This document shows, piece by piece, positions 1-64,000 of a DNA stretch of 64,000 nt; within the stretch, counting starts at the first letter, position 1, and each line of letters starts with the position of its first letter. The position numbers were made by a program, and so were the translations under genes. Where the stretch lies: assembly GCF_027912675.1 (NCBI RefSeq), contig NZ_CP115757.1, positions 1,116,001 through 1,180,000 of the forward strand, read 5' to 3'. Under the pieces are notes generated by a model that saw nothing but the letters and a program-made list of their open reading frames with translations, ran no database searches and was not told where the DNA came from. The stretch is from Paracoccus sp. SCSIO 75233. Its GTDB lineage: Bacteria > Pseudomonadota > Alphaproteobacteria > Rhodobacterales > Rhodobacteraceae.

Positions 1-1016
1 AGATCCTGCTTTACGATAAATTCACCCAGTTCACGCTTCTCGCCGCGAAAGAGGCGGTTGCGCAATCCGGGCTGGATTTTCAGGGCGAATTGGGTCTCTC
101 CTCGGGTGTCGTTCTGGGCACGGCGGGGGGCGGGCTGAACACCTGGGATGAAAATTACCGGGTGGTGTATGAGGAGGGGAAGAACCGCGTTCACCCCTTC
201 GTCGTCCCGAAGCTGATGAACAACGCCGCCGCCAGCCATGTCTCGATGGAATTCGGGCTGCGCGGTCCGGCCTTTACCGTGGCGACCGCCTGTGCCTCGT
301 CCAATCACGCTATGGGTCAGGCGTTCCAGATGGTCCGCTCCGGCGCGGCGCGGGTGATGGTGACCGGCGGGTCGGAGGCGATGCTGTGTTTCGGCGGCGT
401 CAAGGCGTGGGAGGGGTTGCGGGTCATGTCCCGCGACGCCTGCCGCCCGTTCTCCGCCAACCGCAACGGCATGGTGCAGGGCGAGGGGGCCGGGGTCTTC
501 GTGTTCGAGGATTATGAACATGCCCGTGCGCGCGGTGCCGATATTCTGGCCGAGGTGGTCGGCTTCGCCATGTCCTCGGACGCGCAGGACATCGTCATGC
601 CTTCCGCGCAAGGGGCGGAGCGGGCGATTACCGGCGCGATGCGCGATGCCGGGCTCAACCCCGAGGAAGTCGGTTATATCAACGCCCACGGCACCGGCAC
701 GGCGGCGAATGACAAGACCGAATGCGCCGCGGTGTCCCACGCGTTCGGCCATCACGCCGACCGGCTGATGATGTCGTCGACCAAATCCATGCATGGCCAT
801 GTGATCGGCGGCACCGGCGCGATCGAGCTTCTGGCGTGCGTCATGGCGCTGCGTGACGGGATTATCGCCCCGACCATCGGATATGAAGAGCCGGACCCGG
901 AATGCGCGCTCGACGTCGTGCCGAACGAGGCGCGCGAGGCACGGGTGGAGGCGGTGTTGTCAAACGCCTTCGCATTCGGCGGGCTGAACGCGGTTATCGC
1001 GCTGAAGCGTGCCTGA
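1..1016 (+). CDS. beta-ketoacyl-ACP synthase (FabF/KAS II-like), 5' end outside window
   Basis: Condensing enzyme of fatty-acid or polyketide-type chain elongation (acyl-ACP plus malonyl-ACP). The frame is open from base 3, so the start lies upstream; 337 residues are visible of a family norm near 410. The thiolase-fold triad is complete: nucleophilic Cys in TACASS (codon at 291), His in NAHGTGT (687) and His in SMHGH (792), with the conserved Lys just before the last one. The C-terminal GFGG-type loop is present as FAFGGLNA. It is a KAS I/II-type enzyme rather than FabH. Whether it serves bulk fatty-acid synthesis or a special acyl chain cannot be told from the fragment. Its 3' end overlaps the convergent hydroxypyruvate-isomerase-like gene by 23 bp. 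Confidence 0.9.
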   Translation, partial: ILLYDKFTQFTLLAAKEAVAQSGLDFQGELGLSSGVVLGTAGGGLNTWDENYRVVYEEGKNRVHPFVVPKLMNNAAASHVSMEFGLRGPAFTVATACASSNHAMGQAFQMVRSGAARVMVTGGSEAMLCFGGVKAWEGLRVMSRDACRPFSANRNGMVQGEGAGVFVFEDYEHARARGADILAEVVGFAMSSDAQDIVMPSAQGAERAITGAMRDAGLNPEEVGYINAHGTGTAANDKTECAAVSHAFGHHADRLMMSSTKSMHGHVIGGTGAIELLACVMALRDGIIAPTIGYEEPDPECALDVVPNEAREARVEAVLSNAFAFGGLNAVIALKRA

Positions 1017-1836
1017 TATTCGATCCCGGCTGCATGCTCGGCAGGATCAGATTGCCCCGCTGGCTGTCGCGGATCAGGCGGGCATGGGTCGGCAGCCAGC
1101 CCAGCCCGGCCTCCGTCGTGCTGCGGGGGGTATAAGCGGCGGATATCCATCCGGGATAATGTGACGCCTGAAGTGCAGCGTAAAACGCCTCGAAATCCAA
1201 ATCATGCTTTGACGGTTCGTGCCGCTTTTTGATCCCCGCGATCTGGACATGGCGGACATGCGGGCCGTGGCGCTTCCAGCAGGCCATCACGTCCCCGGTG
1301 ATCTGGTGCACCTGACACAGGTCGAATTGCAGCCCCAGATTTGGCTCGCCAACCGCGTCGATCACCTCGACAGCGGTTTCGAAATCGGAGAGGAAATAGC
1401 CCGGCGCTTCCGCGCTGCTCATCGGTTTGATGGTCAGGCTGGCATGGGGCGCGCGCCGCGCCGCCCAGCGAAGATTGTCGACGAAGCACGCCCTCGCCGC
1501 GTCGCCTTTGGCGCGACCGGCCATGATGCGGATATGACGGGTCGAAAGCGCCTCGCTGATGCGCAGCGCCCGCTCGAAATCCGCGCGGAACCGCGCCCGC
1601 AGCTCCGGCACCGCCGCAAAGCCGCGCGGACCGCCGGCCCAGTTGGGTGCGGGGCAGTTCATCAGCACGATATCCATCTTCGAGGCGCGCGCCGCAGCCT
1701 GCAGATCGGTGACCGAGATGTCGTAAGGGAACAGGATTTCCGCCCCCCGGAAACCCGCCCGCTTCGCCACCTCGAAGCGTTGCAGGATCGGCAGCTCATT
1801 ATACAGGAGCGTGAGATTTGCAGCGAGGCGTGGCAT
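994..1836 (-). CDS. hydroxypyruvate isomerase-like TIM-barrel protein lacking key metal/catalytic residues
   Basis: A 280-aa member of the xylose-isomerase-like TIM-barrel superfamily, closest in pattern to Hyi (hydroxypyruvate to tartronate semialdehyde; usual length about 258). The N-terminal ANLTLLYNELP and LFPYD, and the C-terminal TEAGLGWL, fit Hyi well. The catalytic set does not: the Glu of the IEP motif is Lys137 (IKP), the His after the QFD motif is Gln175, and the Glu of the GCEY motif is Ala234 (SAAY). Asp172 and His206-Glu207 remain. I read these codons directly on the minus strand. The divalent-metal site is therefore probably broken and the Hyi reaction unlikely. The gene follows DUF1285 with a 1-base TGATG overlap, so the two are probably cotranscribed. 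An extra tail of about 20 residues overlaps the ketosynthase gene. Confidence 0.8.
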   Translation of the reverse strand: MPRLAANLTLLYNELPILQRFEVAKRAGFRGAEILFPYDISVTDLQAAARASKMDIVLMNCPAPNWAGGPRGFAAVPELRARFRADFERALRISEALSTRHIRIMAGRAKGDAARACFVDNLRWAARRAPHASLTIKPMSSAEAPGYFLSDFETAVEVIDAVGEPNLGLQFDLCQVHQITGDVMACWKRHGPHVRHVQIAGIKKRHEPSKHDLDFEAFYAALQASHYPGWISAAYTPRSTTEAGLGWLPTHARLIRDSQRGNLILPSMQPGSNIRHASAR

Positions 1837-2399
1837 CAGGGTTCCAGCGGGAAGAAATGACCGGCGGAGGTGATGCCCATGCGCCCCTCCGGGCCCTCGC
1901 TGACGGTTTCCGCAAGGCGGTAATAGGTTTTGCGGTCGATCCGGGCGCGCAGCCCGCCACGGATCTCGACATAAGGGCGCGGGTTTTCGGCAGTCCCGGT
2001 CACGGTCAGCGGGTGGTCTGCGTCAAGCCGCACCTCGTCCCCGACATTGGTGACGAAGCGGATGTCGTCCCCGATCTCCACATCTGTCGCAACGAACGGC
2101 GCATCCTCGACCTTGATGCCGATCTTTTCGACCGGGGTCACGAGATAGTGTCTGCCGTCCTCATATTTCAGGATATTGGCAAACATCCGCACCATTTCGG
2201 GCCGGCCAATCGGCCCGCCTTCGTGAAACCAGGTGCCATCGGCGCGGATTTCCATATCCATTTCGCCGCAATAGGGCGGATTCCACAGATGAACCGGCGC
2301 CGGACCCCTGGTGCCCTGCTTTCGGGCAGCCGCCATGATCCCGCCTGCGCGGTTCGCCGCCGGAGCAGCGGGTGTTGATGTTTGGGTCGGTTTGACCAT
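1836..2399 (-). CDS. DUF1285 family protein
   Basis: 187 aa, matching the DUF1285 family by its core: a HLWNPPYCGEMDMEI opening, a GRPEMVRMFANIL stretch, YLVTPVEKIGI, and a late VEIRGGLRARIDR segment. The molecular function of the family is unknown. The first 30 residues are Ala/Thr/Pro-rich and probably disordered. No signal peptide or membrane segment is visible, so a cytoplasmic location is likely. It lies divergently from moxR across a 57-bp spacer and is translationally coupled to the downstream isomerase-like gene by TGATG. The ATG at 2399 was taken as start; an internal ATG at residue 22 is possible. Confidence 0.75.
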   Translation of the reverse strand: MVKPTQTSTPAAPAANRAGGIMAAARKQGTRGPAPVHLWNPPYCGEMDMEIRADGTWFHEGGPIGRPEMVRMFANILKYEDGRHYLVTPVEKIGIKVEDAPFVATDVEIGDDIRFVTNVGDEVRLDADHPLTVTGTAENPRPYVEIRGGLRARIDRKTYYRLAETVSEGPEGRMGITSAGHFFPLEP

Positions 2400-2456
2400 T
2401 TCACCTGCGTCCGATCCGTGGTTTCATGCCATTTAGAGTATACTGAGAGAATTGTC

Positions 2457-3455
2457 ATGTCCGACGACGGCGAACTTGTCCATAAAGTTAGGAATTTAGG
2501 TGAACAGCTGACCGCCGCGCGCGGCAGCATCGAGCGGCGTTTCGTCGGTCAGCATGAGGTGGTGGAGCAGGTTCTGGCGGCGATCCTGTCAGGCGGGCAT
2601 GCGCTGCTGGTCGGTCAGCCGGGGCTGGGCAAGACCATGCTGGTCGATACGCTGGCGACGGTGCTGGGCCTTGACGATGCGCGCATCCAGTTCACGCCGG
2701 ACCTGATGCCGGCGGATATTCTCGGCTCCGAAGTGCTGGATCAGATGGCCGATGGCCGGCGTGAGTTCCGCTTTGTCGAGGGGCCGGTCTTCACCCAGCT
2801 TCTGATGGCCGATGAGATCAACCGGGCCAGCCCGCGCACCCAGTCGGCACTGCTGCAGGCGATGCAGGAAGGGCAGGTGACGGTTGGCGGCGCGCATCGT
2901 CCGCTTGGCAAGCCGTTTCATGTGCTGGCAACGCAGAACCCGATCGAACAGGAAGGCACCTATCCGCTGCCCGAGGCGCAGCTCGACCGTTTCCTGCTTC
3001 AGATCGACGTGGATTATCCCGACCGTGACACCGAACGCGCGATCCTGCTGGCGACCACCGGGGCGGAGGAGGATGCGCCCCATGCCGTCATGGGGCCGGA
3101 GGATCTGATGGCCGGGCAGGCGCTGATCCGGCAGATGCCGGTCGGTGAGACGGTGCTGAACGCGATCCTCGATCTGGTCCGCGCGCTGCGTCCGGGGCCG
3201 GAGAGCGCCGATTGGGTGGATGATGCGTTAAGCTGGGGGCCGGGTCCACGCGCCGCGCAGGCGCTGATGATGGTCACCCGTGCGCGCGCCGTGCTGAACG
3301 GGCGTTACGCCCCGACGCTGGAGGATGTCGATGTCATGGCCGCCCCGGTGCTGCGTCACCGGATGGCGCTGAATTTCAGCGCAAGGGCGCAGGGTGAGAC
3401 GACGGACAGCGTCATCGCCCGTATCCGCGACGCGCAGTTCCGGCAAGCGGCGTGA
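2457..3455 (+). CDS. MoxR-family AAA+ ATPase
   Basis: A 332-aa AAA+ chaperone of the MoxR type (AAA_3 core plus lid). Walker A GQPGLGKT lies at residues 53-60 and Walker B LLMADEIN at 115-121, followed by the family-typical RASPRTQSALLQAMQEGQVT stretch; ATQNPIEQEGTYPLPEAQLDRF is the sensor/pore region. MoxR proteins act with VWA or DUF58 partners in maturing or remodelling proteins, often metal enzymes or envelope proteins. I chose the ATG at 2457, which has GAGAGA just upstream; the same frame runs upstream to 2382 but would overlap the divergent DUF1285 start. It is the first gene of a four-gene operon joined by 4-bp GTGA/ATGA overlaps, which implies coupled, stoichiometric production. Confidence 0.93.
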   Translation: MSDDGELVHKVRNLGEQLTAARGSIERRFVGQHEVVEQVLAAILSGGHALLVGQPGLGKTMLVDTLATVLGLDDARIQFTPDLMPADILGSEVLDQMADGRREFRFVEGPVFTQLLMADEINRASPRTQSALLQAMQEGQVTVGGAHRPLGKPFHVLATQNPIEQEGTYPLPEAQLDRFLLQIDVDYPDRDTERAILLATTGAEEDAPHAVMGPEDLMAGQALIRQMPVGETVLNAILDLVRALRPGPESADWVDDALSWGPGPRAAQALMMVTRARAVLNGRYAPTLEDVDVMAAPVLRHRMALNFSARAQGETTDSVIARIRDAQFRQAA

Positions 3456-4336
3456 ATCCAGACGATATCAACCCTGCGGCTATGCTGCGCGCGCGGGCGG
3501 AGGCGGCATCTGCCGTTCTGCCGCCGCTTCAGCTGGCACGCGGACCCGTCGCGGCGACGGTCGCGCCCGGCGGGCATGGTCTGCGCAGGCCGGGTCAGGG
3601 GGAGGATTTCTGGCAATACCGCCCCGCCCATGAGGCCGATACGGCACGCAGCATCGACTGGCGCCGCTCGGCCCGGGGGGATGCTCAATTCGTGCGTGAC
3701 CGCGAACGCCAGACCGCGCGCAGCGCCGCGATCTGGATCGGAAGCGGCGCGGGCATGGGCTATGCCGGGCAGAAACCGGGCGGGGAGAGCAAGTTTGACC
3801 GCGCCAAGCTGCTCGGCCTGTCGCTTGCGCTGTCTCTGATCCGCGCCGGTGAGCGGGTGGCGCTTCTGGGGCAAAAGCCCGGAGGTGGCGCGGTGCAGGC
3901 AGAGCGGTTGAGCCATGATCTTGCCGGTCTGCCCCTGAGCCGCCTTGATCTGGATGCGCCTGATGCAGCGGCGGCGCGGTCGGGCCGGATTGCTATTCTT
4001 ATTGATGATTTTTTGTTTGAAAATAACGATTTGATATCGTTTCTTAATGCTGTTTCCGGTCTTGGATCGGGCGGGGTAATGTTGCAAATTCTGCACCCGG
4101 ATGAAGAGGATTTTCCCTTCGGCGGCGCGGTCAGGTTTGAAACTGCAGGCGGCATTCGCCACGCCACCCGCGATGCGGAGGGGCTGCGGGACGCCTATCG
4201 CAACCGGCTTGAGGCCCGGCGGGAGGCGCTGGCGCGAATGGCAGGTCAGGCAGGCTTTGTCTTCGGTACGCATGATCTGGGCCGCCCGTCCTCCGAGGCA
4301 TTGATCTGGCTGCATGGGGTGCTGTCGGCGCGATGA
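3452..4336 (+). CDS. DUF58 domain protein
   Basis: 294 aa with a GTG start inside the moxR stop (GTGA). The DUF58 signature is clear: FWQYRPAHEADTARSIDWRRSAR, followed by a VWA-like fold. DUF58 proteins are the usual cytoplasmic partners of MoxR ATPases. No membrane segments were found, unlike longer DUF58 proteins that carry two. Bases about 4000-4070 (residues about 183-206, encoding DDFLFENNDLISFLNAV) are strikingly A+T-rich compared with the rest of the operon, although the frame stays open. That may be a locally different ancestry or simply Phe/Asn/Ile/Leu-rich content. The stop overlaps the next ATG (ATGA). Confidence 0.88.
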   Translation: MNPDDINPAAMLRARAEAASAVLPPLQLARGPVAATVAPGGHGLRRPGQGEDFWQYRPAHEADTARSIDWRRSARGDAQFVRDRERQTARSAAIWIGSGAGMGYAGQKPGGESKFDRAKLLGLSLALSLIRAGERVALLGQKPGGGAVQAERLSHDLAGLPLSRLDLDAPDAAAARSGRIAILIDDFLFENNDLISFLNAVSGLGSGGVMLQILHPDEEDFPFGGAVRFETAGGIRHATRDAEGLRDAYRNRLEARREALARMAGQAGFVFGTHDLGRPSSEALIWLHGVLSAR

Positions 4337-7035
4337 TGATGCTCGGCCCGATAGGTTTCGGCGCGCCGCTGCTGCTGGCGGGGCTGGCGGTGTTGCCGCT
4401 GCTCTGGTGGCTTTTGCGGGCGCTGCCGCCGGTGCCGCGCCGGGTCCGCTTTCCCGGCACGGCGCTGCTGGTCGGTTTGCAGGATCCGAACCCGGTGGCG
4501 CAGCGGACGCCTTGGTGGCTGCTGCTGATCCGTTTGCTTGCCGTGGGGGCGGCCATTCTGGCCTTTGCCCAGCCGGTCTGGCGTCCCGCCCCGCCGGTTG
4601 AGGAGGGCGATGCGCTTCTGATCGTCATGGATGCAGGCGCCACGGCGGCACCGGGCTGGGCGCAGGCGCAGACACGGGCGGTCCGGGCGGCGGAGACGGC
4701 GATTTCCGGCGGGCGTCCGGTGGCCGTGCTGCTGGCTGACGGGCGCGCGACCGATCCGCTCAGCTTCGGGGCGGATGGCGGGGTCGCCGCCGGTCTGCGC
4801 GCCGCCATGCCGCAGCCGTGGCCGGGAGCATACCCCGAAACGGTGGCGGAGATGCTGGCCAACCTGCCGGATGGCGCGCTGCGGACGCTGTGGCTCAGCG
4901 ACGGTCTGGACCACCCGAACCGGCAGGCATGGCTTCAGGCGCTTGGCGATCTGGGTCCGGTCAGCGTGGTTCCGCCCGCCGGTCCCGCCTACAGCCTGAG
5001 ACTGGCGGAGGACGCCGCCCCGCCGGTGCTGGAACTGGCGGCGACGGGTGACGATGCACCCGCGATCCGCGCCCTTGGGCCGGACCCGCAGGGCATCAAC
5101 CGTGAGCTCGCGCGGCTCGACCCTGCTGTGCCTGTGCAGCGTCAGGGCGTCACCACGCGTCGCGTTGTGGCGGAGCTTCCGGCGGAATTGCTCGCCCGTG
5201 TGACGCGGTTCCAGATTGACGGGGTCGATTCTGCCGCTGCCGTGGTTCTGGGCGATGACCGGCTGCGCCGCCCGCTGGTGGCGCTGATCGGGGACGGGCA
5301 GGCCACGTCCGAGGCACAGAGCCTGCTGTCGCCCGCGCATTACCTGCGCAGCGCGCTGTCCGGTTCGGCGCGGCTGATCGAGACCGGGCTGGACGATGCG
5401 CTGACCGCCAATCCCGACGTTATCGTGCTGATGGACCGCGTCGGGCTGGAGCCGGACGGGGCGCTGGCGCAATGGGTGACCGATGGCGGGCTGCTGATCC
5501 GCTTTGCCGGGCCGCGCATGGCCGCCGATCCGGGGCTGAGCACGGAGCCGCTGCTGCCGGTCCGCCTCCGCCCCGGTGGTCGCGATATGGGCGGCGCGCT
5601 GAGCTGGGGCGAGCCGCGCGGCATCGCGGCATTTCCGCCGGACGGGCCATTCGCGGGGCTGACGATCCCTGACGAGGTGACGATCCGGGGGCAGTTGATG
5701 GCCGAGCCCGCGCCCGATCTGGCGCAGCGCAGCATGGCCAGCCTGACCGATGGCACGCCACTGGTGACACGGGCGGAGATGGGCGAGGGGCGGCTGGTGT
5801 TCTTCCACACCACGGCCAGTGCGGAGTGGTCGTCGCTGCCGATTTCCGGCCTGTTCCTGTCGATGATCGACCGGCTCGTCGAAACCGCCCGGCGCGGCGC
5901 GGGCGACGGCGAGGCTCCGGCAGCGGGTGGTTTGTGGACGGCGGAGCGGGTGCTGGACGGGTTCGGGCGGCTGTCACAGCCGCAGAACCCGGCCCCGGTC
6001 GCGGCGGAATTGCTGCAGGCCGGTGCCGCGCCGGACCTGCCAGCGGGGATCTATCGTTCCGGCGAGCGTTATATGGCGGTGAATGCCGGCACACCGATTG
6101 CCGTGGCGGGCTGGCCCGGTGCGCAGGTGGAAAGCGGCGCGGGCGCGGGGGTTCCGCTGGCGGGCTGGCTGCTGCTGGCGGCGGCGGCGATGCTGATCTC
6201 CGATCTGATGGGCAGCGTGGTGCTGCGCCGTGGCAGCCTTGCCGCCGCGCTGATCGCGGCGCTGCTGCTGCCGGTGGATGGCCGCGCGCAGGAGGTCGAC
6301 CCGGAGCTTGCCCGGGCCGCATCGCAATTCGCCATGGGCTATGTGCTGACCGGCGATGCCGAGCTGGACGAGATTTCGCGCGCCGGTCTGACCGGGCTGT
6401 CGGCCACGCTGACCGGGCGAACCACGGTGGAGCCATCGGCCCCGGTCGTGATCGATCTGGAAACCGCCGATCTGACGCTGATGACGTTCCTTTACTGGCC
6501 GGTGTCGGAGGCGCAGCCGATGCCCTCTGCGCAGGCCTATCTGCGGCTGAACCGTTTCCTGCGCGGCGGCGGCATGATCCTGATCGACACCCGCAATGCC
6601 GATCTGACCGGGGCCGGGCTGGACGATTCAGGCGCGCTGCGGCGGCTGGTCGGACCGCTTGACATGCCGCCGCTTGAGGTCGTGCCGCAGGATCACGTTC
6701 TGACCCGCAGCTATTACCTGCTGAACGACATGCCGGGCCGTTACAGCGATGGCGATGTCTGGGTGGAGGCTGCCGCCTCTGCCACGGGATCGGTCAATGA
6801 CGGGGTGTCGCCGGTCGTTCTCGGCGGCAATAGCTGGGCGGAGGCATGGGCGGTCGATGATCGCGGCCTGCCGCTATTCGCCATCGGTGCCGGTCTCGAT
6901 GGCGAGCGGCAGCGGGAGATGGCGCATCGTTTCGGCGTGAACCTGATCATGTATGTGCTGACCGGGAATTATAAATCCGACCAGATCCATATCCCGGCCC
7001 TGCTCGACCGGCTTCAGCAGGAGGAGGGCGGATGA
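4333..7035 (+). CDS. BatA-N / DUF4159 membrane protein of the MoxR operon
   Basis: 900 aa. The N-terminus is the double-membrane-segment BatA-type module (two hydrophobic segments at about residues 8-30 and 56-78 separated by RRVRFPGTALL). A VWA-like or Rossmann-like region follows, then a central hydrophobic segment near 615-640 and a second hydrophobic, signal-like stretch near 638-652. The C-terminal 210 residues are DUF4159, with ADLTLMTFLYWPV, LRLNRFLRGGGMILIDTRN and a C-terminal NLIMYVLTGNYKSDQIH. DUF4159 has a glutamine-amidotransferase-like fold with no known activity. The protein probably anchors the MoxR/DUF58 machinery to the inner membrane. It looks like a fusion of BatA-type and DUF4159 proteins that are separate genes elsewhere. 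ATGA overlaps join it on both sides. Confidence 0.85.
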   Translation: MMMLGPIGFGAPLLLAGLAVLPLLWWLLRALPPVPRRVRFPGTALLVGLQDPNPVAQRTPWWLLLIRLLAVGAAILAFAQPVWRPAPPVEEGDALLIVMDAGATAAPGWAQAQTRAVRAAETAISGGRPVAVLLADGRATDPLSFGADGGVAAGLRAAMPQPWPGAYPETVAEMLANLPDGALRTLWLSDGLDHPNRQAWLQALGDLGPVSVVPPAGPAYSLRLAEDAAPPVLELAATGDDAPAIRALGPDPQGINRELARLDPAVPVQRQGVTTRRVVAELPAELLARVTRFQIDGVDSAAAVVLGDDRLRRPLVALIGDGQATSEAQSLLSPAHYLRSALSGSARLIETGLDDALTANPDVIVLMDRVGLEPDGALAQWVTDGGLLIRFAGPRMAADPGLSTEPLLPVRLRPGGRDMGGALSWGEPRGIAAFPPDGPFAGLTIPDEVTIRGQLMAEPAPDLAQRSMASLTDGTPLVTRAEMGEGRLVFFHTTASAEWSSLPISGLFLSMIDRLVETARRGAGDGEAPAAGGLWTAERVLDGFGRLSQPQNPAPVAAELLQAGAAPDLPAGIYRSGERYMAVNAGTPIAVAGWPGAQVESGAGAGVPLAGWLLLAAAAMLISDLMGSVVLRRGSLAAALIAALLLPVDGRAQEVDPELARAASQFAMGYVLTGDAELDEISRAGLTGLSATLTGRTTVEPSAPVVIDLETADLTLMTFLYWPVSEAQPMPSAQAYLRLNRFLRGGGMILIDTRNADLTGAGLDDSGALRRLVGPLDMPPLEVVPQDHVLTRSYYLLNDMPGRYSDGDVWVEAAASATGSVNDGVSPVVLGGNSWAEAWAVDDRGLPLFAIGAGLDGERQREMAHRFGVNLIMYVLTGNYKSDQIHIPALLDRLQQEEGG

Positions 7036-9152
7036 GCTGGGGCGGGCTGGTCTTTGACCCGGTGCTGGCCCCGCTGATCGGCGGGGTCGCGGCGATCTGG
7101 GCGGCTGTGGCCGTGGCGGGGCTGGCAGTGCTGGTGCTGACGGTCGCGCTCTGGCGTGGCCTGCGTGGCGCGTGGTGGCGCGGCGGAACGCTGCTTCTGA
7201 TCGCTGCTGCGCTTGCGGGACCGGGGGTGGAGCGGGGCACGGCGCGCGCGCTCAGCGATATAGTGCTGCTGGTCGATGACCGCAGCGCCAGCCAGTCGCT
7301 GCCGGGACGGCGCGCGCAGACCGAGGCAGCGCTTGAGCGTTACACGGCGGAACTCTCCGGGTGGCCGGATACGGAGGTCCGCCGGATCACGGTCGGCGAC
7401 GATGAGGACGGCACCTTGCTGGGCGACGCGCTGGCGAAGGCGATTGCTGCGGAACCGGCGGATCGCTTTGCCGGGGCGGTCGTGGTCAGTGACGGGCTGG
7501 CCCATGACGCCGCCGCCATGCCCGCCGATGCGCCCGCGCCGGTGCATTTCCTGCAAACCGGCACGCCGCAGGACTGGGATCGCCGCATCGTGGTGGACGA
7601 GGCGCCGGGATTTGCCCTGATCGGGGAACCCACGGTCATCAGCCTGCATATCGCGGATGAGGGCGCCGTGCCTGCCGACCGGGCCGGTCCTGCGACGCTG
7701 ACCGCCACGCTGGATGGGGAGGTGATCGCGACCGTCGCGGTGACACCCGGCGTCCGGATCGAGTTGCCGGTGACGCTGGACACGGCAGGGCGCAATGTCG
7801 TCATGCTGTCGGTGGAACCGCTCTCTGGGGAGTTGACATCTGTCAACAATACCGCCGCGCTCAGCATCAATGCGGTGCGCGACAGGTTGCGGGTGCTGCT
7901 GGTGTCGGGGGAGCCCAATCCCGGCGAACGAACATGGCGCAACCTTCTGAAATCGGACGTGAATATCGACCTGATCCACTTCACCATTCTGCGCCCGCCG
8001 GAGAAATTCGACGGCGTGCCGGTGAACGAACTGGCCCTGATCGGCTTTCCCACCCAGGAACTGTTCATGGAGCGGATCGAGGATTTCGACCTGATCATCT
8101 TCGACCGCTTCCGGATGCGCGGCATTTTGTTGCCGCAATATTACGACAATATCCGCCGCTATGTGGAAGGGGGCGGCGCGGTTCTGGTCTCTGCCGGGCC
8201 GGAATTTGCCGGGGTGGAAAGCATCGCCCGATCTCTGCTCGGCCCGATCCTGCCGGCGCGGCCAACGGGGCGGCTGATCGAGGGGGCGTTTACGCCGGAA
8301 TTGACCGAACAGGGCCGCCGCCATCCCGTGACCCGCGATCTGCCCGGTGCGCCGCTGGAAAGCGGCGAGGCGCGGCCCGATCAGTGGGGCCGCTGGCTGC
8401 GCATGATCGAGACCTCGCCCGCCCCCGACAGCACCGTGGCGATGACCGGGGCGGATAATCAGCCGCTCCTGCTGCTGCGGCGTGAGGGCGAGGGCCGGGT
8501 GGCGCTGATCGCCTCTGACCAGCTCTGGCTTTGGGGGCGGGGGTTCGAGGGCGGCGGTCCGCAACTCGACCTGATGCGGCGGGTGGCGCATTGGTCGATG
8601 AAAGAGCCGCAGCTTGAGGAAGAATCGCTGGAGTTGCGCGACCTGCCGGGACTCGCCGTCGAAATCACCCGCCGGACGCTGGAGGATACCGCGCCGCCCG
8701 CGCAGATCACCGGCCCGGGTGGCGAGGCAAGCGAGGTGGCGCTGGCCGAGGACGGGCCGGGACGCTTCACCGGGCGGTTCGAGGCAGCTGAGCCGGGGCT
8801 TTACACCGTGCGGCAGGGCGATTTGTCGCGCACCATTGCCATCGGCCCCGCGGCACCGCGCGAGTTTGACCGTACCGTCGCCAATGCCGCCGCCATTGCC
8901 GGGCTGACGGAGGCGTCGGGCGGCAGTATCCAGCTTCTCTCCGACGGGGTGCCGGATCTGCGCCGCATCGCCGAAGGGCGGGTGTCCGAGGGTCGCGGGG
9001 TCTCGCGCAACTGGATCGGGCTGACGCCGCGCGGCGCGGAAACCGTGACCGGGCTGTCGCGCCGTCCGCTGCTGCCGGGCTGGCTGTGGCTGTGCCTGAT
9101 CGGCGGCGCGATGCTGGCCGGATGGCTGATCGAGGGGCGGCGGGCGGCGTGA
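7032..9152 (+). CDS. membrane protein with glutamine-amidotransferase-like domain (MoxR operon, last gene)
   Basis: 706 aa. Two N-terminal membrane segments (about residues 12-38 and 50-68) precede a large extracytoplasmic or cytoplasmic region with a CARF-like or Ig-like segment (ATLTATLDGEVIATVAVTPG), then a class I GATase-like fold around residues 280-520 (RVLLVSGEPNPGERTWRN, YYDNIRRYVEGGGAVLVSAGPEF), and a last membrane segment near 680-702 (GWLWLCLIGGAMLAGWLIEG). No catalytic Cys-His-Glu triad is evident, so it is likely a non-enzymatic scaffold. It overlaps the upstream DUF4159 gene by ATGA and ends the operon; fabZ begins 88 bp later. Confidence 0.8.
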   Translation: MSWGGLVFDPVLAPLIGGVAAIWAAVAVAGLAVLVLTVALWRGLRGAWWRGGTLLLIAAALAGPGVERGTARALSDIVLLVDDRSASQSLPGRRAQTEAALERYTAELSGWPDTEVRRITVGDDEDGTLLGDALAKAIAAEPADRFAGAVVVSDGLAHDAAAMPADAPAPVHFLQTGTPQDWDRRIVVDEAPGFALIGEPTVISLHIADEGAVPADRAGPATLTATLDGEVIATVAVTPGVRIELPVTLDTAGRNVVMLSVEPLSGELTSVNNTAALSINAVRDRLRVLLVSGEPNPGERTWRNLLKSDVNIDLIHFTILRPPEKFDGVPVNELALIGFPTQELFMERIEDFDLIIFDRFRMRGILLPQYYDNIRRYVEGGGAVLVSAGPEFAGVESIARSLLGPILPARPTGRLIEGAFTPELTEQGRRHPVTRDLPGAPLESGEARPDQWGRWLRMIETSPAPDSTVAMTGADNQPLLLLRREGEGRVALIASDQLWLWGRGFEGGGPQLDLMRRVAHWSMKEPQLEEESLELRDLPGLAVEITRRTLEDTAPPAQITGPGGEASEVALAEDGPGRFTGRFEAAEPGLYTVRQGDLSRTIAIGPAAPREFDRTVANAAAIAGLTEASGGSIQLLSDGVPDLRRIAEGRVSEGRGVSRNWIGLTPRGAETVTGLSRRPLLPGWLWLCLIGGAMLAGWLIEGRRAA

Positions 9153-9240
9153 TCGCGGCAACATAAGCGCCGCCATGTTCTTGCCAATCCGCCCCACGCT
9201 TTGGTAGCACCGTGTTCAACCTGTCAGGAAAGGTAGCATA
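9153..9240 (+). promoter_or_regulatory. leader of the fabZ-lpxAIB operon
   Basis: 88 bp separate the moxR operon from fabZ, while the genes on either side are packed with overlaps, so this is the natural place for the lipid A operon promoter. The ribosome-binding site AGGAAAGG sits just upstream of the fabZ ATG. I could not pick a convincing -35/-10 pair. Confidence 0.4.
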
Positions 9241-9717
9241 ATGGCCGAGACCCAGACGACCGACGCCGATATCGGCCTGATCCAGCGGATTATTCCGCAT
9301 CGTTATCCATTCCTGCTGATCGACCGGGTGCGCGACATCGTTCCGCATAAATCCGGCGTCGGCATCAAGAATGTGACCTTCAACGAGCCGCATTTTCAGG
9401 GCCATTTCCCCGGCCAGCCGGTCATGCCCGGCGTGACCATCGTGGAGGCGATGGCCCAGACGGCGGCGGTTGTTGTGGGCGTCAGCCTCGATCTGGCCGA
9501 TAAGGGGATGAACACCTATTTCATGGCCATCGACAAGGTGAAGTTCCGCCGCATGGTCGTTCCCGGCGACGTTCTGGAACTGGCGGTCGAGGTCAAGCGC
9601 GGCGGCGGCAAGATCTGGAAATTCGCCGGACGCGGCACGGTCGACGGCGAGCTTGCCTGCGAGGCGGAGTTTACCGCGATGATGGACCCGCCCGCGAAAG
9701 GCGGTGCGGATGGCTGA
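9241..9717 (+). CDS. fabZ: 3-hydroxyacyl-ACP dehydratase FabZ
   Basis: 158 aa, the normal length. It dehydrates (3R)-hydroxyacyl-ACP in type II fatty-acid synthesis and competes with LpxA for hydroxyacyl-ACP. The hot-dog active site is intact: [14 protein letters not shown], then the catalytic His in [15 protein letters not shown] and the Glu in VEAMAQ. Its position ahead of lpxA is the classic arrangement that ties fatty-acid and lipid A flux together. The stop overlaps the lpxA start by 8 bp. Confidence 0.97.
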
Positions 9718-10492
9718 GACGCTCATCCACCCCTCTGCCGTGATCGCAGAGGGGGCGCAGATCGGACAGGGGGCCCGGATCGGGCCGTTCTGCTGCATCG
9801 GCCCGCAGGTCCGGCTGGGCGACCGGGTAGAACTGAAATCCCATGTCGTGATCGAGGGCGATACCGCCGTGGGCGAGGATAGCGTGGTGTTTCCCTTCGC
9901 CTCCATCGGGCAGGCACCTCAGGATCTGAAATTCAAGGGCGAGCAGACGCGGCTGGAGATCGGCGCACGCAACCGCATCCGCGAATATGTGACCATGAAC
10001 CCCGGCACCGAAGGCGGCGGCGGGGTCACGCAGGTCGGGGATGACGGGTTGTTCATGTCCTCCTGCCATGTCGCGCATGACTGCCGGATCGGGGACCGCG
10101 TGGTGCTGGTGAACTCCGTCGCGGTGGCGGGGCATTGCCATATCGGCGATGACGTGGTGATCGGCGGGCTGTCGGGCATCCATCAATTCGTCCGCATCGG
10201 GCGCGGTGCCATGATCGGGGCCTTGTCGATGGTGACCGCCGATGTGCTGCCCTTCGGGCTGGTGCAGGGGCCGCGCGCACATCTGGACGGGCTGAACCTT
10301 GTCGGGCTGAAACGCCGCGGCGCGACGCGGGGCGAGATTGCCGAGCTTCGCCAGATGCTCGCCGGGTTGAGCGAGGGCGCGTTCCGTGACCGTGCGCGCG
10401 AGATGCAGGGTCAGGATCACGGCGACCGGGCGCGGGAGATGCTGGACTTCATCCTCGGCCCCTCGGATCGGAGCTTCTTGAAACCGCTATGA
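9710..10492 (+). CDS. lpxA: UDP-N-acetylglucosamine acyltransferase LpxA
   Basis: 260 aa. It transfers a 3-hydroxyacyl chain from ACP to UDP-GlcNAc, the first step of lipid A synthesis, in the cytoplasm. The N-terminal two-thirds is a left-handed beta-helix of hexapeptide repeats ([20 protein letters not shown]), and the catalytic His is in [15 protein letters not shown]. The C-terminal helical part binds ACP ([21 protein letters not shown]). I chose the ATG at 9710 inside the fabZ end; a GTG two codons upstream is the alternative. It overlaps lpxI by ATGA. Confidence 0.96.
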
Positions 10493-11286
10493 GCCGGACC
10501 GCCATCATTGCCGGGCAGGGCGCGCTTGCCCCGACTGTCGCCGCCATGCTGGATAATCCCGTAGTCGCAGCCCTTGAAGGCTTTGCGCCGCCGATCCCGC
10601 ATGAGACCTTCCGGCTGGAACGGCTGGTGCCGTTTTTCGACTGGCTGGCCGATCAGGATGTCAGCCGCGTGACCTTCGCAGGCGCCGTTCGCCGCCCGCG
10701 TCTGGACCCGGAGGCGTTCGATCCGCGCACAGCCAGCCTCGTCCCGCGCATACTGACCGCGATGCAGTCAGGCGATGACGCGGCGCTGCGCGAGGTGATC
10801 GCGCTGTTCGAGGAGTTCGGCTTCACCGTTGCCGGCACCGCCGAGATCGCCCCCAATCTGGTGCCCGGCGCGGGCATGCTGGCCGGGGAGCCGTCGGCGG
10901 CGGATATTGCCGATGCAGACCGCGCCGCGAAGATTGTCGAGGGCTTGGGTGCGCTCGATCTCGGGCAGGGGGCGGTCGTGGCACAGGGGCTGTGCCTTGC
11001 GGTCGAGACGATACCGGGCACCGCCGCGATGCTGGAATTCGTCGCCCAGCATCAGGATATGCGCCCGCGCAAGAATGGCGCGCGCGGCGTGTTCTGGAAA
11101 GCGCCGAAGCCCGGGCAGGACCGGCGGATCGACCTGCCGACCATCGGGCCGGAGACGGTCGATCAGGCGGCGGCGGCGGGGCTGGCCGGGATCGCGTGGC
11201 AGGCGGGTGGCGTAATTCTGCTTGAGCGTGAAACGGCACTGGAACGCGCCCGCGATGCCGGTATATTCCTGTGGGCGCGCGACTAG
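10489..11286 (+). CDS. lpxI: UDP-2,3-diacylglucosamine pyrophosphatase LpxI (DUF1009)
   Basis: 265 aa. LpxI is the alphaproteobacterial replacement for LpxH and hydrolyses UDP-2,3-diacylglucosamine to lipid X. Family features include the N-terminal IIAGQGALAP, the VTFAGAVRRP segment, GAGMLAGEPSAADIADA in the middle, and the C-terminal GIAWQAGGVILLERE. The gene sits exactly where expected, between lpxA and lpxB, with a 4-bp overlap to lpxA. A strong ribosome-binding site for lpxB lies 34 bp after its stop. Confidence 0.94.
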   Translation: MSRTAIIAGQGALAPTVAAMLDNPVVAALEGFAPPIPHETFRLERLVPFFDWLADQDVSRVTFAGAVRRPRLDPEAFDPRTASLVPRILTAMQSGDDAALREVIALFEEFGFTVAGTAEIAPNLVPGAGMLAGEPSAADIADADRAAKIVEGLGALDLGQGAVVAQGLCLAVETIPGTAAMLEFVAQHQDMRPRKNGARGVFWKAPKPGQDRRIDLPTIGPETVDQAAAAGLAGIAWQAGGVILLERETALERARDAGIFLWARD

Positions 11287-11333
11287 CGGCGTGACGGTTT
11301 TCGTGCAATTCGGCAATGCGAAGGAGGTCCCGG

Positions 11334-12488
11334 ATGCGTGTCTTCCTGATTGCGGGTGAGGCTTCGGGCGACAAGCTGGGCGGGGCGCTCATGGCCGGTC
11401 TGCGGACGCTTGCGCCGGATACGGGCTTCGACGGGATCGGCGGCGCGGAGATGCAGGCGGCAGGTCTGGTATCGCGCTTTCCGATGGACGAGCTGTCGGT
11501 GATGGGCATCGCCGAGGTGCTGCCGAAATACCGCCATCTGAAGCGCCGCATAGCGGAGACCGCTGCGGCTGTGGCCGAAACCGCGCCGGATGTGCTGCTG
11601 ACCATCGACAGCCCGGATTTCTGCCTGCGTGTGGCGGCGGCGGCGAAGGCGCGCGGCTACACCGGGCCGGTCGTGCATTACGTCGCCCCCTCTGTCTGGG
11701 CGTGGCGTGCGGGGCGGGCGCAGAAAATGGCGAAGGTGGTGGATCACGTCCTCGCCCTGCTGCCCTTCGAGCCGCCCTATATGGAAGCCGCCGGGATGAG
11801 CTGCGATTTCGTCGGTCATCCGGTCGTCGCGGAAGAACGTGCCACGCCGGAGGAGGCGCTTGCGTTCCGCGAAGCGCATGAAATCGGCGCGGATGTGCCG
11901 CTGGTGATCTGCCTGCCCGGTTCCCGTCAGGGCGAGGTCGCCCGGCTTGCGCCGCGTTTTGACGAGGCGCTGATTCGGGTCCGCGACCGTATCCCGGAAA
12001 TGCGGGTGGTGATTCCGACCGTGCCCGGCGTGTCGCGCATGGTGCGGGAAATGACCCGGCGCTGGCCGACCGCCCCGGTGGTGGTGGAGGACCCCGCCCA
12101 GAAGCGGGCGGCGTTCCGGGCGGCTGATCTGGCGCTGGCGGCGTCGGGGACGGTCAGCCTTGAACTGGCGGCGAATGCGGTGCCGATGGTGATCGCTTAC
12201 GACATGGCGCCGGTTTCACGCTGGATGATCGGGATGTTGCTGAAAACCGATACGGTGACGCTGGTCAATCTGGTCAGCGAGACCCGCGCCGTGCCGGAGT
12301 TCTTGGGCCGCAAATGCACCCCGGATCAGATCGCCGGGGCGCTGCTCAATCTGCTGGAATATCCCGAGGGCCGTGCCGCGCAGATGGCTGCGATGTCGGC
12401 GACGATGCAGCGTCTGGGCGAAGGTGGTGCGCCGCCCGGCTTGCGGGCCGCGCATTCCGTGCTGGACTTCCTTCAGCGCCGGGCCTGA
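11334..12488 (+). CDS. lpxB: lipid-A-disaccharide synthase LpxB
   Basis: 384 aa, GT19 glycosyltransferase joining lipid X and UDP-diacylglucosamine into the beta-1,6 disaccharide; peripheral membrane enzyme. The opening [43 protein letters not shown] and the donor-site [13 protein letters not shown] are hallmarks. The ATG at 11334 has a near-perfect AAGGAGGT 6 nt upstream, which decides the start over an in-frame upstream alternative. The last 16 bp overlap the convergent mnmA gene, with no room for a separate terminator. Confidence 0.96.
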
Positions 12489-13627
12489 ATCCAGCCGCCG
12501 CCCAGCACCCTCGTGCCGTCGGTTTCGTAGAACACGCAGGCCTGACCGGGGCTGACGCCTTCCTCCGGGTCCAGCAATTCGACCTCCGCGGTGCGTGGCC
12601 CCATTGCCCGCAGAATCGCCCCGCGTGGTGGACGGGTGGAGCGGATGCGGACGGCGATCTCGCGCGGCTCGCCCTCGAACGGGCCATCACCGATCCAGTT
12701 GACCTCGCCCACAGGGACGATCCGGGTCGACAGCGCCTCACGCGGGCCGACGATGACGCGGCGGGTCTCGGGGTCGAGCTTCACCACATAAAGCGGATCG
12801 CCCAGACCGCCGATGCCAAGCCCGCGCCGCTGACCGATCGTGTAGTGGATGACCCCGCGATGCTCGGCCAGCACATTGCCGTCCATATCCACGATCTCCC
12901 CCGGATCGGCCGCACCGGGACGCAGCTTTTCGATGACCGAGGCGTAGTTGCCGTTCGGCACGAAACAGATGTCCTGACTGTCCGGCTTATCCGCCACTGA
13001 CAGCCCGTATTGCGCCGCCATTGCCCGCGTCTCTGCCTTGCTTTTCAGATGGCCAAGCGGGAAGCGCAGGAAATCGAGCTGCTCCTGCGTGGTGGAGAAC
13101 AGGAAATAACTCTGATCGCGGGCCGGGTCGGCGGCCATGTGCAATTCGGCCCGTTCCGGCCCCATTCGACGCTGGATATAGTGTCCGGTTGCCATGCAAT
13201 CGGCATCGAGATCGCGCGCCGTTTCCAGAAGGTCGCGAAATTTCACCCGTTCATTGCACCGAATGCAAGGAACCGGAGTCGCGCCGGCGAGATAAGCATC
13301 GGCGAATTCGTCGATCACCGACTCCTTAAATTTATTCTCATAGTCCAGAACGTAATGCGGGAATCCGACACGCTCGGCCACCCGCCTTGCGTCGTGAATA
13401 TCCTGCCCTGCACAGCATGCGCCTTTTTTCGCCAGCGCCGCGCCGTGATCGTAAAGCTGTAGCGTCACGCCGATGACGTCATAACCTTCCTGTGCCAGAT
13501 GCGCGGCCACGACCGAACTGTCGACGCCGCCGGACATGGCAACGACGACGCGCGTCTTCTCTGGGGGATTGACAAAACCCAAGGAATTCAGGCCACTATG
13601 GGCATGTTTTAGAGTTGTGGCTGTCAC
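12473..13627 (-). CDS. mnmA: tRNA 2-thiouridine(34) synthase MnmA
   Basis: 384 aa. MnmA thiolates U34 of tRNA-Lys, -Glu and -Gln. The PP-loop is SGGVDSS; the catalytic Cys pair is in [11 protein letters not shown] and [18 protein letters not shown]-type [13 protein letters not shown] and the C-terminal beta-barrel are present. I prefer the GTG start at 13627, which has GAAAGGAC 4-10 nt upstream and gives normal length. The same frame continues to an ATG at 13711 that would add 28 unlikely residues. It is transcribed divergently from sciP. Confidence 0.94.
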
Positions 13628-13760
13628 GGACGTCCTTTCAGGCGGCGTCTCCGCCGGTTCTTTGTTGAAAATTATAGGAACTATTCGTCCGTTCTTAAAG
13701 GGCGGGTTCATTGCTGATTAAGCCATGCATGGCAGCAATGCGTTGAGAAAGGAGCCATTT
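13628..13760 (+). promoter_or_regulatory. divergent mnmA/sciP regulatory region
   Basis: 133 bp between divergent starts. It holds two TTAA tetramers (13695-13698 and 13718-13721), which could be CtrA half-sites but lack the ideal TTAA-N7-TTAA spacing, a perfect 12-bp palindrome GCCATGCATGGC (13722-13733), and the sciP ribosome-binding site GAAAGGAG. CtrA control of sciP is known in Caulobacter; here it is only inferred. Confidence 0.35.
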
Positions 13761-14036
13761 ATGTATCTGCGAAAAACAGCCGGGCCGCGAACTGTGACAC
13801 TGCCCAATGGCACGGTGCTGTCATATGCCGATCTGCCGCCGGTGGACACGCGCTGGGTCGCCTCGCGCAAGGCGACCGTGGTGTATGCGGTCGAATACGA
13901 TCTCATCACCCGGAAAGAGGCGATTGAGCGCTACGGGCTTTCGGATGAGGAGTTTGAAAGCTGGCGGCGTGCCATCGAGAAACACGGCATACACGCTTTG
14001 CGTGTGACTACCCTTCAAAATTACAGACAATTTTAA
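13761..14036 (+). CDS. sciP: CtrA inhibitor SciP (DUF1153)
   Basis: 91 aa, the family's usual size. SciP is a small helix-turn-helix-like protein that binds CtrA and dampens activation of CtrA-dependent genes. The DUF1153 core is plain: PRTVTLPNGTVLSYADLPP, then RWVASRKATVVYAVEYDLITRKEAIERYGLSDEEFESWRRA. The ATG at 13761 has GAAAGGAG at ideal distance; the frame extends 12 codons further but without a ribosome-binding site. ctrA starts 95 bp downstream in the same direction, an arrangement common in Rhodobacterales. Confidence 0.93.
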   Translation: MYLRKTAGPRTVTLPNGTVLSYADLPPVDTRWVASRKATVVYAVEYDLITRKEAIERYGLSDEEFESWRRAIEKHGIHALRVTTLQNYRQF

Positions 14037-14131
14037 GTTGTATTTGTCGCTGAATTCATATTTAGTAACAATATATTAAGCTTTGATCGTGATCGTTTCC
14101 TTGTGTCACGATACAATACGGGAAAAAAGTA
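14037..14131 (+). promoter_or_regulatory. A+T-rich ctrA promoter region with inverted repeat
   Basis: 95 bp, far more A+T-rich than its surroundings. It contains TTAG and TTAA tetramers near 14062 and 14076 and an inverted repeat with arms ATCGTGA (14086-14092) and TCACGAT (14106-14112) separated by 13 bp. This is consistent with a regulated ctrA promoter; the binding protein is unknown. The ctrA Shine-Dalgarno (GGGAAAAAAG) is weak. Confidence 0.45.
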
Positions 14132-14842
14132 ATGCGTATCCTTCTGGTTGAAGATGACCCGGCAACGGCACGCGGCATTGAGATGATGCTGACCCATGCA
14201 AGCTATAACGTGTTTACCACGGATATGGGTGAGGAAGGGATCGATCTCGCGAAGCTGTATGATTACGATCTGATCCTGCTCGATCTGGATCTGCCGGATA
14301 TGAGCGGGATCGACGTGCTGCGACAGATCCGTCTGTCGCGCATCGACACGCCGATCCTGATCCTCACCGGCTCCGACGATACGGAGGTCAAGCTGCGCGG
14401 CTTCGGCTTCGGTGCCGATGACTATATGACCAAGCCCTTCAACCGGGCGGAGCTGGTGGCCCGGATCGCGGCGATCATCCGGCGGTCGCAGGGTCACGCC
14501 CAGGCGATCATCCAGACCGGCGATCTGGTGGTCAATCTCGACGCCCGCTCGGTCGAGGTGCATGGCAAGCCGGTCAACCTGACTGGCAAGGAGTATCAGA
14601 TCCTTGAATTGCTGACCATGCGCAAGGGGACGACGCTGACCAAGGAGATGTTCCTCAACCATCTTTACGGCGGCATGGATGAGCCGGAATTGAAGATCAT
14701 CGATGTGTTCATCTGCAAGCTGCGCAAGAAGCTGTCGGCGGCGATGAACGGCGAAAATCATATCGAAACCGTCTGGGGCCGCGGCTATGTGCTGCGCGAC
14801 CCGCAACCCACTGCGCAGGAAAGGCTGGCCGTGGGCGCCTGA
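14132..14842 (+). CDS. ctrA: cell-cycle response regulator CtrA
   Basis: 236 aa OmpR-family response regulator. The receiver domain (1-120) has the acidic pair in LLVEDD, the phosphoacceptor Asp in [12 protein letters not shown], and Lys in MTKPF. The winged-helix domain includes the CtrA-specific [26 protein letters not shown] and [21 protein letters not shown]. In Rhodobacterales CtrA is usually non-essential and controls motility, gene-transfer-agent and quorum-linked genes. It is paired with the antagonist SciP upstream. Not part of an obvious operon with ligA, which has its own ribosome-binding site 115 bp on. Confidence 0.97.
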
Positions 14843-14945
14843 CCGGCGGGACGTTCACGATGGCCGCGCTGATCTCTGGTCAGGCGGGCGAGGACGGTCT
14901 ATCACCCGTCAGGGGCGGCCCGCATCATCCGGGCCGGGAACATGA

Positions 14946-19381
<4,436 letters not shown>

Positions 19382-19452
19382 ATGTTCTCTAAAAGTTCTT
19401 GCCGAATCGCGTTCGATGTGAGAACAAAGAGGCAACTCTAAGGGAGATTGCC

Positions 19453-19590
19453 ATGACTGACGCCGTAAAATCCGTTCTGACGTCCGAAAATACCTCGCTC
19501 CGCGAACTTGCTGCGGATGCGCTTGGGGTGATCGCGATCTCGGTTTCGACCGTGGCGATGCTCTGGCTTCCTGCGATTTTGTCTGCCTGA
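19453..19590 (+). CDS. 45-aa small membrane protein, unknown
   Basis: I do not recognise a named family. The 45 residues have a polar N-terminal half with charged helix SLRELAADALG and a single hydrophobic segment of about 18 residues (VIAISVSTVAMLWLPAIL). An AAGGGAG ribosome-binding site sits 6 nt upstream and a strong intrinsic terminator follows 40 bp after the stop. That argues for a genuine, separately transcribed small gene rather than chance. Likely an inner-membrane peptide; function unknown. Confidence 0.65.
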   Translation: MTDAVKSVLTSENTSLRELAADALGVIAISVSTVAMLWLPAILSA

Positions 19591-19629
19591 CCTGTTCCGT
19601 GACGGCTCCCCGGCCCCGGAAAGGTTCCT

Positions 19630-19667
19630 GCGGGTGGTGCGGCCCCGGCCCATCACCCGCTTTTTTA
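19630..19667 (+). terminator. Rho-independent terminator after the 45-aa gene
   Basis: A 10-bp stem with one G-U pair, GCGGGTGGTG (19630-19639) against CATCACCCGC (19651-19660), an 11-nt loop, then six T residues. It ends the recG/small-gene transcript. Confidence 0.85.
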
Positions 19668-19828
19668 TTTGCCGTGTGAAATGAGTTTTTTTGACAGGGA
19701 GGGTTTTGGCTTTTCGACTTATGCGTCCGCCGCTGGTTGCGGGTCTGGTGATTGATCCGCGTCTGGACATTCGCGCCGGTATCGGCGTTGCTGTGCGCAA
19801 AGGGTAACGAGTTATACGGGGCAGCAAG

Positions 19829-21373
19829 GTGGACGGAAAAAGCGTCACCGGCATTCATCATGTCACCGCGATCACGCGCGATGTGCAGCGGAATGTCGAT
19901 TTCTATGCCGGGTTTCTTGGGCTGCGGCTGGTCAAGCAGACCGGCGGTTTTGAGGACGGCGCGCAGCTGCATCTGATCTATGGGGATCAACTGGGCAGCC
20001 CGGGTTCGCTGATCACGTTTCTGGTATGGCAGCATGGCGCACCGGGTCGCGTCGGGCTGGGCCAGATCAGCGAGATCGGTTTTGCCGTGCCGCCGGACAG
20101 TATCGGCGAGTGGCTGCAAAAGGCGATGTCGGCAGGGGTGTCCGTCGATGGCCCGAAAAAGGAACTGGGCGAGACGGTTTTGCGGCTGCGCGATCCTGAC
20201 GGGATTATCGTGAAGCTGATCGGGATCGATCTGCCTGCCGCCGCAGCACTACCCGATATGCAGGCCCTGCGTCGCATCCGCTCGGTCACCATCTTGACGG
20301 CGGATGCCGAAGCGACGGCTGAATTTGCGGCCCGGTTCGGTTATCGCCGGGTTGCGCAGGACGGGCCGTTCACGCGAATGGCCTCAGATACGGATGTGAT
20401 CGACCTGCGCCAATCCGCCGGTTTTGTGGACGGCGCACCGGGAACGGGGGTGTTCGATCATGTCGCCTTTCGCGCGCCTGATGTGGATGCGGTACGGCAG
20501 ATGCGGCTGGACCTGCGGGATCATGACGGCGTGACTAATGTGCATGACCGCAAATATTTCCTGTCGCTTTACGTTCGCGAACCGGCGGGGACGCTGTTCG
20601 AATATGCCACGGACGGGCCCGGCATGACGGTCGATGAGGCGGCGGAGGATCTTGGCCAGACCCTGATGATTCCGCCCGCCGATGCAGCCCGCGCCGATGA
20701 TCTGCGGGTGATCCTGCCGCAATTCGCCCTGCCCGGAGAGGAGAGATGGCCGATGCGCGATCTGCAATTCATACACCGTTTTCACCGGCCCGACGATGCC
20801 GATGGCTCGGTCATCGTGCTGATGCATGGCACTGGCGGCGACGAAACCGATCTGATGCCGCTGGCGCATCGCGCCGCGCCACGCGCCACGCTGTTGGGCG
20901 TGCGGGGACGTTCGACGGAAGAAGGGATCAACCGCTGGTTCCGCCGTTATGACGCTGTCACCTACGATCAGGCCGATATCCTGGCGGAGGCGGCTGCATT
21001 TGCCGCATTCATGGGGGATGCGATCCGTGGATATGGGCTCGACGCGGCGCGGATCACCCATCTGGGCTATTCGAACGGCGCGAACCTGTTGGGCGCGGTC
21101 ATGCGCCTGCACCCCGATGCAGTCAGCCGGGCGATCATGCTGCGCGGGATCGAGATATTGGAGGACGCACCGTCTTCGGCGCTTTCCGGCAAACAGGCGC
21201 TGATCCTGACCGGGGCGCGTGATCCGTTTGCGCGCATGGCACCGGCGCTTGAAACCTCGCTTCGCAAGTCTGGGGTCGATCTGGATGCGCGGGTTATCGC
21301 GGCAGGGCATGAACTCGCGGCGGAGGATCTGTCAGCCGTTGAGGCTTGGCTGAGCGCGCATGAAAATCGCTGA
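19829..21373 (+). CDS. fusion: ring-cleaving-dioxygenase-type VOC protein + phospholipase/carboxylesterase-type hydrolase
   Basis: 514 aa, GTG start. Residues 6-275 are two vicinal-oxygen-chelate modules of the MhqO type, with likely metal ligands His11 (GIHHVT), His211 (FDHVAF) and Glu258 (TLFEYATDGPG). Residues about 305-514 are an MhqD/YtpP-like alpha/beta hydrolase: oxyanion loop MHGTGGDETDL, nucleophile Ser415 in LGYSNGA, Asp465 in TGARDPF and His494 in AAGHEL. All catalytic residues of both halves are present. In Bacillus subtilis MhqO and MhqD are separate products of a quinone-induced operon. An in-frame ATG at 20753 with GGAGAGGAG upstream could start a free hydrolase. It heads the quinone-detoxification gene set and has no close upstream partner. 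Confidence 0.88.
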   Translation: MDGKSVTGIHHVTAITRDVQRNVDFYAGFLGLRLVKQTGGFEDGAQLHLIYGDQLGSPGSLITFLVWQHGAPGRVGLGQISEIGFAVPPDSIGEWLQKAMSAGVSVDGPKKELGETVLRLRDPDGIIVKLIGIDLPAAAALPDMQALRRIRSVTILTADAEATAEFAARFGYRRVAQDGPFTRMASDTDVIDLRQSAGFVDGAPGTGVFDHVAFRAPDVDAVRQMRLDLRDHDGVTNVHDRKYFLSLYVREPAGTLFEYATDGPGMTVDEAAEDLGQTLMIPPADAARADDLRVILPQFALPGEERWPMRDLQFIHRFHRPDDADGSVIVLMHGTGGDETDLMPLAHRAAPRATLLGVRGRSTEEGINRWFRRYDAVTYDQADILAEAAAFAAFMGDAIRGYGLDAARITHLGYSNGANLLGAVMRLHPDAVSRAIMLRGIEILEDAPSSALSGKQALILTGARDPFARMAPALETSLRKSGVDLDARVIAAGHELAAEDLSAVEAWLSAHENR

Positions 21374-21418
21374 GCGGAAAGGCGGCGGCGCGATCCGCCG
21401 CCTTTCCTGTCGTCTCAC

Positions 21419-22279
21419 TTACAGCTTGCCGAAGCGGCCTGCGTTGAAATCCGTGATGGCCTGACGGATTTCGGCTTCGGTGTTCATGACGAACGGCCCA
21501 TAAGCCGCGACCGGCTCATCAATCGGTTCGCCGGAGAGGATCAGCAGCTTGGCATCGGACGCGGCTGCGACGGTGAACTCGCCCCCGTCGCGTGACAGCA
21601 GCGCGGTCGAGGCGTCGGAGAGCTTTGTTTCACCATTCACCGTGACCTTGCCACTCAGGACAACCACCGTCACGTTATGACCGTCGACCGGATGCAGCGT
21701 GACCGACTTGCCGGGGTTCAGGCGCAGATCCCAGACGTCGATCGGGGTGAAGGTCTTCGCGGGCCCTTCCGTGTTGTCGAACGAACCGGCGATGACCCGC
21801 ATTTGCCCGGCGTCATCCGGCAGGGGAACCGACGGGATCTCGCCATCGGGGATACCCTGATAGCCCGGCTCGGCGGATTTGTCCCTGGCGGGCAGGTTGA
21901 CCCAAAGCTGCACCATCTCGAAATTGCCGCCGGTCGCGGTAAAATCATGGCTGTGGAATTCTTTATGCAGAATGCCGCTGCCCGCTGTCATCCACTGCAC
22001 GTCGCCCTTGCGGATCACGCCGCCGCGACCTGTGGAATCGCCGTGCTCGACCTCGCCGTCATAAACGATGGTGACGGTTTCAAAGCCCTTATGCGGGTGA
22101 ACATCGACGCCGCGCGGCATGTCCGCCGGTTCGAACTGATATGGCCCGCCATAATCGAGCAGCAGGAACGGCGAATGCCCGTTGCCGCCGCCCATATGTG
22201 AAAACAGCGAACGGACCGGGAAGCCGTCACCGACCCAATGGGCCTGCGGCGCGGTGCTGGTAGAGAGGATCTGACGCAT
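21419..22279 (-). CDS. pirin family protein (quercetinase-like bicupin)
   Basis: 286 aa. Bacterial pirins are Fe-dependent cupins; some (E. coli YhhW) have quercetin 2,3-dioxygenase activity. The metal ligands are intact: HPHKGFETVT gives two His, and GSGILHKEF supplies the third His and the Glu. The C-terminal cupin (HNVTVVVLSGKVTVNGE) and PFVMNTEAEIRQAITDF ending are typical. The ATG at 22279 has CAGGAG 7 nt upstream. It is divergent from the FMN reductase gene; the 211-bp spacer contains a palindrome shared with the LysR regulator's promoter. Confidence 0.93.
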   Translation of the reverse strand: MRQILSTSTAPQAHWVGDGFPVRSLFSHMGGGNGHSPFLLLDYGGPYQFEPADMPRGVDVHPHKGFETVTIVYDGEVEHGDSTGRGGVIRKGDVQWMTAGSGILHKEFHSHDFTATGGNFEMVQLWVNLPARDKSAEPGYQGIPDGEIPSVPLPDDAGQMRVIAGSFDNTEGPAKTFTPIDVWDLRLNPGKSVTLHPVDGHNVTVVVLSGKVTVNGETKLSDASTALLSRDGGEFTVAAASDAKLLILSGEPIDEPVAAYGPFVMNTEAEIRQAITDFNAGRFGKL

Positions 22280-22362
22280 CGGAAAACTCCTGACATTATG
22301 GGGCGGGTTGCCGCCGTTGCCAGAAAGGTTGGGACGGCATGGCCTGACGGCAAGGTTTAATC

Positions 22363-22384
22363 CGTTCGGCAAAACAGAACGCCG
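22363..22384. promoter_or_regulatory. candidate LysR-type operator between pirin and FMN reductase
   Basis: Inverted repeat CGTTC (22363-22367) and GAACG (22377-22381) separated by 9 bp, extended on the right to GAACGCCG and on the left to CGTTCGG. The same arms and spacing occur at 26917-26935 in front of the LysR gene of this locus, where the arms are longer. Both lie between divergent genes. The shared regulator is inferred. Confidence 0.6.
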
Positions 22385-22490
22385 CATTACCAATTCCGGT
22401 TCTGGCGCTTCCGGCGTGGGATGCGCAGTCTGTTACCCGGAACAACCGCGCGACTGATCCGTTATGGTCGCGACAGACAAGGAGCATGTT

Positions 22491-23081
22491 ATGAGTAAAC
22501 CGAAAATCGGCATTATCATCAGTTCGACCCGCGACACACGCTTTGCGGACAAACCGGCGCAATGGCTGCTGGAAAACGCCCGTCAGCGCGACGATCTGGA
22601 GTTTGAATTGCTCGATCTTCGCGATTTCGATCTGCCGTTCTTCAATGAGCCTGCCTCCAATAACTGGATGCCGTCGCAGGACCCGAACGCGGTCAAATGG
22701 CAAGAAACGCTGGCCGGTTTCGATGGGTTCATCTTCCTTGTCGCGGAATATAACCACTCCATCACCGGGCCGCTGAAAAACGCGCTGGATCAGGCTTACA
22801 AGGAATGGATCCGCAAACCGGCAGCGGCTATGGGCTATGGCGGGGTCGGTGCTGCGCGCGCGGTCGAGCATCTGCGCAACATCGCGGTCGAGCTGCAGAT
22901 GGTGCCGCTGCGCAATGCGGTCCATCTCGGCGGCGGCGAGTTCATGAAGGTCAGCCCGCTGGGCCAGAATGGCGAGATGGCCGAGGTTCATGATGTGCTG
23001 AAACCGTCGCTGGACGCGATGCTGGATGAGCTGGCATGGTGGACCGACGCGACCAGGACGGCGCGGGCGAAAACCGCGTAA
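22491..23081 (+). CDS. NADPH-dependent FMN reductase (azo/quinone-reductase type flavoprotein)
   Basis: 196 aa flavodoxin-like protein. The FMN-phosphate loop SSTRDTRFADKPA, the NNWMPSQDPN region and AEYNHSITGPLKNALDQAY are the NADPH-dependent FMN reductase signature, shared with ChrR/AzoR-like two-electron quinone and azo reductases. Two-electron reduction avoids semiquinone formation, fitting the neighbouring genes. The ATG at 22491 follows AAGGAG; the frame is open 9 codons further upstream. A terminator-like hairpin separates it from doxX. Confidence 0.9.
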   Translation: MSKPKIGIIISSTRDTRFADKPAQWLLENARQRDDLEFELLDLRDFDLPFFNEPASNNWMPSQDPNAVKWQETLAGFDGFIFLVAEYNHSITGPLKNALDQAYKEWIRKPAAAMGYGGVGAARAVEHLRNIAVELQMVPLRNAVHLGGGEFMKVSPLGQNGEMAEVHDVLKPSLDAMLDELAWWTDATRTARAKTA

Positions 23082-23090
23082 CTCTGTCAG

Positions 23091-23113
23091 GGCGGTCCTT
23101 TGGGCCGCCTTTT
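23091..23113 (+). terminator. terminator or attenuator between FMN reductase and doxX
   Basis: Stem GGCGGTCC (23091-23098) with GGGCCGCC (23102-23109), one G-U pair and a TTT loop, followed by TTTT. doxX starts only 20 bp later, so partial read-through would be needed if the genes are cotranscribed. Confidence 0.65.
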
Positions 23114-23133
23114 CTCCATCACGGGAGTTGAGA

Positions 23134-23706
23134 ATGAGCCGCTATGACCGTCACCAGACCCGACTGATCCTGCCCTTTATGGGGCCGTTTTACGAAAATT
23201 TCGCCAAGCCGCTGGCCCATCTCGGGCTGCGGGTCGTCGTCGGCGTGATGCTGATGATGGAGGGGTGGCCGAAGATCGTGGCGCCGTTCGCGCAGGCCGG
23301 GTTTACCGAAAGCCTCGGCTTCTATCCCGGCTGGTTCTGGTCGGCGGCGCTGGCGGTGATGCAATTCGTCGGTGGGCTGATGATCGTGGTGGGTTTTCTG
23401 ACCCGGCCGGTGGTGCTGGCGAATGCGGTCATGCTGGCGGTGACGCTGTGGTTTCATGTGACCCATCCTTACGGCGATGTTTTCCTGTCGCCTGAAGGGA
23501 TGCAGACGCTGTCCGAAAATGCCGCACTGTTCAGCGAGGCCGGCTTGGCCAATCTGCGGGCCGATGGCGGGGCGCTGTTCCTGGCGCAGGTGCAGTCCAA
23601 GGCCGAGGATCTGTCATTGTTGTGGACGGTCGCGGCGCTGTTCCTCGCGGCGTTCGGGGCCGGTCCGATCTCTGTCGATCGCACGATATTGAAACGGGAG
23701 TTCTAG
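23134..23706 (+). CDS. DoxX family membrane protein
   Basis: 190 aa with four hydrophobic segments (about residues 28-48, 66-88, 92-112 and 160-178). The DoxX pattern includes LGLRVVVGVMLMMEGWPKI and FWSAALAVMQFVGGLMIVVGFLTRP. DoxX proteins such as MhqP in B. subtilis and YqjF in E. coli sit beside quinone-detoxification enzymes; their exact activity is unsettled, with quinol oxidase or membrane redox roles proposed. The ATG at 23134 is preceded by GGGAG. The acetyltransferase gene starts 1 bp after its stop. Confidence 0.88.
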   Translation: MSRYDRHQTRLILPFMGPFYENFAKPLAHLGLRVVVGVMLMMEGWPKIVAPFAQAGFTESLGFYPGWFWSAALAVMQFVGGLMIVVGFLTRPVVLANAVMLAVTLWFHVTHPYGDVFLSPEGMQTLSENAALFSEAGLANLRADGGALFLAQVQSKAEDLSLLWTVAALFLAAFGAGPISVDRTILKREF

Positions 23707-23707
23707 C

Positions 23708-24022
23708 ATGTCCGAGATCAAGATTTCCAAGGAAGATGACGGCAAGCGGGGCCGCTATGTCGCCGTGATCGACGGCGTCGAAGGGGAGGGGGAGATCACA
23801 TGGACCCGCCCCGGCCCCGACCTCATCAGCGCGAACCACACCGGCGTACCGGACAGCATGGCCGGGCAGGGCGTCGCGAAAGCAATGCTGGATTTCATGC
23901 TGGACGACGCGCGGGCGAACGGTTTCCGCATTATCCCCGTCTGCCCGTTCATCGCGAAACAATATGCGAAACATCCTGAATGGTCGGGTAGTTTCGCGGC
24001 GAAACCCAAGGCGAAAGGCTGA
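23708..24022 (+). CDS. small GNAT-fold N-acetyltransferase (NATD1/YidJ type)
   Basis: 104 aa, a minimal GNAT with only the core acetyl-CoA-binding unit. The acetyl-CoA loop is represented by SANHTGVPDSMAGQGVAKAMLDFMLDDAR, and the family-typical end is GFRIIPVCPFIAKQYAKHPEW. The substrate is unknown. It sits 1 bp after doxX and 2 bp before the hydroquinone reductase, so it is cotranscribed with both. A role in acetylating a small electrophile-derived metabolite is possible but unsupported. Confidence 0.88.
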   Translation: MSEIKISKEDDGKRGRYVAVIDGVEGEGEITWTRPGPDLISANHTGVPDSMAGQGVAKAMLDFMLDDARANGFRIIPVCPFIAKQYAKHPEWSGSFAAKPKAKG

Positions 24023-24024
24023 AT

Positions 24025-24999
24025 ATGGGCCAGCTTATCGACGGCGAATGGCACGACCAGTGGTATGACACGAAAAGCACCGGCGGGCGGTTCAAGCGCA
24101 CGACGACGGCGTGGCGCAACTGGATCACGGCGGATGGCAGCGCGGGCCCCTCGGGCGAGGGCGGGTTCGCGGCGGAGAGCGGGCGCTATCACCTCTATGT
24201 TTGCCTCGCCTGTCCCTGGGCGCATCGGGCGCTGATCTTTCGGGCGATCAAGGGGCTGACGCCGCATATTTCGGTGTCGGTCGTGCATCCCGACATGCTG
24301 ACGGAGGGGTGGGAGTTTCGTAGCGATTATCCCGGTGCGACCGGCGACGATCTGTTCGGTGCGAAATATCTGCGCGACATCTATCTGCGCGCGGACCCGA
24401 AAGCCTCGGGCCGGGTGACGGTGCCGGTGCTGTGGGACAAGGCGCGCGATACGATTGTCAGCAATGAAAGTGCAGAGATCATCCGCATGTTCAACTCGGC
24501 CTTCAACGGGCTGACCGGGAACGAGGATGATTATTACCCGGAGGCGCTGCGCGACCGTATCAACGAGGTGAATGACCGCGTCTATGACACGGTGAATAAC
24601 GGCGTCTACAAGGCCGGTTTTGCCACCTCGCAGGAGGCCTATGACGAGGCGGTCGGGCCGTTATTTGACAGCCTCGACTGGCTGGAGGGGCTGCTGGCAG
24701 AGAACCGCTACCTGACCGGCGACCGGCTGACGGAGGCTGACTGGCGTCTGTTCACGACCGCGCTGCGCTTCGATCCGGTTTATCACACGCATTTCAAATG
24801 CAACCGGGCGTGGCTCAGGGAATACCCGAACCTCTGGGGCTGGACGCGAGAACTTTACCAGTTCCCCGGCGTCGCGGAGACGGTGAATTTCGACCATATC
24901 GTGCGTCATTATCACTACAGCCATGAGACGATTAACCCGCACCGGATCATCCCGATCAACCCGGTGATAGACTGGGACGCGCCGCACGGGCGTGGCTAG
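24025..24999 (+). CDS. glutathionyl-hydroquinone reductase (GST xi class, YqjG/PcpF type)
   Basis: 324 aa. These enzymes reduce glutathionyl-hydroquinones to hydroquinones using GSH, salvaging quinone-glutathione adducts. The catalytic Cys63 is in the class-defining LACPWAHRALI motif. Other signatures are VVHPDM, NESAEIIRMFNSAFN, EVNDRVYDTVNNGVYKAGFA, and a C-terminal HYHYSHETINPHRIIP. In E. coli yqjG lies next to yqjF (DoxX); the same pairing is seen here. It is the last gene of the doxX-GNAT-GHR run and is followed by a bidirectional terminator. Confidence 0.95.
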   Translation: MGQLIDGEWHDQWYDTKSTGGRFKRTTTAWRNWITADGSAGPSGEGGFAAESGRYHLYVCLACPWAHRALIFRAIKGLTPHISVSVVHPDMLTEGWEFRSDYPGATGDDLFGAKYLRDIYLRADPKASGRVTVPVLWDKARDTIVSNESAEIIRMFNSAFNGLTGNEDDYYPEALRDRINEVNDRVYDTVNNGVYKAGFATSQEAYDEAVGPLFDSLDWLEGLLAENRYLTGDRLTEADWRLFTTALRFDPVYHTHFKCNRAWLREYPNLWGWTRELYQFPGVAETVNFDHIVRHYHYSHETINPHRIIPINPVIDWDAPHGRG

Positions 25000-25018
25000 G
25001 CGGCGGTTCTGCGCATCG

Positions 25019-25052
25019 AAAAGGGCGGCTCCCGGCACGGGGCCGCCCTTTT
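25019..25052. terminator. bidirectional terminator between convergent genes
   Basis: Perfect 11-bp stem, AAAAGGGCGGC (25019-25029) against GCCGCCCTTTT (25042-25052), with A and T tracts on both sides. It can end the hydroquinone reductase transcript on + and the CatE-like VOC transcript on -. Confidence 0.92.
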
Positions 25053-25068
25053 GCTGTTCATGGCCGGA

Positions 25069-25848
25069 TCATGCGGCTTTCAGAATGAACCCGGTCCCGT
25101 CGGGGTCGGTGATGCGGGCTGACGACAACCCGCTTTCCGGCGTGACCGTCAGTCCGATTTCGGCCAGCCCGATGGACGGGAACCGGCGCGGTCCCGCACC
25201 CCGGCTGTTCCAGGTATTCGCTGCAAGCTGGTGGTGGTAACCACCCGATCCGAACCACGCCCCGCCTTGCCCGACCAGCGTTTCGGTCAGGCCGAGTTGC
25301 CCGGTCGCGAAGTCCCGCGCCGCCGACAGCTCGGAGGTGGAAAGATGCACATGACCAACCTTGCTTCCGTCCGGCATTCCCATCCAGGGACCGTGACCGG
25401 CGGCAAGCACGCCCTCGACATCCATCCGCTCGGTGATCATATGCACCTTGTCACCGTCGCGCTGCCAGCTGCTTTCCGGGCGGTCGATATAGATTTCGAT
25501 GCCGTTGCCTTCCGGGTCGGACAGATACACCGCCTCGCTGACGGCGTGATCGGATGCGCCGGAGAGTTGCTGTCCGGTCTCCGCCGCGTGGCGCAGCCAG
25601 CGACCGAGATCGCCGCGTTCGGGCATCAGAAACGCCGTGTGAAACAGCCCGGCCGCATTGCGTGGCGGGCGCGGCGCGTGGCGGTCCGCGCGCAGTTCGA
25701 GGAGCGTCCGACCGCCCGCCCCAAGGGTGGCGGTCTCGCCATCCCCGGTCAGCGGCGTCAGGCCGATGATATTGGCGTAGAAATCGCGCATCCCGGTCAG
25801 ATCGTTCACGGTCAGCGCGACATAGGAGATTTCGACTGGATAGGTCAT
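25069..25848 (-). CDS. VOC family protein, catechol 2,3-dioxygenase-like (CatE/MhqE type)
   Basis: 259 aa with two VOC modules. Module one has GLFHTAFLMP and DPEGNGIEIYIDRPESSWQRDG; module two has VGHVHLST and GGYHHQLAANTWNSRG, the motif set I know from B. subtilis CatE-like extradiol dioxygenases, which open catechol or hydroquinone rings. Metal-binding His residues of module two are present. It is downstream of the larger MhqO-like gene on the same strand, with a 49-bp gap that contains a GC-rich hairpin. Confidence 0.88.
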   Translation of the reverse strand: MTYPVEISYVALTVNDLTGMRDFYANIIGLTPLTGDGETATLGAGGRTLLELRADRHAPRPPRNAAGLFHTAFLMPERGDLGRWLRHAAETGQQLSGASDHAVSEAVYLSDPEGNGIEIYIDRPESSWQRDGDKVHMITERMDVEGVLAAGHGPWMGMPDGSKVGHVHLSTSELSAARDFATGQLGLTETLVGQGGAWFGSGGYHHQLAANTWNSRGAGPRRFPSIGLAEIGLTVTPESGLSSARITDPDGTGFILKAA

Positions 25849-25867
25849 TGTGTTCTCGCCTTGTTAT

Positions 25868-25890
25868 GCGGGGCAGCAGGGCCGCCCCGC
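25868..25890 (-). other. GC-rich hairpin between two VOC genes
   Basis: Perfect 7-bp arms GCGGGGC (25868-25874) and GCCCCGC (25884-25890) with a 9-nt loop and no T tract. More likely an mRNA stabiliser or attenuator between the two genes than a terminator. Confidence 0.45.
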
Positions 25891-25897
25891 GTGATGT

Positions 25898-26839
25898 TCA
25901 GACCAGCGGTTTCAGACCGGCCTCGATCTGCGCGCGGCGCGGTTCGAGGAAGGGGGGCAGGGACAGCGCCTCGCCCATTGTGTCGAACGGCTCATCGACG
26001 TCGAAGCCGGGCCCGTCCGTCGCGATCTCGAACAGGTTGCCGCCGGGTTCGCGAAAATAGAGGCTGCGGAAATAATAACGCTCCACCTCGCCCGAACTCG
26101 GGATACGGAACTGGTTCAGCCGCTCGGCCCATTGATGGATGGTTTGCACATCCGGGGTGCGGAAGGCGACGTGGTGAACACCGCCAGCGCCCTGGCGCGC
26201 GACCGGCAGGCCGGGCTGGACGGCGACATGCAGTTCCGCCGCCGGGCCGCCTGCGCCCATCTCATAGACATGCACCTGACCAGAGCCGTCGGGGCTGGGA
26301 TAATCCCGCACCTTGCGCATATTCATGACGCGGGTCAGCACCGCCTCGGTCAGTTCCAGTTCCGGCACGGAAATGGTGATCGGGCCGAGGCCACGGATCT
26401 GGTGTTCCGCCGGAACCGGGCTGCGATCCCAGGGGTGGGTCTCGCCGGGCTGGTCGGCGGTCAGGCGGATGCGCTGCCCCTCCGGGTCTTCGAAATCGAG
26501 CGTCGCGCGGGTGTCGAGCGTCGTGATCTCGCCCGTTTTCACGCCCTGATCGCGCAGGCGGGCGGCCCAGTAATCAAGGCTTGCCTCGTTCACGCGCAGC
26601 CCGGTGCGGCTGATCGAATGGGTGCCGCGACGCTCGGGCGCTGCGGGCCAGTCGAAGAAGGTGATGTCGGTGCCCGGACTGCCCGCGCCATCGGCGAAGA
26701 ACAGGTGATAGGCGGATGTGTCGTCCTGATTGACGGTTTTCTTGACCCGGCGCAGCCCGAGCGTGTCGGTGTAGAAGCGGTTATTGCCGGGTGCGTCGGC
26801 GGTGATCGCCGTCAGGTGATGAATGCCGGTAAGGTCCAT
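25898..26839 (-). CDS. ring-cleaving dioxygenase, VOC family (MhqA/MhqO type)
   Basis: 313 aa, two VOC modules. Metal ligands expected for the family are His8 (GIHHLT), His223 (GVHHVAF) and Glu271 ([12 protein letters not shown]). Members protect against hydroquinone and catecholic electrophiles. The ATG at 26839 has AAAGGAGG 6 nt upstream, which fixes the start. It is divergent from the LysR gene and resembles the N-terminal half of the fusion protein at 19829 closely along its whole length, so the locus carries two paralogues of this module. Confidence 0.92.
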
Positions 26840-26913
26840 ATTGGCCTCCTTTGTTCTGTTGGACACAATATCAGACGGAGAACCCGTTTCCGCCAGCAGT
26901 AAGCTGACGAAAT

Positions 26914-26938
26914 CGGCGTTCGGGAATTGCGAACGCCG
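26914..26938. promoter_or_regulatory. palindromic operator in the LysR/dioxygenase divergent promoter
   Basis: Perfect 9-bp inverted repeat: CGGCGTTCG (26914-26922) and CGAACGCCG (26930-26938), 7-bp spacer. It contains a T-N11-A core typical of LysR-type binding sites. It lies 22 bp before the regulator's ATG and 75 bp before the dioxygenase ATG, which fits autorepression plus activation of the divergent gene. Confidence 0.72.
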
Positions 26939-26960
26939 AGGGAGGCGCTATCATCCCGCC

Positions 26961-27881
26961 ATGCGTTATGACCTCGACCAGATCGAAACCTTTCTGACCG
27001 TGATGGAGCTTGGCACGCTGACCGCGGCGGCGGCGCGGCTGAACCTGTCGAAATCAGTGGTGTCGAAGCGGATCTCCGATTTTGAAGCGGTCGTCGGCGC
27101 GGCATTGTTTCGCCGGAACGCGGGCCGGATCACCCCGACGGAAGCAGCAGGACGGCTTGCCGAACGCCTGCGCCCTGCGCTGAGCGATCTGATTGCGGCA
27201 GCTGAAAGCGCAAGCTGGGGGATGGACGGTGCCGCGCCCTTGCAGGGGCAGTTGGCGATTGCGGTGCCGATCAGTTTCGGCACGGTTTATCTGAACCCGG
27301 TGCTGGCCCGTTTTGCGATTGCGCACCCGCAGCTTGAAATGCGCATAGATTATGACGACCGGGTCCGCGATCTGGCGCGGGAGGGGTTCGATCTGGGCAT
27401 CCGCATCGGGGAGGCGCGCGACGGCGCGCTGAAGGCGCGCAAGCTGTGTGAGGATCGATCATATCTGGTCGCCAGCCGCGATTATCTGGACCGCTACGGG
27501 GTGCCGAAGACGCCTGCCGATCTGTCCGGTCATCAGATCATCGGCTACAGCCATGTCTCCAATACGCAGGTCTGGCAGTTTTTATGTGACGGAAAGACGG
27601 TTTCGCCGCAGGTCGGCGGGCGGCTGACGCTGAATAATGGCGAGGCGATCCGGGATATGGCGGTCGCGGGGCTCGGGGTGGCGATGTTGCCCGGTTTCAT
27701 CGCCCGTCGCGCGGTTGAGGAGGGGCAACTTGTCGAGTTGCTGAGCCATGCGGAAAGCCGTCGCCTGCCGATCATGGCGGTCTGGCCCCCGGTGAGCCCG
27801 ATGCCGGTAAAGCTGCGGCTTATCATAGATTTTCTGGTGGCGGAACTTGCCGGGGGGCTGTCAGAGTCAAAAAGGCCATAA
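26961..27881 (+). CDS. LysR family transcriptional regulator of the quinone locus
   Basis: 306 aa. The winged HTH is N-terminal (residues 4-61: IETFLTVMELGTLTAAAARLNLSKSVVSKRISDFE), followed by the two-lobed effector domain from about residue 88 (QLAIAVPISFGTVYLNPVLARF). The DLGIRIGEARDGALKARKL and GLGVAMLPGFIARRAV segments fit the CrgA/DmlR-type branch. Divergent orientation to a VOC dioxygenase and the palindrome between them point to local control. In E. coli the LysR protein YhaJ plays a comparable part beside yqjF-yqjG and yhaK. The inducer is probably an aromatic electrophile (inference). Confidence 0.9.
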   Translation: MRYDLDQIETFLTVMELGTLTAAAARLNLSKSVVSKRISDFEAVVGAALFRRNAGRITPTEAAGRLAERLRPALSDLIAAAESASWGMDGAAPLQGQLAIAVPISFGTVYLNPVLARFAIAHPQLEMRIDYDDRVRDLAREGFDLGIRIGEARDGALKARKLCEDRSYLVASRDYLDRYGVPKTPADLSGHQIIGYSHVSNTQVWQFLCDGKTVSPQVGGRLTLNNGEAIRDMAVAGLGVAMLPGFIARRAVEEGQLVELLSHAESRRLPIMAVWPPVSPMPVKLRLIIDFLVAELAGGLSESKRP

Positions 27882-27939
27882 TTTTGCTGCACCTTATGAT
27901 CCGGCTTATTGCCGATTCAGGCGTCAAATCGAGATTGGG

Positions 27940-27954
27940 CCGTTTTGAAAACGG
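27940..27954. repeat. 15-bp palindrome downstream of the LysR gene
   Basis: CCGTTTT and AAAACGG around a single G. Too tight for an RNA hairpin and without a T tract; it could be a protein-binding site. The surrounding 27882-28089 spacer is A+T-richer than its neighbours. Confidence 0.35.
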
Positions 27955-27984
27955 TATTCGCAAAAGAAAAATAATTCTACTTCA

Positions 27985-28060
27985 GGTGGATAGCGGGTAA
28001 GGCGGCTATGTACCCCCGGTTGGGGTTGAGAATCCGGCTGTGATGGCTCATCTATCCACC
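27985..28060. other. structured intergenic element closed by a 9-bp inverted repeat
   Basis: GGTGGATAG (27985-27993) pairs perfectly with CTATCCACC (28052-28060), enclosing 58 nt that contain a further ACCCC/GGGGT hairpin. It lies just upstream of the sulfotransferase-like gene and could be a folded leader, a small RNA or a mobile-repeat remnant. Confidence 0.35.
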
Positions 28061-28089
28061 CCATTAAAAGAGGTTTGTCAGGTTCCCGG

Positions 28090-28743
28090 ATGAAAAGCAT
28101 CCAAGTCGGCTTCGCTATTGTAGGCCATCCGCGTTGCGGGAGCAGATCGCTGGCAACGGCCTTCGGCCAGCTTGGTCTGAAAGTTGGGCATGAGAAGCTT
28201 GAGCGGGATGGGATCGTGTCCTGGTGGAACACAGCGCGTTATCAGGGCGATCACTCATTCAAGGATCCGAGGCTTTATCCTTCAGAGTTCACATCGCGGG
28301 TGATTGGCCACTATATCCGCAACCCGATCGATGCGATCCCTTCGATCCTGATCGAGAACCAGTTCCGCGAACGCAAGAACAACTCCTACCAGTTCCGGCA
28401 ATGGATCCTCAGCAAGGAATTCGATGTCGATCTGGATGAGATGTCGCCGCTGACGGCGGCGGCGACCTCTTTCGTGCTGTGGAACGATCTTGCCGCCAAG
28501 ATTTCGGATCTCGATCAACCCATTCTTGTCGAGCGGCCAGATACCCGGCAGTTGCAGGCGATGCTGGGCGGTGCGCTGCCCTTTACCGGCAAGGAAATCA
28601 AATTGCCGCGCGAGAATACGACCGCCCGGAAATTCGGCGTCGATAAATGGGAGACAAGCCGGGAAGATATTATCGACGCCACCCCGGAAGCGTTTCGGCC
28701 AAGGCTGGACTATTATCTGTCGCTCTACGATTTCCTGATGTGA
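28090..28743 (+). CDS. sulfotransferase-like protein, unknown substrate
   Basis: 217 aa. The N-terminal FAIVGHPRCGSRSLATAF resembles the PAPS 5'-phosphosulfate-binding P-loop of sulfotransferases (PRxGSxxL), and YIRNPIDAIPSILIENQFRERK resembles the 3'-phosphate-binding region with its Arg and Ser. The rest does not match a family I can name. Start taken at the ATG 28090; the upstream ribosome-binding site is weak, and a TTG at 28075 is an alternative. It stands alone, with a structured spacer before it and nudC 46 bp after it. Codon use is somewhat less GC-rich than in nearby genes, so acquisition by transfer is possible. Confidence 0.55.
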   Translation: MKSIQVGFAIVGHPRCGSRSLATAFGQLGLKVGHEKLERDGIVSWWNTARYQGDHSFKDPRLYPSEFTSRVIGHYIRNPIDAIPSILIENQFRERKNNSYQFRQWILSKEFDVDLDEMSPLTAAATSFVLWNDLAAKISDLDQPILVERPDTRQLQAMLGGALPFTGKEIKLPRENTTARKFGVDKWETSREDIIDATPEAFRPRLDYYLSLYDFLM

Positions 28744-28789
28744 CCGTTCCGGCTTGCCGCCGTTCTCTGAACAGGGCAATCTGCGCCGG

Positions 28790-29752
28790 ATGATACCTGA
28801 ATCAGCCGTCACTTTTGCGGGAAGCTTTCTGGATCGCGCCGACCGGCTGCGGGGGGATGACGCTTATATCGCGCAACAGCTTTCCAATCCTGCAGCTCTT
28901 GCGGTGCCGTTCTGGCGCGGAAAGCCGCTATTCGATCTGACCGATTCCGGTCCGCGCCTGTGCTGGGTGAAGGTCACGGATGATCTGATCGCGGATGGTC
29001 CCGAGGGGCCGATCTTCATGGGGTTGGATGATGGCGGCTTGGCCCATTTTGCCGCTGATGTCTCCTATATCGCGCCGCCGGAGGAGACCCCGGCGGAGTT
29101 TGTCGACAAGCGCACGCTGGACCTGTCGGACACGCGAAAATTCATCGACCTGCGTGCGATCATGCCTGATATCCATCACCGGGATGCCGGGATCGCCGCT
29201 GCGGCGAAGGGGATATTCGAGTGGCGGACAAGCCACGGGTTCTGCGCCAATTGCGGTCATAAGAACACCGTCGCTCATGCTGGCTGGCGGATGGAATGTC
29301 CCGCATGCGGGCGGCAGCATTTTCCGCGCACCGATCCGGTTGTCATCATGCTTGTTCTGGATGGTGACAAATTACTGCTTGGCCGGCAGCCGGTCTGGCC
29401 GGAGAAGATGTACTCGCTGCTTGCCGGTTTCATGGAGCCCGGCGAAACGGTCGAGGAGGCCGTGCGCCGCGAGGTGATGGAGGAATCGGCGATCGAGGTC
29501 GGGGAGGTGCGCTATGTGACCTCTCAGCCCTGGCCATTCCCGAACTCGCTGATGATCGGCTGTGCGGCACGGGCGGAAACGACCGGGATCACCGTCGATC
29601 CGGCGGAGCTGGAAGAGGCGTTCTGGGTCGATAAAGCCGATGTCGCCCGCGCCCTTGCCGGAGAGCATCCGGGTATCGCCGCGGCAAGAAAAGGTGCGGT
29701 TGCGCAGGTGATTATGCAGGCCTGGGTGGACGGGACCATAAAAGGGTTCTGA
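28790..29752 (+). CDS. nudC: NAD(+) diphosphatase / RNA-decapping NudC
   Basis: 320 aa. NudC hydrolyses NADH/NAD+ and removes NAD caps from RNA. It has the N-terminal NudC-type domain, a Cys4 zinc ribbon (CANCG at about 158 and CPACG near 178), the Nudix box GFMEPGETVEEAVRREVMEESAIEVG, and the NADH-specific SQPWPFPNSLM motif immediately after it. The ATG at 28790 gives the usual length; an upstream TTG at 28754 is unlikely. Confidence 0.95.
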   Translation: MIPESAVTFAGSFLDRADRLRGDDAYIAQQLSNPAALAVPFWRGKPLFDLTDSGPRLCWVKVTDDLIADGPEGPIFMGLDDGGLAHFAADVSYIAPPEETPAEFVDKRTLDLSDTRKFIDLRAIMPDIHHRDAGIAAAAKGIFEWRTSHGFCANCGHKNTVAHAGWRMECPACGRQHFPRTDPVVIMLVLDGDKLLLGRQPVWPEKMYSLLAGFMEPGETVEEAVRREVMEESAIEVGEVRYVTSQPWPFPNSLMIGCAARAETTGITVDPAELEEAFWVDKADVARALAGEHPGIAAARKGAVAQVIMQAWVDGTIKGF

Positions 29753-29783
29753 TCGCGCCCCTTGGCCCCCGGTGGCGGGACCG

Positions 29784-30137
29784 CTATTCGCGCGGTCCCC
29801 GCTCTTCCGCCCGGTTGATGATACTGTCGGCAATCGCGGTGGCTGTGGCGACGAACACGCCCAGCCCGCACAGGACATAAAAAATCGTAAAAAGCTTGCC
29901 GAATAATGTTTGCGGCGCAAAATCGCCGTATCCGACGGTCGAAATGGTAATGACCGAAAAATAGATCGAGTCGATCCAGCCCCACCCCTCGACCCAGCTA
30001 TAGAACACCGATGCGATCCCGATCATGAAACCGGTCAGCACCACCAGCGCCCGGACGCGAGGGGTGGAGAATGCGGCCAGAAGCCCCGCCCAAAGGTCGT
30101 ATATCGGCTTCAGCCGCGCATTTCTTCTGTCAGCCAT
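29784..30137 (-). CDS. small two-TM potassium channel
   Basis: 117 aa. Two membrane segments (about residues 29-49 and 80-102) flank a pore loop with the K+ selectivity filter TVGYGD (67-72), the minimal KcsA-like layout. No RCK/TrkA regulatory domain follows, so it is a bare pore protein. It overlaps the upstream hdeD-like gene by 8 bp (ATGGCTGA) on the minus strand, so the two are translated together, perhaps in an envelope- or acid-stress response. Confidence 0.87.
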   Translation of the reverse strand: MADRRNARLKPIYDLWAGLLAAFSTPRVRALVVLTGFMIGIASVFYSWVEGWGWIDSIYFSVITISTVGYGDFAPQTLFGKLFTIFYVLCGLGVFVATATAIADSIINRAEERGPRE

Positions 30138-30633
30138 GCGCCTTCCGTTGCATCGCCAGAAGGATCAGGGCGAGGCCGCTGGCAAGAAGTTCCAGCCCCA
30201 GAATGGTGCCGAAATTCAGGTTGAGGCCGAACCAGATGACCAGACCGAGAACCACGGAAACGGCACCCGACCCGACCACCAGCGGCATATTGTCATTGCC
30301 GGACATGGCGCGCGATGCGTATATTTTCGCAGCGCCCGAGGCGATGAGCAGCAATCCGACCAGTGTGCGGATCAGCCAGCTTTCCGCGGGGTTGCCGAAG
30401 AACAGTGACAACGACAGGAACAATGCCGCGACGCCGATTGCGCCGGCGCGGATCCGGGCACCGTTGGTTTCTGATTTATACGCGGCCCAGAACTGAAACG
30501 CCGCCACGATCAACAAAACCCACGCCACCAGTGTGACGGTGGTGACGCTTGCCCCGGTCGGGTTGATCAGCGCCAGCAGGCCGCCCAGCATTGCGGCGCA
30601 GCCAGCGGCCAGAATCGGAAGCCAGGATTTCAT
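30130..30633 (-). CDS. HdeD/DUF308 family membrane protein
   Basis: 167 aa, almost entirely hydrophobic with six predicted membrane segments. The repeated pattern LLALINPTGASVTTVTLVAWVLLIVAAFQFWAAY and LVGLLLIASGAAKIYASRAM matches DUF308 (HdeD), linked to acid and stress resistance in enterobacteria. The ATG at 30633 has GGGGA upstream. It is followed by the K+ channel gene on the same strand with 8-bp overlap. Confidence 0.82.
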   Translation of the reverse strand: MKSWLPILAAGCAAMLGGLLALINPTGASVTTVTLVAWVLLIVAAFQFWAAYKSETNGARIRAGAIGVAALFLSLSLFFGNPAESWLIRTLVGLLLIASGAAKIYASRAMSGNDNMPLVVGSGAVSVVLGLVIWFGLNLNFGTILGLELLASGLALILLAMQRKAHG

Positions 30634-30732
30634 ATTGTTGTCCCCTTGATATTCATGTGTTTGACAATTTTCAGGTTTCTTAAACTTCGGCAAGTCTCGC
30701 CGGGGCGCTTTCCGGGCGTCGTGATGACGCGG

Positions 30733-31824
30733 TCAGTTGTGCGCCTCGGCGGTTGTGTCGGTTTCAAACGGGGTCACGTCTTGGGCGATCAGTACCGTAA
30801 AGGGCCGGGTGGATTCAAAACTGCCCATGATTATTGCGATGATCGAGGTCAGCGGGATCGCCAGAATGGCCCCGGCGATCCCCCAGACGGAGGACCAGAG
30901 CGCCAGTGCCACGAGGACGATGAAGGGTGACATATTGACGCGCTGGCCCACCATGCGTGGCTCCAGCGAGTTGCCCACCCAAAGCTGCGCCCCGGTCAGC
31001 AAGGCCGCGACGAGCAGGGTTTTCTCGACCGATCCGAACTGCGCCATCGACAGCAGGACCGGGAAGATGACCCCCAGCCACGAGCCGACATAGGGGATGT
31101 AGTTCAAAACCCCGATCAGGATTGCCCAGAACAGGGCGAAGTCGACGCCGATCACCCACATGACGCAGAAGGAGATCGCGCCCAGCGTGGCGTTCACCAG
31201 TGTCTTGACGGCGATGTAACTGCTGATGGAGCTGTTGATGTCGGAAATGATCTTGCCCGCGCGCTTCGAGCGGTCACCAGGCAGGGCTACGGCGATCTTA
31301 TGGGCAAAGCCGCCACGTTCGCCCATCAGGAACATGGCGTAAATCGTCACCATGAAGATCAGCCCGGCGGCGGAGCTGATGGAGCCGAGGATCATCCCCG
31401 CGACCTCACCCAGCGGCAGTGACTCGCGGACGTTTTTGAAAACCTCTTGCAGGTCCGGGCTGGCGTCGAGGCCCAGCATCCCGGTCACTTCATGATAAAG
31501 CCCGGTCAGGTTGTCCTGATATTCGGGAAGCCGCTCGTTCACCTGGCTCGCGGTCGAGACCATGACGCTGCCGAACCAGACGACGATGATCAGAAACCCG
31601 ATGAGCACCAGCATCCGCAACGCCCATTCGGGCAGTTTCCGGGTCAGCGGTGTGCGGCGCAGCGCCTCCGTCGCGGCGACGAGGATGTAGACGGAGATCA
31701 CGGCGAGGATGATCGGAAGCAGGAACGACTTGCCGACGATCATCAACCGCCCGACCAGCGTCACCAGCAGGAGCGACAAAACGACACCCAAAAGCCCGCG
31801 TATCGGGTCTGTTTTCTGAAACAT
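30733..31824 (-). CDS. AI-2E family transporter (PerM-like), copy 1
   Basis: 363 aa. Family pattern: three N-terminal membrane segments, a central amphipathic periplasmic or cytoplasmic region, then five C-terminal segments with the signature FWAILIGVLNYIPYVGSWLG and GNSLEPRMVGQRVNMSPFIVLVAL. Members are named for autoinducer-2 export, but many act as Na+/H+ antiporters or have no known substrate. The ATG at 31824 is preceded by AGGAGG. A second member of the family is at 47111. It lies 99 bp upstream of hdeD. Confidence 0.88.
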   Translation of the reverse strand: MFQKTDPIRGLLGVVLSLLLVTLVGRLMIVGKSFLLPIILAVISVYILVAATEALRRTPLTRKLPEWALRMLVLIGFLIIVVWFGSVMVSTASQVNERLPEYQDNLTGLYHEVTGMLGLDASPDLQEVFKNVRESLPLGEVAGMILGSISSAAGLIFMVTIYAMFLMGERGGFAHKIAVALPGDRSKRAGKIISDINSSISSYIAVKTLVNATLGAISFCVMWVIGVDFALFWAILIGVLNYIPYVGSWLGVIFPVLLSMAQFGSVEKTLLVAALLTGAQLWVGNSLEPRMVGQRVNMSPFIVLVALALWSSVWGIAGAILAIPLTSIIAIIMGSFESTRPFTVLIAQDVTPFETDTTAEAHN

Positions 31825-32105
31825 GCAACCTCCTGGGTGTGCGGAAGGGACAGGTCGCGGTCCCGAAAAAACAAGCATAAGACGGGGGCAGGATGACATC
31901 TGAACGGGCACAGGTCCAGTGCGCGTATTCCGGTCTTATGGATAACGTATCCTCGCGCGATCTTTTGCCCGGTGATTGGCAAGGCTGAACAGTTTGTTAT
32001 GTTGTCGCCGGGATGCCGGTGTCATGTATGGGCCGTGCTCTGTTTTGTGGCTTTGGTTGCGGCCAGACTGATCCGTTGCGTCCGGTTACTGAAAGGCATT
32101 TTGAA
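31825..32105. promoter_or_regulatory. divergent spacer between AI-2E transporter and DUF2319 hydrolase
   Basis: 281 bp between divergent starts. It contains the short palindrome GGATAACGTATCC (31939-31951). No convincing sigma-70 promoter pair, small gene or terminator was seen. The hydrolase frame extends 31 codons into it but the ATG at 32106 is a better start. Confidence 0.35.
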
Positions 32106-33758
32106 ATGAATTGGAAAAAGCCGTTTGGCGTCTCCTGGCTGCCGCTGTTTCTGGGGCTGATCTTTTTTTCCGCCTCGCTGACGCCATCGCTGATTCCGCG
32201 CGGATGGCTCATGCAGGGGCTGCTGGGCGGGGTGGTCGCCGCCATCGGCTATATGATCGGACGACTGCTGCTGTCGCTTTGGCGCCAGATGGAGCTGCCG
32301 AAACTGCGAGGCAGCGCCTTTGTCGCGGGGCATGTGCTGGTGGCGATTCCGGTGATGGTCATCGTCGTCCTGGCGCTGAGCGAGGCCGGGAACTGGCAGA
32401 ATGAGATTCGTGCGCGCATGGAGCTCGAACCGCTGGCGGCGTTCCGTACCGTGCAGATGGTTTATGTCGCCCTTGGGGTGTTTGTCGCGCTGATGGTTCT
32501 CGGTTGGCTGGTCAAGATGCTGTTCGACCGGACGCGCCGCTGGCTGTACCGGTTCATGCCGGAGCGGACTGCGAATGTCGCGGGGCTGCTGATCGTGGCG
32601 CTGTTGCTGTTCGTCGTGACGCGCGACGGGATTGTCGACCGGATGATCGGGTTCTTCGACGAAACTTATACGGTCGCGCAGCGTCTGTTCGACACCGACG
32701 AACCGCGCCCGACCGACCCGATGCGCTCCGGCAGTGCGGAATCGCTTATCGGCTGGGACGCAATGGGTCAGCCCGGTCGCAATTTCATCAATGGCGGACC
32801 CGGTGCCGATGCTATCGCGGCCTTTTCCGGCGAGGACGCGCTTGATCCGCTGCGGGTCTATGTCGGGCTGGCGAATGCCGAGACCGCACAGGCGCGTTCG
32901 GATATGGCGCTGGCCGAGTTGCAGCGGATCGGGGCATTTGATCGCAAAATCCTGATCGTCGCGATGCCGACGGGGACTGGCTGGCTCGATCCGGGAAGCT
33001 TCGATGTGCTGGAATATATGCAGGACGGTGACATTGCCACGGTCGCGGTTCAGTATTCCTATCTGCAATCGCCGCTGGCGCTTATTCTGGAGACCAATGC
33101 CGGGCTTGAGCAGGCCCGCAGCCTGATCTCCACCGTCCATGAATACTGGCGCGGCCTGCCGGAGGACGATCGTCCCCGCATCTATATCCACGGGCTGAGC
33201 CTCGGGGCATGGGCGTCGATGTATGGCACCGATCTGGAGGCATTGCTGGACGATCCCATTGACGGCGCGCTCTGGGCCGGACCGCCTTTCCCGTCGGCCC
33301 GCTGGAACGAGGCGATGGCGGCGCGCAATCCGGGCAGCCCCTATGTCGCGCCCGATGTGGGCAAGGGGCGGCTATTCCGCTTTGCCAGCCACACCAAGCC
33401 CGCTGGCGGCCCTGATGGTTGGGGGGATATGCGGCTGATGTTCCTGCAATACTCCAGCGATCCGATCGTGTTCTACGAACCCGCCTCGCTGTTCCGGCCA
33501 CCGGCATGGATGACGGAGCCGCCGGCGGAGGATGTCTCGCCCGATCTGCGGTTCATGCCGGTTGTGACGCAGTTCCAGCTTGCGCTTGATATGGCGTTCT
33601 CGCTGGCCGCGCCTGCCGGGCATGGGCATTCCTACTACGCGCATGACTATATCGGCGCGTGGGAGGCCGTGACGGCACCGGAGGGCTGGACCGCCGAGGA
33701 CACCGAACGGTTGAAACAGGTCTGCAATAACGGCTTGCAGCAGGGCTGCGACCGGTGA
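32106..33758 (+). CDS. alpha/beta-hydrolase family membrane protein (DUF2319/Abhydrolase_9)
   Basis: 550 aa. The N-terminal 190 residues hold four membrane segments (near 10-28, 36-54, 77-97 and 118-140). The C-terminal part is an alpha/beta hydrolase in which IYIHGLSLGAWASMYG presents the nucleophile Ser, WAGPPFPSARWNEAM and LQYSSDPIVFYEP carry the probable acid region, and GHGHSYYAHDYI the His. The substrate is unknown; relatives are described as membrane-anchored hydrolases. Start chosen at the ATG 32106. It overlaps the next hydrolase by GTGA. Confidence 0.85.
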   Translation: MNWKKPFGVSWLPLFLGLIFFSASLTPSLIPRGWLMQGLLGGVVAAIGYMIGRLLLSLWRQMELPKLRGSAFVAGHVLVAIPVMVIVVLALSEAGNWQNEIRARMELEPLAAFRTVQMVYVALGVFVALMVLGWLVKMLFDRTRRWLYRFMPERTANVAGLLIVALLLFVVTRDGIVDRMIGFFDETYTVAQRLFDTDEPRPTDPMRSGSAESLIGWDAMGQPGRNFINGGPGADAIAAFSGEDALDPLRVYVGLANAETAQARSDMALAELQRIGAFDRKILIVAMPTGTGWLDPGSFDVLEYMQDGDIATVAVQYSYLQSPLALILETNAGLEQARSLISTVHEYWRGLPEDDRPRIYIHGLSLGAWASMYGTDLEALLDDPIDGALWAGPPFPSARWNEAMAARNPGSPYVAPDVGKGRLFRFASHTKPAGGPDGWGDMRLMFLQYSSDPIVFYEPASLFRPPAWMTEPPAEDVSPDLRFMPVVTQFQLALDMAFSLAAPAGHGHSYYAHDYIGAWEAVTAPEGWTAEDTERLKQVCNNGLQQGCDR

Positions 33759-34600
33759 GGGTCCGCTGGTGGTGGGTCGTGCTTGGCCTGATCGTTCTGG
33801 TCGTGGCCGGGCTGGGCGCGAACACGCTGCGCCATCTTTACGGGGTGGCGGCGCTGACCGACACGCCGGAGGCGCGGCGCGCCGATCTGGCGGAATACTG
33901 GCGGATGATCCCGGATGGGCCGGTTTCCGGTGCGGGTTCGATCATGCTGTCGGGCTGTGATGGCGTTCGTGACAATATGGAATATTGGGGCGGCGTCATG
34001 GCGGAGCGCGGGCATGATGCGCTGATCCTCGACAGTCACCAGCCGCGGGGCTTGGATCAGTTGGAAAGCTGGCGGCTGCTTTGCGTGGGTCAGGTGCTGC
34101 CCGGTGCCCAGCGGGCCGGCGATCTGGCCGTGGCAATGGCGGAGACGGAGCAGGACAATGTCGTCCTGCTCGGCGCGTCGCATGGCGGCTGGACGGTGCT
34201 GGAATTCCTGCGCCGCGAGTTGACGCGGGATGTGCCCCCCGGCCTGACCGAATGGCCATCACCGCCCGGCGAGATGCTGAAACGGGTCGGGGCTGCCGTG
34301 GTGCTTTATCCTTATTGCGGGGTGCTGAACGGGGCCGTGGCCGGGGATTGGAGCGATATGCCCCCGGTCCTGATGATCATCGCCGGTCAGGATGAACTGA
34401 ACCTTGCCGCCGATTGCCTGAAAATGGCCGAGGATCTGCGGGCAAGGGGGGCAATGATCGACACGGTTTATTACGCCGATGCCGGTCACGGGTTCGAGCA
34501 GCAGGAGCGGGCGCCGCTGTCGCTGCTGGAATTCCGACCCGATCTGCGCGATGCGGCGACCCAGGCGGTCGAGGCATTTCTCGACCGCAACGGGTTGTGA
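33755..34600 (+). CDS. dienelactone-hydrolase-like alpha/beta hydrolase, membrane-anchored or exported
   Basis: 281 aa, GTG start inside the preceding stop. An N-terminal hydrophobic segment (WWWVVLGLIVLVVAGLGA) suggests a signal anchor. The DLH-type triad is visible: nucleophile Ser in LLGASHGGWT, Asp in IIAGQDELN, His in ADAGHGFEQQE. The nucleophile is Ser, not the Cys of true dienelactone hydrolase. Cotranscription with the DUF2319 hydrolase suggests the two act on a shared envelope or extracellular substrate (inference). Confidence 0.83.
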   Translation: MRVRWWWVVLGLIVLVVAGLGANTLRHLYGVAALTDTPEARRADLAEYWRMIPDGPVSGAGSIMLSGCDGVRDNMEYWGGVMAERGHDALILDSHQPRGLDQLESWRLLCVGQVLPGAQRAGDLAVAMAETEQDNVVLLGASHGGWTVLEFLRRELTRDVPPGLTEWPSPPGEMLKRVGAAVVLYPYCGVLNGAVAGDWSDMPPVLMIIAGQDELNLAADCLKMAEDLRARGAMIDTVYYADAGHGFEQQERAPLSLLEFRPDLRDAATQAVEAFLDRNGL

Positions 34601-34614
34601 TCACAGAACCGGCG

Positions 34615-35688
34615 TCAGGTCTTTTCGTGGCCGTGCAGCCGGTTCCAGCGGATCGAGGCCCAGAAGGACAGCCCGATCAGTGCCGCACCGCCAAGCCCGG
34701 TGATGACCTCGTGGATGTGGATCAACGATTGCAGGAACATGATGACCGATAGCGCGATAATGGCGTAGAACGCGCCATGTTCGAGATAGCGATATTCGGT
34801 CAGCGTGCCTTTTTCCACCAGCATGATGGTCATCGAACGCACATACATCGCCCCGATGCCAAGCCCGATGGCGATCACGAACAGGTTCTGGGTCAGCGCG
34901 AAAGCCCCGATCACACCGTCGAAGCTGAATGACGCGTCGAGCACTTCCAGATACAGAAACGCGCCGATGCCGCCTTTTGCGCCTGCCTCCAGCATCTCCT
35001 GCGAGCTGTCCAGCAATCCGCCGATCACCTCCACCAGAAGGAAGGTCAGCAGGCCCCATATGGCGGATTTGAAGAATATATCGGCCTCCTCATCCGGCAG
35101 GATCCGGGTGAAGACCATCACCACGATCAGCGCAATCGCAACCTCCACCCCGCGGACGGAGGCGTATTTCTGCATCCAGCGTTCCAGCCAGCCAAGCCAG
35201 TGAACGTCCTTGTCGCTGTCAAAGAAGAAACTCAGCCCGACCATCAGCAGGAAAGTGCCGCCGAACGCCGCAATCGGCAGATGGGCATCGCGCATGATCG
35301 CGGCATATTCGGCGGGTTTCGCGGCCGCCAGAACCAGCGCCTCCCACGGTCCGATCTTGGCCGCGATCACCACGATCAGCAGCGGAAAGACGACCCGCAT
35401 CCCGAATACAGCGATGATGATTCCCCAGGTCAGAAAGCGCCGCTGCCAGACCGGGGTCATGGTTTTCAGCTTATTGGCGTTGACGATGGCGTTGTCGAAG
35501 CTGAGCGAGATTTCCAGCACCGCCAGAACCGCGCAGATGAAGAACACCGACAGCATGCCGCCGAAACTGCCGGTCATCTGCCAGCCGAGTGCTGCGCCAA
35601 GCGCAAGCCCGATGATGGTGACGATGAAGGCCCATTTGAAATAGTGAACGACGCCCGTTGCGGGCGGACAAGTTGGATTGATCTGCAT
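34615..35688 (-). CDS. DUF475 family integral membrane protein (TerC-like)
   Basis: 357 aa with about ten membrane segments. The TerC/DUF475 hallmarks are the acidic metal-binding-like membrane motifs LEISLSFDNAIVNANKL and LDASFSFDGVIGAFAL. TerC relatives export or handle Mn2+ and other metals during protein secretion; for DUF475 the substrate is not established. The upstream ribosome-binding site is weak. It ends 14 bp from the convergent hydrolase gene. Confidence 0.88.
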   Translation of the reverse strand: MQINPTCPPATGVVHYFKWAFIVTIIGLALGAALGWQMTGSFGGMLSVFFICAVLAVLEISLSFDNAIVNANKLKTMTPVWQRRFLTWGIIIAVFGMRVVFPLLIVVIAAKIGPWEALVLAAAKPAEYAAIMRDAHLPIAAFGGTFLLMVGLSFFFDSDKDVHWLGWLERWMQKYASVRGVEVAIALIVVMVFTRILPDEEADIFFKSAIWGLLTFLLVEVIGGLLDSSQEMLEAGAKGGIGAFLYLEVLDASFSFDGVIGAFALTQNLFVIAIGLGIGAMYVRSMTIMLVEKGTLTEYRYLEHGAFYAIIALSVIMFLQSLIHIHEVITGLGGAALIGLSFWASIRWNRLHGHEKT

Positions 35689-35896
35689 TGCAGAAGTCCC
35701 AAGCGGCTCGTGACAGGTAGAGTGCCGACATCACGAATGTGCCGCCACATCCGCCAGAGGGGCCCGGTCACCACAGCAATATCCGCCTTCACGCGGATAT
35801 GCGTCTATCTATGTCAGCCGGGCTTCGGATTGCAACAGCGCTAAGATGGCACGGGCCACGGCGTTGCCCTTACGTCACGGCGGCGCAGGTTTTTGC
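35689..35896. other. spacer between DUF475 and opgC, no gene seen
   Basis: 208 bp between the opgC stop and the DUF475 start, both on the minus strand. I see a few weak GC hairpins but no T tract, promoter or small gene I would support. Confidence 0.4.
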
Positions 35897-37018
35897 CTAT
35901 GCCCCGGCGCGGTTCGGCTGCCGGGACCGTGTCGACCGCCGTGCGTTCAGTTCGGCCACCAGCCAGAGCGCGCCGAGCGTCCAGAGGTCGACGGCAAGGC
36001 TGCGGGACCAGCCGGGATCGCCGTTCATGTTCATCAGCGCGTCGCCCAGAACCGACAGGATCACGCAGGCCACGAAAGAGACCAGCCCGCCACGCCCGAT
36101 GGTCGCCAGCGCCCGCCCCAATGCGGTTCCGGCGAGTCTTGCGAAGAGCCCTGAAAGCGGCACTGCGACCAGCCATGCCGCCGCCAGAATGGCAGTGAAC
36201 CGCACCGGATCGAGTGACCATTTGTTGATGGCGCCGAAGGGTGCGCGCAGCACCTCCCAATATTGCTTGATCTCCGGCCCGTGCCGCCACAACTGCGCCA
36301 GACCAAGGCTGTAGATCATGATGAGCGTCGCAAGAATGGTCAGCAGCCGCGCATGGCGGCGCAGAACCGGCATGAATTGCTGCCGGAACAGCCCCATTGC
36401 GACGCCTGCATGAAACAGCGCCTGCCAGCCGAACGGGTTGAACAGCATCCCGCCTTGCGACCGATGATTGGGCAGCATCGCGTTCAGCGGCTCGGCAAAA
36501 TACCACATCAGCGCCGATCCGGCGGCGAAGGCCCACGGGTATCGCTTCAGCAGCGGCACGGTCAGCGGCACGAAGGCCAGCACCACGACATACAGCGCCA
36601 GCACATCCAGCAGGTTCGGCTGCATCCACATGGTCGCCAGCGTGCCAATATAGCCCAGCGGGTTCTCGATGACCCAGCGGGCATATTGCGACCAGATCGC
36701 GGTATGCGGCATGTCCAGCTCGAACAGCAGGCGAGAGGTCAGCGCCATCAGCACCCCGCCCAGCACCAGCGCCAGCCAGACCTGAACGGCACGGCGCAGG
36801 AAACGCCATTGTGCGGCCCGCCTGCCATCGCGCGTCTCGACCGTCAGCCAGACCAGCCCGACGAGGAAACCGGACAACAGCACGAACAGTTCAGCCGCGT
36901 CGAATACCGCGAAATTGGACAGCGTATAGCGGCGCAACGCGCTGTCCGGCATGTGGTCCAGCATGATCGCCACCAGCGCATAGCCGCGCAGCATATCGAG
37001 AGCGATGATCCGGTTCAT
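35897..37018 (-). CDS. opgC: OpgC: glucan succinyltransferase membrane protein
   Basis: 373 aa with about ten membrane segments. OpgC-family proteins add succinyl groups to osmoregulated periplasmic glucans. The opening RIIALDMLRGYALVAIMLDH and FDAAELFVLLSGFLVGLV are the family signature, related to acyltransferase_3. It follows opgH with TAATG overlap and is the last gene of an opgG-opgH-opgC operon, the order known from Rhodobacter sphaeroides apart from the missing opgI. Confidence 0.9.
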   Translation of the reverse strand: MNRIIALDMLRGYALVAIMLDHMPDSALRRYTLSNFAVFDAAELFVLLSGFLVGLVWLTVETRDGRRAAQWRFLRRAVQVWLALVLGGVLMALTSRLLFELDMPHTAIWSQYARWVIENPLGYIGTLATMWMQPNLLDVLALYVVVLAFVPLTVPLLKRYPWAFAAGSALMWYFAEPLNAMLPNHRSQGGMLFNPFGWQALFHAGVAMGLFRQQFMPVLRRHARLLTILATLIMIYSLGLAQLWRHGPEIKQYWEVLRAPFGAINKWSLDPVRFTAILAAAWLVAVPLSGLFARLAGTALGRALATIGRGGLVSFVACVILSVLGDALMNMNGDPGWSRSLAVDLWTLGALWLVAELNARRSTRSRQPNRAGA

Positions 37019-39120
37019 TATTCGGGCAGGTCCGACCAGCTGTCGAGCAGTTCTGCATTGTCGAGCAAGGCACGACGTTCGGCACCATCAAGAAAGCTCA
37101 GCGCCTGCGACCGGTTTTCGGCGGCGGCGATCTTGGCCGCGGCAGAAATCTCGTCCAGCCGCTCGGCGGTCGCGCGCCGGGGCAGGGCGGGGATCATGCT
37201 TGCATAGGCAGCGCGGGCAGTCGCGTCCCGGCCCAGCGTGGTCATCGGGTCGGCCTTGCCGCGCAGATGGCGGGCTTGATTGACCGATGCGGCCATCACC
37301 GGCGGTACATTACGCTCCTCCGGGGTGACCAGCAGCCCTGCCGCGCGTGCCCAGCGGCCCAGCACGGCCGAGGCGCTCCAGCGTGAGGTCAGCGGCGCAA
37401 GGATCAGACCGGCGAGGATCGGTGACAGCCAGACCAGCTGCGCGGGCGAGAGATAGGCAATTGTGACCGTGACGGCCAGACCGGCCACGACATGAGCCCA
37501 GTGCCGCCGGATCACCACGCCCCAGGACGGCATGAACCCCTTGCGGACCTGGCTTTCCCAGCCGGAACTGCGCCCGAGCAGGATTTCCCCGATCTGCCGC
37601 GTCTGGATCAGCATCTGAACGGGCGCGATGAGGGCGGACAGCAAAATCTCGCAAATCGCGCTCAGGAAGATATGCCCGTGACCGCCCGCGCCTGCGGCCA
37701 GCGGACGCCGCCATGCCCGGCCAATGGCGATGAATTTCGGCAGCAGAAGCAGCGCGGCGGAGGCGGCGAGCAGCCAGACCATGCGACGTGCGTCAAATGT
37801 CGGCCAGTCCGGAAAAAGCTGATAGGTCGAGGGAAAATAGACCGGGCTGGACAGGATCACATTCGCGGTCAGCACAAGCCCGGTCAGGATCATTGCCAGC
37901 CAGATCGGGCTCATCAGGAAGCCCAGAATACCGATGGCGAAATGCACCCGGCTGATGGCGGTAAAGCCGCGTGCGCCCATGACGCGCAGATGTTGCAGAT
38001 TGCCCTGAGCCCAGCGGCGTTCGCGCACCGCCATATCGAGAAGCGTCGGCGGGCTGCCCTCATAGCTGGCGCGCAGGTCCCAGTCGAGCCGCAGCTTCCA
38101 GCCCGCCCGGCGCAGCAATGCGGCCTCGACGAAATCATGCGACAGGATCGTCCCGCCCCACGGTGCGCGGCCCGGAAGCTCCGGCAACCCGCAACACGCC
38201 GCGAAGGCGGGGACGCGGATCAGCGCGTTATGGCCCCAGAAATTGCCGTTATCCCCCGACCATGCCGCGACCCCGCGTGCCACGGGCGGGCCGTAGACGC
38301 GGTTGGCGAATTGCGTGGCGCGGGCGAAGATCGTCTGGCCGTGGATCAGCATCGGCACGGTCTGGATCAGCGCCAGCGCCGGGTCGGCGGACATCCGTGC
38401 CGACATCTGACGCAGCACCTCGCCGGAGACGACGCTGTCGGCATCCAGCACGATCATCTGATCATAGCGCGCGCCCCATCTGCGGATGAACTGGGCGATA
38501 TTGCCAGCCTTCCGCCCGTTATTCTGCGTCCGGCGGCGATACCAGACGGGAAGGGGGCAGGCGGCCCGCAATTTCGCGACCGCCAGCGCCTCGGCGGGAA
38601 AGAAATCCGGGTCGTTGCTGTCTGAAAGCACGATTATCTCGGCCCGCTGCGCCAGACCTGCCGCCGCGGCCTCGTCAGCCAGCGCGGCGAGCAGGGCGAG
38701 GCTTTCGACAGGGTCTTCGTGATAGATGGGCATGACGATGGCGATGCGGGCAGTGCCATCCTCGGCGGGCGTCTCATGCTGGCGCGCCAGAAGCCCGGCG
38801 AGCATCGAACAGAAATTGAAGCCGATCCAGGTGAAGGTGATGGTGAACAGGCAAAGCAGCACATATTGCATCGGCTGGATATTCGTTCCGAACGCCGCCC
38901 ACATCTGCCACGCCCCGAGCGCGCCGATCACGACGGCACCGCCAAAGGCGATCAGCCGTGCCAGCCACACCTCGGGGGCGACGGCTTGTCTGGCCGGACC
39001 GGAAAGGGCGCGCGCGCGGAAATCCTGCTCCGGCATGGCAAGCGGCGCATCGGGCGGCATTGCCGGTTGTGGCGCGGCGTTGGCAGGCTCGGGCGTGATC
39101 TGCGGTTCGGGTCGGATCAT
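37018..39120 (-). CDS. opgH: glucan glucosyltransferase OpgH (MdoH)
   Basis: 700 aa inner-membrane GT2 enzyme that makes the beta-glucan backbone of osmoregulated periplasmic glucans from UDP-glucose. The catalytic features are VMPIYHEDP, LDADSVVSG (D,D), and RRWAQGNLQHLRVMGARG with the QxxRW-type motif. Eight or so membrane segments are seen, two before the catalytic domain at about 55-105 and the rest between 390 and 560. The first 40 residues are Pro/Ala-rich. Its start is 3 bp after the opgG stop and its stop overlaps the opgC start (TAATG). Confidence 0.96.
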   Translation of the reverse strand: MIRPEPQITPEPANAAPQPAMPPDAPLAMPEQDFRARALSGPARQAVAPEVWLARLIAFGGAVVIGALGAWQMWAAFGTNIQPMQYVLLCLFTITFTWIGFNFCSMLAGLLARQHETPAEDGTARIAIVMPIYHEDPVESLALLAALADEAAAAGLAQRAEIIVLSDSNDPDFFPAEALAVAKLRAACPLPVWYRRRTQNNGRKAGNIAQFIRRWGARYDQMIVLDADSVVSGEVLRQMSARMSADPALALIQTVPMLIHGQTIFARATQFANRVYGPPVARGVAAWSGDNGNFWGHNALIRVPAFAACCGLPELPGRAPWGGTILSHDFVEAALLRRAGWKLRLDWDLRASYEGSPPTLLDMAVRERRWAQGNLQHLRVMGARGFTAISRVHFAIGILGFLMSPIWLAMILTGLVLTANVILSSPVYFPSTYQLFPDWPTFDARRMVWLLAASAALLLLPKFIAIGRAWRRPLAAGAGGHGHIFLSAICEILLSALIAPVQMLIQTRQIGEILLGRSSGWESQVRKGFMPSWGVVIRRHWAHVVAGLAVTVTIAYLSPAQLVWLSPILAGLILAPLTSRWSASAVLGRWARAAGLLVTPEERNVPPVMAASVNQARHLRGKADPMTTLGRDATARAAYASMIPALPRRATAERLDEISAAAKIAAAENRSQALSFLDGAERRALLDNAELLDSWSDLPE

Positions 39121-39123
39121 GGA

Positions 39124-40680
39124 TCAGTCCGCCGACCATCGATAAAGCCACATCTCGGACAGGTTCCCGCCATCCGCGACCTTCAGAACCGCGCTGAGAT
39201 CGGACACGGTCGCCCCGTCGGGCCGGTAGTCGAAGGCCAGACGCATCAGCCCCGCCTCGGGCAGGCGCAGCAGATAGGGATGCTCGATCTGGCCGCGATT
39301 GGCGTTGACAACGGCGACCGGATCGTCCCGGCCTTCGAACAGCGACAGGTCGAAATCTATGACGAAACTGCGGGCGTTTTCATTGTTGATCGAACGGCCC
39401 GAGCGGGTGGAAACCACCTGTGCCAGCGCGCTGTCTTCGACCACATCCGCCCCGAACCCCAGGCGATAGGCGAAATCTGCCCGGGTGCCGGCTGCCAGAG
39501 GATCGGCGGGTTGCCAGAAACTGACGATATTGTCGTGAAATTCGCTTTCGACCGGGATCTCGATCAGCGACACGCTGCCCTTGCCCCAATCGCCGATGGG
39601 CTGGATCCACGCCGAGGGGCGGCGTTCGTATCGCGCCTCCGCATCCTGATAATCGCGAAAATCCCGACGGCGCTGGATCAGCCCGAAACCGCGCGGATTT
39701 TCATCGACGAACGCCGACATCTGCAGTTTCGCCGGATTGCTGAGCGCCCGCCACAGAAGCTGGCCGGAGCCGGTGATCATCTGCAACCCGTCGCTGTCAT
39801 GAACCGCCGGGCGGTAATCGTCGAAAGCCGCGCCGTCGGCGGGTCCGAACCAGTACATCGACGTCAGCGGCGCAATGCCGACCCGCGCCATTTCCGTGCG
39901 CGGAAACAGCGCCACCCGCGTGGTCAGCAATGTCTGGCTGCCGGGTGTGATCACAAATTCATAGGCCCCCGCGACCGAGCGGCTGTCCAGCAGCGCCTGA
40001 ATGGTGATCCGACCGTTTTCGGTATCCGGGTCGTGCAGCCAGAATTCGCGGAACACCGGGAATTCCTCGCCCTCGGCACTGCCGGTTCCGATCGCCAGAC
40101 CGCGCGCCGACAGCCCATAGCTGTTGCCGCGACCCAGCACCCGGAAATAGGACGCGCCCTGAAACACCGCGAGTTCGTCCATGACATCGGGGCGGTTCAG
40201 ATTGTGGCGGATGCGAAAACCTGACCAGCCCATCTGATCCGGCGTCGACTGACTGGCGTCTTCAGCGAAGAATGCCGGATCGAAGTCGAATTTCGAGGCA
40301 TCGAACGGGACCGGTTGCGGAACGCCGTTGCGGACGAGGTTGATCTTCACCGGTTCATGGAAAATCATTCCCGGCGGCAGAAGATCCACACCGAAACCCG
40401 CGGTCCCTGCCCAGGGGTCTTCCTCCCGGCGAAACCGGATGGCGCGGTAGGCGTCGTAATCAATATCCTTGAAAGGTCCGGTCAGCGGTGCCGACGGATT
40501 GACCCAATCGCGTGACGATAACGCAGCCGCCAGTGCCGCGACGCTTTCAAAACCGAAAGGGTCGACAGTTTGGACGGACGCCGCATCGATGCTGTTGTCT
40601 GCGGACTGCCCGATCCCTCGCGTCGCCGCGCCCGCGGCCATGAGCGCGGAGAGAGAGCTCAGAAAAAAACGACGTTTCAA
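39124..40680 (-). CDS. opgG: periplasmic glucan biosynthesis protein OpgG (MdoG)
   Basis: 518 aa. OpgG acts in the periplasm on nascent glucans (branching or processing). The proposed TTG start gives LKRRFFLSSLSALMAAGAA, a twin-arginine-type signal peptide with an Ala-rich core and cleavage near residue 22. Family motifs include FPVFREFWLHDP, SMYWFGPADG and DYRPAVHDSDGL. No good Shine-Dalgarno precedes the TTG, and ATG codons at 40806 and 40839 in the same frame are alternatives that would add 40 to 50 unlikely residues. It is divergent from exbB. Confidence 0.9.
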   Translation of the reverse strand: MKRRFFLSSLSALMAAGAATRGIGQSADNSIDAASVQTVDPFGFESVAALAAALSSRDWVNPSAPLTGPFKDIDYDAYRAIRFRREEDPWAGTAGFGVDLLPPGMIFHEPVKINLVRNGVPQPVPFDASKFDFDPAFFAEDASQSTPDQMGWSGFRIRHNLNRPDVMDELAVFQGASYFRVLGRGNSYGLSARGLAIGTGSAEGEEFPVFREFWLHDPDTENGRITIQALLDSRSVAGAYEFVITPGSQTLLTTRVALFPRTEMARVGIAPLTSMYWFGPADGAAFDDYRPAVHDSDGLQMITGSGQLLWRALSNPAKLQMSAFVDENPRGFGLIQRRRDFRDYQDAEARYERRPSAWIQPIGDWGKGSVSLIEIPVESEFHDNIVSFWQPADPLAAGTRADFAYRLGFGADVVEDSALAQVVSTRSGRSINNENARSFVIDFDLSLFEGRDDPVAVVNANRGQIEHPYLLRLPEAGLMRLAFDYRPDGATVSDLSAVLKVADGGNLSEMWLYRWSAD

Positions 40681-40983
40681 GCGTGGATACCAAGTGGAGA
40701 GCCGACTGCGGGCTGTTAATTCATCGCGCTGTATGCGGCAAGAAACATTGCCGCAACAAGACGGTTTGGGCGGAATTTTACGCAGCCGGACAAAGCTCGG
40801 CGACATGTCGCCAATTTTATGCGCCGATGAGGGCAGCATGTCGCAGGGTGCTGTTGATTTACACAGCACATGCTGGCTGTCCGGGACATGGATTCGTTAT
40901 GTTGACAGTATTAGTCAGATTTGAAATACGCGGTGACGACACAGCCGCCGTGCTGCCCTGCTTATGAATTAAGTGAGCTCAAG
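40681..40983. promoter_or_regulatory. opgG/exbB divergent regulatory region
   Basis: 303 bp without a supported gene. It contains a perfect 14-bp palindrome GGCGACATGTCGCC (40799-40812), an inverted repeat GTGCTGT (40848-40854) with ACAGCAC (40863-40869), a TTGACA hexamer at 40902, and the TGA-N9-TCA site listed separately. The clustering of symmetric sites suggests control of one or both divergent operons. Confidence 0.5.
40903..40917. promoter_or_regulatory. iron-responsive-operator-like site before exbB
   Basis: TGACAGTATTAGTCA, a TGA-N9-TCA dyad (TGAC-N7-GTCA) overlapping a TTGACA hexamer 67 bp before the exbB ATG. This matches the IRO consensus used by RirA and resembles the Iron-Rhodo-box linked to IscR-type control in Rhodobacterales. 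TonB-system genes are classic iron-regulated targets. The regulator is inferred. Confidence 0.5.
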
Positions 40984-42198
40984 ATGCCTCAGCCGTCCCG
41001 CAGAATTTTTACCACCCTTGCAGCCGCGACATTCACCATCATGTCGCCCGCAGCCGTGATTGCCCAGTCGACCGCAACCGAGAGCGCTGTCGAGGCGGAG
41101 GCGGTCACGACCACGCAGACCGATAGCGGTGCAACCGGGGCGGCTGCTGATGCGCAGCCGGATAGCGCAGCAGTAACCGCGCCGACCACCACCGAAGAAA
41201 CCGTTGCCGAAGGCGCAAGCGATGCGGACAGCGCATCGGAGGATGCATCTGCCGCAGTAGAAAGCACGGCGACTGAGGTTTCGGACGAGGCCGGGACAGC
41301 GTCCGAAGCCGCCGACAGCGCAGTGGCAGCCGACAGCGAAGAAGCTGTGGCAGCCGACAGCGGAGAAGATGCAACCGAGGCCGAGGCACCGGCGCAAGCT
41401 GTATCCGCCACGACCGATGCGGCGGAAGCCGAAGCAGACGCCGCAACTGAAGAAGCAGCACCCGAAGAAGATCGGGGGCTGTTCGAGGGTTTCGGCTTTT
41501 CCGGCGACAGCCTGCCGCATGATCTGACCCCGTGGGGCATGTTCATGCAGGCCGATATTGTCGTGAAGGCGGTCATGATCGGCCTTGCCTTCGCCTCGGT
41601 CGTGACATGGACGATCCTTGTCGTGAAATTCTTCGAGATCTGGGGCGCGAACCGCAATGCCCGCCGGACCACGCGGCTGATCGCAGATGCGTCGAGCCTG
41701 AATGACGCGGTTTCCGCCTCGCTCCGCAACAGCGATCCGGCCAGCCGGATGCTGCGCGTGGCGGCCCATGAGGTCGAACGCTCGGCCCCGGCTCTGGCGA
41801 CGGCGGGGGCTGACGGGCTGAAAGAACGGATTTCCTCATATCTTGGCGGTATCGTCTCTGCCGCTGGCCGCAGTGCCGGGGTCGGGACGGGCATTCTGGC
41901 GACGATCGGGTCGACCGCGCCTTTCGTCGGGCTGTTCGGCACCGTCTGGGGGATCATGAACAGCTTTATCGGGATTTCGGAATCGCAAACGACGAACCTC
42001 GCCGTGGTCGCACCGGGGATCGCCGAGGCGCTGCTTGCCACGGCGCTCGGCCTTGTGGCGGCTATTCCGGCGGTTGTGATCTACAACTTCTTCGCACGGG
42101 GCATCACCGGCTATCGCGCGCGGCTGAGTGAAGCGGCGGCGGGTGTCGAACGTCTCGTCAGCCGTGATGTCGATTTCCACACGAGCCAGAGGGTCTGA
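40984..42198 (+). CDS. exbB: ExbB, TonB-system proton channel subunit, with long acidic periplasmic N-terminus
   Basis: 404 aa. A cleavable signal peptide (residues 1-28) is followed by about 140 residues of Ala/Glu/Asp/Thr/Ser-rich low-complexity sequence, then the MotA/TolQ/ExbB core: a first membrane segment near 198-222, and the two pore-lining segments with [22 protein letters not shown] and [25 protein letters not shown]. ExbB with ExbD converts proton motive force into TonB movement. The ATG at 40984 was chosen; the open frame continues upstream to 40921 over the iron-box region. exbD starts 1 bp after its stop. Confidence 0.93.
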
Positions 42199-42199
42199 C

Positions 42200-42702
<503 letters not shown>

Positions 42703-42706
<4 letters not shown>

Positions 42707-43671
42707 CCGGGTTTGGCAAAGATGCGTTCCGCTGGGGCGGCGCGGGTGTCGCGGTTCTCGCAGCCCATGTCGCAGCGGGGGCGATGATTATCCAGCTTTC
42801 GCGTGAGAGCAACGGGATGGAGGCGCCGGAGGCGGTTTTCATCGAGCTTGAACCTATCCCCGAGCCGCCGCCCGGTCCGCCGATTGATGCGAGCGAGCCG
42901 GTGACGGATACGGCGCAGGCCTCTGCCGCTGCTGCGGAGGAGGTTCAGGAGGAACCTGTGGAGGAGGTGCCGGAGCCTGCGGATTTCACCCCGCCTGAAC
43001 CCGCCCAGCTTCCCCCGGTCGAGGATTTCGCCGATCTCGTGCCCGAACCCGTGCCCGCCCCGGCCTTCGAGCCCCCGCCGATGACGGAACTGCCGCCGAT
43101 CACGGAGTTTGCCGATCTGCTGCCGGATTCGGCCTTGGCGCTGACCGCTTCGGAGCGCCCGATGGCCCGGCCGGAGCGGCGCAAGCCTGAACCGCAGGTG
43201 ACACGGCGCGAGGAGCCGAAGCAGCAGCGTCAGCAGCAGGCACAGCCGCAACAACAGAAACGGCGTGAGGCGGCGCCTCAGAAGGCCCAGCCCGCGCAGC
43301 AGAAAAGCGAACAGCCCGCACGCAAGCAGGCGGCGAGTGGTGGCGGGGGCGGTCGCAGCAAGGCGCAGCCGAAAAGCACGGGCGTCAGCCAGTCGCAGAT
43401 CTCCAACTGGACGGCACAGGTTGGCGCACGGGTGACGCGCCACATGTCCCGCACATCGGTTCGCGGCGGTCGTCGGGGGCAGGTGCGTGCTGTGGTTACC
43501 GTGACCATCCAGCCGAACGGCTCCGCCTCGGCGCGGCTGGCCAGCTCGACCGGCAATGGACAGATCGACAATTCGCTGGCCCGTCAGGCCGCCCGGCTGC
43601 CGCGCATGCCGGCCCCGCCGCATCGTCAGTCGGTCTCCTTCCAGGTTCCGTTCCTTATCCAGATCAAGTGA
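42703..43671 (+). CDS. tonB: TonB energy-transducing protein
   Basis: 322 aa. N-terminal membrane anchor (about 11-32), a long periplasmic spacer rich in Pro/Glu (45-150) and then Gln/Arg/Lys/Ala (160-225), and a C-terminal TonB domain (about 235-322: ISNWTAQVGARVTRHM, VRAVVTVTIQPNGSASARLASSTGNGQIDNSLARQA). It couples ExbBD to outer-membrane receptors. No TonB-dependent receptor is in the window, so its substrate (iron-siderophore, haem or other) cannot be named. Confidence 0.93.
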
Positions 43672-43697
43672 TCATCGGCGCGATGCGTTGAAAATCC

Positions 43698-43723
43698 GGG
43701 TTCCCGAGTCAGATCGGGGACCC
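43698..43723 (+). other. hairpin downstream of tonB
   Basis: A 10-bp stem with one G-U pair, GGGTTCCCGA (43698-43707) against TCGGGGACCC (43714-43723), 6-nt loop. There is no T tract, so it may protect the 3' end or act with Rho rather than being an intrinsic terminator. Confidence 0.45.
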
Positions 43724-44338
43724 CTGCCGCGATCTGTTCGGATCAAAAGGCAACCGAATCAGTGGCTTTCGAGAAGTGGGCGCATTCGCCGCGGATAATG
43801 CCCGCGCGAAAGCAGAGGCTATCTTCAGGGTCGCCAAGCGGCGAAAATACTTGGCTTTTTTTGTGCTTGAGCCCGGCACCGGCCAAGCCTGGCGCGCGAC
43901 TGTCCGACCCGGGTATTTTCGCGCCCGCATTTCACAGTCACTGCCGCAATATTCCGAATGACGAATTCTATGCAAAACTTCATAGCATAATAGGTCTGCC
44001 GCCCTGTAGTTTCCCCTGCGTCATGCAGTCGGCTAATGCCAGTGCCTGTTAAACGCTTGGTGAAGTAGTTCATTATGTCTGCCGTGGTCAGGCCGCCATG
44101 ACGACTGGTTCTGCGGGATCGCTGGAATGATGCACACGAAACCCTGTTTTTAAAGGCGCAGCCGATGCTGTGGCTGAAATTTCATGCGTTGTAAGATTTG
44201 TAATCGCCATGCTGTGGCCTGTTTCGGTCCCGCTGCCGGTCATGCGCAAAGATTGGCTCAAAACGCGGATCAATCAGACCAAAGTAAAATCTATAGTATA
44301 AAAATCATGGTGTTACGGCAAATAGTTAGGTATTTTTG
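43724..44338. other. 615-bp gene-poor spacer between tonB and the dual-HTH LysR gene
   Basis: Several short open frames exist on both strands (61-96 codons) but none has a ribosome-binding site, a recognisable domain or convincing codon use, so I call none of them. The last 100 bp are A+T-rich and probably hold the LysR promoter (a TATAGT-like stretch near 44290). The region may be a decayed gene. Confidence 0.45.
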
Positions 44339-44364
44339 CTGCATCTAAGGGGATTTAGATGCAG
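44339..44364 (+). promoter_or_regulatory. perfect 10-bp inverted repeat spanning the start codon of the dual-HTH regulator
   Basis: Arms CTGCATCTAA (44339-44348) and TTAGATGCAG (44355-44364) with spacer GGGGAT. The ribosome-binding site (AAGGGG) falls in the left-arm end and loop, and the ATG at 44359 lies in the right arm. It could be an RNA hairpin that hides the start codon, or a DNA operator for autoregulation. Confidence 0.6.
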
Positions 44365-45525
44365 TCGAGCATTCGTCATTTACGCATGTTTCAGACCTTG
44401 GCTGAAACGCACTCCATCACCCGCACGGCGGAATTGTGTAACGTATCGCAACCTGCTGTGACCCAGGCTATGACCAAGCTGGAACGCGACGCGGGGATCG
44501 CGCTGCTGCAACGCACGCCGCAGGGCATATTCCTGACCGAGGCGGGCGAGGTCATGGCGCTTCGTGCAACCCGTGCGCTAGCTTATCTGGATGCGGCGAT
44601 GGCCGATATGTCGCGGGCGATCCGGCTGCAGGCGACCCGCCCGCAACTTGCTGCACTTATAGCAGTTACTGAGGTGGAGAACTTCACCATCGCCGCCCGG
44701 CAGCTTGGCTTGGCGCAGCCGACGGTACACCGTTCCACCAGCCTGCTGGAGCAGTCGGCGGGCATTCCCTTGTTCGAGCGGACGGCGCATCGGCTGGTCG
44801 CCACGCGGGCGGCCCGACAGCTTGCACAGGCAGCGCGGCTTGCCTTTACCGAGATGGCGCAGGCAGAGGCGGAGCTGGCGCAGATGGCAGGGCGTGACAG
44901 CGGCCGTCTGGTCATCGGCGCGCTGCCGATGTCGCAGGGCGTTCTGCTGCCGATGGCGATCCGGCGATTCCGTGCCACGCGGCCCGGATTGGCGGTCGAG
45001 GTCATTGATGGACGCTATAGTGACCTGTCGACGGGACTGTCGCGTGGGGAGATCGACATGATCTTCGGCCTGCAGGAAACGCGGACGCAGAACGGCGATT
45101 TCCAGTACCAGAATTTGTTCGACAGCAAGGTCGTCATTGTCGCACGGAAAGACCACCCGCTGCATGGAACGGATACGGTCACGCCGGAGCAGATGTCGGG
45201 TTATCCCTGGGTCATCCCGCCTGTCGGTGCCCCGGTGCGCAAGAGCCTTGAGGATATTCTGCCCGAAAACATCCTCCAGCGCGCCATCGTTACCTCGTCG
45301 GAGACGCTGATGCGTGCATTGCTGCGGTCGAGCGATTATCTCGCCGCTATACCGCAGCAGCAATTCGCCTCGGCGACGGGGTGTGAGGACCTGTCGGTCC
45401 TGCCGACGACGGTGACGCCAGCGCCGTTGAGCGTCGGCCTCTGCACAAGGACGGGGTGGAAGCCGACACCGGCGCAGCAGGAGTTCATGGACCTCCTGCA
45501 TCAGCTTTCCGCTGAGCTGGGCTGA
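44359..45525 (+). CDS. LysR-type regulator with two tandem HTH domains
   Basis: 388 aa, about 90 longer than a normal LysR protein. Residues 5-64 form one complete LysR winged HTH (LRMFQTLAETHSITRTAELCNVSQPAVTQAMTKLE) and residues 95-152 form a second (LAALIAVTEVENFTIAARQLGLAQPTVHRSTSLLE), each ending in the usual LF/LLxRT stretch. The linker 65-94 looks helical. The effector domain begins near 182 (GRLVIGALPMSQGVLLPMAIRRF) and includes RGEIDMIFGLQET. A tandem HTH would let a dimer contact four half-sites. The target and inducer are unknown. It is convergent with nagB (38 bp apart). Confidence 0.88.
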   Translation: MQSSIRHLRMFQTLAETHSITRTAELCNVSQPAVTQAMTKLERDAGIALLQRTPQGIFLTEAGEVMALRATRALAYLDAAMADMSRAIRLQATRPQLAALIAVTEVENFTIAARQLGLAQPTVHRSTSLLEQSAGIPLFERTAHRLVATRAARQLAQAARLAFTEMAQAEAELAQMAGRDSGRLVIGALPMSQGVLLPMAIRRFRATRPGLAVEVIDGRYSDLSTGLSRGEIDMIFGLQETRTQNGDFQYQNLFDSKVVIVARKDHPLHGTDTVTPEQMSGYPWVIPPVGAPVRKSLEDILPENILQRAIVTSSETLMRALLRSSDYLAAIPQQQFASATGCEDLSVLPTTVTPAPLSVGLCTRTGWKPTPAQQEFMDLLHQLSAELG

Positions 45526-45563
45526 AGGTCGCCCTTGGTTGGGCCGCACGTCCTGCGGCAGGC

Positions 45564-46358
45564 TCAGCCCCTGTGCAGCTCGGAATACAGCCGTGACCGC
45601 CCGCCGGGATGGATATGGTCGTAATAGTTCCGCAGCGTCAGTGCCTCCGCCGCGTCAGGGTCCAGCACCACGGTCGCACGCGGATGCATCTGCAGCGCGG
45701 AGGCCGGGCAGAAGGCCGATACCGGCCCTTCCACCATCCCCCGCACGGCGGCAGCCTTTTTCCTGCCTGTGGCGAGCAGCAGGCAGTGTCTGGCGGACAG
45801 GATCGTCTGAATACCCATCGTGATGGCGAATTGTGGCACCTGCGCTTCATCGTCGAAGAAGCGCAAATTCGCCATCCGCGTGTCCTCCGTCAGGGTTTTG
45901 ACCCGCGTTCGGGAGCCGAGGCTTGAGGTCGGTTCGTTGAACCCGATATGCCCGTTCCGCCCGATGCCCAGCAGTTGCAGATCAATCCCGCCAACCGCTT
46001 CGATTTTCGCCTCATATCGGTCTGCCTCCTGCTGCGGATCGGGCGCATCGCCGCGTGGCAGGTGAATCCGCGCCGCGTCGGCATCGGTGCCGTCAAACAG
46101 GTTTTCCCGCATGTAACAATGATAGGAGGCCGGGTGATCCGGCGGCAGCCCGACATATTCGTCAAGATTGAAACTGGTGATCCGTGCCAGCGACAGCCCG
46201 CCACGATGCGCCTCGCGCAGATGCGCATAGACCGGCAGCATCGTCCCGCCCGTCGCCAGCCCCAGAACCGAGGCGGGTGCGCAGCTGACCTGCGCCACGA
46301 TAATCTCGGCAACGCGCGCGATGGCGGCGGCGCGGTCGGGCAGGATCAGGACCTTCAT
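45564..46358 (-). CDS. nagB: glucosamine-6-phosphate deaminase NagB
   Basis: 264 aa, standard length. It converts GlcN6P to Fru6P plus ammonia in amino-sugar catabolism. Motifs: LATGGTMLPVYAHL (phosphate-binding), SFNLDEYVGL with the catalytic Asp, and LLGIGRNGHIGFNEP with the active-site His. The second ATG of an ATGCCGATG pair (46358) was chosen because GAGGA is spaced correctly for it. It stands alone here, without nagA or a GntR regulator beside it. Confidence 0.93.
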   Translation of the reverse strand: MKVLILPDRAAAIARVAEIIVAQVSCAPASVLGLATGGTMLPVYAHLREAHRGGLSLARITSFNLDEYVGLPPDHPASYHCYMRENLFDGTDADAARIHLPRGDAPDPQQEADRYEAKIEAVGGIDLQLLGIGRNGHIGFNEPTSSLGSRTRVKTLTEDTRMANLRFFDDEAQVPQFAITMGIQTILSARHCLLLATGRKKAAAVRGMVEGPVSAFCPASALQMHPRATVVLDPDAAEALTLRNYYDHIHPGGRSRLYSELHRG

Positions 46359-46482
46359 CGGCATTCCTCGCTGTTCTCGTGAACAGATAATCGGTCCTGG
46401 CGGCAATGGCGATAGGAATGGGAGGGGGAATGGCTGCGAGCGCGATGATGCGCTATCTCTGCTGGCCCTTGATGATGGAGGG

Positions 46483-46505
46483 AAAAGCGCCTCAGCCAGT
46501 GAGGC
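46483..46505 (-). terminator. terminator downstream of tRNA-Gly
   Basis: On the minus strand GCCTCA pairs with TGAGGC around a 5-nt loop, followed after GCGC by TTTT. It lies 24 bp past the tRNA 3' end. Confidence 0.6.
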
Positions 46506-46528
46506 TGACATAGGCTTGGATTTTTAGC

Positions 46529-46602
46529 TGGAGCGGGTGAAGGGAATCGAACCCTCGTCGTAAGCTTGGGAAGCTTCTGCTCTACCATTGAGCTACACCC
46601 GC
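46529..46602 (-). tRNA. tRNA-Gly, anticodon CCC
   Basis: 74 nt including an encoded CCA. The acceptor stem is GCGGGTG/CACCCGC, the D-stem GCTC/GAGC, the anticodon loop TTCCCAA (anticodon CCC, reading GGG), and the T-loop TTCGATT. The layout matches E. coli glyU. Position 27-43 of the anticodon stem appears unpaired (G-A). It follows the DUF1489 gene by 41 bp on the same strand. Confidence 0.96.
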
Positions 46603-46643
46603 AATGCGCCCCGGCTATCGCAAGGCCGCGCGCGCGTCAAGCG

Positions 46644-47066
46644 TCAGCGCAGTCCCATATCGGCCAACTCAGCAGCAAGTGCCGCAGGAAGCGCGTCGTC
46701 ATGGGCGCGGTCCTTGGGCAGATCGGGCGGCGCGTCCTCGGCTTTCAGGTAGCGCCAGCCCTGGAACGGGCGGCGCGGCACGGCGGCGACGCGGATCAGG
46801 TCGCGGTCCAGGATCAGTGCGCAGCGGCGGATGCCGTCCTCGCCGATGCGCTCGTCCAGCCCGAGCAGGCGTTGCCGGGCCAGCATCGTGCCCTTGAATA
46901 CCCAGTAGATCGATCCGCCCGCCAGCAACTCGGCCTCGCGCTTGGGCCACATCCGCGTCACATGGCAGGCAGGGGCGTCGCCATAGCGCTTCGCCTGCCA
47001 CGCCTCCAGCTCTTCGGGGCCTTCCGCACCGACGCAGAGTTTCATCAGATTGACGTAATCACCCAT
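46644..47066 (-). CDS. DUF1489 family protein
   Basis: 140 aa, a conserved alphaproteobacterial protein of unknown function. The signature LMKLCVGAEGPEELEAWQAKR, HVTRMWPKREAELLAGGSIYWVFKG and ALILDRDLIRVAAVPRRPFQGWRYL is strong. I chose the ATG at 47066, giving the usual length; the frame is open 20 codons further but overlaps the divergent transporter. No membrane segment. Confidence 0.85.
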   Translation of the reverse strand: MGDYVNLMKLCVGAEGPEELEAWQAKRYGDAPACHVTRMWPKREAELLAGGSIYWVFKGTMLARQRLLGLDERIGEDGIRRCALILDRDLIRVAAVPRRPFQGWRYLKAEDAPPDLPKDRAHDDALPAALAAELADMGLR

Positions 47067-47110
47067 GCCCCCGATATAGAGGGCCGAAACAGCGAGGCAA
47101 AGGGCGCAAA

Positions 47111-48277
47111 ATGGAAATGTCGACAAGGTCGCAGGTGATCTGGTGGAGTGCGGCGGCGCTGATCCTGATGCTGGTGCTGTGGTTTCTGGGGCAGGCGATC
47201 CTGCCGTTCATCATCGGCGCGGGCGTCGCCTATCTGCTGGACCCGCTGGCCGACCGGCTGGAGCGTGCCGGGCTGAACCGGACCGCCGCTGTCGTGCTGA
47301 TCACGCTGATCGCGGCATTGGGGTTTATTTCCTTCGTGCTGTTTCTGGGTCCGCTGCTGCTGCGTCAGGTCTCGCAACTGATCGATTCCATTCCCGGCAT
47401 GATTCAGGAGTTTCAGGTCTTCGTCACGCAGCGCTTCCCCGGATTGCTGCCCGAGGGAGGTACGATCCGCGCGGCGCTGAACGATCTGTCATCGGTGATT
47501 GCGGATAAGGGCGGGGCGGTGATCGGCTCTGTGCTGGGATCGGTGGCGAGCTTTGTGGGCGTGATCGCCTTGCTGGTCATTGTGCCGGTGGTTGCGTTCT
47601 ATCTGCTGCTGGACTGGGACAATCTGATCGCGCGGGTCGACGGGCTGCTGCCGCGCCAGCATGCCCCGACGATACGGCGGCTGGCGCGTGAGATTGACGA
47701 TACGCTGTCTGGCTTCCTGCGCGGGCAGGGGACGGTGATGCTGATCCTCGGCACGTTCTACTCGCTTGGGCTGATGGCGGTCGGTCTGCCCTATGGGCTG
47801 GCCATCGGCATGGGTGCAGCACTGCTCTCCTTCATCCCCTATGTCGGGGTGCTGGTCGGCGGGGCGACAGCCATCGGGGTGGCACTGTTCCATTTCTGGG
47901 GGGAGCCGGTCTGGATCGGGGCTGTCATAGCCATTTTTGTGATCGGGCAGGTGGTCGAAGGGAATTACCTGCAACCCAAGATCGTCGGCAACCATGTCGG
48001 GCTGCATCCGGTCTGGCTGCTGCTGGCGTTGTCGGTGTTCGGCGCGCTTTTCGGCTTTGTCGGGCTGATGGTGGCGGTGCCGCTGGCGGCAGCGCTTGGC
48101 GTGCTGGTCCGCTTTATGACCGAGCGTTATGTGGAAAGCCCGCTTTATACCGGGCGGCGGCGCGAGCCGGAACCGAAAGCGCCGGTGCTGGTCGAAATCG
48201 CGCCGGAGGGAACGCTGGCGCGGCATCGTGCAGACCGAAGCAGCGGCGGCAGGATCGACGGCGGCAAGGCAGGCTGA
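47111..48277 (+). CDS. AI-2E family transporter (PerM-like), copy 2
   Basis: 388 aa with about eight membrane segments. The signatures LLSFIPYVGVLVGG and VVEGNYLQPKIVGNHVGLHPVWLLLAL identify the family. A charged cytoplasmic tail of 40 residues rich in Arg/Glu/Lys/Gly follows. In Rhodobacteraceae a member of this family commonly precedes hdaA; the hdaA TTG start is only 2 bp after this stop, suggesting cotranscription. An ATG two codons on (47117) is an alternative start. Confidence 0.9.
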   Translation: MEMSTRSQVIWWSAAALILMLVLWFLGQAILPFIIGAGVAYLLDPLADRLERAGLNRTAAVVLITLIAALGFISFVLFLGPLLLRQVSQLIDSIPGMIQEFQVFVTQRFPGLLPEGGTIRAALNDLSSVIADKGGAVIGSVLGSVASFVGVIALLVIVPVVAFYLLLDWDNLIARVDGLLPRQHAPTIRRLAREIDDTLSGFLRGQGTVMLILGTFYSLGLMAVGLPYGLAIGMGAALLSFIPYVGVLVGGATAIGVALFHFWGEPVWIGAVIAIFVIGQVVEGNYLQPKIVGNHVGLHPVWLLLALSVFGALFGFVGLMVAVPLAAALGVLVRFMTERYVESPLYTGRRREPEPKAPVLVEIAPEGTLARHRADRSSGGRIDGGKAG

Positions 48278-48279
48278 AT

Positions 48280-48963
48280 TTGGCGCGGCAACTGATCCTC
48301 GATCTGCCCCACGCCCCGGCGCTCGGGCGGGATGATTTTCTGGTTACCCCGGCGAATGCGCTTGCCGTGGCCGCGCTTGACGCGCCGCAGGACTGGCCGC
48401 AGGGCAGGATGCTGCTGATTGGCCCGGACGGGTCTGGCAAAACCCATCTTGCAACGATCTGGGCTTCGGAAACCGGGGCGCGGCGCTTTTCGGCGGGTTC
48501 GTTGCAGCCCGAGCGGGCCGACGACATGGTCGCTGACGGCAGTGCAATCGTGATCGAGGACGCTGATCGGGTCGCACAGGCCGCGGGGGCAGAGCAGGCG
48601 CTGTTCCATATCTGGAACCTCTGCGCCGCGCGGGAATGCTGGATGCTGCTGACCGCGCGGAACGCGCCGCGAAGCTGGGGGCTTTCTTTGCCGGATCTGG
48701 CAAGCCGGATGAATGCCATGCCCGTGACCCGGATCGAGGCCCCGGACGAGGCGCTGCTGGCCTCCGTTCTGGTGAAACTCTTCGCCGACCGGCAGGTCGC
48801 TGTGCCGCATGGGCTGGTTGAGTGGCTTGTTCCGCGCATGGACCGGGATCTGGGTCTTGCCCGCCGTCTTGTCGCGACGCTGGATAATGAGACCATGTCG
48901 CAACATCGTGGGTTGACGCGGGTGCTCGCAGGTGAAATTCTCTCGCGCCTGCAAAACGGTTAG
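48280..48963 (+). CDS. hdaA: DnaA regulatory inactivator HdaA
   Basis: 227 aa AAA+ protein related to DnaA domain III but without the DNA-binding domain IV. HdaA with the beta clamp stimulates ATP hydrolysis on DnaA and so limits re-initiation. The N-terminal QLILDLP is the clamp-binding QLxL-type motif. Walker A is GPDGSGKTHLA, Walker B AIVIEDADR, and sensor 1 LLTARNAP. The start codon is TTG. The gene is coupled to the upstream AI-2E transporter. Confidence 0.88.
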   Translation: MARQLILDLPHAPALGRDDFLVTPANALAVAALDAPQDWPQGRMLLIGPDGSGKTHLATIWASETGARRFSAGSLQPERADDMVADGSAIVIEDADRVAQAAGAEQALFHIWNLCAARECWMLLTARNAPRSWGLSLPDLASRMNAMPVTRIEAPDEALLASVLVKLFADRQVAVPHGLVEWLVPRMDRDLGLARRLVATLDNETMSQHRGLTRVLAGEILSRLQNG

Positions 48964-49029
48964 TTCAATGGCTGGACAAAACCGGCCTTTTCCGTGCATA
49001 ACTAACTGGTTGACAAGTATTATTTCTCT

Positions 49030-51195
49030 ATGACCCAGGCTGACTTTCTGAAACACCCGCCCCCTGCCGGGCAGACACTGGAATCGGGCACACCGACTGG
49101 CCCGGCCCGGTTTTTCAATCGTGAGCTCAGCTGGCTCAGCTTTAACTGGCGGGTGCTGGACGAGGCGCGGAATGCCCGTGTCCCGCTGCTGGAGCGTTTG
49201 CGCTTTCTGGCCATCTCCGCCACCAATCTGGACGAGTTCTATACTGTCCGCGTCGCCGGTCTGCGCGAGCTGGAGCGGGAGGGAAGCACCACGCCGTCCC
49301 ATGATGGCCGCACGCCGGGGCAGCAGCTTGAACTGATCAATGCCGATGCGCGCCGCCTGATGGGCGCGCAGCAGATGGTGTGGAATGGGCTGCGGCAGGA
49401 GATGGCGGAGGAGGGGATTGTCATCCTGACCCGTGACCGGATCACCGATGAAGACGCCGGGTTCCTGAGAAGCTATTTCCTCGATCAGGTGCTGCCGGTC
49501 CTGTCGCCGCTGGCCATCGACCCCGCCCATCCGTTCCCCTTCATTCCGAATGCCGGGTTCTCGCTGGCGCTCGAACTGACGCGGGGCAGCGACGGGCGGC
49601 GGATGCAGGCATTATTGCCGATTCCGGGGCAGCTTTCGCGGTTTATCCGGCTGCCGCACAGCACGCGTTTCCTTCCACTGGAAGATCTGCTGCTGATGAA
49701 TATCGGCCGGCTTTTCCCCGGTTACCGGAACACCGGGCATTGCGCCTTCCGCGTCTTGCGCGATTCCGATCTGGAGGTGGAGGAGGAGGCCGAAGACCTG
49801 GTGCGCGAGTTCGAAACCGCGCTGAAACGCCGCCGCCGCGGCTCTGTCGTGCGGCTGAAGATCACCGAGGGTGCACCGGAAAACCTGCGCCGGATCATCA
49901 TGGATGAGCTGCATGCCAGCCCCGAAGAGGTGGTTGAGGCCTCCGGTCTGCTTGGCGTGGCCGATCTGAAGGAGCTGGTCCTTGACGAGCGGCGCGATCT
50001 GCAATGGCCGACCTTCACCCCCCGCGTGCCGGAGCGGGTGCAGGATCACAACGGCGATATGTTCGCCGCGATCCGGCAGAAGGACATGCTGCTGCATCAC
50101 CCCTATGAGACGTTCGACATGGTCGTGCGCTATCTGACGCAGGCGGCGCGCGATCCGAATGTGCTGGCGATCAAGCAGACGCTTTACCGCACCAGCCGCG
50201 AAAGCCCGATCGTGGAGGCGCTGTGCGAGGCGGCGGAGGCGGGGAAATCCGTGACCGCGCTGGTCGAACTGCGCGCCCGCTTCGACGAGGCGGCGAATAT
50301 TCGCCAATCGCGGCGGCTGGAACGCTCGGGCGCGCATGTCGTCTATGGCTTCGTGAACTACAAGACCCACGCCAAGATCAGCACCGTCGTTCGGCGTGAG
50401 GGCGACGCGCTCGTCACCTATACCCATTACGGCACCGGGAATTACCACCCGATCACGGCGCGGATCTATACCGACCTGTCGCTGTTCACCTGTGATCCGG
50501 CACTGGGACGGGATGCGACGAAAGTGTTCAACTTCCTGTCCGGTTACGTCCAGCCGGAAGGATTGGAAAACCTGTCCATCTCACCCATTGGCATGAAGGA
50601 CCGGCTGATCGAGATGATCGGGCGTGAGGCGGAACTGGCGCGTGCCGGCCGTCCGGGCGCGATCTGGGCCAAGATGAATTCGCTGATCGAGCCGGATGTG
50701 ATCGATGCGCTTTATGCCGCCTCGCAGGCCGGGGTGCAGATCGATCTGGTCATTCGCGGCATTTGCGGCATTCGTCCGGGCATTGCCGGGCTGTCGGAAA
50801 ATATCCGGGTCAAGTCGATCATCGGCAGGTTTCTGGAACATTCCCGCATCGTCTGTTTCGGGGCAGGTCACGGGCTGCCGTCGCGCAAGGCGCGGGTGTT
50901 CTTCAGCTCTGCCGACTGGATGGGCCGCAACCTGAACCGGCGCGTTGAAACCCAGGTCGAGTGTATGAACGAAACCGTGAAGGCCCAGATCGTCAGTCAG
51001 ATTATGGCCGCGAATATGGCGGATGAGGCGCAAAGCTGGATTTTGCAGCCCGATGGCCGCTATCTGCGCCATTTGCCAGCAGATCGGGACGATTTGTTCA
51101 ACTGCCATAGGTTCTTTATGGAAAACCCCTCGCTGTCCGGTCGCGGTCGCGCGGGCGCGGGCGACGTTCCCGCCTTGACCCATAGTTCCGATTGA
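49030..51195 (+). CDS. ppk: polyphosphate kinase Ppk1
   Basis: 721 aa. It makes polyphosphate from ATP. The four Ppk domains are present: N-terminal [19 protein letters not shown], the PHPHP-like [11 protein letters not shown], the catalytic region [35 protein letters not shown], and the phosphorylated His in [10 protein letters not shown] followed by [19 protein letters not shown]. It is followed by ppx 55 bp on. The upstream 66-bp spacer contains TTGACA at 49012-49017, but too close to the ATG to be certain as a promoter. Confidence 0.96.
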
Positions 51196-51250
51196 GAAAC
51201 AAGACTTCCGAAGCTGGACAATCGCCGATATTCGGCAGGAGGCAGGACAG

Positions 51251-52777
51251 ATGAACGGCAAGGCGAAAAACCATGATCCGTTCGAGGGGTTGTTCGAAGA
51301 TGCCTCCGCCCGCGCGCTGTCGCGTGTCGGTGTTGTGGATGTCGGCTCCAACTCCATCCGCATGGTGATCTTTGACGGCGCGGCGCGCTCGCCAGCGTAT
51401 TTTTATAACGAAAAGGTCATGGCCGGTCTTGGTAAGGACATGACAACAACCGGCAAGCTGAATCCCGACGGCATCGAACGCGGGTTCGAGGCGCTGAGCC
51501 GTTTCGCCGCCCTTGCCGACGCAATGAAGGTCCGCCCGATGACCGTGGTGGCGACCGCTGCCGTGCGCGATGCCAAGGACGGCCCGGATTTCCGCAAACG
51601 GGTGGAGAAGGAAACCGGCCTCAAGCTCAATGTGATCGACGGTGAGGAGGAGGCGCGGCTTTCCGCTCAGGGCGTGCTGCTCGGCTGGCCGGAGGCGAAA
51701 GGGCTGGTCTGCGACATCGGCGGCAACTCGTTGGAGCTGGCGGAGCTGGACGGCAAGGGCAATGTCGGCCGCCGCGTGACCTCTCAACTCGGGCCCTTCC
51801 GCCTGCAACAGGTCAAGGGCGGCGAGGATGGGCTGCGCAAACATATCCGCGGGGTGATGGAGAAGCTGGCGGCTGCGGTCGGCACCGATCACGACCGGAT
51901 CTATCTGGTCGGCGGATCGTGGCGGGCGATTGCGCGGCTGGATATGGAACGCACCGCCTATCCGATGACGGTGCTGCATGAATATGTCATGTCGCCCGCA
52001 GCGGTCGAGCAGACGGTGAACTGGATCGCGAAAAGCGATCTGCAGGCGCTGCGCTCCCGCGTTGGCATCTCGAATTCGCGGATGGAGCTGGTCCCGCTGG
52101 CAAGCCTCGTCCTGCGGCAACTGGTGGAGACGTTCCGGCCCAGGGAACTCGCCATCTCATCATATGGCATTCGTGAGGGGCTGCTTTACGAACATATGTC
52201 CGACACGCTGCGCGCCCGCGATCCGCTGCTGGAATCGGCGCGGTTCACGGAAAAGCAGATGGCGCGGATGCCGGGTTTCGGCAAGAAGCTGTATCAGTTC
52301 CTGCAACCCCTGTTCGAGGACGCCACCCCGGCCCGCGACCGCCTGATCCGCGCCGCCTGCCTGCTGCATGACACGACCTGGCGCACCCATCCCGACTACC
52401 GCGCCGATGCCTGTTTCGACAATGTCACCCGCGCCAATATGGCCGCGCTGTCGCATCCCGAGCGGGTGTTCCTCGGCCTGTCGCTGCTGCATCGCTACAA
52501 GAACTCCCGCTCCGGCGCGTCGATGGCCCCGATGTTCGCCATGCTCTCGGACGAGGAACTCCAGTCGGCGGAGGTGCTGGGCAAGGCGATGCGCTTTGGT
52601 GCGATGTTCTCCATCAAGGACCCGTCAGAGGCGGGGGAGTTGAAGCTGTCGAAGAAGAAAGACCGGCTGGAACTGACGCTCACCAAAACCGGCCGCGCCC
52701 TGTTCGGAGAGGTGGCCGAAGCCCGCTTCCAGTCGCTGTGCAAGTCGATGGGGGTCGAGGGGGATGTGAGGGGGTAG
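51251..52777 (+). CDS. ppx: exopolyphosphatase / pppGpp phosphohydrolase (Ppx/GppA)
   Basis: 508 aa, actin/Hsp70-fold family. The opening VVDVGSNSIRMVIFD, the ATAAVRDAKDGPDF stretch and LVCDIGGNSLELAEL (phosphate loops) are the family's nucleotide/polyP-binding motifs. The C-terminal HD-like domain (LLHDTTWRTHPDYRAD) is of the longer alphaproteobacterial form. It opposes Ppk by degrading polyP and may hydrolyse pppGpp. An AGGAGG ribosome-binding site precedes the ATG. Confidence 0.94.
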   Translation: MNGKAKNHDPFEGLFEDASARALSRVGVVDVGSNSIRMVIFDGAARSPAYFYNEKVMAGLGKDMTTTGKLNPDGIERGFEALSRFAALADAMKVRPMTVVATAAVRDAKDGPDFRKRVEKETGLKLNVIDGEEEARLSAQGVLLGWPEAKGLVCDIGGNSLELAELDGKGNVGRRVTSQLGPFRLQQVKGGEDGLRKHIRGVMEKLAAAVGTDHDRIYLVGGSWRAIARLDMERTAYPMTVLHEYVMSPAAVEQTVNWIAKSDLQALRSRVGISNSRMELVPLASLVLRQLVETFRPRELAISSYGIREGLLYEHMSDTLRARDPLLESARFTEKQMARMPGFGKKLYQFLQPLFEDATPARDRLIRAACLLHDTTWRTHPDYRADACFDNVTRANMAALSHPERVFLGLSLLHRYKNSRSGASMAPMFAMLSDEELQSAEVLGKAMRFGAMFSIKDPSEAGELKLSKKKDRLELTLTKTGRALFGEVAEARFQSLCKSMGVEGDVRG

Positions 52778-53004
52778 GCGTCGCGGCGCAGTTTCCTTAG
52801 CGTTCGCAAACCCCTCCCCAGATGCCCACACCCCGCCCGGAACAAGGGCGAAGCCCGCCGGGCGAGCGTCCGACCGCACCCGGGGCGGACGCTTCTTCGC
52901 CGGTCCGTACAGAACACCGGTCCGACGCGCCTGCGCCATAAAGTAACACAGCGGAAACGGTATAAGCGTCAACCCGCGGTTGGACGCTCGCCCTGTGTTT
53001 GCGC
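52778..53004 (+). other. spacer after ppx with possible weak hairpin terminator
   Basis: 227 bp without a supported gene. AGCGTCC (52865-52871) and GGACGCT (52887-52893) could form a stem ending ppx transcription on +, but no T tract follows. Nothing else is recognised. Confidence 0.35.
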
Positions 53005-53035
53005 AAAAGAAAAAGGCCGCCCCGGGGGACGGCCT
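53005..53035 (-). terminator. Rho-independent terminator of groES-groEL
   Basis: On the minus strand a 10-bp stem (AGGCCGTCCC with GGGGCGGCCT, one G-U pair) is followed by TTTTTCTTTT. It lies 28 bp after the groEL stop. Confidence 0.9.
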
Positions 53036-53062
53036 CTCTTTTCTGCCATGAAGGGCAGGGGA

Positions 53063-54751
<1,689 letters not shown>

Positions 54752-54766
54752 TCAGGGCGTCGGCGA

Positions 54767-55054
54767 TCAGCCGATGATACCCATGATGTCGCTTTCCTTC
54801 ATGATGAGCAGCTCTTCGCCATCCAGCGTGACCTCGGTGCCCGACCATTTGCCGAACAGGACGCGGTCGCCAGCCTTGACGGACGGTGCGATCAGCTCGC
54901 CCGAATCCTTGCGGGCGCCTTCGCCGACGGCGACGATTTCGCCCTCAGCCGGTTTTTCCTTGGCGCTGTCGGGGATGATCAGCCCGCCTTTGGTTTTTTC
55001 GTCGGATTCGACACGCTTGACCAGGACGCGGTCGTGCAGCGGTTTGAAAGCCAT
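54767..55054 (-). CDS. groES: co-chaperonin GroES
   Basis: 95 aa lid of the GroEL chamber. The roof-loop and mobile-loop sequence [24 protein letters not shown] is present, as is [30 protein letters not shown]. The ATG at 55054 starts the standard [14 protein letters not shown]; the frame is open 32 codons upstream but covers the CIRCE operator. Confidence 0.98.
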
Positions 55055-55087
55055 GATAACACTCCGGTGTTTCAGGTTGCAGTGTTG

Positions 55088-55114
55088 TTGGCACTCATTA
55101 AGGGCGAGTGCCAA
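55088..55114. promoter_or_regulatory. CIRCE operator of groESL
   Basis: Inverted repeat TTGGCACTC-N9-GAGTGCCAA, 34 bp before the groES ATG. This is the HrcA-binding CIRCE element (consensus TTAGCACTC-N9-GAGTGCTAA) with A-to-G changes symmetrically in both arms. HrcA represses groESL under normal growth. Confidence 0.9.
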
Positions 55115-55234
55115 TAGCGCTGATCTAGGCCGCTGCCCTCTGCCTGTCAACTATGTGATCCGGAAATTTTTTCAACCGGCTGGCCTTTGCAATTGCGCTG
55201 TGAGACCGTCGGGCAAAGCCATGAGGAACCTTTG

Positions 55235-56248
55235 ATGAAACACGCTCTCGCCGCCGTTTTGCTGTGTCTGTCCGGGGCCGCTGCGGCGGCGCAGGACTGT
55301 GTGGGCCGTAACCTGATCGATGCGCTGCCAGCGGCTGACCGGGCAGAGATCGCGGCGCGCACCGACGCGGTGCCGTATCATGAGGGGCTGATATGGCAGG
55401 CGGCGAAGGGCGATGCGCTGGTGACGATGGTCGGCACTTATCATTTCGATCACCCGAAACATGCGAAGACCATTGCCACGCTGTCCCCGCTGATCGCGGA
55501 GGCCGGGGCGCTTCTGGTCGAGATGGGACCGCAGGAGCAGGCGCAGATGCAAAGCGCGATGAATACGGACCCCTCGCTGATGCTGGATCTGGACGGGCCG
55601 ACCCTGCCCGAGCGTCTGACAGAAGAACAATGGCAGGATCTTTCGGCGGCAATGGAAGAACGGGGCATCCCTGCGGTCATGATCGCGAAAATGCGGCCCT
55701 GGTACGCCGCGACCATGCTCGGCCTCGCCCCCTGCATGATCCGGGGCATGGCAGCAAGCGGCGAGATGACCGGGCTCGACTGGCAATTGATGGATGTGGC
55801 CACCGGCGAGGGGACCAAGATCAGGGCGCTTGAGCCGTGGGATACGGTGCTGAAGCTTTTCGACGGGTTGAGCGCCGAGGAGCAGATCGACATGATCCTC
55901 TATTCGCTGCCGGCGGCGGATTATGCCGATGACTACGCCGTGACGCTGGCGGATGCCTATGCGGATGAAGATGTCTGGAAAATCTGGGAATTCGGTCGCC
56001 TCGACGCCTATCTCAACAGCGGATTGTCTCGCGCGGAGGTGGACCGGCTGACCGATGAGGCGCAGGCGATCCTGATGGATAACCGCAATGAAAGCTGGAT
56101 CGGTCCGCTGACTGACGCGGCGGAAGCGGCGGCGACGGAGGGCAAGGCCGTGGTCGCGGCCTTTGGCGCGCTGCACCTGCCGGGTGAAAACGGCGTGCTG
56201 AGCCTGCTTGAACAGCAGGGCTGGACGATCAGCCGATTGCGGCAATAA
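55235..56248 (+). CDS. TraB/GumN family protein, exported
   Basis: 337 aa. A signal peptide (residues 1-19, ending AAAAAQD) targets it to the periplasm or outer membrane. The TraB/GumN signature is the GxxH pair: TMVGTYHFDHPKHAKTI near residue 68 and AAFGALHLPGENGVLSLLEQQGW near 316. The family is related to metal-dependent proteases such as Tiki; its bacterial function is not known. The ATG at 55235 follows GAGGAAC. It runs in the opposite direction to groES. Confidence 0.85.
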   Translation: MKHALAAVLLCLSGAAAAAQDCVGRNLIDALPAADRAEIAARTDAVPYHEGLIWQAAKGDALVTMVGTYHFDHPKHAKTIATLSPLIAEAGALLVEMGPQEQAQMQSAMNTDPSLMLDLDGPTLPERLTEEQWQDLSAAMEERGIPAVMIAKMRPWYAATMLGLAPCMIRGMAASGEMTGLDWQLMDVATGEGTKIRALEPWDTVLKLFDGLSAEEQIDMILYSLPAADYADDYAVTLADAYADEDVWKIWEFGRLDAYLNSGLSRAEVDRLTDEAQAILMDNRNESWIGPLTDAAEAAATEGKAVVAAFGALHLPGENGVLSLLEQQGWTISRLRQ

Positions 56249-56360
56249 CCCGCATTCGCGCTTCCGTTCCGGCGCAAAAAACCTTGGCCATGCCGGGGGA
56301 TTGTGGACTCCCATGCGCGGGCGCGCTACGAGGGCGCGAAATTCAGCAAAGGAGCCCGCG

Positions 56361-57278
56361 ATGATTACCGTTCTCGGCCATAAATCGCCCGATACCGACG
56401 CCACCGGCTCGCCCATTATCTGGGCCTGGTATCTCAACGAAATCCGCAAGACCCCGGCGCGTGCGATTATTCAGGGCACGACCAACACCGAAGCGGCGTG
56501 GATGCTCAATCGTTGGGAACGGGACATGCCGGAGATCGTGACCGATCTGGGCGCGGGCGATCAGGTGGTGATCTGCGACACCAACAACCCTGCCGAGCTT
56601 CCCGCGACGATCAACGACGCTGAAATTCTGGAAATCATCGACCACCACATGCTGGTCGGCGGCCTGAAAACCCGTGCGCCGATCAATATCACCATCCGCC
56701 CGCTGGCCTGCACCGCGACGATCATGCACGATCTGATCGGCGATGATCTGGCCGCCGCACCGGAATGGGTGAAGGGCGTGATGCTGACCTGCATCCTGTC
56801 GGACACGCTGGAATTCCGCAGCCCGACCACCACCCCGCATGACCGCGCCATTGCCGAGAAACTTGCGGGCGAGCTGGGGCTGAACATCGCTGATTATGCA
56901 GCCGAGATGTTTGCCGCGAAATCCGATGTCTCCGCCTTCTCGGATGAGGAATTGCTGCGGATGGACAGCAAGGAATTCGATCTGGACGGCAAGAAGCTGC
57001 GGGTCTCGGTCCTGGAAACCACGGCGCCGAAACTGCTGCTGGACCGCAAGGACGGTCTGCTGGCCGCGATGCCGGGCGTTCTGTCGGCGGACGGTGCCGA
57101 TCAGGTGCTGCTGTTCGTCGTCGATATCCTGAACGAAGAGGCGACGCTGCTGGTGCCGAATGACGAGGTGAAGCGGATCGCGGAAGCCTCCTTCGATGCG
57201 ACGGTGGAGGGCGATACGGTCGTGCTGCCGGGCATCATGTCGCGCAAGAAGCAGATCATTCCGGCGCTGAAGCTGTGA
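56361..57278 (+). CDS. ppaC: manganese-dependent (family II) inorganic pyrophosphatase
   Basis: 305 aa DHH-superfamily PPase. The metal ligands are in GHKSPDTDATGSP, VICDTNNP, and the DHH motif EIIDHHMLVG; the C-terminal DHHA2 domain carries the RKK substrate motif in GIMSRKKQIIPAL. Family II enzymes are much faster than family I and use Mn2+/Co2+. It has AAAGGAG at ideal distance. With ppk, ppx and prs it adds to the phosphate-group metabolism in this part of the window. Confidence 0.95.
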   Translation: MITVLGHKSPDTDATGSPIIWAWYLNEIRKTPARAIIQGTTNTEAAWMLNRWERDMPEIVTDLGAGDQVVICDTNNPAELPATINDAEILEIIDHHMLVGGLKTRAPINITIRPLACTATIMHDLIGDDLAAAPEWVKGVMLTCILSDTLEFRSPTTTPHDRAIAEKLAGELGLNIADYAAEMFAAKSDVSAFSDEELLRMDSKEFDLDGKKLRVSVLETTAPKLLLDRKDGLLAAMPGVLSADGADQVLLFVVDILNEEATLLVPNDEVKRIAEASFDATVEGDTVVLPGIMSRKKQIIPALKL

Positions 57279-57290
57279 TCTGACGTCAGG

Positions 57291-57337
57291 CCGGGGGCTG
57301 TCTGCCCCCGGGCCCCCGAGGATATTTGAGCCAGGAT
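57291..57337. repeat. Rhodobacteraceae-type intergenic palindrome
   Basis: CCGGGGGC (57291-57298) and GCCCCCGG (57304-57311) form a perfect 8-bp hairpin, followed by CCCCGAGGATATTTGAGCC and AGGATGAAA. This hairpin-plus-GATATTTGAGCC block is a sequence I recall as recurrent between genes in Rhodobacter and Paracoccus genomes. The last part supplies the AGGA ribosome-binding site of the next gene. Confidence 0.55.
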
Positions 57338-57343
57338 GAAATC

Positions 57344-58210
57344 ATGACGCGGATCATCGACGCGCTTTCCGGGATTGCGCCGAATTACGACGTGCTGTTC
57401 TGCGACCTTTGGGGTTGCGTCCATAACGGGATCAGCGCCTATCCGGCGGCGGTCGAGGCGTTGCGTGCTTTCCGTCAGGGTGGCGGGCAGGTTTGTCTGA
57501 TGACCAATGCGCCGCGCCCCTCGGCCCGCGTTATTGAGGGGTTCGGGCGGCTTGGCATTCCGGAGGATTGCTGGGACGCGATTGTCACATCCGGTGACGC
57601 CGCGCAGGACGCCCTGTTCGCGGGCGCCGTTGGCCGCCGGGTCTGGCATCTGGGGCCGGAAAAGGATGACGGTTTCTTCGACGTGCCTGCGGAATGGCAA
57701 AACGCGCCAGCGATCAAGCGGGTTGAGCTGGAGGATGCGGAGGGCATCGTCTGCACCGGCCCGTTTGACGAAGATACCGAGACGCCGGAGGATTATCGCG
57801 GTCGCCTGATGATCGCGCGGCAGAAGGGGCTGAAACTGCTCTGTGCCAACCCGGATATTGTCGTCGATGTGGGCGAGCGGCGGATCTATTGTGCGGGCGC
57901 GATCGCGGAGTTTTATCAAGAGTTGGGCGGCACCTCGCTCTATTTCGGCAAGCCGCACCCGCCGATCTACGATCTTGCGCGACGGCGGCTGAATCTGTGG
58001 GACGGGGCGCGGGTGCTGGTCATCGGTGACGGGATCAGGACGGATATCGCCGGGGGCGTCGGCGAGGGCATTGACAGCCTGTTCATCACCGGCGGGCTGG
58101 CGGCGGAGCATATGGGCGATGATGTCGACAAGCCCGATCCGGTGTTGCTGGAGCAGTGGCTGGCGGGGCAGGGGCTTGATCCGACATTCTCGATAGGACG
58201 GCTGCGCTGA
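57344..58210 (+). CDS. HAD-superfamily hydrolase, TIGR01459 family (NagD-like)
   Basis: 288 aa class IIA HAD phosphatase. Motif I is DLWGCVHNG, where the second Asp of DxD is replaced by Trp-Gly spacing as in the TIGR01459 group; motif II MTNAPRP, and motif IV VIGDGIRTDIAGG. YFGKPHPPIYDLA carries the motif III Lys. Substrate unknown. I chose the ATG at 57344 with AGGA upstream over one 6 codons earlier. The GGCT-like gene starts directly after its stop. Confidence 0.87.
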   Translation: MTRIIDALSGIAPNYDVLFCDLWGCVHNGISAYPAAVEALRAFRQGGGQVCLMTNAPRPSARVIEGFGRLGIPEDCWDAIVTSGDAAQDALFAGAVGRRVWHLGPEKDDGFFDVPAEWQNAPAIKRVELEDAEGIVCTGPFDEDTETPEDYRGRLMIARQKGLKLLCANPDIVVDVGERRIYCAGAIAEFYQELGGTSLYFGKPHPPIYDLARRRLNLWDGARVLVIGDGIRTDIAGGVGEGIDSLFITGGLAAEHMGDDVDKPDPVLLEQWLAGQGLDPTFSIGRLR

Positions 58211-58732
58211 GTGGCGCGCTATTTCGCTTACGGCTCGAACATGCTGTCGTCACGGCTGCGGGCGCGCTGCGCCTCGGCGCGGGTTGTCGGGGCGGCGTTT
58301 GCGGATGGATATGACGTCGCACTCGACAAGATCGGGCGGGACGGGTCCGGCAAGGCGACGCTGACCCCGGGCGGTGCCGGGGCGCATGGTGTGGCGTTTG
58401 AACTGGATGACGCCGATCTGCCATTGCTCGACGTGATAGAGGGCGTGGGGCAGGGTTATGACCGCCGGGTCGTCCCGATCCGCTGCGACGGTGATCAGTC
58501 GGGCGCTTTCACCTATATTGCGCCGGAGCGTTTCCGCGATGCCGGATTGCCGCCGTTCGACTGGTATCTGGCGCTGATCGTTGCGGGTGCGCGCGAACAT
58601 GGCTTGCCTGCGGAATGGATCGCGCGGCTGCGGGCCGTGGCTGTGGTCCCCGATGACATGCAGGACCGGCCCCGCCGGATCGAGGCCGAGGCGCTGCTTG
58701 CCGACTGTCCCGCTGACTGGAAAAGCGGCTGA
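58211..58732 (+). CDS. gamma-glutamylcyclotransferase-like (AIG2/GGCT) protein
   Basis: 173 aa. The GGCT fold signature YFAYGSNML (substrate loop) and the catalytic Glu in DVIEGVGQGYDRR are present. Members form 5-oxoproline from gamma-glutamyl groups, but small bacterial ones often have unknown substrates. The GTG start abuts the HAD stop with no gap, so the two are coupled. Confidence 0.85.
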   Translation: MARYFAYGSNMLSSRLRARCASARVVGAAFADGYDVALDKIGRDGSGKATLTPGGAGAHGVAFELDDADLPLLDVIEGVGQGYDRRVVPIRCDGDQSGAFTYIAPERFRDAGLPPFDWYLALIVAGAREHGLPAEWIARLRAVAVVPDDMQDRPRRIEAEALLADCPADWKSG

Positions 58733-58835
58733 TCGGGGTGCTTGCAACCGCCTGCCCGCTGCGCGATATGCTGAGAGACGCGGAGCGATCCGCCAAGGAA
58801 TAACGACGCCCGGCCAGTTCCGGAAGGGGAGCATA

Positions 58836-59765
58836 TTGCAGATTCATCGCCACTGGACCGGATTGCCGGACACGGCGCGCGGCACGACCGCGGCAATGGG
58901 CAATTTCGACGGGGTGCATCGCGGTCATCGCGCCGTGATCGATGCGGCACGGGCAGCGGCGGATGCCCCGCTTGGCGTCATCACCTTCGAGCCGCATCCG
59001 CGCCAGTTCTTTGCCCCCGATGCCCCGGATTTCCGGCTGATGAATGCCGAGGCGCGGGCGAACCGTCTGCGGCGGCTCGGCGTGGCGCATGTGTTCGAGC
59101 TGCCTTTCGGCCCGGAGTTGGCGGGGCTGAGCCCGGACGGGTTCGCCCGCGAGGTGCTGGCGGAAGGTATTGGGCTGGCCCATGTCACCGTCGGTCAGGA
59201 TTTTCGCTTCGGCAAGGGCCGGGAGGGCGATGCGGCGGGGCTGTCGGCGCTTGGCGAAAGATATGGTTTCGGCGTCACCGTCGCGCCGCTGATCGGTGAG
59301 GGTGGCGAAGAATTTTCCTCGACCGCGATCCGCAATGCGCTGGCCGAGGGGCGCCCCCGCGATGCGGAGCGGATGCTGGGCCACTGGCACCGGATCGAGG
59401 GCGAGGTGGTGCATGGCGAGAAACGGGGCCGGGCGCTTGGCTATCCCACGGCGAATATGGGGGTGGATGGGCTGCATCTGCCGAAGCTGGGCGTCTATGC
59501 GGTGATCGCGGATGTGCTGAGCGGCCCGTATCAGGGAAGCTATCCCGGGGTCGCCAGCCTCGGCGTGCGGCCGATGTTCGGCAAGAACGAGCCCAATCTG
59601 GAAGTTCATCTGTTCGATTTCGACGGTGATCTTTACGGGACGCATCTGTCTGTGGCTCTGGTCGAATATCTGCGGCCCGAGCGGAAATTCGACGGGCTGG
59701 AGGCGCTGAGTGCGCAGATGGATCGCGACAGCCAGCAGGCCCGCGAGATGCTGACGGCACTCTGA
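58836..59765 (+). CDS. ribF: bifunctional riboflavin kinase / FAD synthetase RibF
   Basis: 309 aa. The N-terminal nucleotidyltransferase domain (AMGNFDGVHRGHRAVI, FEPHPRQFF, EEFSSTAIRNAL) makes FAD; the C-terminal flavokinase domain (GEKRGRALGYPTANM, GVYAVIADVL) makes FMN. The start is TTG at 58836 with GGAAGGGGA upstream; no ATG gives a full N-terminus. No FMN riboswitch is seen before it. It overlaps the next gene by 1 base (TGATG). Confidence 0.94.
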   Translation: MQIHRHWTGLPDTARGTTAAMGNFDGVHRGHRAVIDAARAAADAPLGVITFEPHPRQFFAPDAPDFRLMNAEARANRLRRLGVAHVFELPFGPELAGLSPDGFAREVLAEGIGLAHVTVGQDFRFGKGREGDAAGLSALGERYGFGVTVAPLIGEGGEEFSSTAIRNALAEGRPRDAERMLGHWHRIEGEVVHGEKRGRALGYPTANMGVDGLHLPKLGVYAVIADVLSGPYQGSYPGVASLGVRPMFGKNEPNLEVHLFDFDGDLYGTHLSVALVEYLRPERKFDGLEALSAQMDRDSQQAREMLTAL

Positions 59766-60205
59766 TGCGGGAGCGTTTCTGGGAATTGCCGCTCAGCGAT
59801 CTCGATTCCGAGGAATGGGAGGCGCTGTGCGATGGTTGCGGGAAATGCTGTCTCAACAAGCTGGAATTCGAGGACACCGACGAACTGGCCTTCACCCGGA
59901 TTGCCTGCCGCCTGCTGGATGGCGAAACCTGCCGCTGCTCGCGCTATGAGATCCGTCACGCCTATGTCCCGGAATGCGTGACGCTGACGCCGGAGAAGAT
60001 CAAGGATATAAGTTACTGGCTGCCCGCGACCTGTGCCTATCGGCTGCGTCATGAGGGGCGGAAACTGCCGGATTGGCATTATCTGATCAGCGGCGACCGG
60101 GAGTCGGTGCATCGGGCGGGCGTCTCTGTCCGCGGCTGGACCTTGTCCGAGGCGGAGGTGCCGGAGGATGACTGGGAAGACCATATTATCGAGGATCTGT
60201 CATGA
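59765..60205 (+). CDS. YcgN family cysteine-cluster protein (UPF0260)
   Basis: 146 aa. The N-terminal RFWELPLSDLDSEEWEALCDGCGKCC and CRCSRYEIRHAYVPECVTLTPEKI give eight or so conserved Cys, probably binding zinc or an iron-sulfur cluster. The ISYWLPATCAYRLRHEGRKLPDWHYLISGD block is typical. Function unknown. It is coupled to ribF upstream and to ltaE downstream by 4-bp overlap. Confidence 0.88.
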   Translation: MRERFWELPLSDLDSEEWEALCDGCGKCCLNKLEFEDTDELAFTRIACRLLDGETCRCSRYEIRHAYVPECVTLTPEKIKDISYWLPATCAYRLRHEGRKLPDWHYLISGDRESVHRAGVSVRGWTLSEAEVPEDDWEDHIIEDLS

Positions 60206-61248
60206 ATTTCGCTTCTGATAATGCCTCTGGCGTTCATCCCGCCGTGATGGAGGCGCTGGCCGCCGCGAATGAAGGTCATGTTCTGGGCTACGGCCGCGAT
60301 GCGCTGACCGAAGCCGCCGAGGATCGCGTGCGGGAGGTGCTGGACGCGCCGGAGGCTGCGGTGATGTTCGTCAGCACCGGGACCTCGGCCAATGCGATAG
60401 CACTCGCTGCGGCGGTGCAGCCCTGGCATCGGGTCTTTTGCCACGAGGACGCGCATATCGAAGGCTCCGAATGCGGCGCGCCGGAATTCTTCACAGGCGG
60501 GGCCAAGCTGACGCTGATGCCGGGCGAGGGTGGGCTGATCGACGCGGATGCGCTTGAACATGCCGCCGGCTTCTGGGCGGGCGAGGGCCTGGGTGGCGGC
60601 CAGCCCGGCGCGGTCTCCATCACCAATGCCACGGAATCGGGCCGGATCTGGATGCCGGAGGCGATCCGCGAAATCTCCGCCGTGGCAAAACAACATGAGC
60701 TGGTGCTGCATATGGACGGGGCGCGTTTTGCTAATGCGGTCGTCGCGAGCCGGTCGAGCGCTGCCGATGTGACCCATCTTGCCGGAGTGGACATCTTGTC
60801 CTTCGGCGGCACCAAGAACGGCGCCATGGGAGCAGAGGCGATTGTCGCCTTCGATCCCGCCCTTGCCGACCGGCTGGCCTATCTGCGCAAGCGCGGCGGA
60901 CATCTGTTGTCGAAACACCGTTACCTTGCGGCGCAGTTCTATGCGCTGCTCAACGGCGATTTGTGGCTTGAACTCGCAGCCCACGCCAATGATTGCGCGG
61001 CACATCTGGCGCAGCGGTTGACAGCCGAGGTCGAGGGCGCGCGTCTGGCGCATCCGGCGGACAGCAATCAGGTCTTTGCCATCCTGCCCGCAGATGCCGA
61101 TGACCGGGCGCGGGCGGCGGGTGCGCAATATTACAAATGGCCGTCGCAGGGCGAGGATAGCGGCGAGCAGGTCACCGTTCGTTTCGTCTGTAGCTGGAAC
61201 ACGACCGGCGACGACATCGACGGTCTGATCGCCGCGCTGCGCGGTTAG
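60202..61248 (+). CDS. ltaE: low-specificity L-threonine aldolase-type PLP enzyme
   Basis: 348 aa fold-type I PLP enzyme. The opening FASDNASGVHPAVMEAL, FCHEDAHIEGSECGAPEF, LHMDGARFANA, and PLP Lys in LSFGGTKNGAMGAEA match the threonine aldolase/beta-eliminating lyase family. It cleaves L-threonine or L-allo-threonine to glycine and acetaldehyde, contributing to glycine supply. Its stop overlaps the convergent hydrolase by 4 bp. Confidence 0.9.
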   Translation: MNFASDNASGVHPAVMEALAAANEGHVLGYGRDALTEAAEDRVREVLDAPEAAVMFVSTGTSANAIALAAAVQPWHRVFCHEDAHIEGSECGAPEFFTGGAKLTLMPGEGGLIDADALEHAAGFWAGEGLGGGQPGAVSITNATESGRIWMPEAIREISAVAKQHELVLHMDGARFANAVVASRSSAADVTHLAGVDILSFGGTKNGAMGAEAIVAFDPALADRLAYLRKRGGHLLSKHRYLAAQFYALLNGDLWLELAAHANDCAAHLAQRLTAEVEGARLAHPADSNQVFAILPADADDRARAAGAQYYKWPSQGEDSGEQVTVRFVCSWNTTGDDIDGLIAALRG

Positions 61249-62024
61249 CTGCGGTCGAGATTGACCATCGTCAGATCCGCAAGCTGATCGGGATGCGTGA
61301 CCGGCAGCATGTGACCGGCACCGGGAATGGTGGCGCGCGCGACATCGGGCAGACGGTCGGCCAGCGCGTCAGAGATTTCGTGCACGATGCTGGGCGAATC
61401 CGCGCCGGAAATGAACATCACCGGCGCCTCGATCCGCTCCAGCCCGTTCTCGCGCAGGATTTGCGCACGATCCTCCATCAGCGCGGCATTGGTGTCCACG
61501 ACCATCCGCACCTGCCGGATCAACCGCTCCGCACGGGGCCCCTCCGTCGGAATCGGGGCGGCGGCACCCCAATCGCCCAGAAAGCGCCGCAGCATGCCCG
61601 GCCAGTCCTCCGCCTCGATGAACCCGGCCAGACGGTCCTGCTCCGCCTGCCGCGCTGTCTCGCTTGCGGCGGCGAACAGCACCGGCTCGATCAGCGTCAG
61701 CGAGCGGATGGCTTCGGGCACACCGACCGCGATGCGCAGCGCCACGGTCGCGCCAAAGCTGTGACCGATCAGGTCGACGGGCCGGGAGATCATCCGCGCG
61801 GCCCATCTTGTGACGTCGGTATGCAGGTCGATCTTCTCATCGAAGGACCAGTCCGGGCTGCGGCCATGTCCGGGGAAATCGAATGCGTAAAGGTCGACAG
61901 CACCGTTTATCCGCTCCGCAAGCGGGGCGAACATGCCGCCGCTGCCCATCATGCAATGCAGGCCGATGGCCGGGCGGGACTGGTCGCCGGGATAGTGACG
62001 GATGTGAAGATCGAAGCAACTCAT
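61245..62024 (-). CDS. alpha/beta hydrolase
   Basis: 259 aa. Classic fold: HCMMGSGGMFAPLA (oxyanion), DFPGHGRSPDW, nucleophile Ser in LIGHSFGATVAL, acid Asp in SGADSPSIVH, and His in IPGAGHMLPVTHP. It is similar to ester or C-C bond hydrolases of aromatic degradation, but the substrate is unknown. It overlaps the 2-hydroxychromene isomerase-like gene by ATGA, so the pair is an operon. Confidence 0.85.
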   Translation of the reverse strand: MSCFDLHIRHYPGDQSRPAIGLHCMMGSGGMFAPLAERINGAVDLYAFDFPGHGRSPDWSFDEKIDLHTDVTRWAARMISRPVDLIGHSFGATVALRIAVGVPEAIRSLTLIEPVLFAAASETARQAEQDRLAGFIEAEDWPGMLRRFLGDWGAAAPIPTEGPRAERLIRQVRMVVDTNAALMEDRAQILRENGLERIEAPVMFISGADSPSIVHEISDALADRLPDVARATIPGAGHMLPVTHPDQLADLTMVNLDRS

Positions 62025-62620
62025 AGAGTGTCCAGATGCGCCTCCAGCAGGTCGAGACGATCCTGCCCCCAGAATTTCTGCCCGCTTTCACGAACGATGT
62101 AAAAAGGTGACCCGAAAACGCCCGCATTGACAGCGTCTTCAAGATTGCGGCCATAGATTTCCGCGCCGACGAACAGCCCCTTATCGGCGATCCCGGGATC
62201 GAAGCCCTCTGCATCCAGTATCTCGCGGATCACGGCATCGTCGGAAATATCCCGCTCCTCAGCCCAGACCGCGCGCAGAAAACCCCGCACCAGCGCGCCG
62301 ATATCGCCCGCCCCGGATTCCTGCGCAGCTATGACCGCGTAAGAGGACGGGGCCATATTAACCGGAAAAAACGCAGGTTTGGTATTCAGCGGCAGGCCCA
62401 GATGATCACGCCAGCGCTCAAGTTCCTGCATCCGGTAGGCAAGGCGGCTTTCATGACGCTGAGCGGGGGGCTGCCCGCCGGTGCGCGGAAAAAGCTGCAT
62501 CAGATCAAGCGGTTTATACCGGATCGTCACCCCGCGTTTTTCCGCCATCCGCTCCAGCCGGTCTCCGGCGAGGTAACTCCACGGGCTGATCGTGCCGAGA
62601 TAATAATCGATATGTGTCAT
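62021..62620 (-). CDS. 2-hydroxychromene-2-carboxylate isomerase-like (DsbA-family, GST kappa type)
   Basis: 199 aa thioredoxin-fold protein. HIDYYLGTISPWSYLAGDRLE has the Ser of the GST-kappa/HCCA isomerase active site rather than a CxxC pair; FGSPFYIVRESGQKFWGQDRLDLLE closes the fold. HCCA isomerase acts in naphthalene breakdown and uses glutathione; many relatives have other roles. It is the first gene of a two-gene unit with the alpha/beta hydrolase. Confidence 0.87.
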   Translation of the reverse strand: MTHIDYYLGTISPWSYLAGDRLERMAEKRGVTIRYKPLDLMQLFPRTGGQPPAQRHESRLAYRMQELERWRDHLGLPLNTKPAFFPVNMAPSSYAVIAAQESGAGDIGALVRGFLRAVWAEERDISDDAVIREILDAEGFDPGIADKGLFVGAEIYGRNLEDAVNAGVFGSPFYIVRESGQKFWGQDRLDLLEAHLDTL

Positions 62621-62715
62621 TTATACCCTGTTTTGCCGGATGCGGTTTGCGGCAAGGCTAACGTGGTGCTAAGTCCGCTGCAATCTTCCGATTCACGTCT
62701 CCCTAAGGACAGAAC

Positions 62716-63735
62716 ATGGCCGCGATGACCGAACCGAAATTGATTTCAGGCAACGCCAACAAGCCTTTGGCGCAGTCCATCGCACGGCGCATGTCCATGC
62801 ATCGTGGGATGAATGTCGCGCTTGTCGATGCCCGTGTCGAGCGATTTAACGATCAGGAGATCTTCGTCGAGGTGTTCGACAATGTCCGGGGCGAGGATAT
62901 GTATATCATCCAGTCAACCTCGAACCCGGCCAATGACAACCTGATGGAACTGCTGATCATGACCGATGCGCTGAAGCGGTCTTCGGCCAACCGGATCACC
63001 GCCGTCATTCCTTATTTCGGTTATGCCCGTCAGGACCGGCGCGCCAAGGCGCGCACGCCGATCTCCGCCAAGCTGGTTGCCAATATGCTGACCAAGGCCG
63101 GGGTCGACCGGGTGCTGACGCTGGATCTTCACGCGACGCAGATTCAGGGCTTTTTCGATATTCCGGTGGATAACCTTTACGCCGCACCCGTCTTCGCGCT
63201 GGACATCCGCCACCACTTCAAGGGCAAGCTGGACGATCTGATGGTGGTCTCACCCGATGTCGGCGGCGTCTCGCGGGCGCGCGAGATCGCGCAGCGGATC
63301 AATTCGCCCATGGCCATCGTCGACAAGCGGCGCGAAAAGGCGGGCGAAGTCGCGGACATGACCGTTATCGGTGATGTCGAGGGCAAGACCTGCGTGATCG
63401 TCGACGACATTTGCGACACGGCAGGCACGCTGTGCAAGGCCGCGCAGCTTCTGACCGATCACGGCGCGACCGAGGTTCACGCCTATATCACCCACGGCGT
63501 GTTGTCCGGCCCTGCGGTCGAGCGGGTGCAGGGCTCGGTCATGAAATCGCTGGTCATCACCGATTCCATCAACCAGCCCGCTGCGGTGAAATCGGCCGCC
63601 AATATCCGCATCGTGCCGACCGCGCCGATGTTCGCGCAGGCGATCATCAATATCTGGAACGGCACCTCGGTCAGCTCGCTCTTCGATCTCGATACGCTCG
63701 GCCCGATCTATGAAGGGCTTTATTCCGACAACTGA
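62716..63735 (+). CDS. prs: ribose-phosphate pyrophosphokinase Prs
   Basis: 339 aa. Makes PRPP from ribose-5-phosphate and ATP for nucleotides, His and Trp. Motifs: [25 protein letters not shown], the flexible ATP loop [45 protein letters not shown], and the PRPP loop [16 protein letters not shown]. Slightly longer than the E. coli enzyme at the N-terminus. TAAGGACAG precedes the ATG. rpiB, which supplies its substrate, is convergent. Confidence 0.97.
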
Positions 63736-63756
63736 GCGACCGGACCGGCCCCGGTG

Positions 63757-63778
63757 ACGGACGGTTTCAGCCGTCCGT
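63757..63778. other. hairpin between convergent prs and rpiB
   Basis: Perfect 8-bp stem ACGGACGG (63757-63764) with CCGTCCGT (63771-63778), 6-nt loop, no T tract on either strand. Confidence 0.4.
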
Positions 63779-63799
63779 GCCTGCCGGTGGCCGGTAGCC

Positions 63800-64000
63800 T
63801 CAGCCCTTGCTGTATTTCGCATCAACTTCGTCGATGGCGTTTACATTCCCGGCAGAACGGCCATTGCTGTCGAAGTTCTGCGTCTCCGCCAGCCACGCAT
63901 CGGCAATGGTCTTGGCGACTTCCGCGCCGATCACGCGCGCGCCCATGGTGATGATCTGCGCATTATTCGACAGCGCCGCACGTTCCGCCGAATAGGTGTC
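63800..64000 (-). CDS. rpiB: ribose-5-phosphate isomerase B (RpiB), C-terminal part, 5' end outside window
   Basis: The last 66 codons on the minus strand, reaching the window edge. The visible [38 protein letters not shown] matches the RpiB/LacAB family C-terminus including the Asn-Asn of the nucleotide-like loop and the GARVIG turn. It interconverts ribose-5-P and ribulose-5-P. The gene ends in KYSKG and is convergent with prs. Confidence 0.85.

What the first reader, a model, noticed from the sequence alone, without database searches (positions are those of the whole stretch)
19829..27881. A compact quinone/electrophile-detoxification island built from VOC dioxygenases, pirin, flavin reductase, DoxX, hydroquinone reductase and a LysR regulator
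Eight adjacent genes can each be tied, by family, to quinone, catechol or hydroquinone handling: an MhqO-MhqD-like fusion, pirin, FMN reductase, DoxX, glutathionyl-hydroquinone reductase, a CatE-like and an MhqO-like VOC protein, and LysR, plus a minimal acetyltransferase. The Mhq-type proteins are known from the B. subtilis mhq system; DoxX, hydroquinone reductase, LysR and pirin are neighbours in E. coli (yqjF-yqjG ... yhaJ-yhaK). This window joins both toolkits under one local regulator. The combined system is inferred.
Basis: partly seen in the sequence, partly recalled or inferred. Interest (0 to 1): 0.75.

Follow-up and report, generated by a model that had tools for sequence, protein, structure and literature searches.

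The report
LysR-run quinone detoxification gene island
In a Paracoccus-like bacterium, nine neighbouring genes of kinds used to disarm toxic quinones carry two copies of a probable DNA switch for the cluster's own LysR regulator, and related genomes suggest that this regulator has gathered such enzymes around it piece by piece.

Summary
The whole set is unique: LysR, fusion, CatE-like and GS-HQR lie within 12 kb in 1 of 125 genus genomes. Its parts are still linked: LysR-fusion within 12 kb in 64 of 96 genomes with both, CatE-LysR within 6 kb in 39 of 81, GS-HQR-LysR within 12 kb in 10 of 100. MhqO is divergent beside LysR in 55 of 60 fetched neighbourhoods.

A palindrome, GTTCG-N7-CGAAC, sits between mhqO and lysR. 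Its matrix finds one other strong site in the 64-kb window, in the pirin/FMN-reductase promoter. It precedes 30 of 35 FMN-reductase orthologs. In a chosen sample, fusion promoters carry it in 34 of 37 loci with a LysR ortholog and 2 of 23 without.

Limits: the window's own fusion has no good box; a hairpin separates FMN reductase from DoxX-GNAT-GS-HQR; binding and quinone sensing are inferred. Among E. coli counterparts only GS-HQR is close (66%). A new variant of a known kind (quinone-response regulon).

The parts
19829..21373 (+). VOC (MhqO/MhqE-like) plus MhqD-like alpha/beta-hydrolase fusion protein, 514 aa
   Evidence: 3oaj MhqO 162.9 bits over 4-304; 3b5e 164.9 bits over 309-509; both active sites nearly invariant
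19708..19732 (.). degenerate, probably non-functional copy of the LysR box upstream of the fusion (score 2.6)
21384..21402 (+). terminator-like hairpin between the convergent fusion and pirin genes
21419..22279 (-). pirin family protein, 286 aa
   Evidence: 7te5, 375 bits
22360..22384 (.). predicted LysR box 2 in the pirin/FMN-reductase divergent promoter (score 22.1; best hit outside the island in the window 9.8)
22491..23081 (+). NADPH-dependent FMN reductase family, probable quinone reductase, 196 aa
   Evidence: best 1t0i, yeast YLR011w, 51.6 bits
23091..23113 (+). GC hairpin (-14.3 kcal/mol) with T run after FMN reductase; seen by eye at the same place in five relatives
   Evidence: not listed by the scan
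23134..23706 (+). DoxX family membrane protein, 190 aa
23708..24022 (+). minimal GNAT (Acetyltransf_CG), 104 aa, 1 bp after DoxX
24025..24999 (+). glutathionyl-hydroquinone reductase, 66% identical to E. coli YqjG, 2 bp after GNAT
25069..25848 (-). CatE-like two-domain VOC protein, 259 aa, 49 bp after MhqO on the same strand
25898..26839 (-). MhqO-like VOC ring-cleaving dioxygenase family, 313 aa
   Evidence: 1zsw 259 bits, 3oaj 173 bits, 4huz 111 bits; H8, H223 and E271 in 76 of 76
26914..26938 (.). predicted LysR box 1 in the mhqO/lysR divergent promoter
26961..27881 (+). LysR-type regulator, 306 aa
   Evidence: best 3hhg, 125.7 bits; C163 present in 75 of 78 orthologs

Best explanation
The island is one genome's compact version of a LysR-controlled electrophile/quinone detoxification regulon of Paracoccus-like bacteria.

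Shown by sequence: the LysR gene is divergent from mhqO with a GTTCG-N7-CGAAC palindrome between them; the same palindrome lies in the pirin/FMN-reductase promoter; in relatives it precedes FMN reductase, pirin, many fusion genes (directly, or before a GST or second pirin next to the fusion) and some GS-HQR genes; in the sample tested it goes with the presence of the LysR gene.

Inferred: LysR binds this box. An electrophilic quinone, or its thiol adduct, alters LysR, perhaps at the near-invariant Cys163. FMN reductase then reduces quinones to hydroquinones. GS-HQR strips glutathione from hydroquinone adducts. The VOC proteins cleave the rings or adducts, and the esterase half hydrolyses the product. 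DoxX and pirin play supporting roles.

DoxX-GNAT-GS-HQR is probably expressed by read-through of the hairpin behind FMN reductase.
For: LINKAGE (own genome counted). LysR-fusion within 12 kb in 64 of 96 genus genomes with both; CatE-LysR within 6 kb in 39 of 81; GS-HQR-LysR within 12 kb in 10 of 100; chance about 0.6% for 12 kb. In 120 family genomes, the LysR ortholog (57% or more; one 41% hit set aside) occurs in 7, and all 7 hold the fusion on the same contig within about 12 kb.

BOX. Exact TTCG-N7-CGAA in 77 of 88 mhqO-lysR intergenic regions. A matrix from 71 distinct sites scores the pirin/FMN-reductase site at 22.1, against 9.8 for the best hit outside the island; the same without the window's own site. 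Score 12 or more within 300 bp upstream: FMN reductase 30 of 35, pirin 6 of 8 (partly the same sites), and 89 of 93 for mhqO, where the matrix was trained. Background: 19 such hits in 1.57 Mb.

BOX AND REGULATOR. Fusion genes carry it within 1 kb in 34 of 37 loci with a LysR ortholog, against 2 of 23 without; Fisher 5.5e-11.

GS-HQR. 6 of 7 GS-HQRs in LysR neighbourhoods of relatives lie behind a box scoring 12 or more, as do 3 of 20 further genus copies, against 0 of 90 family copies.

LITERATURE. P. fluorescens facing R. solani induces hydrolases, quercetinases/pirin, azoreductases, GS-HQR YqjG and DoxX together (PMC5557065, section 9 read).
Against: No expression, binding or phenotype data. 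The window's own fusion has only a degenerate box (2.6). No box of 12 or more precedes DoxX (0 of 7) or the CatE-like gene (0 of 8), so they would depend on upstream promoters. A hairpin sits between FMN reductase and DoxX-GNAT-GS-HQR here, and in 3 of the 6 boxed GS-HQR neighbourhoods of relatives (L214, L217, L220). 17 of 20 further genus GS-HQRs have no box, among them four copies within 20 kb of LysR or near the fusion (G156, G184, G202, G207).

Box-regulator test: the 27 genomes were chosen by hand, 20 of 47 loci without local LysR were not tested (10 of them have a box), two loci have a box though no ortholog was found (L164, L165, both MAGs), the identity cut (48% against 39%) was set after seeing the hits, and related genomes are not independent.

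In the own genome, strict box matches inside open frames elsewhere score 22.3 and 16.8, so sites of that strength do occur by chance. A 4-hydroxybenzoate hydroxylase gene lies near the fusion in 4 of 81 loci, which hints at aromatic catabolism there. The ligand is inferred from enzyme families alone.
Confidence: 0.68

Rival explanations
1. A LysR regulon as described, but the signal is another electrophile or xenobiotic (nitroaromatics, flavonoids, methylglyoxal-like aldehydes), with quinones only incidental.
For: VOC, pirin (quercetinase family), GST, GNAT and isochorismatase members are compatible with many substrates. In E. coli, YhaJ responds to DNT and nitroaromatics as well as hydroquinone and catechol (PMC5031710 passages). 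The CatE-like protein has only a weak solved relative.
Against: GS-HQR (66% to YqjG) and MhqO belong to families tied to hydroquinones, and the first is found repeatedly behind the box.
Confidence: 0.2
2. A catabolic cluster that uses hydroquinones, catechols or related aromatics as growth substrates, with the VOC proteins as the ring-cleaving step.
For: MhqO matches 4huz, a 2,6-dichloro-p-hydroquinone 1,2-dioxygenase, at 111 bits. A 4-hydroxybenzoate 3-monooxygenase gene (TIGR02360, 676 bits) lies near the fusion in 4 of 81 loci. A LysR next to a ring-cleaving gene is common in aromatic catabolism (general knowledge).
Against: None of the island's nine genes is a ring hydroxylase, maleylacetate reductase or beta-ketoadipate enzyme. 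The commonest neighbours in relatives are GST, second pirin, FMN reductases, GNAT and DoxX; the smaller clusters were not all identified.
Confidence: 0.08
3. Coincidental neighbours: stress genes of large families that happen to be adjacent.
For: LysR, fusion, CatE-like and GS-HQR together occur in no other of 125 genus genomes; GS-HQR and DoxX are mostly elsewhere.
Against: Linkage far above chance and shared boxes.
Confidence: 0.04

Closest known systems
B. subtilis / S. aureus MhqR and YodB/QsrR quinone regulons (mhqED, mhqNOP, catDE, azoR)
   Same: Same enzyme kinds: VOC dioxygenases, MhqD esterase, quinone reductases (PMC6798810 passages); DoxX in mhqNOP/catDE is recalled, not from a call. 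One operator shared across several promoters (same passages).
   Different: The regulator is a LysR, not MarR/DUF24. MhqD-like esterase and a VOC are fused in one protein. GS-HQR is glutathione-based, whereas the Firmicutes use bacillithiol.
E. coli YhaJ regulon with yqjFG, yhaK
   Same: A LysR with T-N11-A boxes beside GS-HQR, DoxX and pirin-like genes; YqjG 66% identical.
   Different: The LysR is 23% identical, DoxX 29%, and YhaK has no BLASTP hit to this pirin. The boxes differ: TCA-N7-TGA there, GTTCG-N7-CGAAC here. No VOC or fusion gene is annotated in that E. coli stretch.
CrgA-mdaB of Neisseria meningitidis
   Same: Best solved relative of this LysR (3hhg, 125.7 bits; the name CrgA is recalled). 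CrgA binds T-N11-A at the crgA/mdaB promoter (PMC6422896 passages). mdaB as a quinone reductase is recalled.
   Different: The divergent target here is a VOC dioxygenase, with further enzymes attached; pilus or capsule control was not looked for.

Membership tests
LysR-type divergon (LTTR) | HTH_1 and LysR_substrate domains | tested here: met
   61.2 and 142.6 bits, above cut-off
LysR-type divergon (LTTR) | target gene divergent and adjacent, with a T-N11-A palindrome between | tested here: met
   55 of 60; 77 of 88
LysR-type divergon (LTTR) | regulator binds the box | not testable with these tools
   co-occurrence only
MhqR/YodB quinone regulon | MarR or DUF24 repressor | tested here: not met
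   the local regulator is a LysR
MhqR/YodB quinone regulon | MhqD/MhqE/MhqO-type enzymes | tested here: met
   the MhqD model is below its curated cut-off, so a relative rather than an equivalog
MhqR/YodB quinone regulon | induction by quinones | not testable with these tools
   no expression data at hand
E. coli YhaJ regulon | YhaJ ortholog | tested here: not met
   23% identity, E 1e-4
E. coli YhaJ regulon | YqjG ortholog in the locus | tested here: met
   66% over 323 residues
Glutathionyl-hydroquinone reductase | full-length match to YqjG with the CPWA cysteine | tested here: met
   alignment; the role of the cysteine is recalled

The most novel reading that the evidence does not exclude
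Paracoccus-like bacteria use a CrgA-like LysR as their quinone sensor and control a scattered, shuffling regulon through one box. GS-HQR, an otherwise housekeeping glutathione enzyme, has been drawn into this regulon several separate times, by relocation into the island or by gaining the box in place. In this genome the regulon has condensed into a nine-gene island.
Probability: 0.5. Interest if true: 0.62.

Novelty: new variant of a known kind. Interest (0 to 1): 0.48.

Why it matters
It gives a testable regulator, box and gene list for quinone/electrophile defence in a group where my searches found none described: mhqO + LysR 0 papers; LysR + quinone + DoxX + pirin 0; Paracoccus + LysR + quinone + ring-cleaving dioxygenase 1, a Pseudomonas genome comparison seen only in the listing; GS-HQR + regulon + DoxX 0; LysR + Rhodobacter + quinone stress 0. 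The library is open-licence PMC only. It also shows what looks like a regulon being assembled: the same enzymes sit behind one box in different arrangements in related genomes, and the glutathione-based and Mhq-type tool sets meet under one regulator. The VOC-esterase fusion offers an enzyme whose two halves probably act in sequence.

Tried and rejected
Conservation of the whole set around GS-HQR: rejected; 97 neighbourhoods fetched (best copy per genome), none with the set. The first tblastn used wrong frames for FMN reductase and LysR and was redone.

YhaJ orthology of the LysR: rejected. A box for the window's own fusion: looked for in 1 kb upstream, best score 2.6. A box for DoxX and the CatE-like gene: none at 12 or more in 7 and 8 orthologs.

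Other boxes in the own genome: a strict pattern gave six places, two in the island (7 rows, one palindrome read on both strands; the control pattern gave 8 rows). The other four lie within long open frames, scores 22.3, 16.8, 13.1 and 9.3, so no further promoter was added. An Rfam scan of 19000-28500 found nothing at gathering scores.

Counts and drops. One search used one best hit per genome from the tool listings, own genome included; the fusion list has 100 of 101 genomes (G226, 35% identical, left out); fragments were kept; the CatE-like hits are 46-64% identical apart from the own gene, so orthology is loose. Of 106 other genus LysR neighbourhoods, 60 were fetched; 57 are the top-ranked ones and 3 the next group, so the CatE count (4 of 60) is biased low, and one search corrects it. 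Of 47 fusion loci without a local LysR, 27 genomes were searched. The 88 intergenic regions hold some genomes twice (73 distinct, 64 of them with the exact palindrome). The notes say 78 of 88; the recount is 77.

The catabolic rival went from 0.06 to 0.08 and the main reading from 0.70 to 0.68 for that reason. The MhqO ligand numbers were corrected to H8, H223, E271.
Full report
WHAT IS THERE. The stretch 19829-27881 holds nine genes. A forward VOC-esterase fusion runs up to a convergent pirin, with a terminator-like hairpin between them. Pirin and FMN reductase start from a shared divergent promoter. FMN reductase is followed by DoxX, a small GNAT and glutathionyl-hydroquinone reductase (GS-HQR); DoxX-GNAT and GNAT-GS-HQR are 1 and 2 bp apart. 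On the other strand come an MhqO-like VOC protein and, 49 bp behind it, a CatE-like VOC protein. MhqO is divergent from a LysR regulator. The window lies in a 3.9-Mb genome. Its genus in the genome set includes G023, whose 1,354,226-base contig matches in length the Paracoccus sanguinis contig behind L140, so I call it Paracoccus-like.

PROTEINS. The fusion matches B. subtilis MhqO (3oaj, 162.9 bits) over its first 300 residues and an esterase (3b5e, 164.9 bits) over the rest. The residues read as the VOC metal ligands (H11, H211, E258) and the esterase triad (S415, D465, H494) are identical in 91-92 of 92 aligned sequences. MhqO is closest to 1zsw (259 bits), then MhqO 3oaj (173) and 4huz (111); its H8, H223 and E271 are identical in 76 of 76. 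GS-HQR is 66% identical to E. coli YqjG. FMN reductase is closest to 1t0i, yeast YLR011w (recalled as the quinone reductase Lot6p). LysR is closest to 3hhg (recalled as CrgA). The CatE-like protein has only a weak solved relative.

CONSERVATION. GS-HQR occurs in 98 of 120 family genomes. I fetched the neighbourhood of the best copy in the 97 other genomes (up to 8 kb each side where contigs allowed). The 90 with a GS-HQR of at least 60% identity have none of the eight other island genes at ortholog level, only a few 31-36% paralogs. The 7 more distant ones include three with a 48-55% CatE-like neighbour. The LysR ortholog (57% or more; a 41% hit in G074 set aside) occurs in 7 of 120, each time with the fusion on the same contig within about 12 kb. 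Within the genus (125 genomes) LysR is in 107, GS-HQR in 115 and the fusion in 101 (E up to 1e-60), CatE-like in 98 and DoxX in 13 (E up to 1e-40).

Linkage in genus genomes that hold both genes, own genome counted: LysR-fusion within 12 kb 64 of 96; CatE-LysR within 6 kb 39 of 81; CatE-fusion within 6 kb 34 of 81; GS-HQR-LysR within 12 kb 10 of 100; GS-HQR-fusion within 12 kb 6 of 92; DoxX-fusion within 12 kb 4 of 13; DoxX-LysR within 12 kb 2 of 13. The chance value for 12 kb is about 0.6%. LysR, fusion, CatE-like and GS-HQR together occur only in this genome. In 60 fetched LysR neighbourhoods, MhqO is present in 55 (in each divergent and adjacent), the fusion in 28, FMN reductase in 21, GNAT in 10, GS-HQR in 7, CatE-like in 4, pirin in 1, DoxX in 1. 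So there is a LysR-MhqO core around which a pool of detoxification genes shuffles. In the window and the 80 best fusion loci of the named collection (80 kept of 339 candidates), the commonest further neighbours are a second pirin, a GST and a second FMN reductase (types from one representative each). A 4-hydroxybenzoate 3-monooxygenase gene is near the fusion in 4 of these 81 loci.

THE SWITCH. The mhqO-lysR intergenic region holds a palindrome; the exact form TTCG-N7-CGAA is present in 77 of 88 regions. A matrix from 71 distinct sites, scanned over the 64-kb window, gives 31.5 for the window's own training site, 22.1 for 22360-22384 in the pirin/FMN-reductase promoter, and 9.8 as the best hit outside the island. 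Leaving out the window's own site changes nothing. In the loci, a score of 12 or more within 300 bp upstream occurs for mhqO in 89 of 93 (training region), FMN reductase 30 of 35 (23 of 27 distinct sites), pirin 6 of 8 (partly the FMN-reductase sites), fusion 30 of 109, GNAT 3 of 26, GS-HQR 3 of 99, DoxX 0 of 7 and CatE-like 0 of 8. The background is 19 such hits in 1.57 Mb of loci without the island. In the island set (2.67 Mb) there are 185 distinct hits: 132 upstream of island genes, of which 76 are at mhqO or lysR and thus mostly training sites; of the other 53, by the residues listed, 13 lie before a GST and 3 before a second pirin.

Two tests tie box to regulator. First, fusion loci with LysR in the locus (50% or more) have the box within 1 kb upstream in 30 of 33. 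Of 47 other loci I chose 27 by hand and searched their genomes: 4 have an ortholog of 48% or more (3 elsewhere in the genome, L189 a 48% copy in the locus) and all 4 have the box; 23 have none (best hits up to 39%) and 2 have the box, both MAGs. Pooled, 34 of 37 against 2 of 23, Fisher 5.5e-11. The 20 untested loci have a box in 10. Related genomes are not independent, so the Fisher value overstates the strength. Second, GS-HQR: in the 7 LysR neighbourhoods of relatives that hold it, a box of 12 or more precedes the gene or its upstream partner in 6, and one of 10.5 in the seventh. The arrangements differ: box-GS-HQR-fusion, box-FMN reductase-GNAT-GS-HQR (with the hairpin between), box-GNAT-GS-HQR. 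Of 20 further genus copies, 3 have a box of 24 or more (G171, G181, G214, where LysR is on another contig or over 400 kb away); 17 have none, including four that lie within 20 kb of LysR or near the fusion. Of 90 family copies, none has one.

In the own genome a strict form of the box occurs at six places, and only the two in the island are between genes; the other four are inside open frames, with scores up to 22.3. The control pattern found as many rows, so the count itself is not informative; the positions are.

HOW IT PROBABLY WORKS. Shown: gene content, linkage, boxes. Inferred: LysR binds the boxes; an electrophile changes it, perhaps at Cys163, present in 75 of 78 orthologs; transcription of mhqO-catE and of pirin and FMN reductase rises. 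A GC hairpin with T run follows FMN reductase here and, by eye, in five relatives (L135, L140=L246, L214, L217, L220), not clearly in L157, so DoxX-GNAT-GS-HQR probably receives a read-through share. The window's fusion has no recognisable box (2.6), and its control is open. Enzyme roles follow from families: reduction of quinones, removal of glutathione from adducts, ring cleavage, ester hydrolysis.

COMPARISON WITH THE KNOWN. Firmicutes run the same kinds of enzymes under MarR/DUF24 repressors (PMC6798810, passages). E. coli YhaJ is a LysR responding to hydroquinone and catechol with TCA-N7-TGA boxes (PMC5031710, passages), but it is only 23% identical here. CrgA binds T-N11-A at crgA/mdaB (PMC6422896, passages). 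In P. fluorescens meeting R. solani, hydrolases, quercetinases/pirin, azoreductases, GS-HQR YqjG and DoxX are co-induced (PMC5557065, section 9 read), which fits co-use of this kit in another proteobacterium but names neither the signal nor the regulator.

VERDICT. Observation confirmed; interpretation partly supported and sharpened. The block is not conserved, but a single-regulator regulon with a predicted operator is well supported by sequence. New variant of a known kind.

Noticed in passing
23091-23113; L135, L140=L246, L214, L217, L220: A terminator-like GC hairpin plus T run directly after FMN reductase, in front of DoxX or GNAT, recurs in relatives; it may act as an attenuator.
   Followed up: partly
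L183:9224, L174:9201, L156:9284 and similar: The LysR box lies before a GST gene that precedes the fusion in many Paracoccus, and before a second pirin divergent from the fusion in others; neither gene is next to the fusion in the window.
   Followed up: partly
L147:4941-6143 and the same cluster in L148, L171, L204: A 4-hydroxybenzoate 3-monooxygenase gene (TIGR02360, 676 bits for L147) near the fusion in 4 of 81 loci.
   Followed up: partly
19453-19590 (+): A 45-codon open frame with a hydrophobic C-terminal half between recG and the fusion.
   Followed up: no
L277, L278, L283 (upstream of GS-HQR in G171, G181, G214): Strong LysR boxes before GS-HQR genes that lie on another contig or over 400 kb from LysR, suggesting regulon membership in trans.
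   Followed up: partly
L127, L130, L131: A different, 50-54% identical GS-HQR sits beside a CatE-like VOC gene in three other genera, without the island.
   Followed up: no
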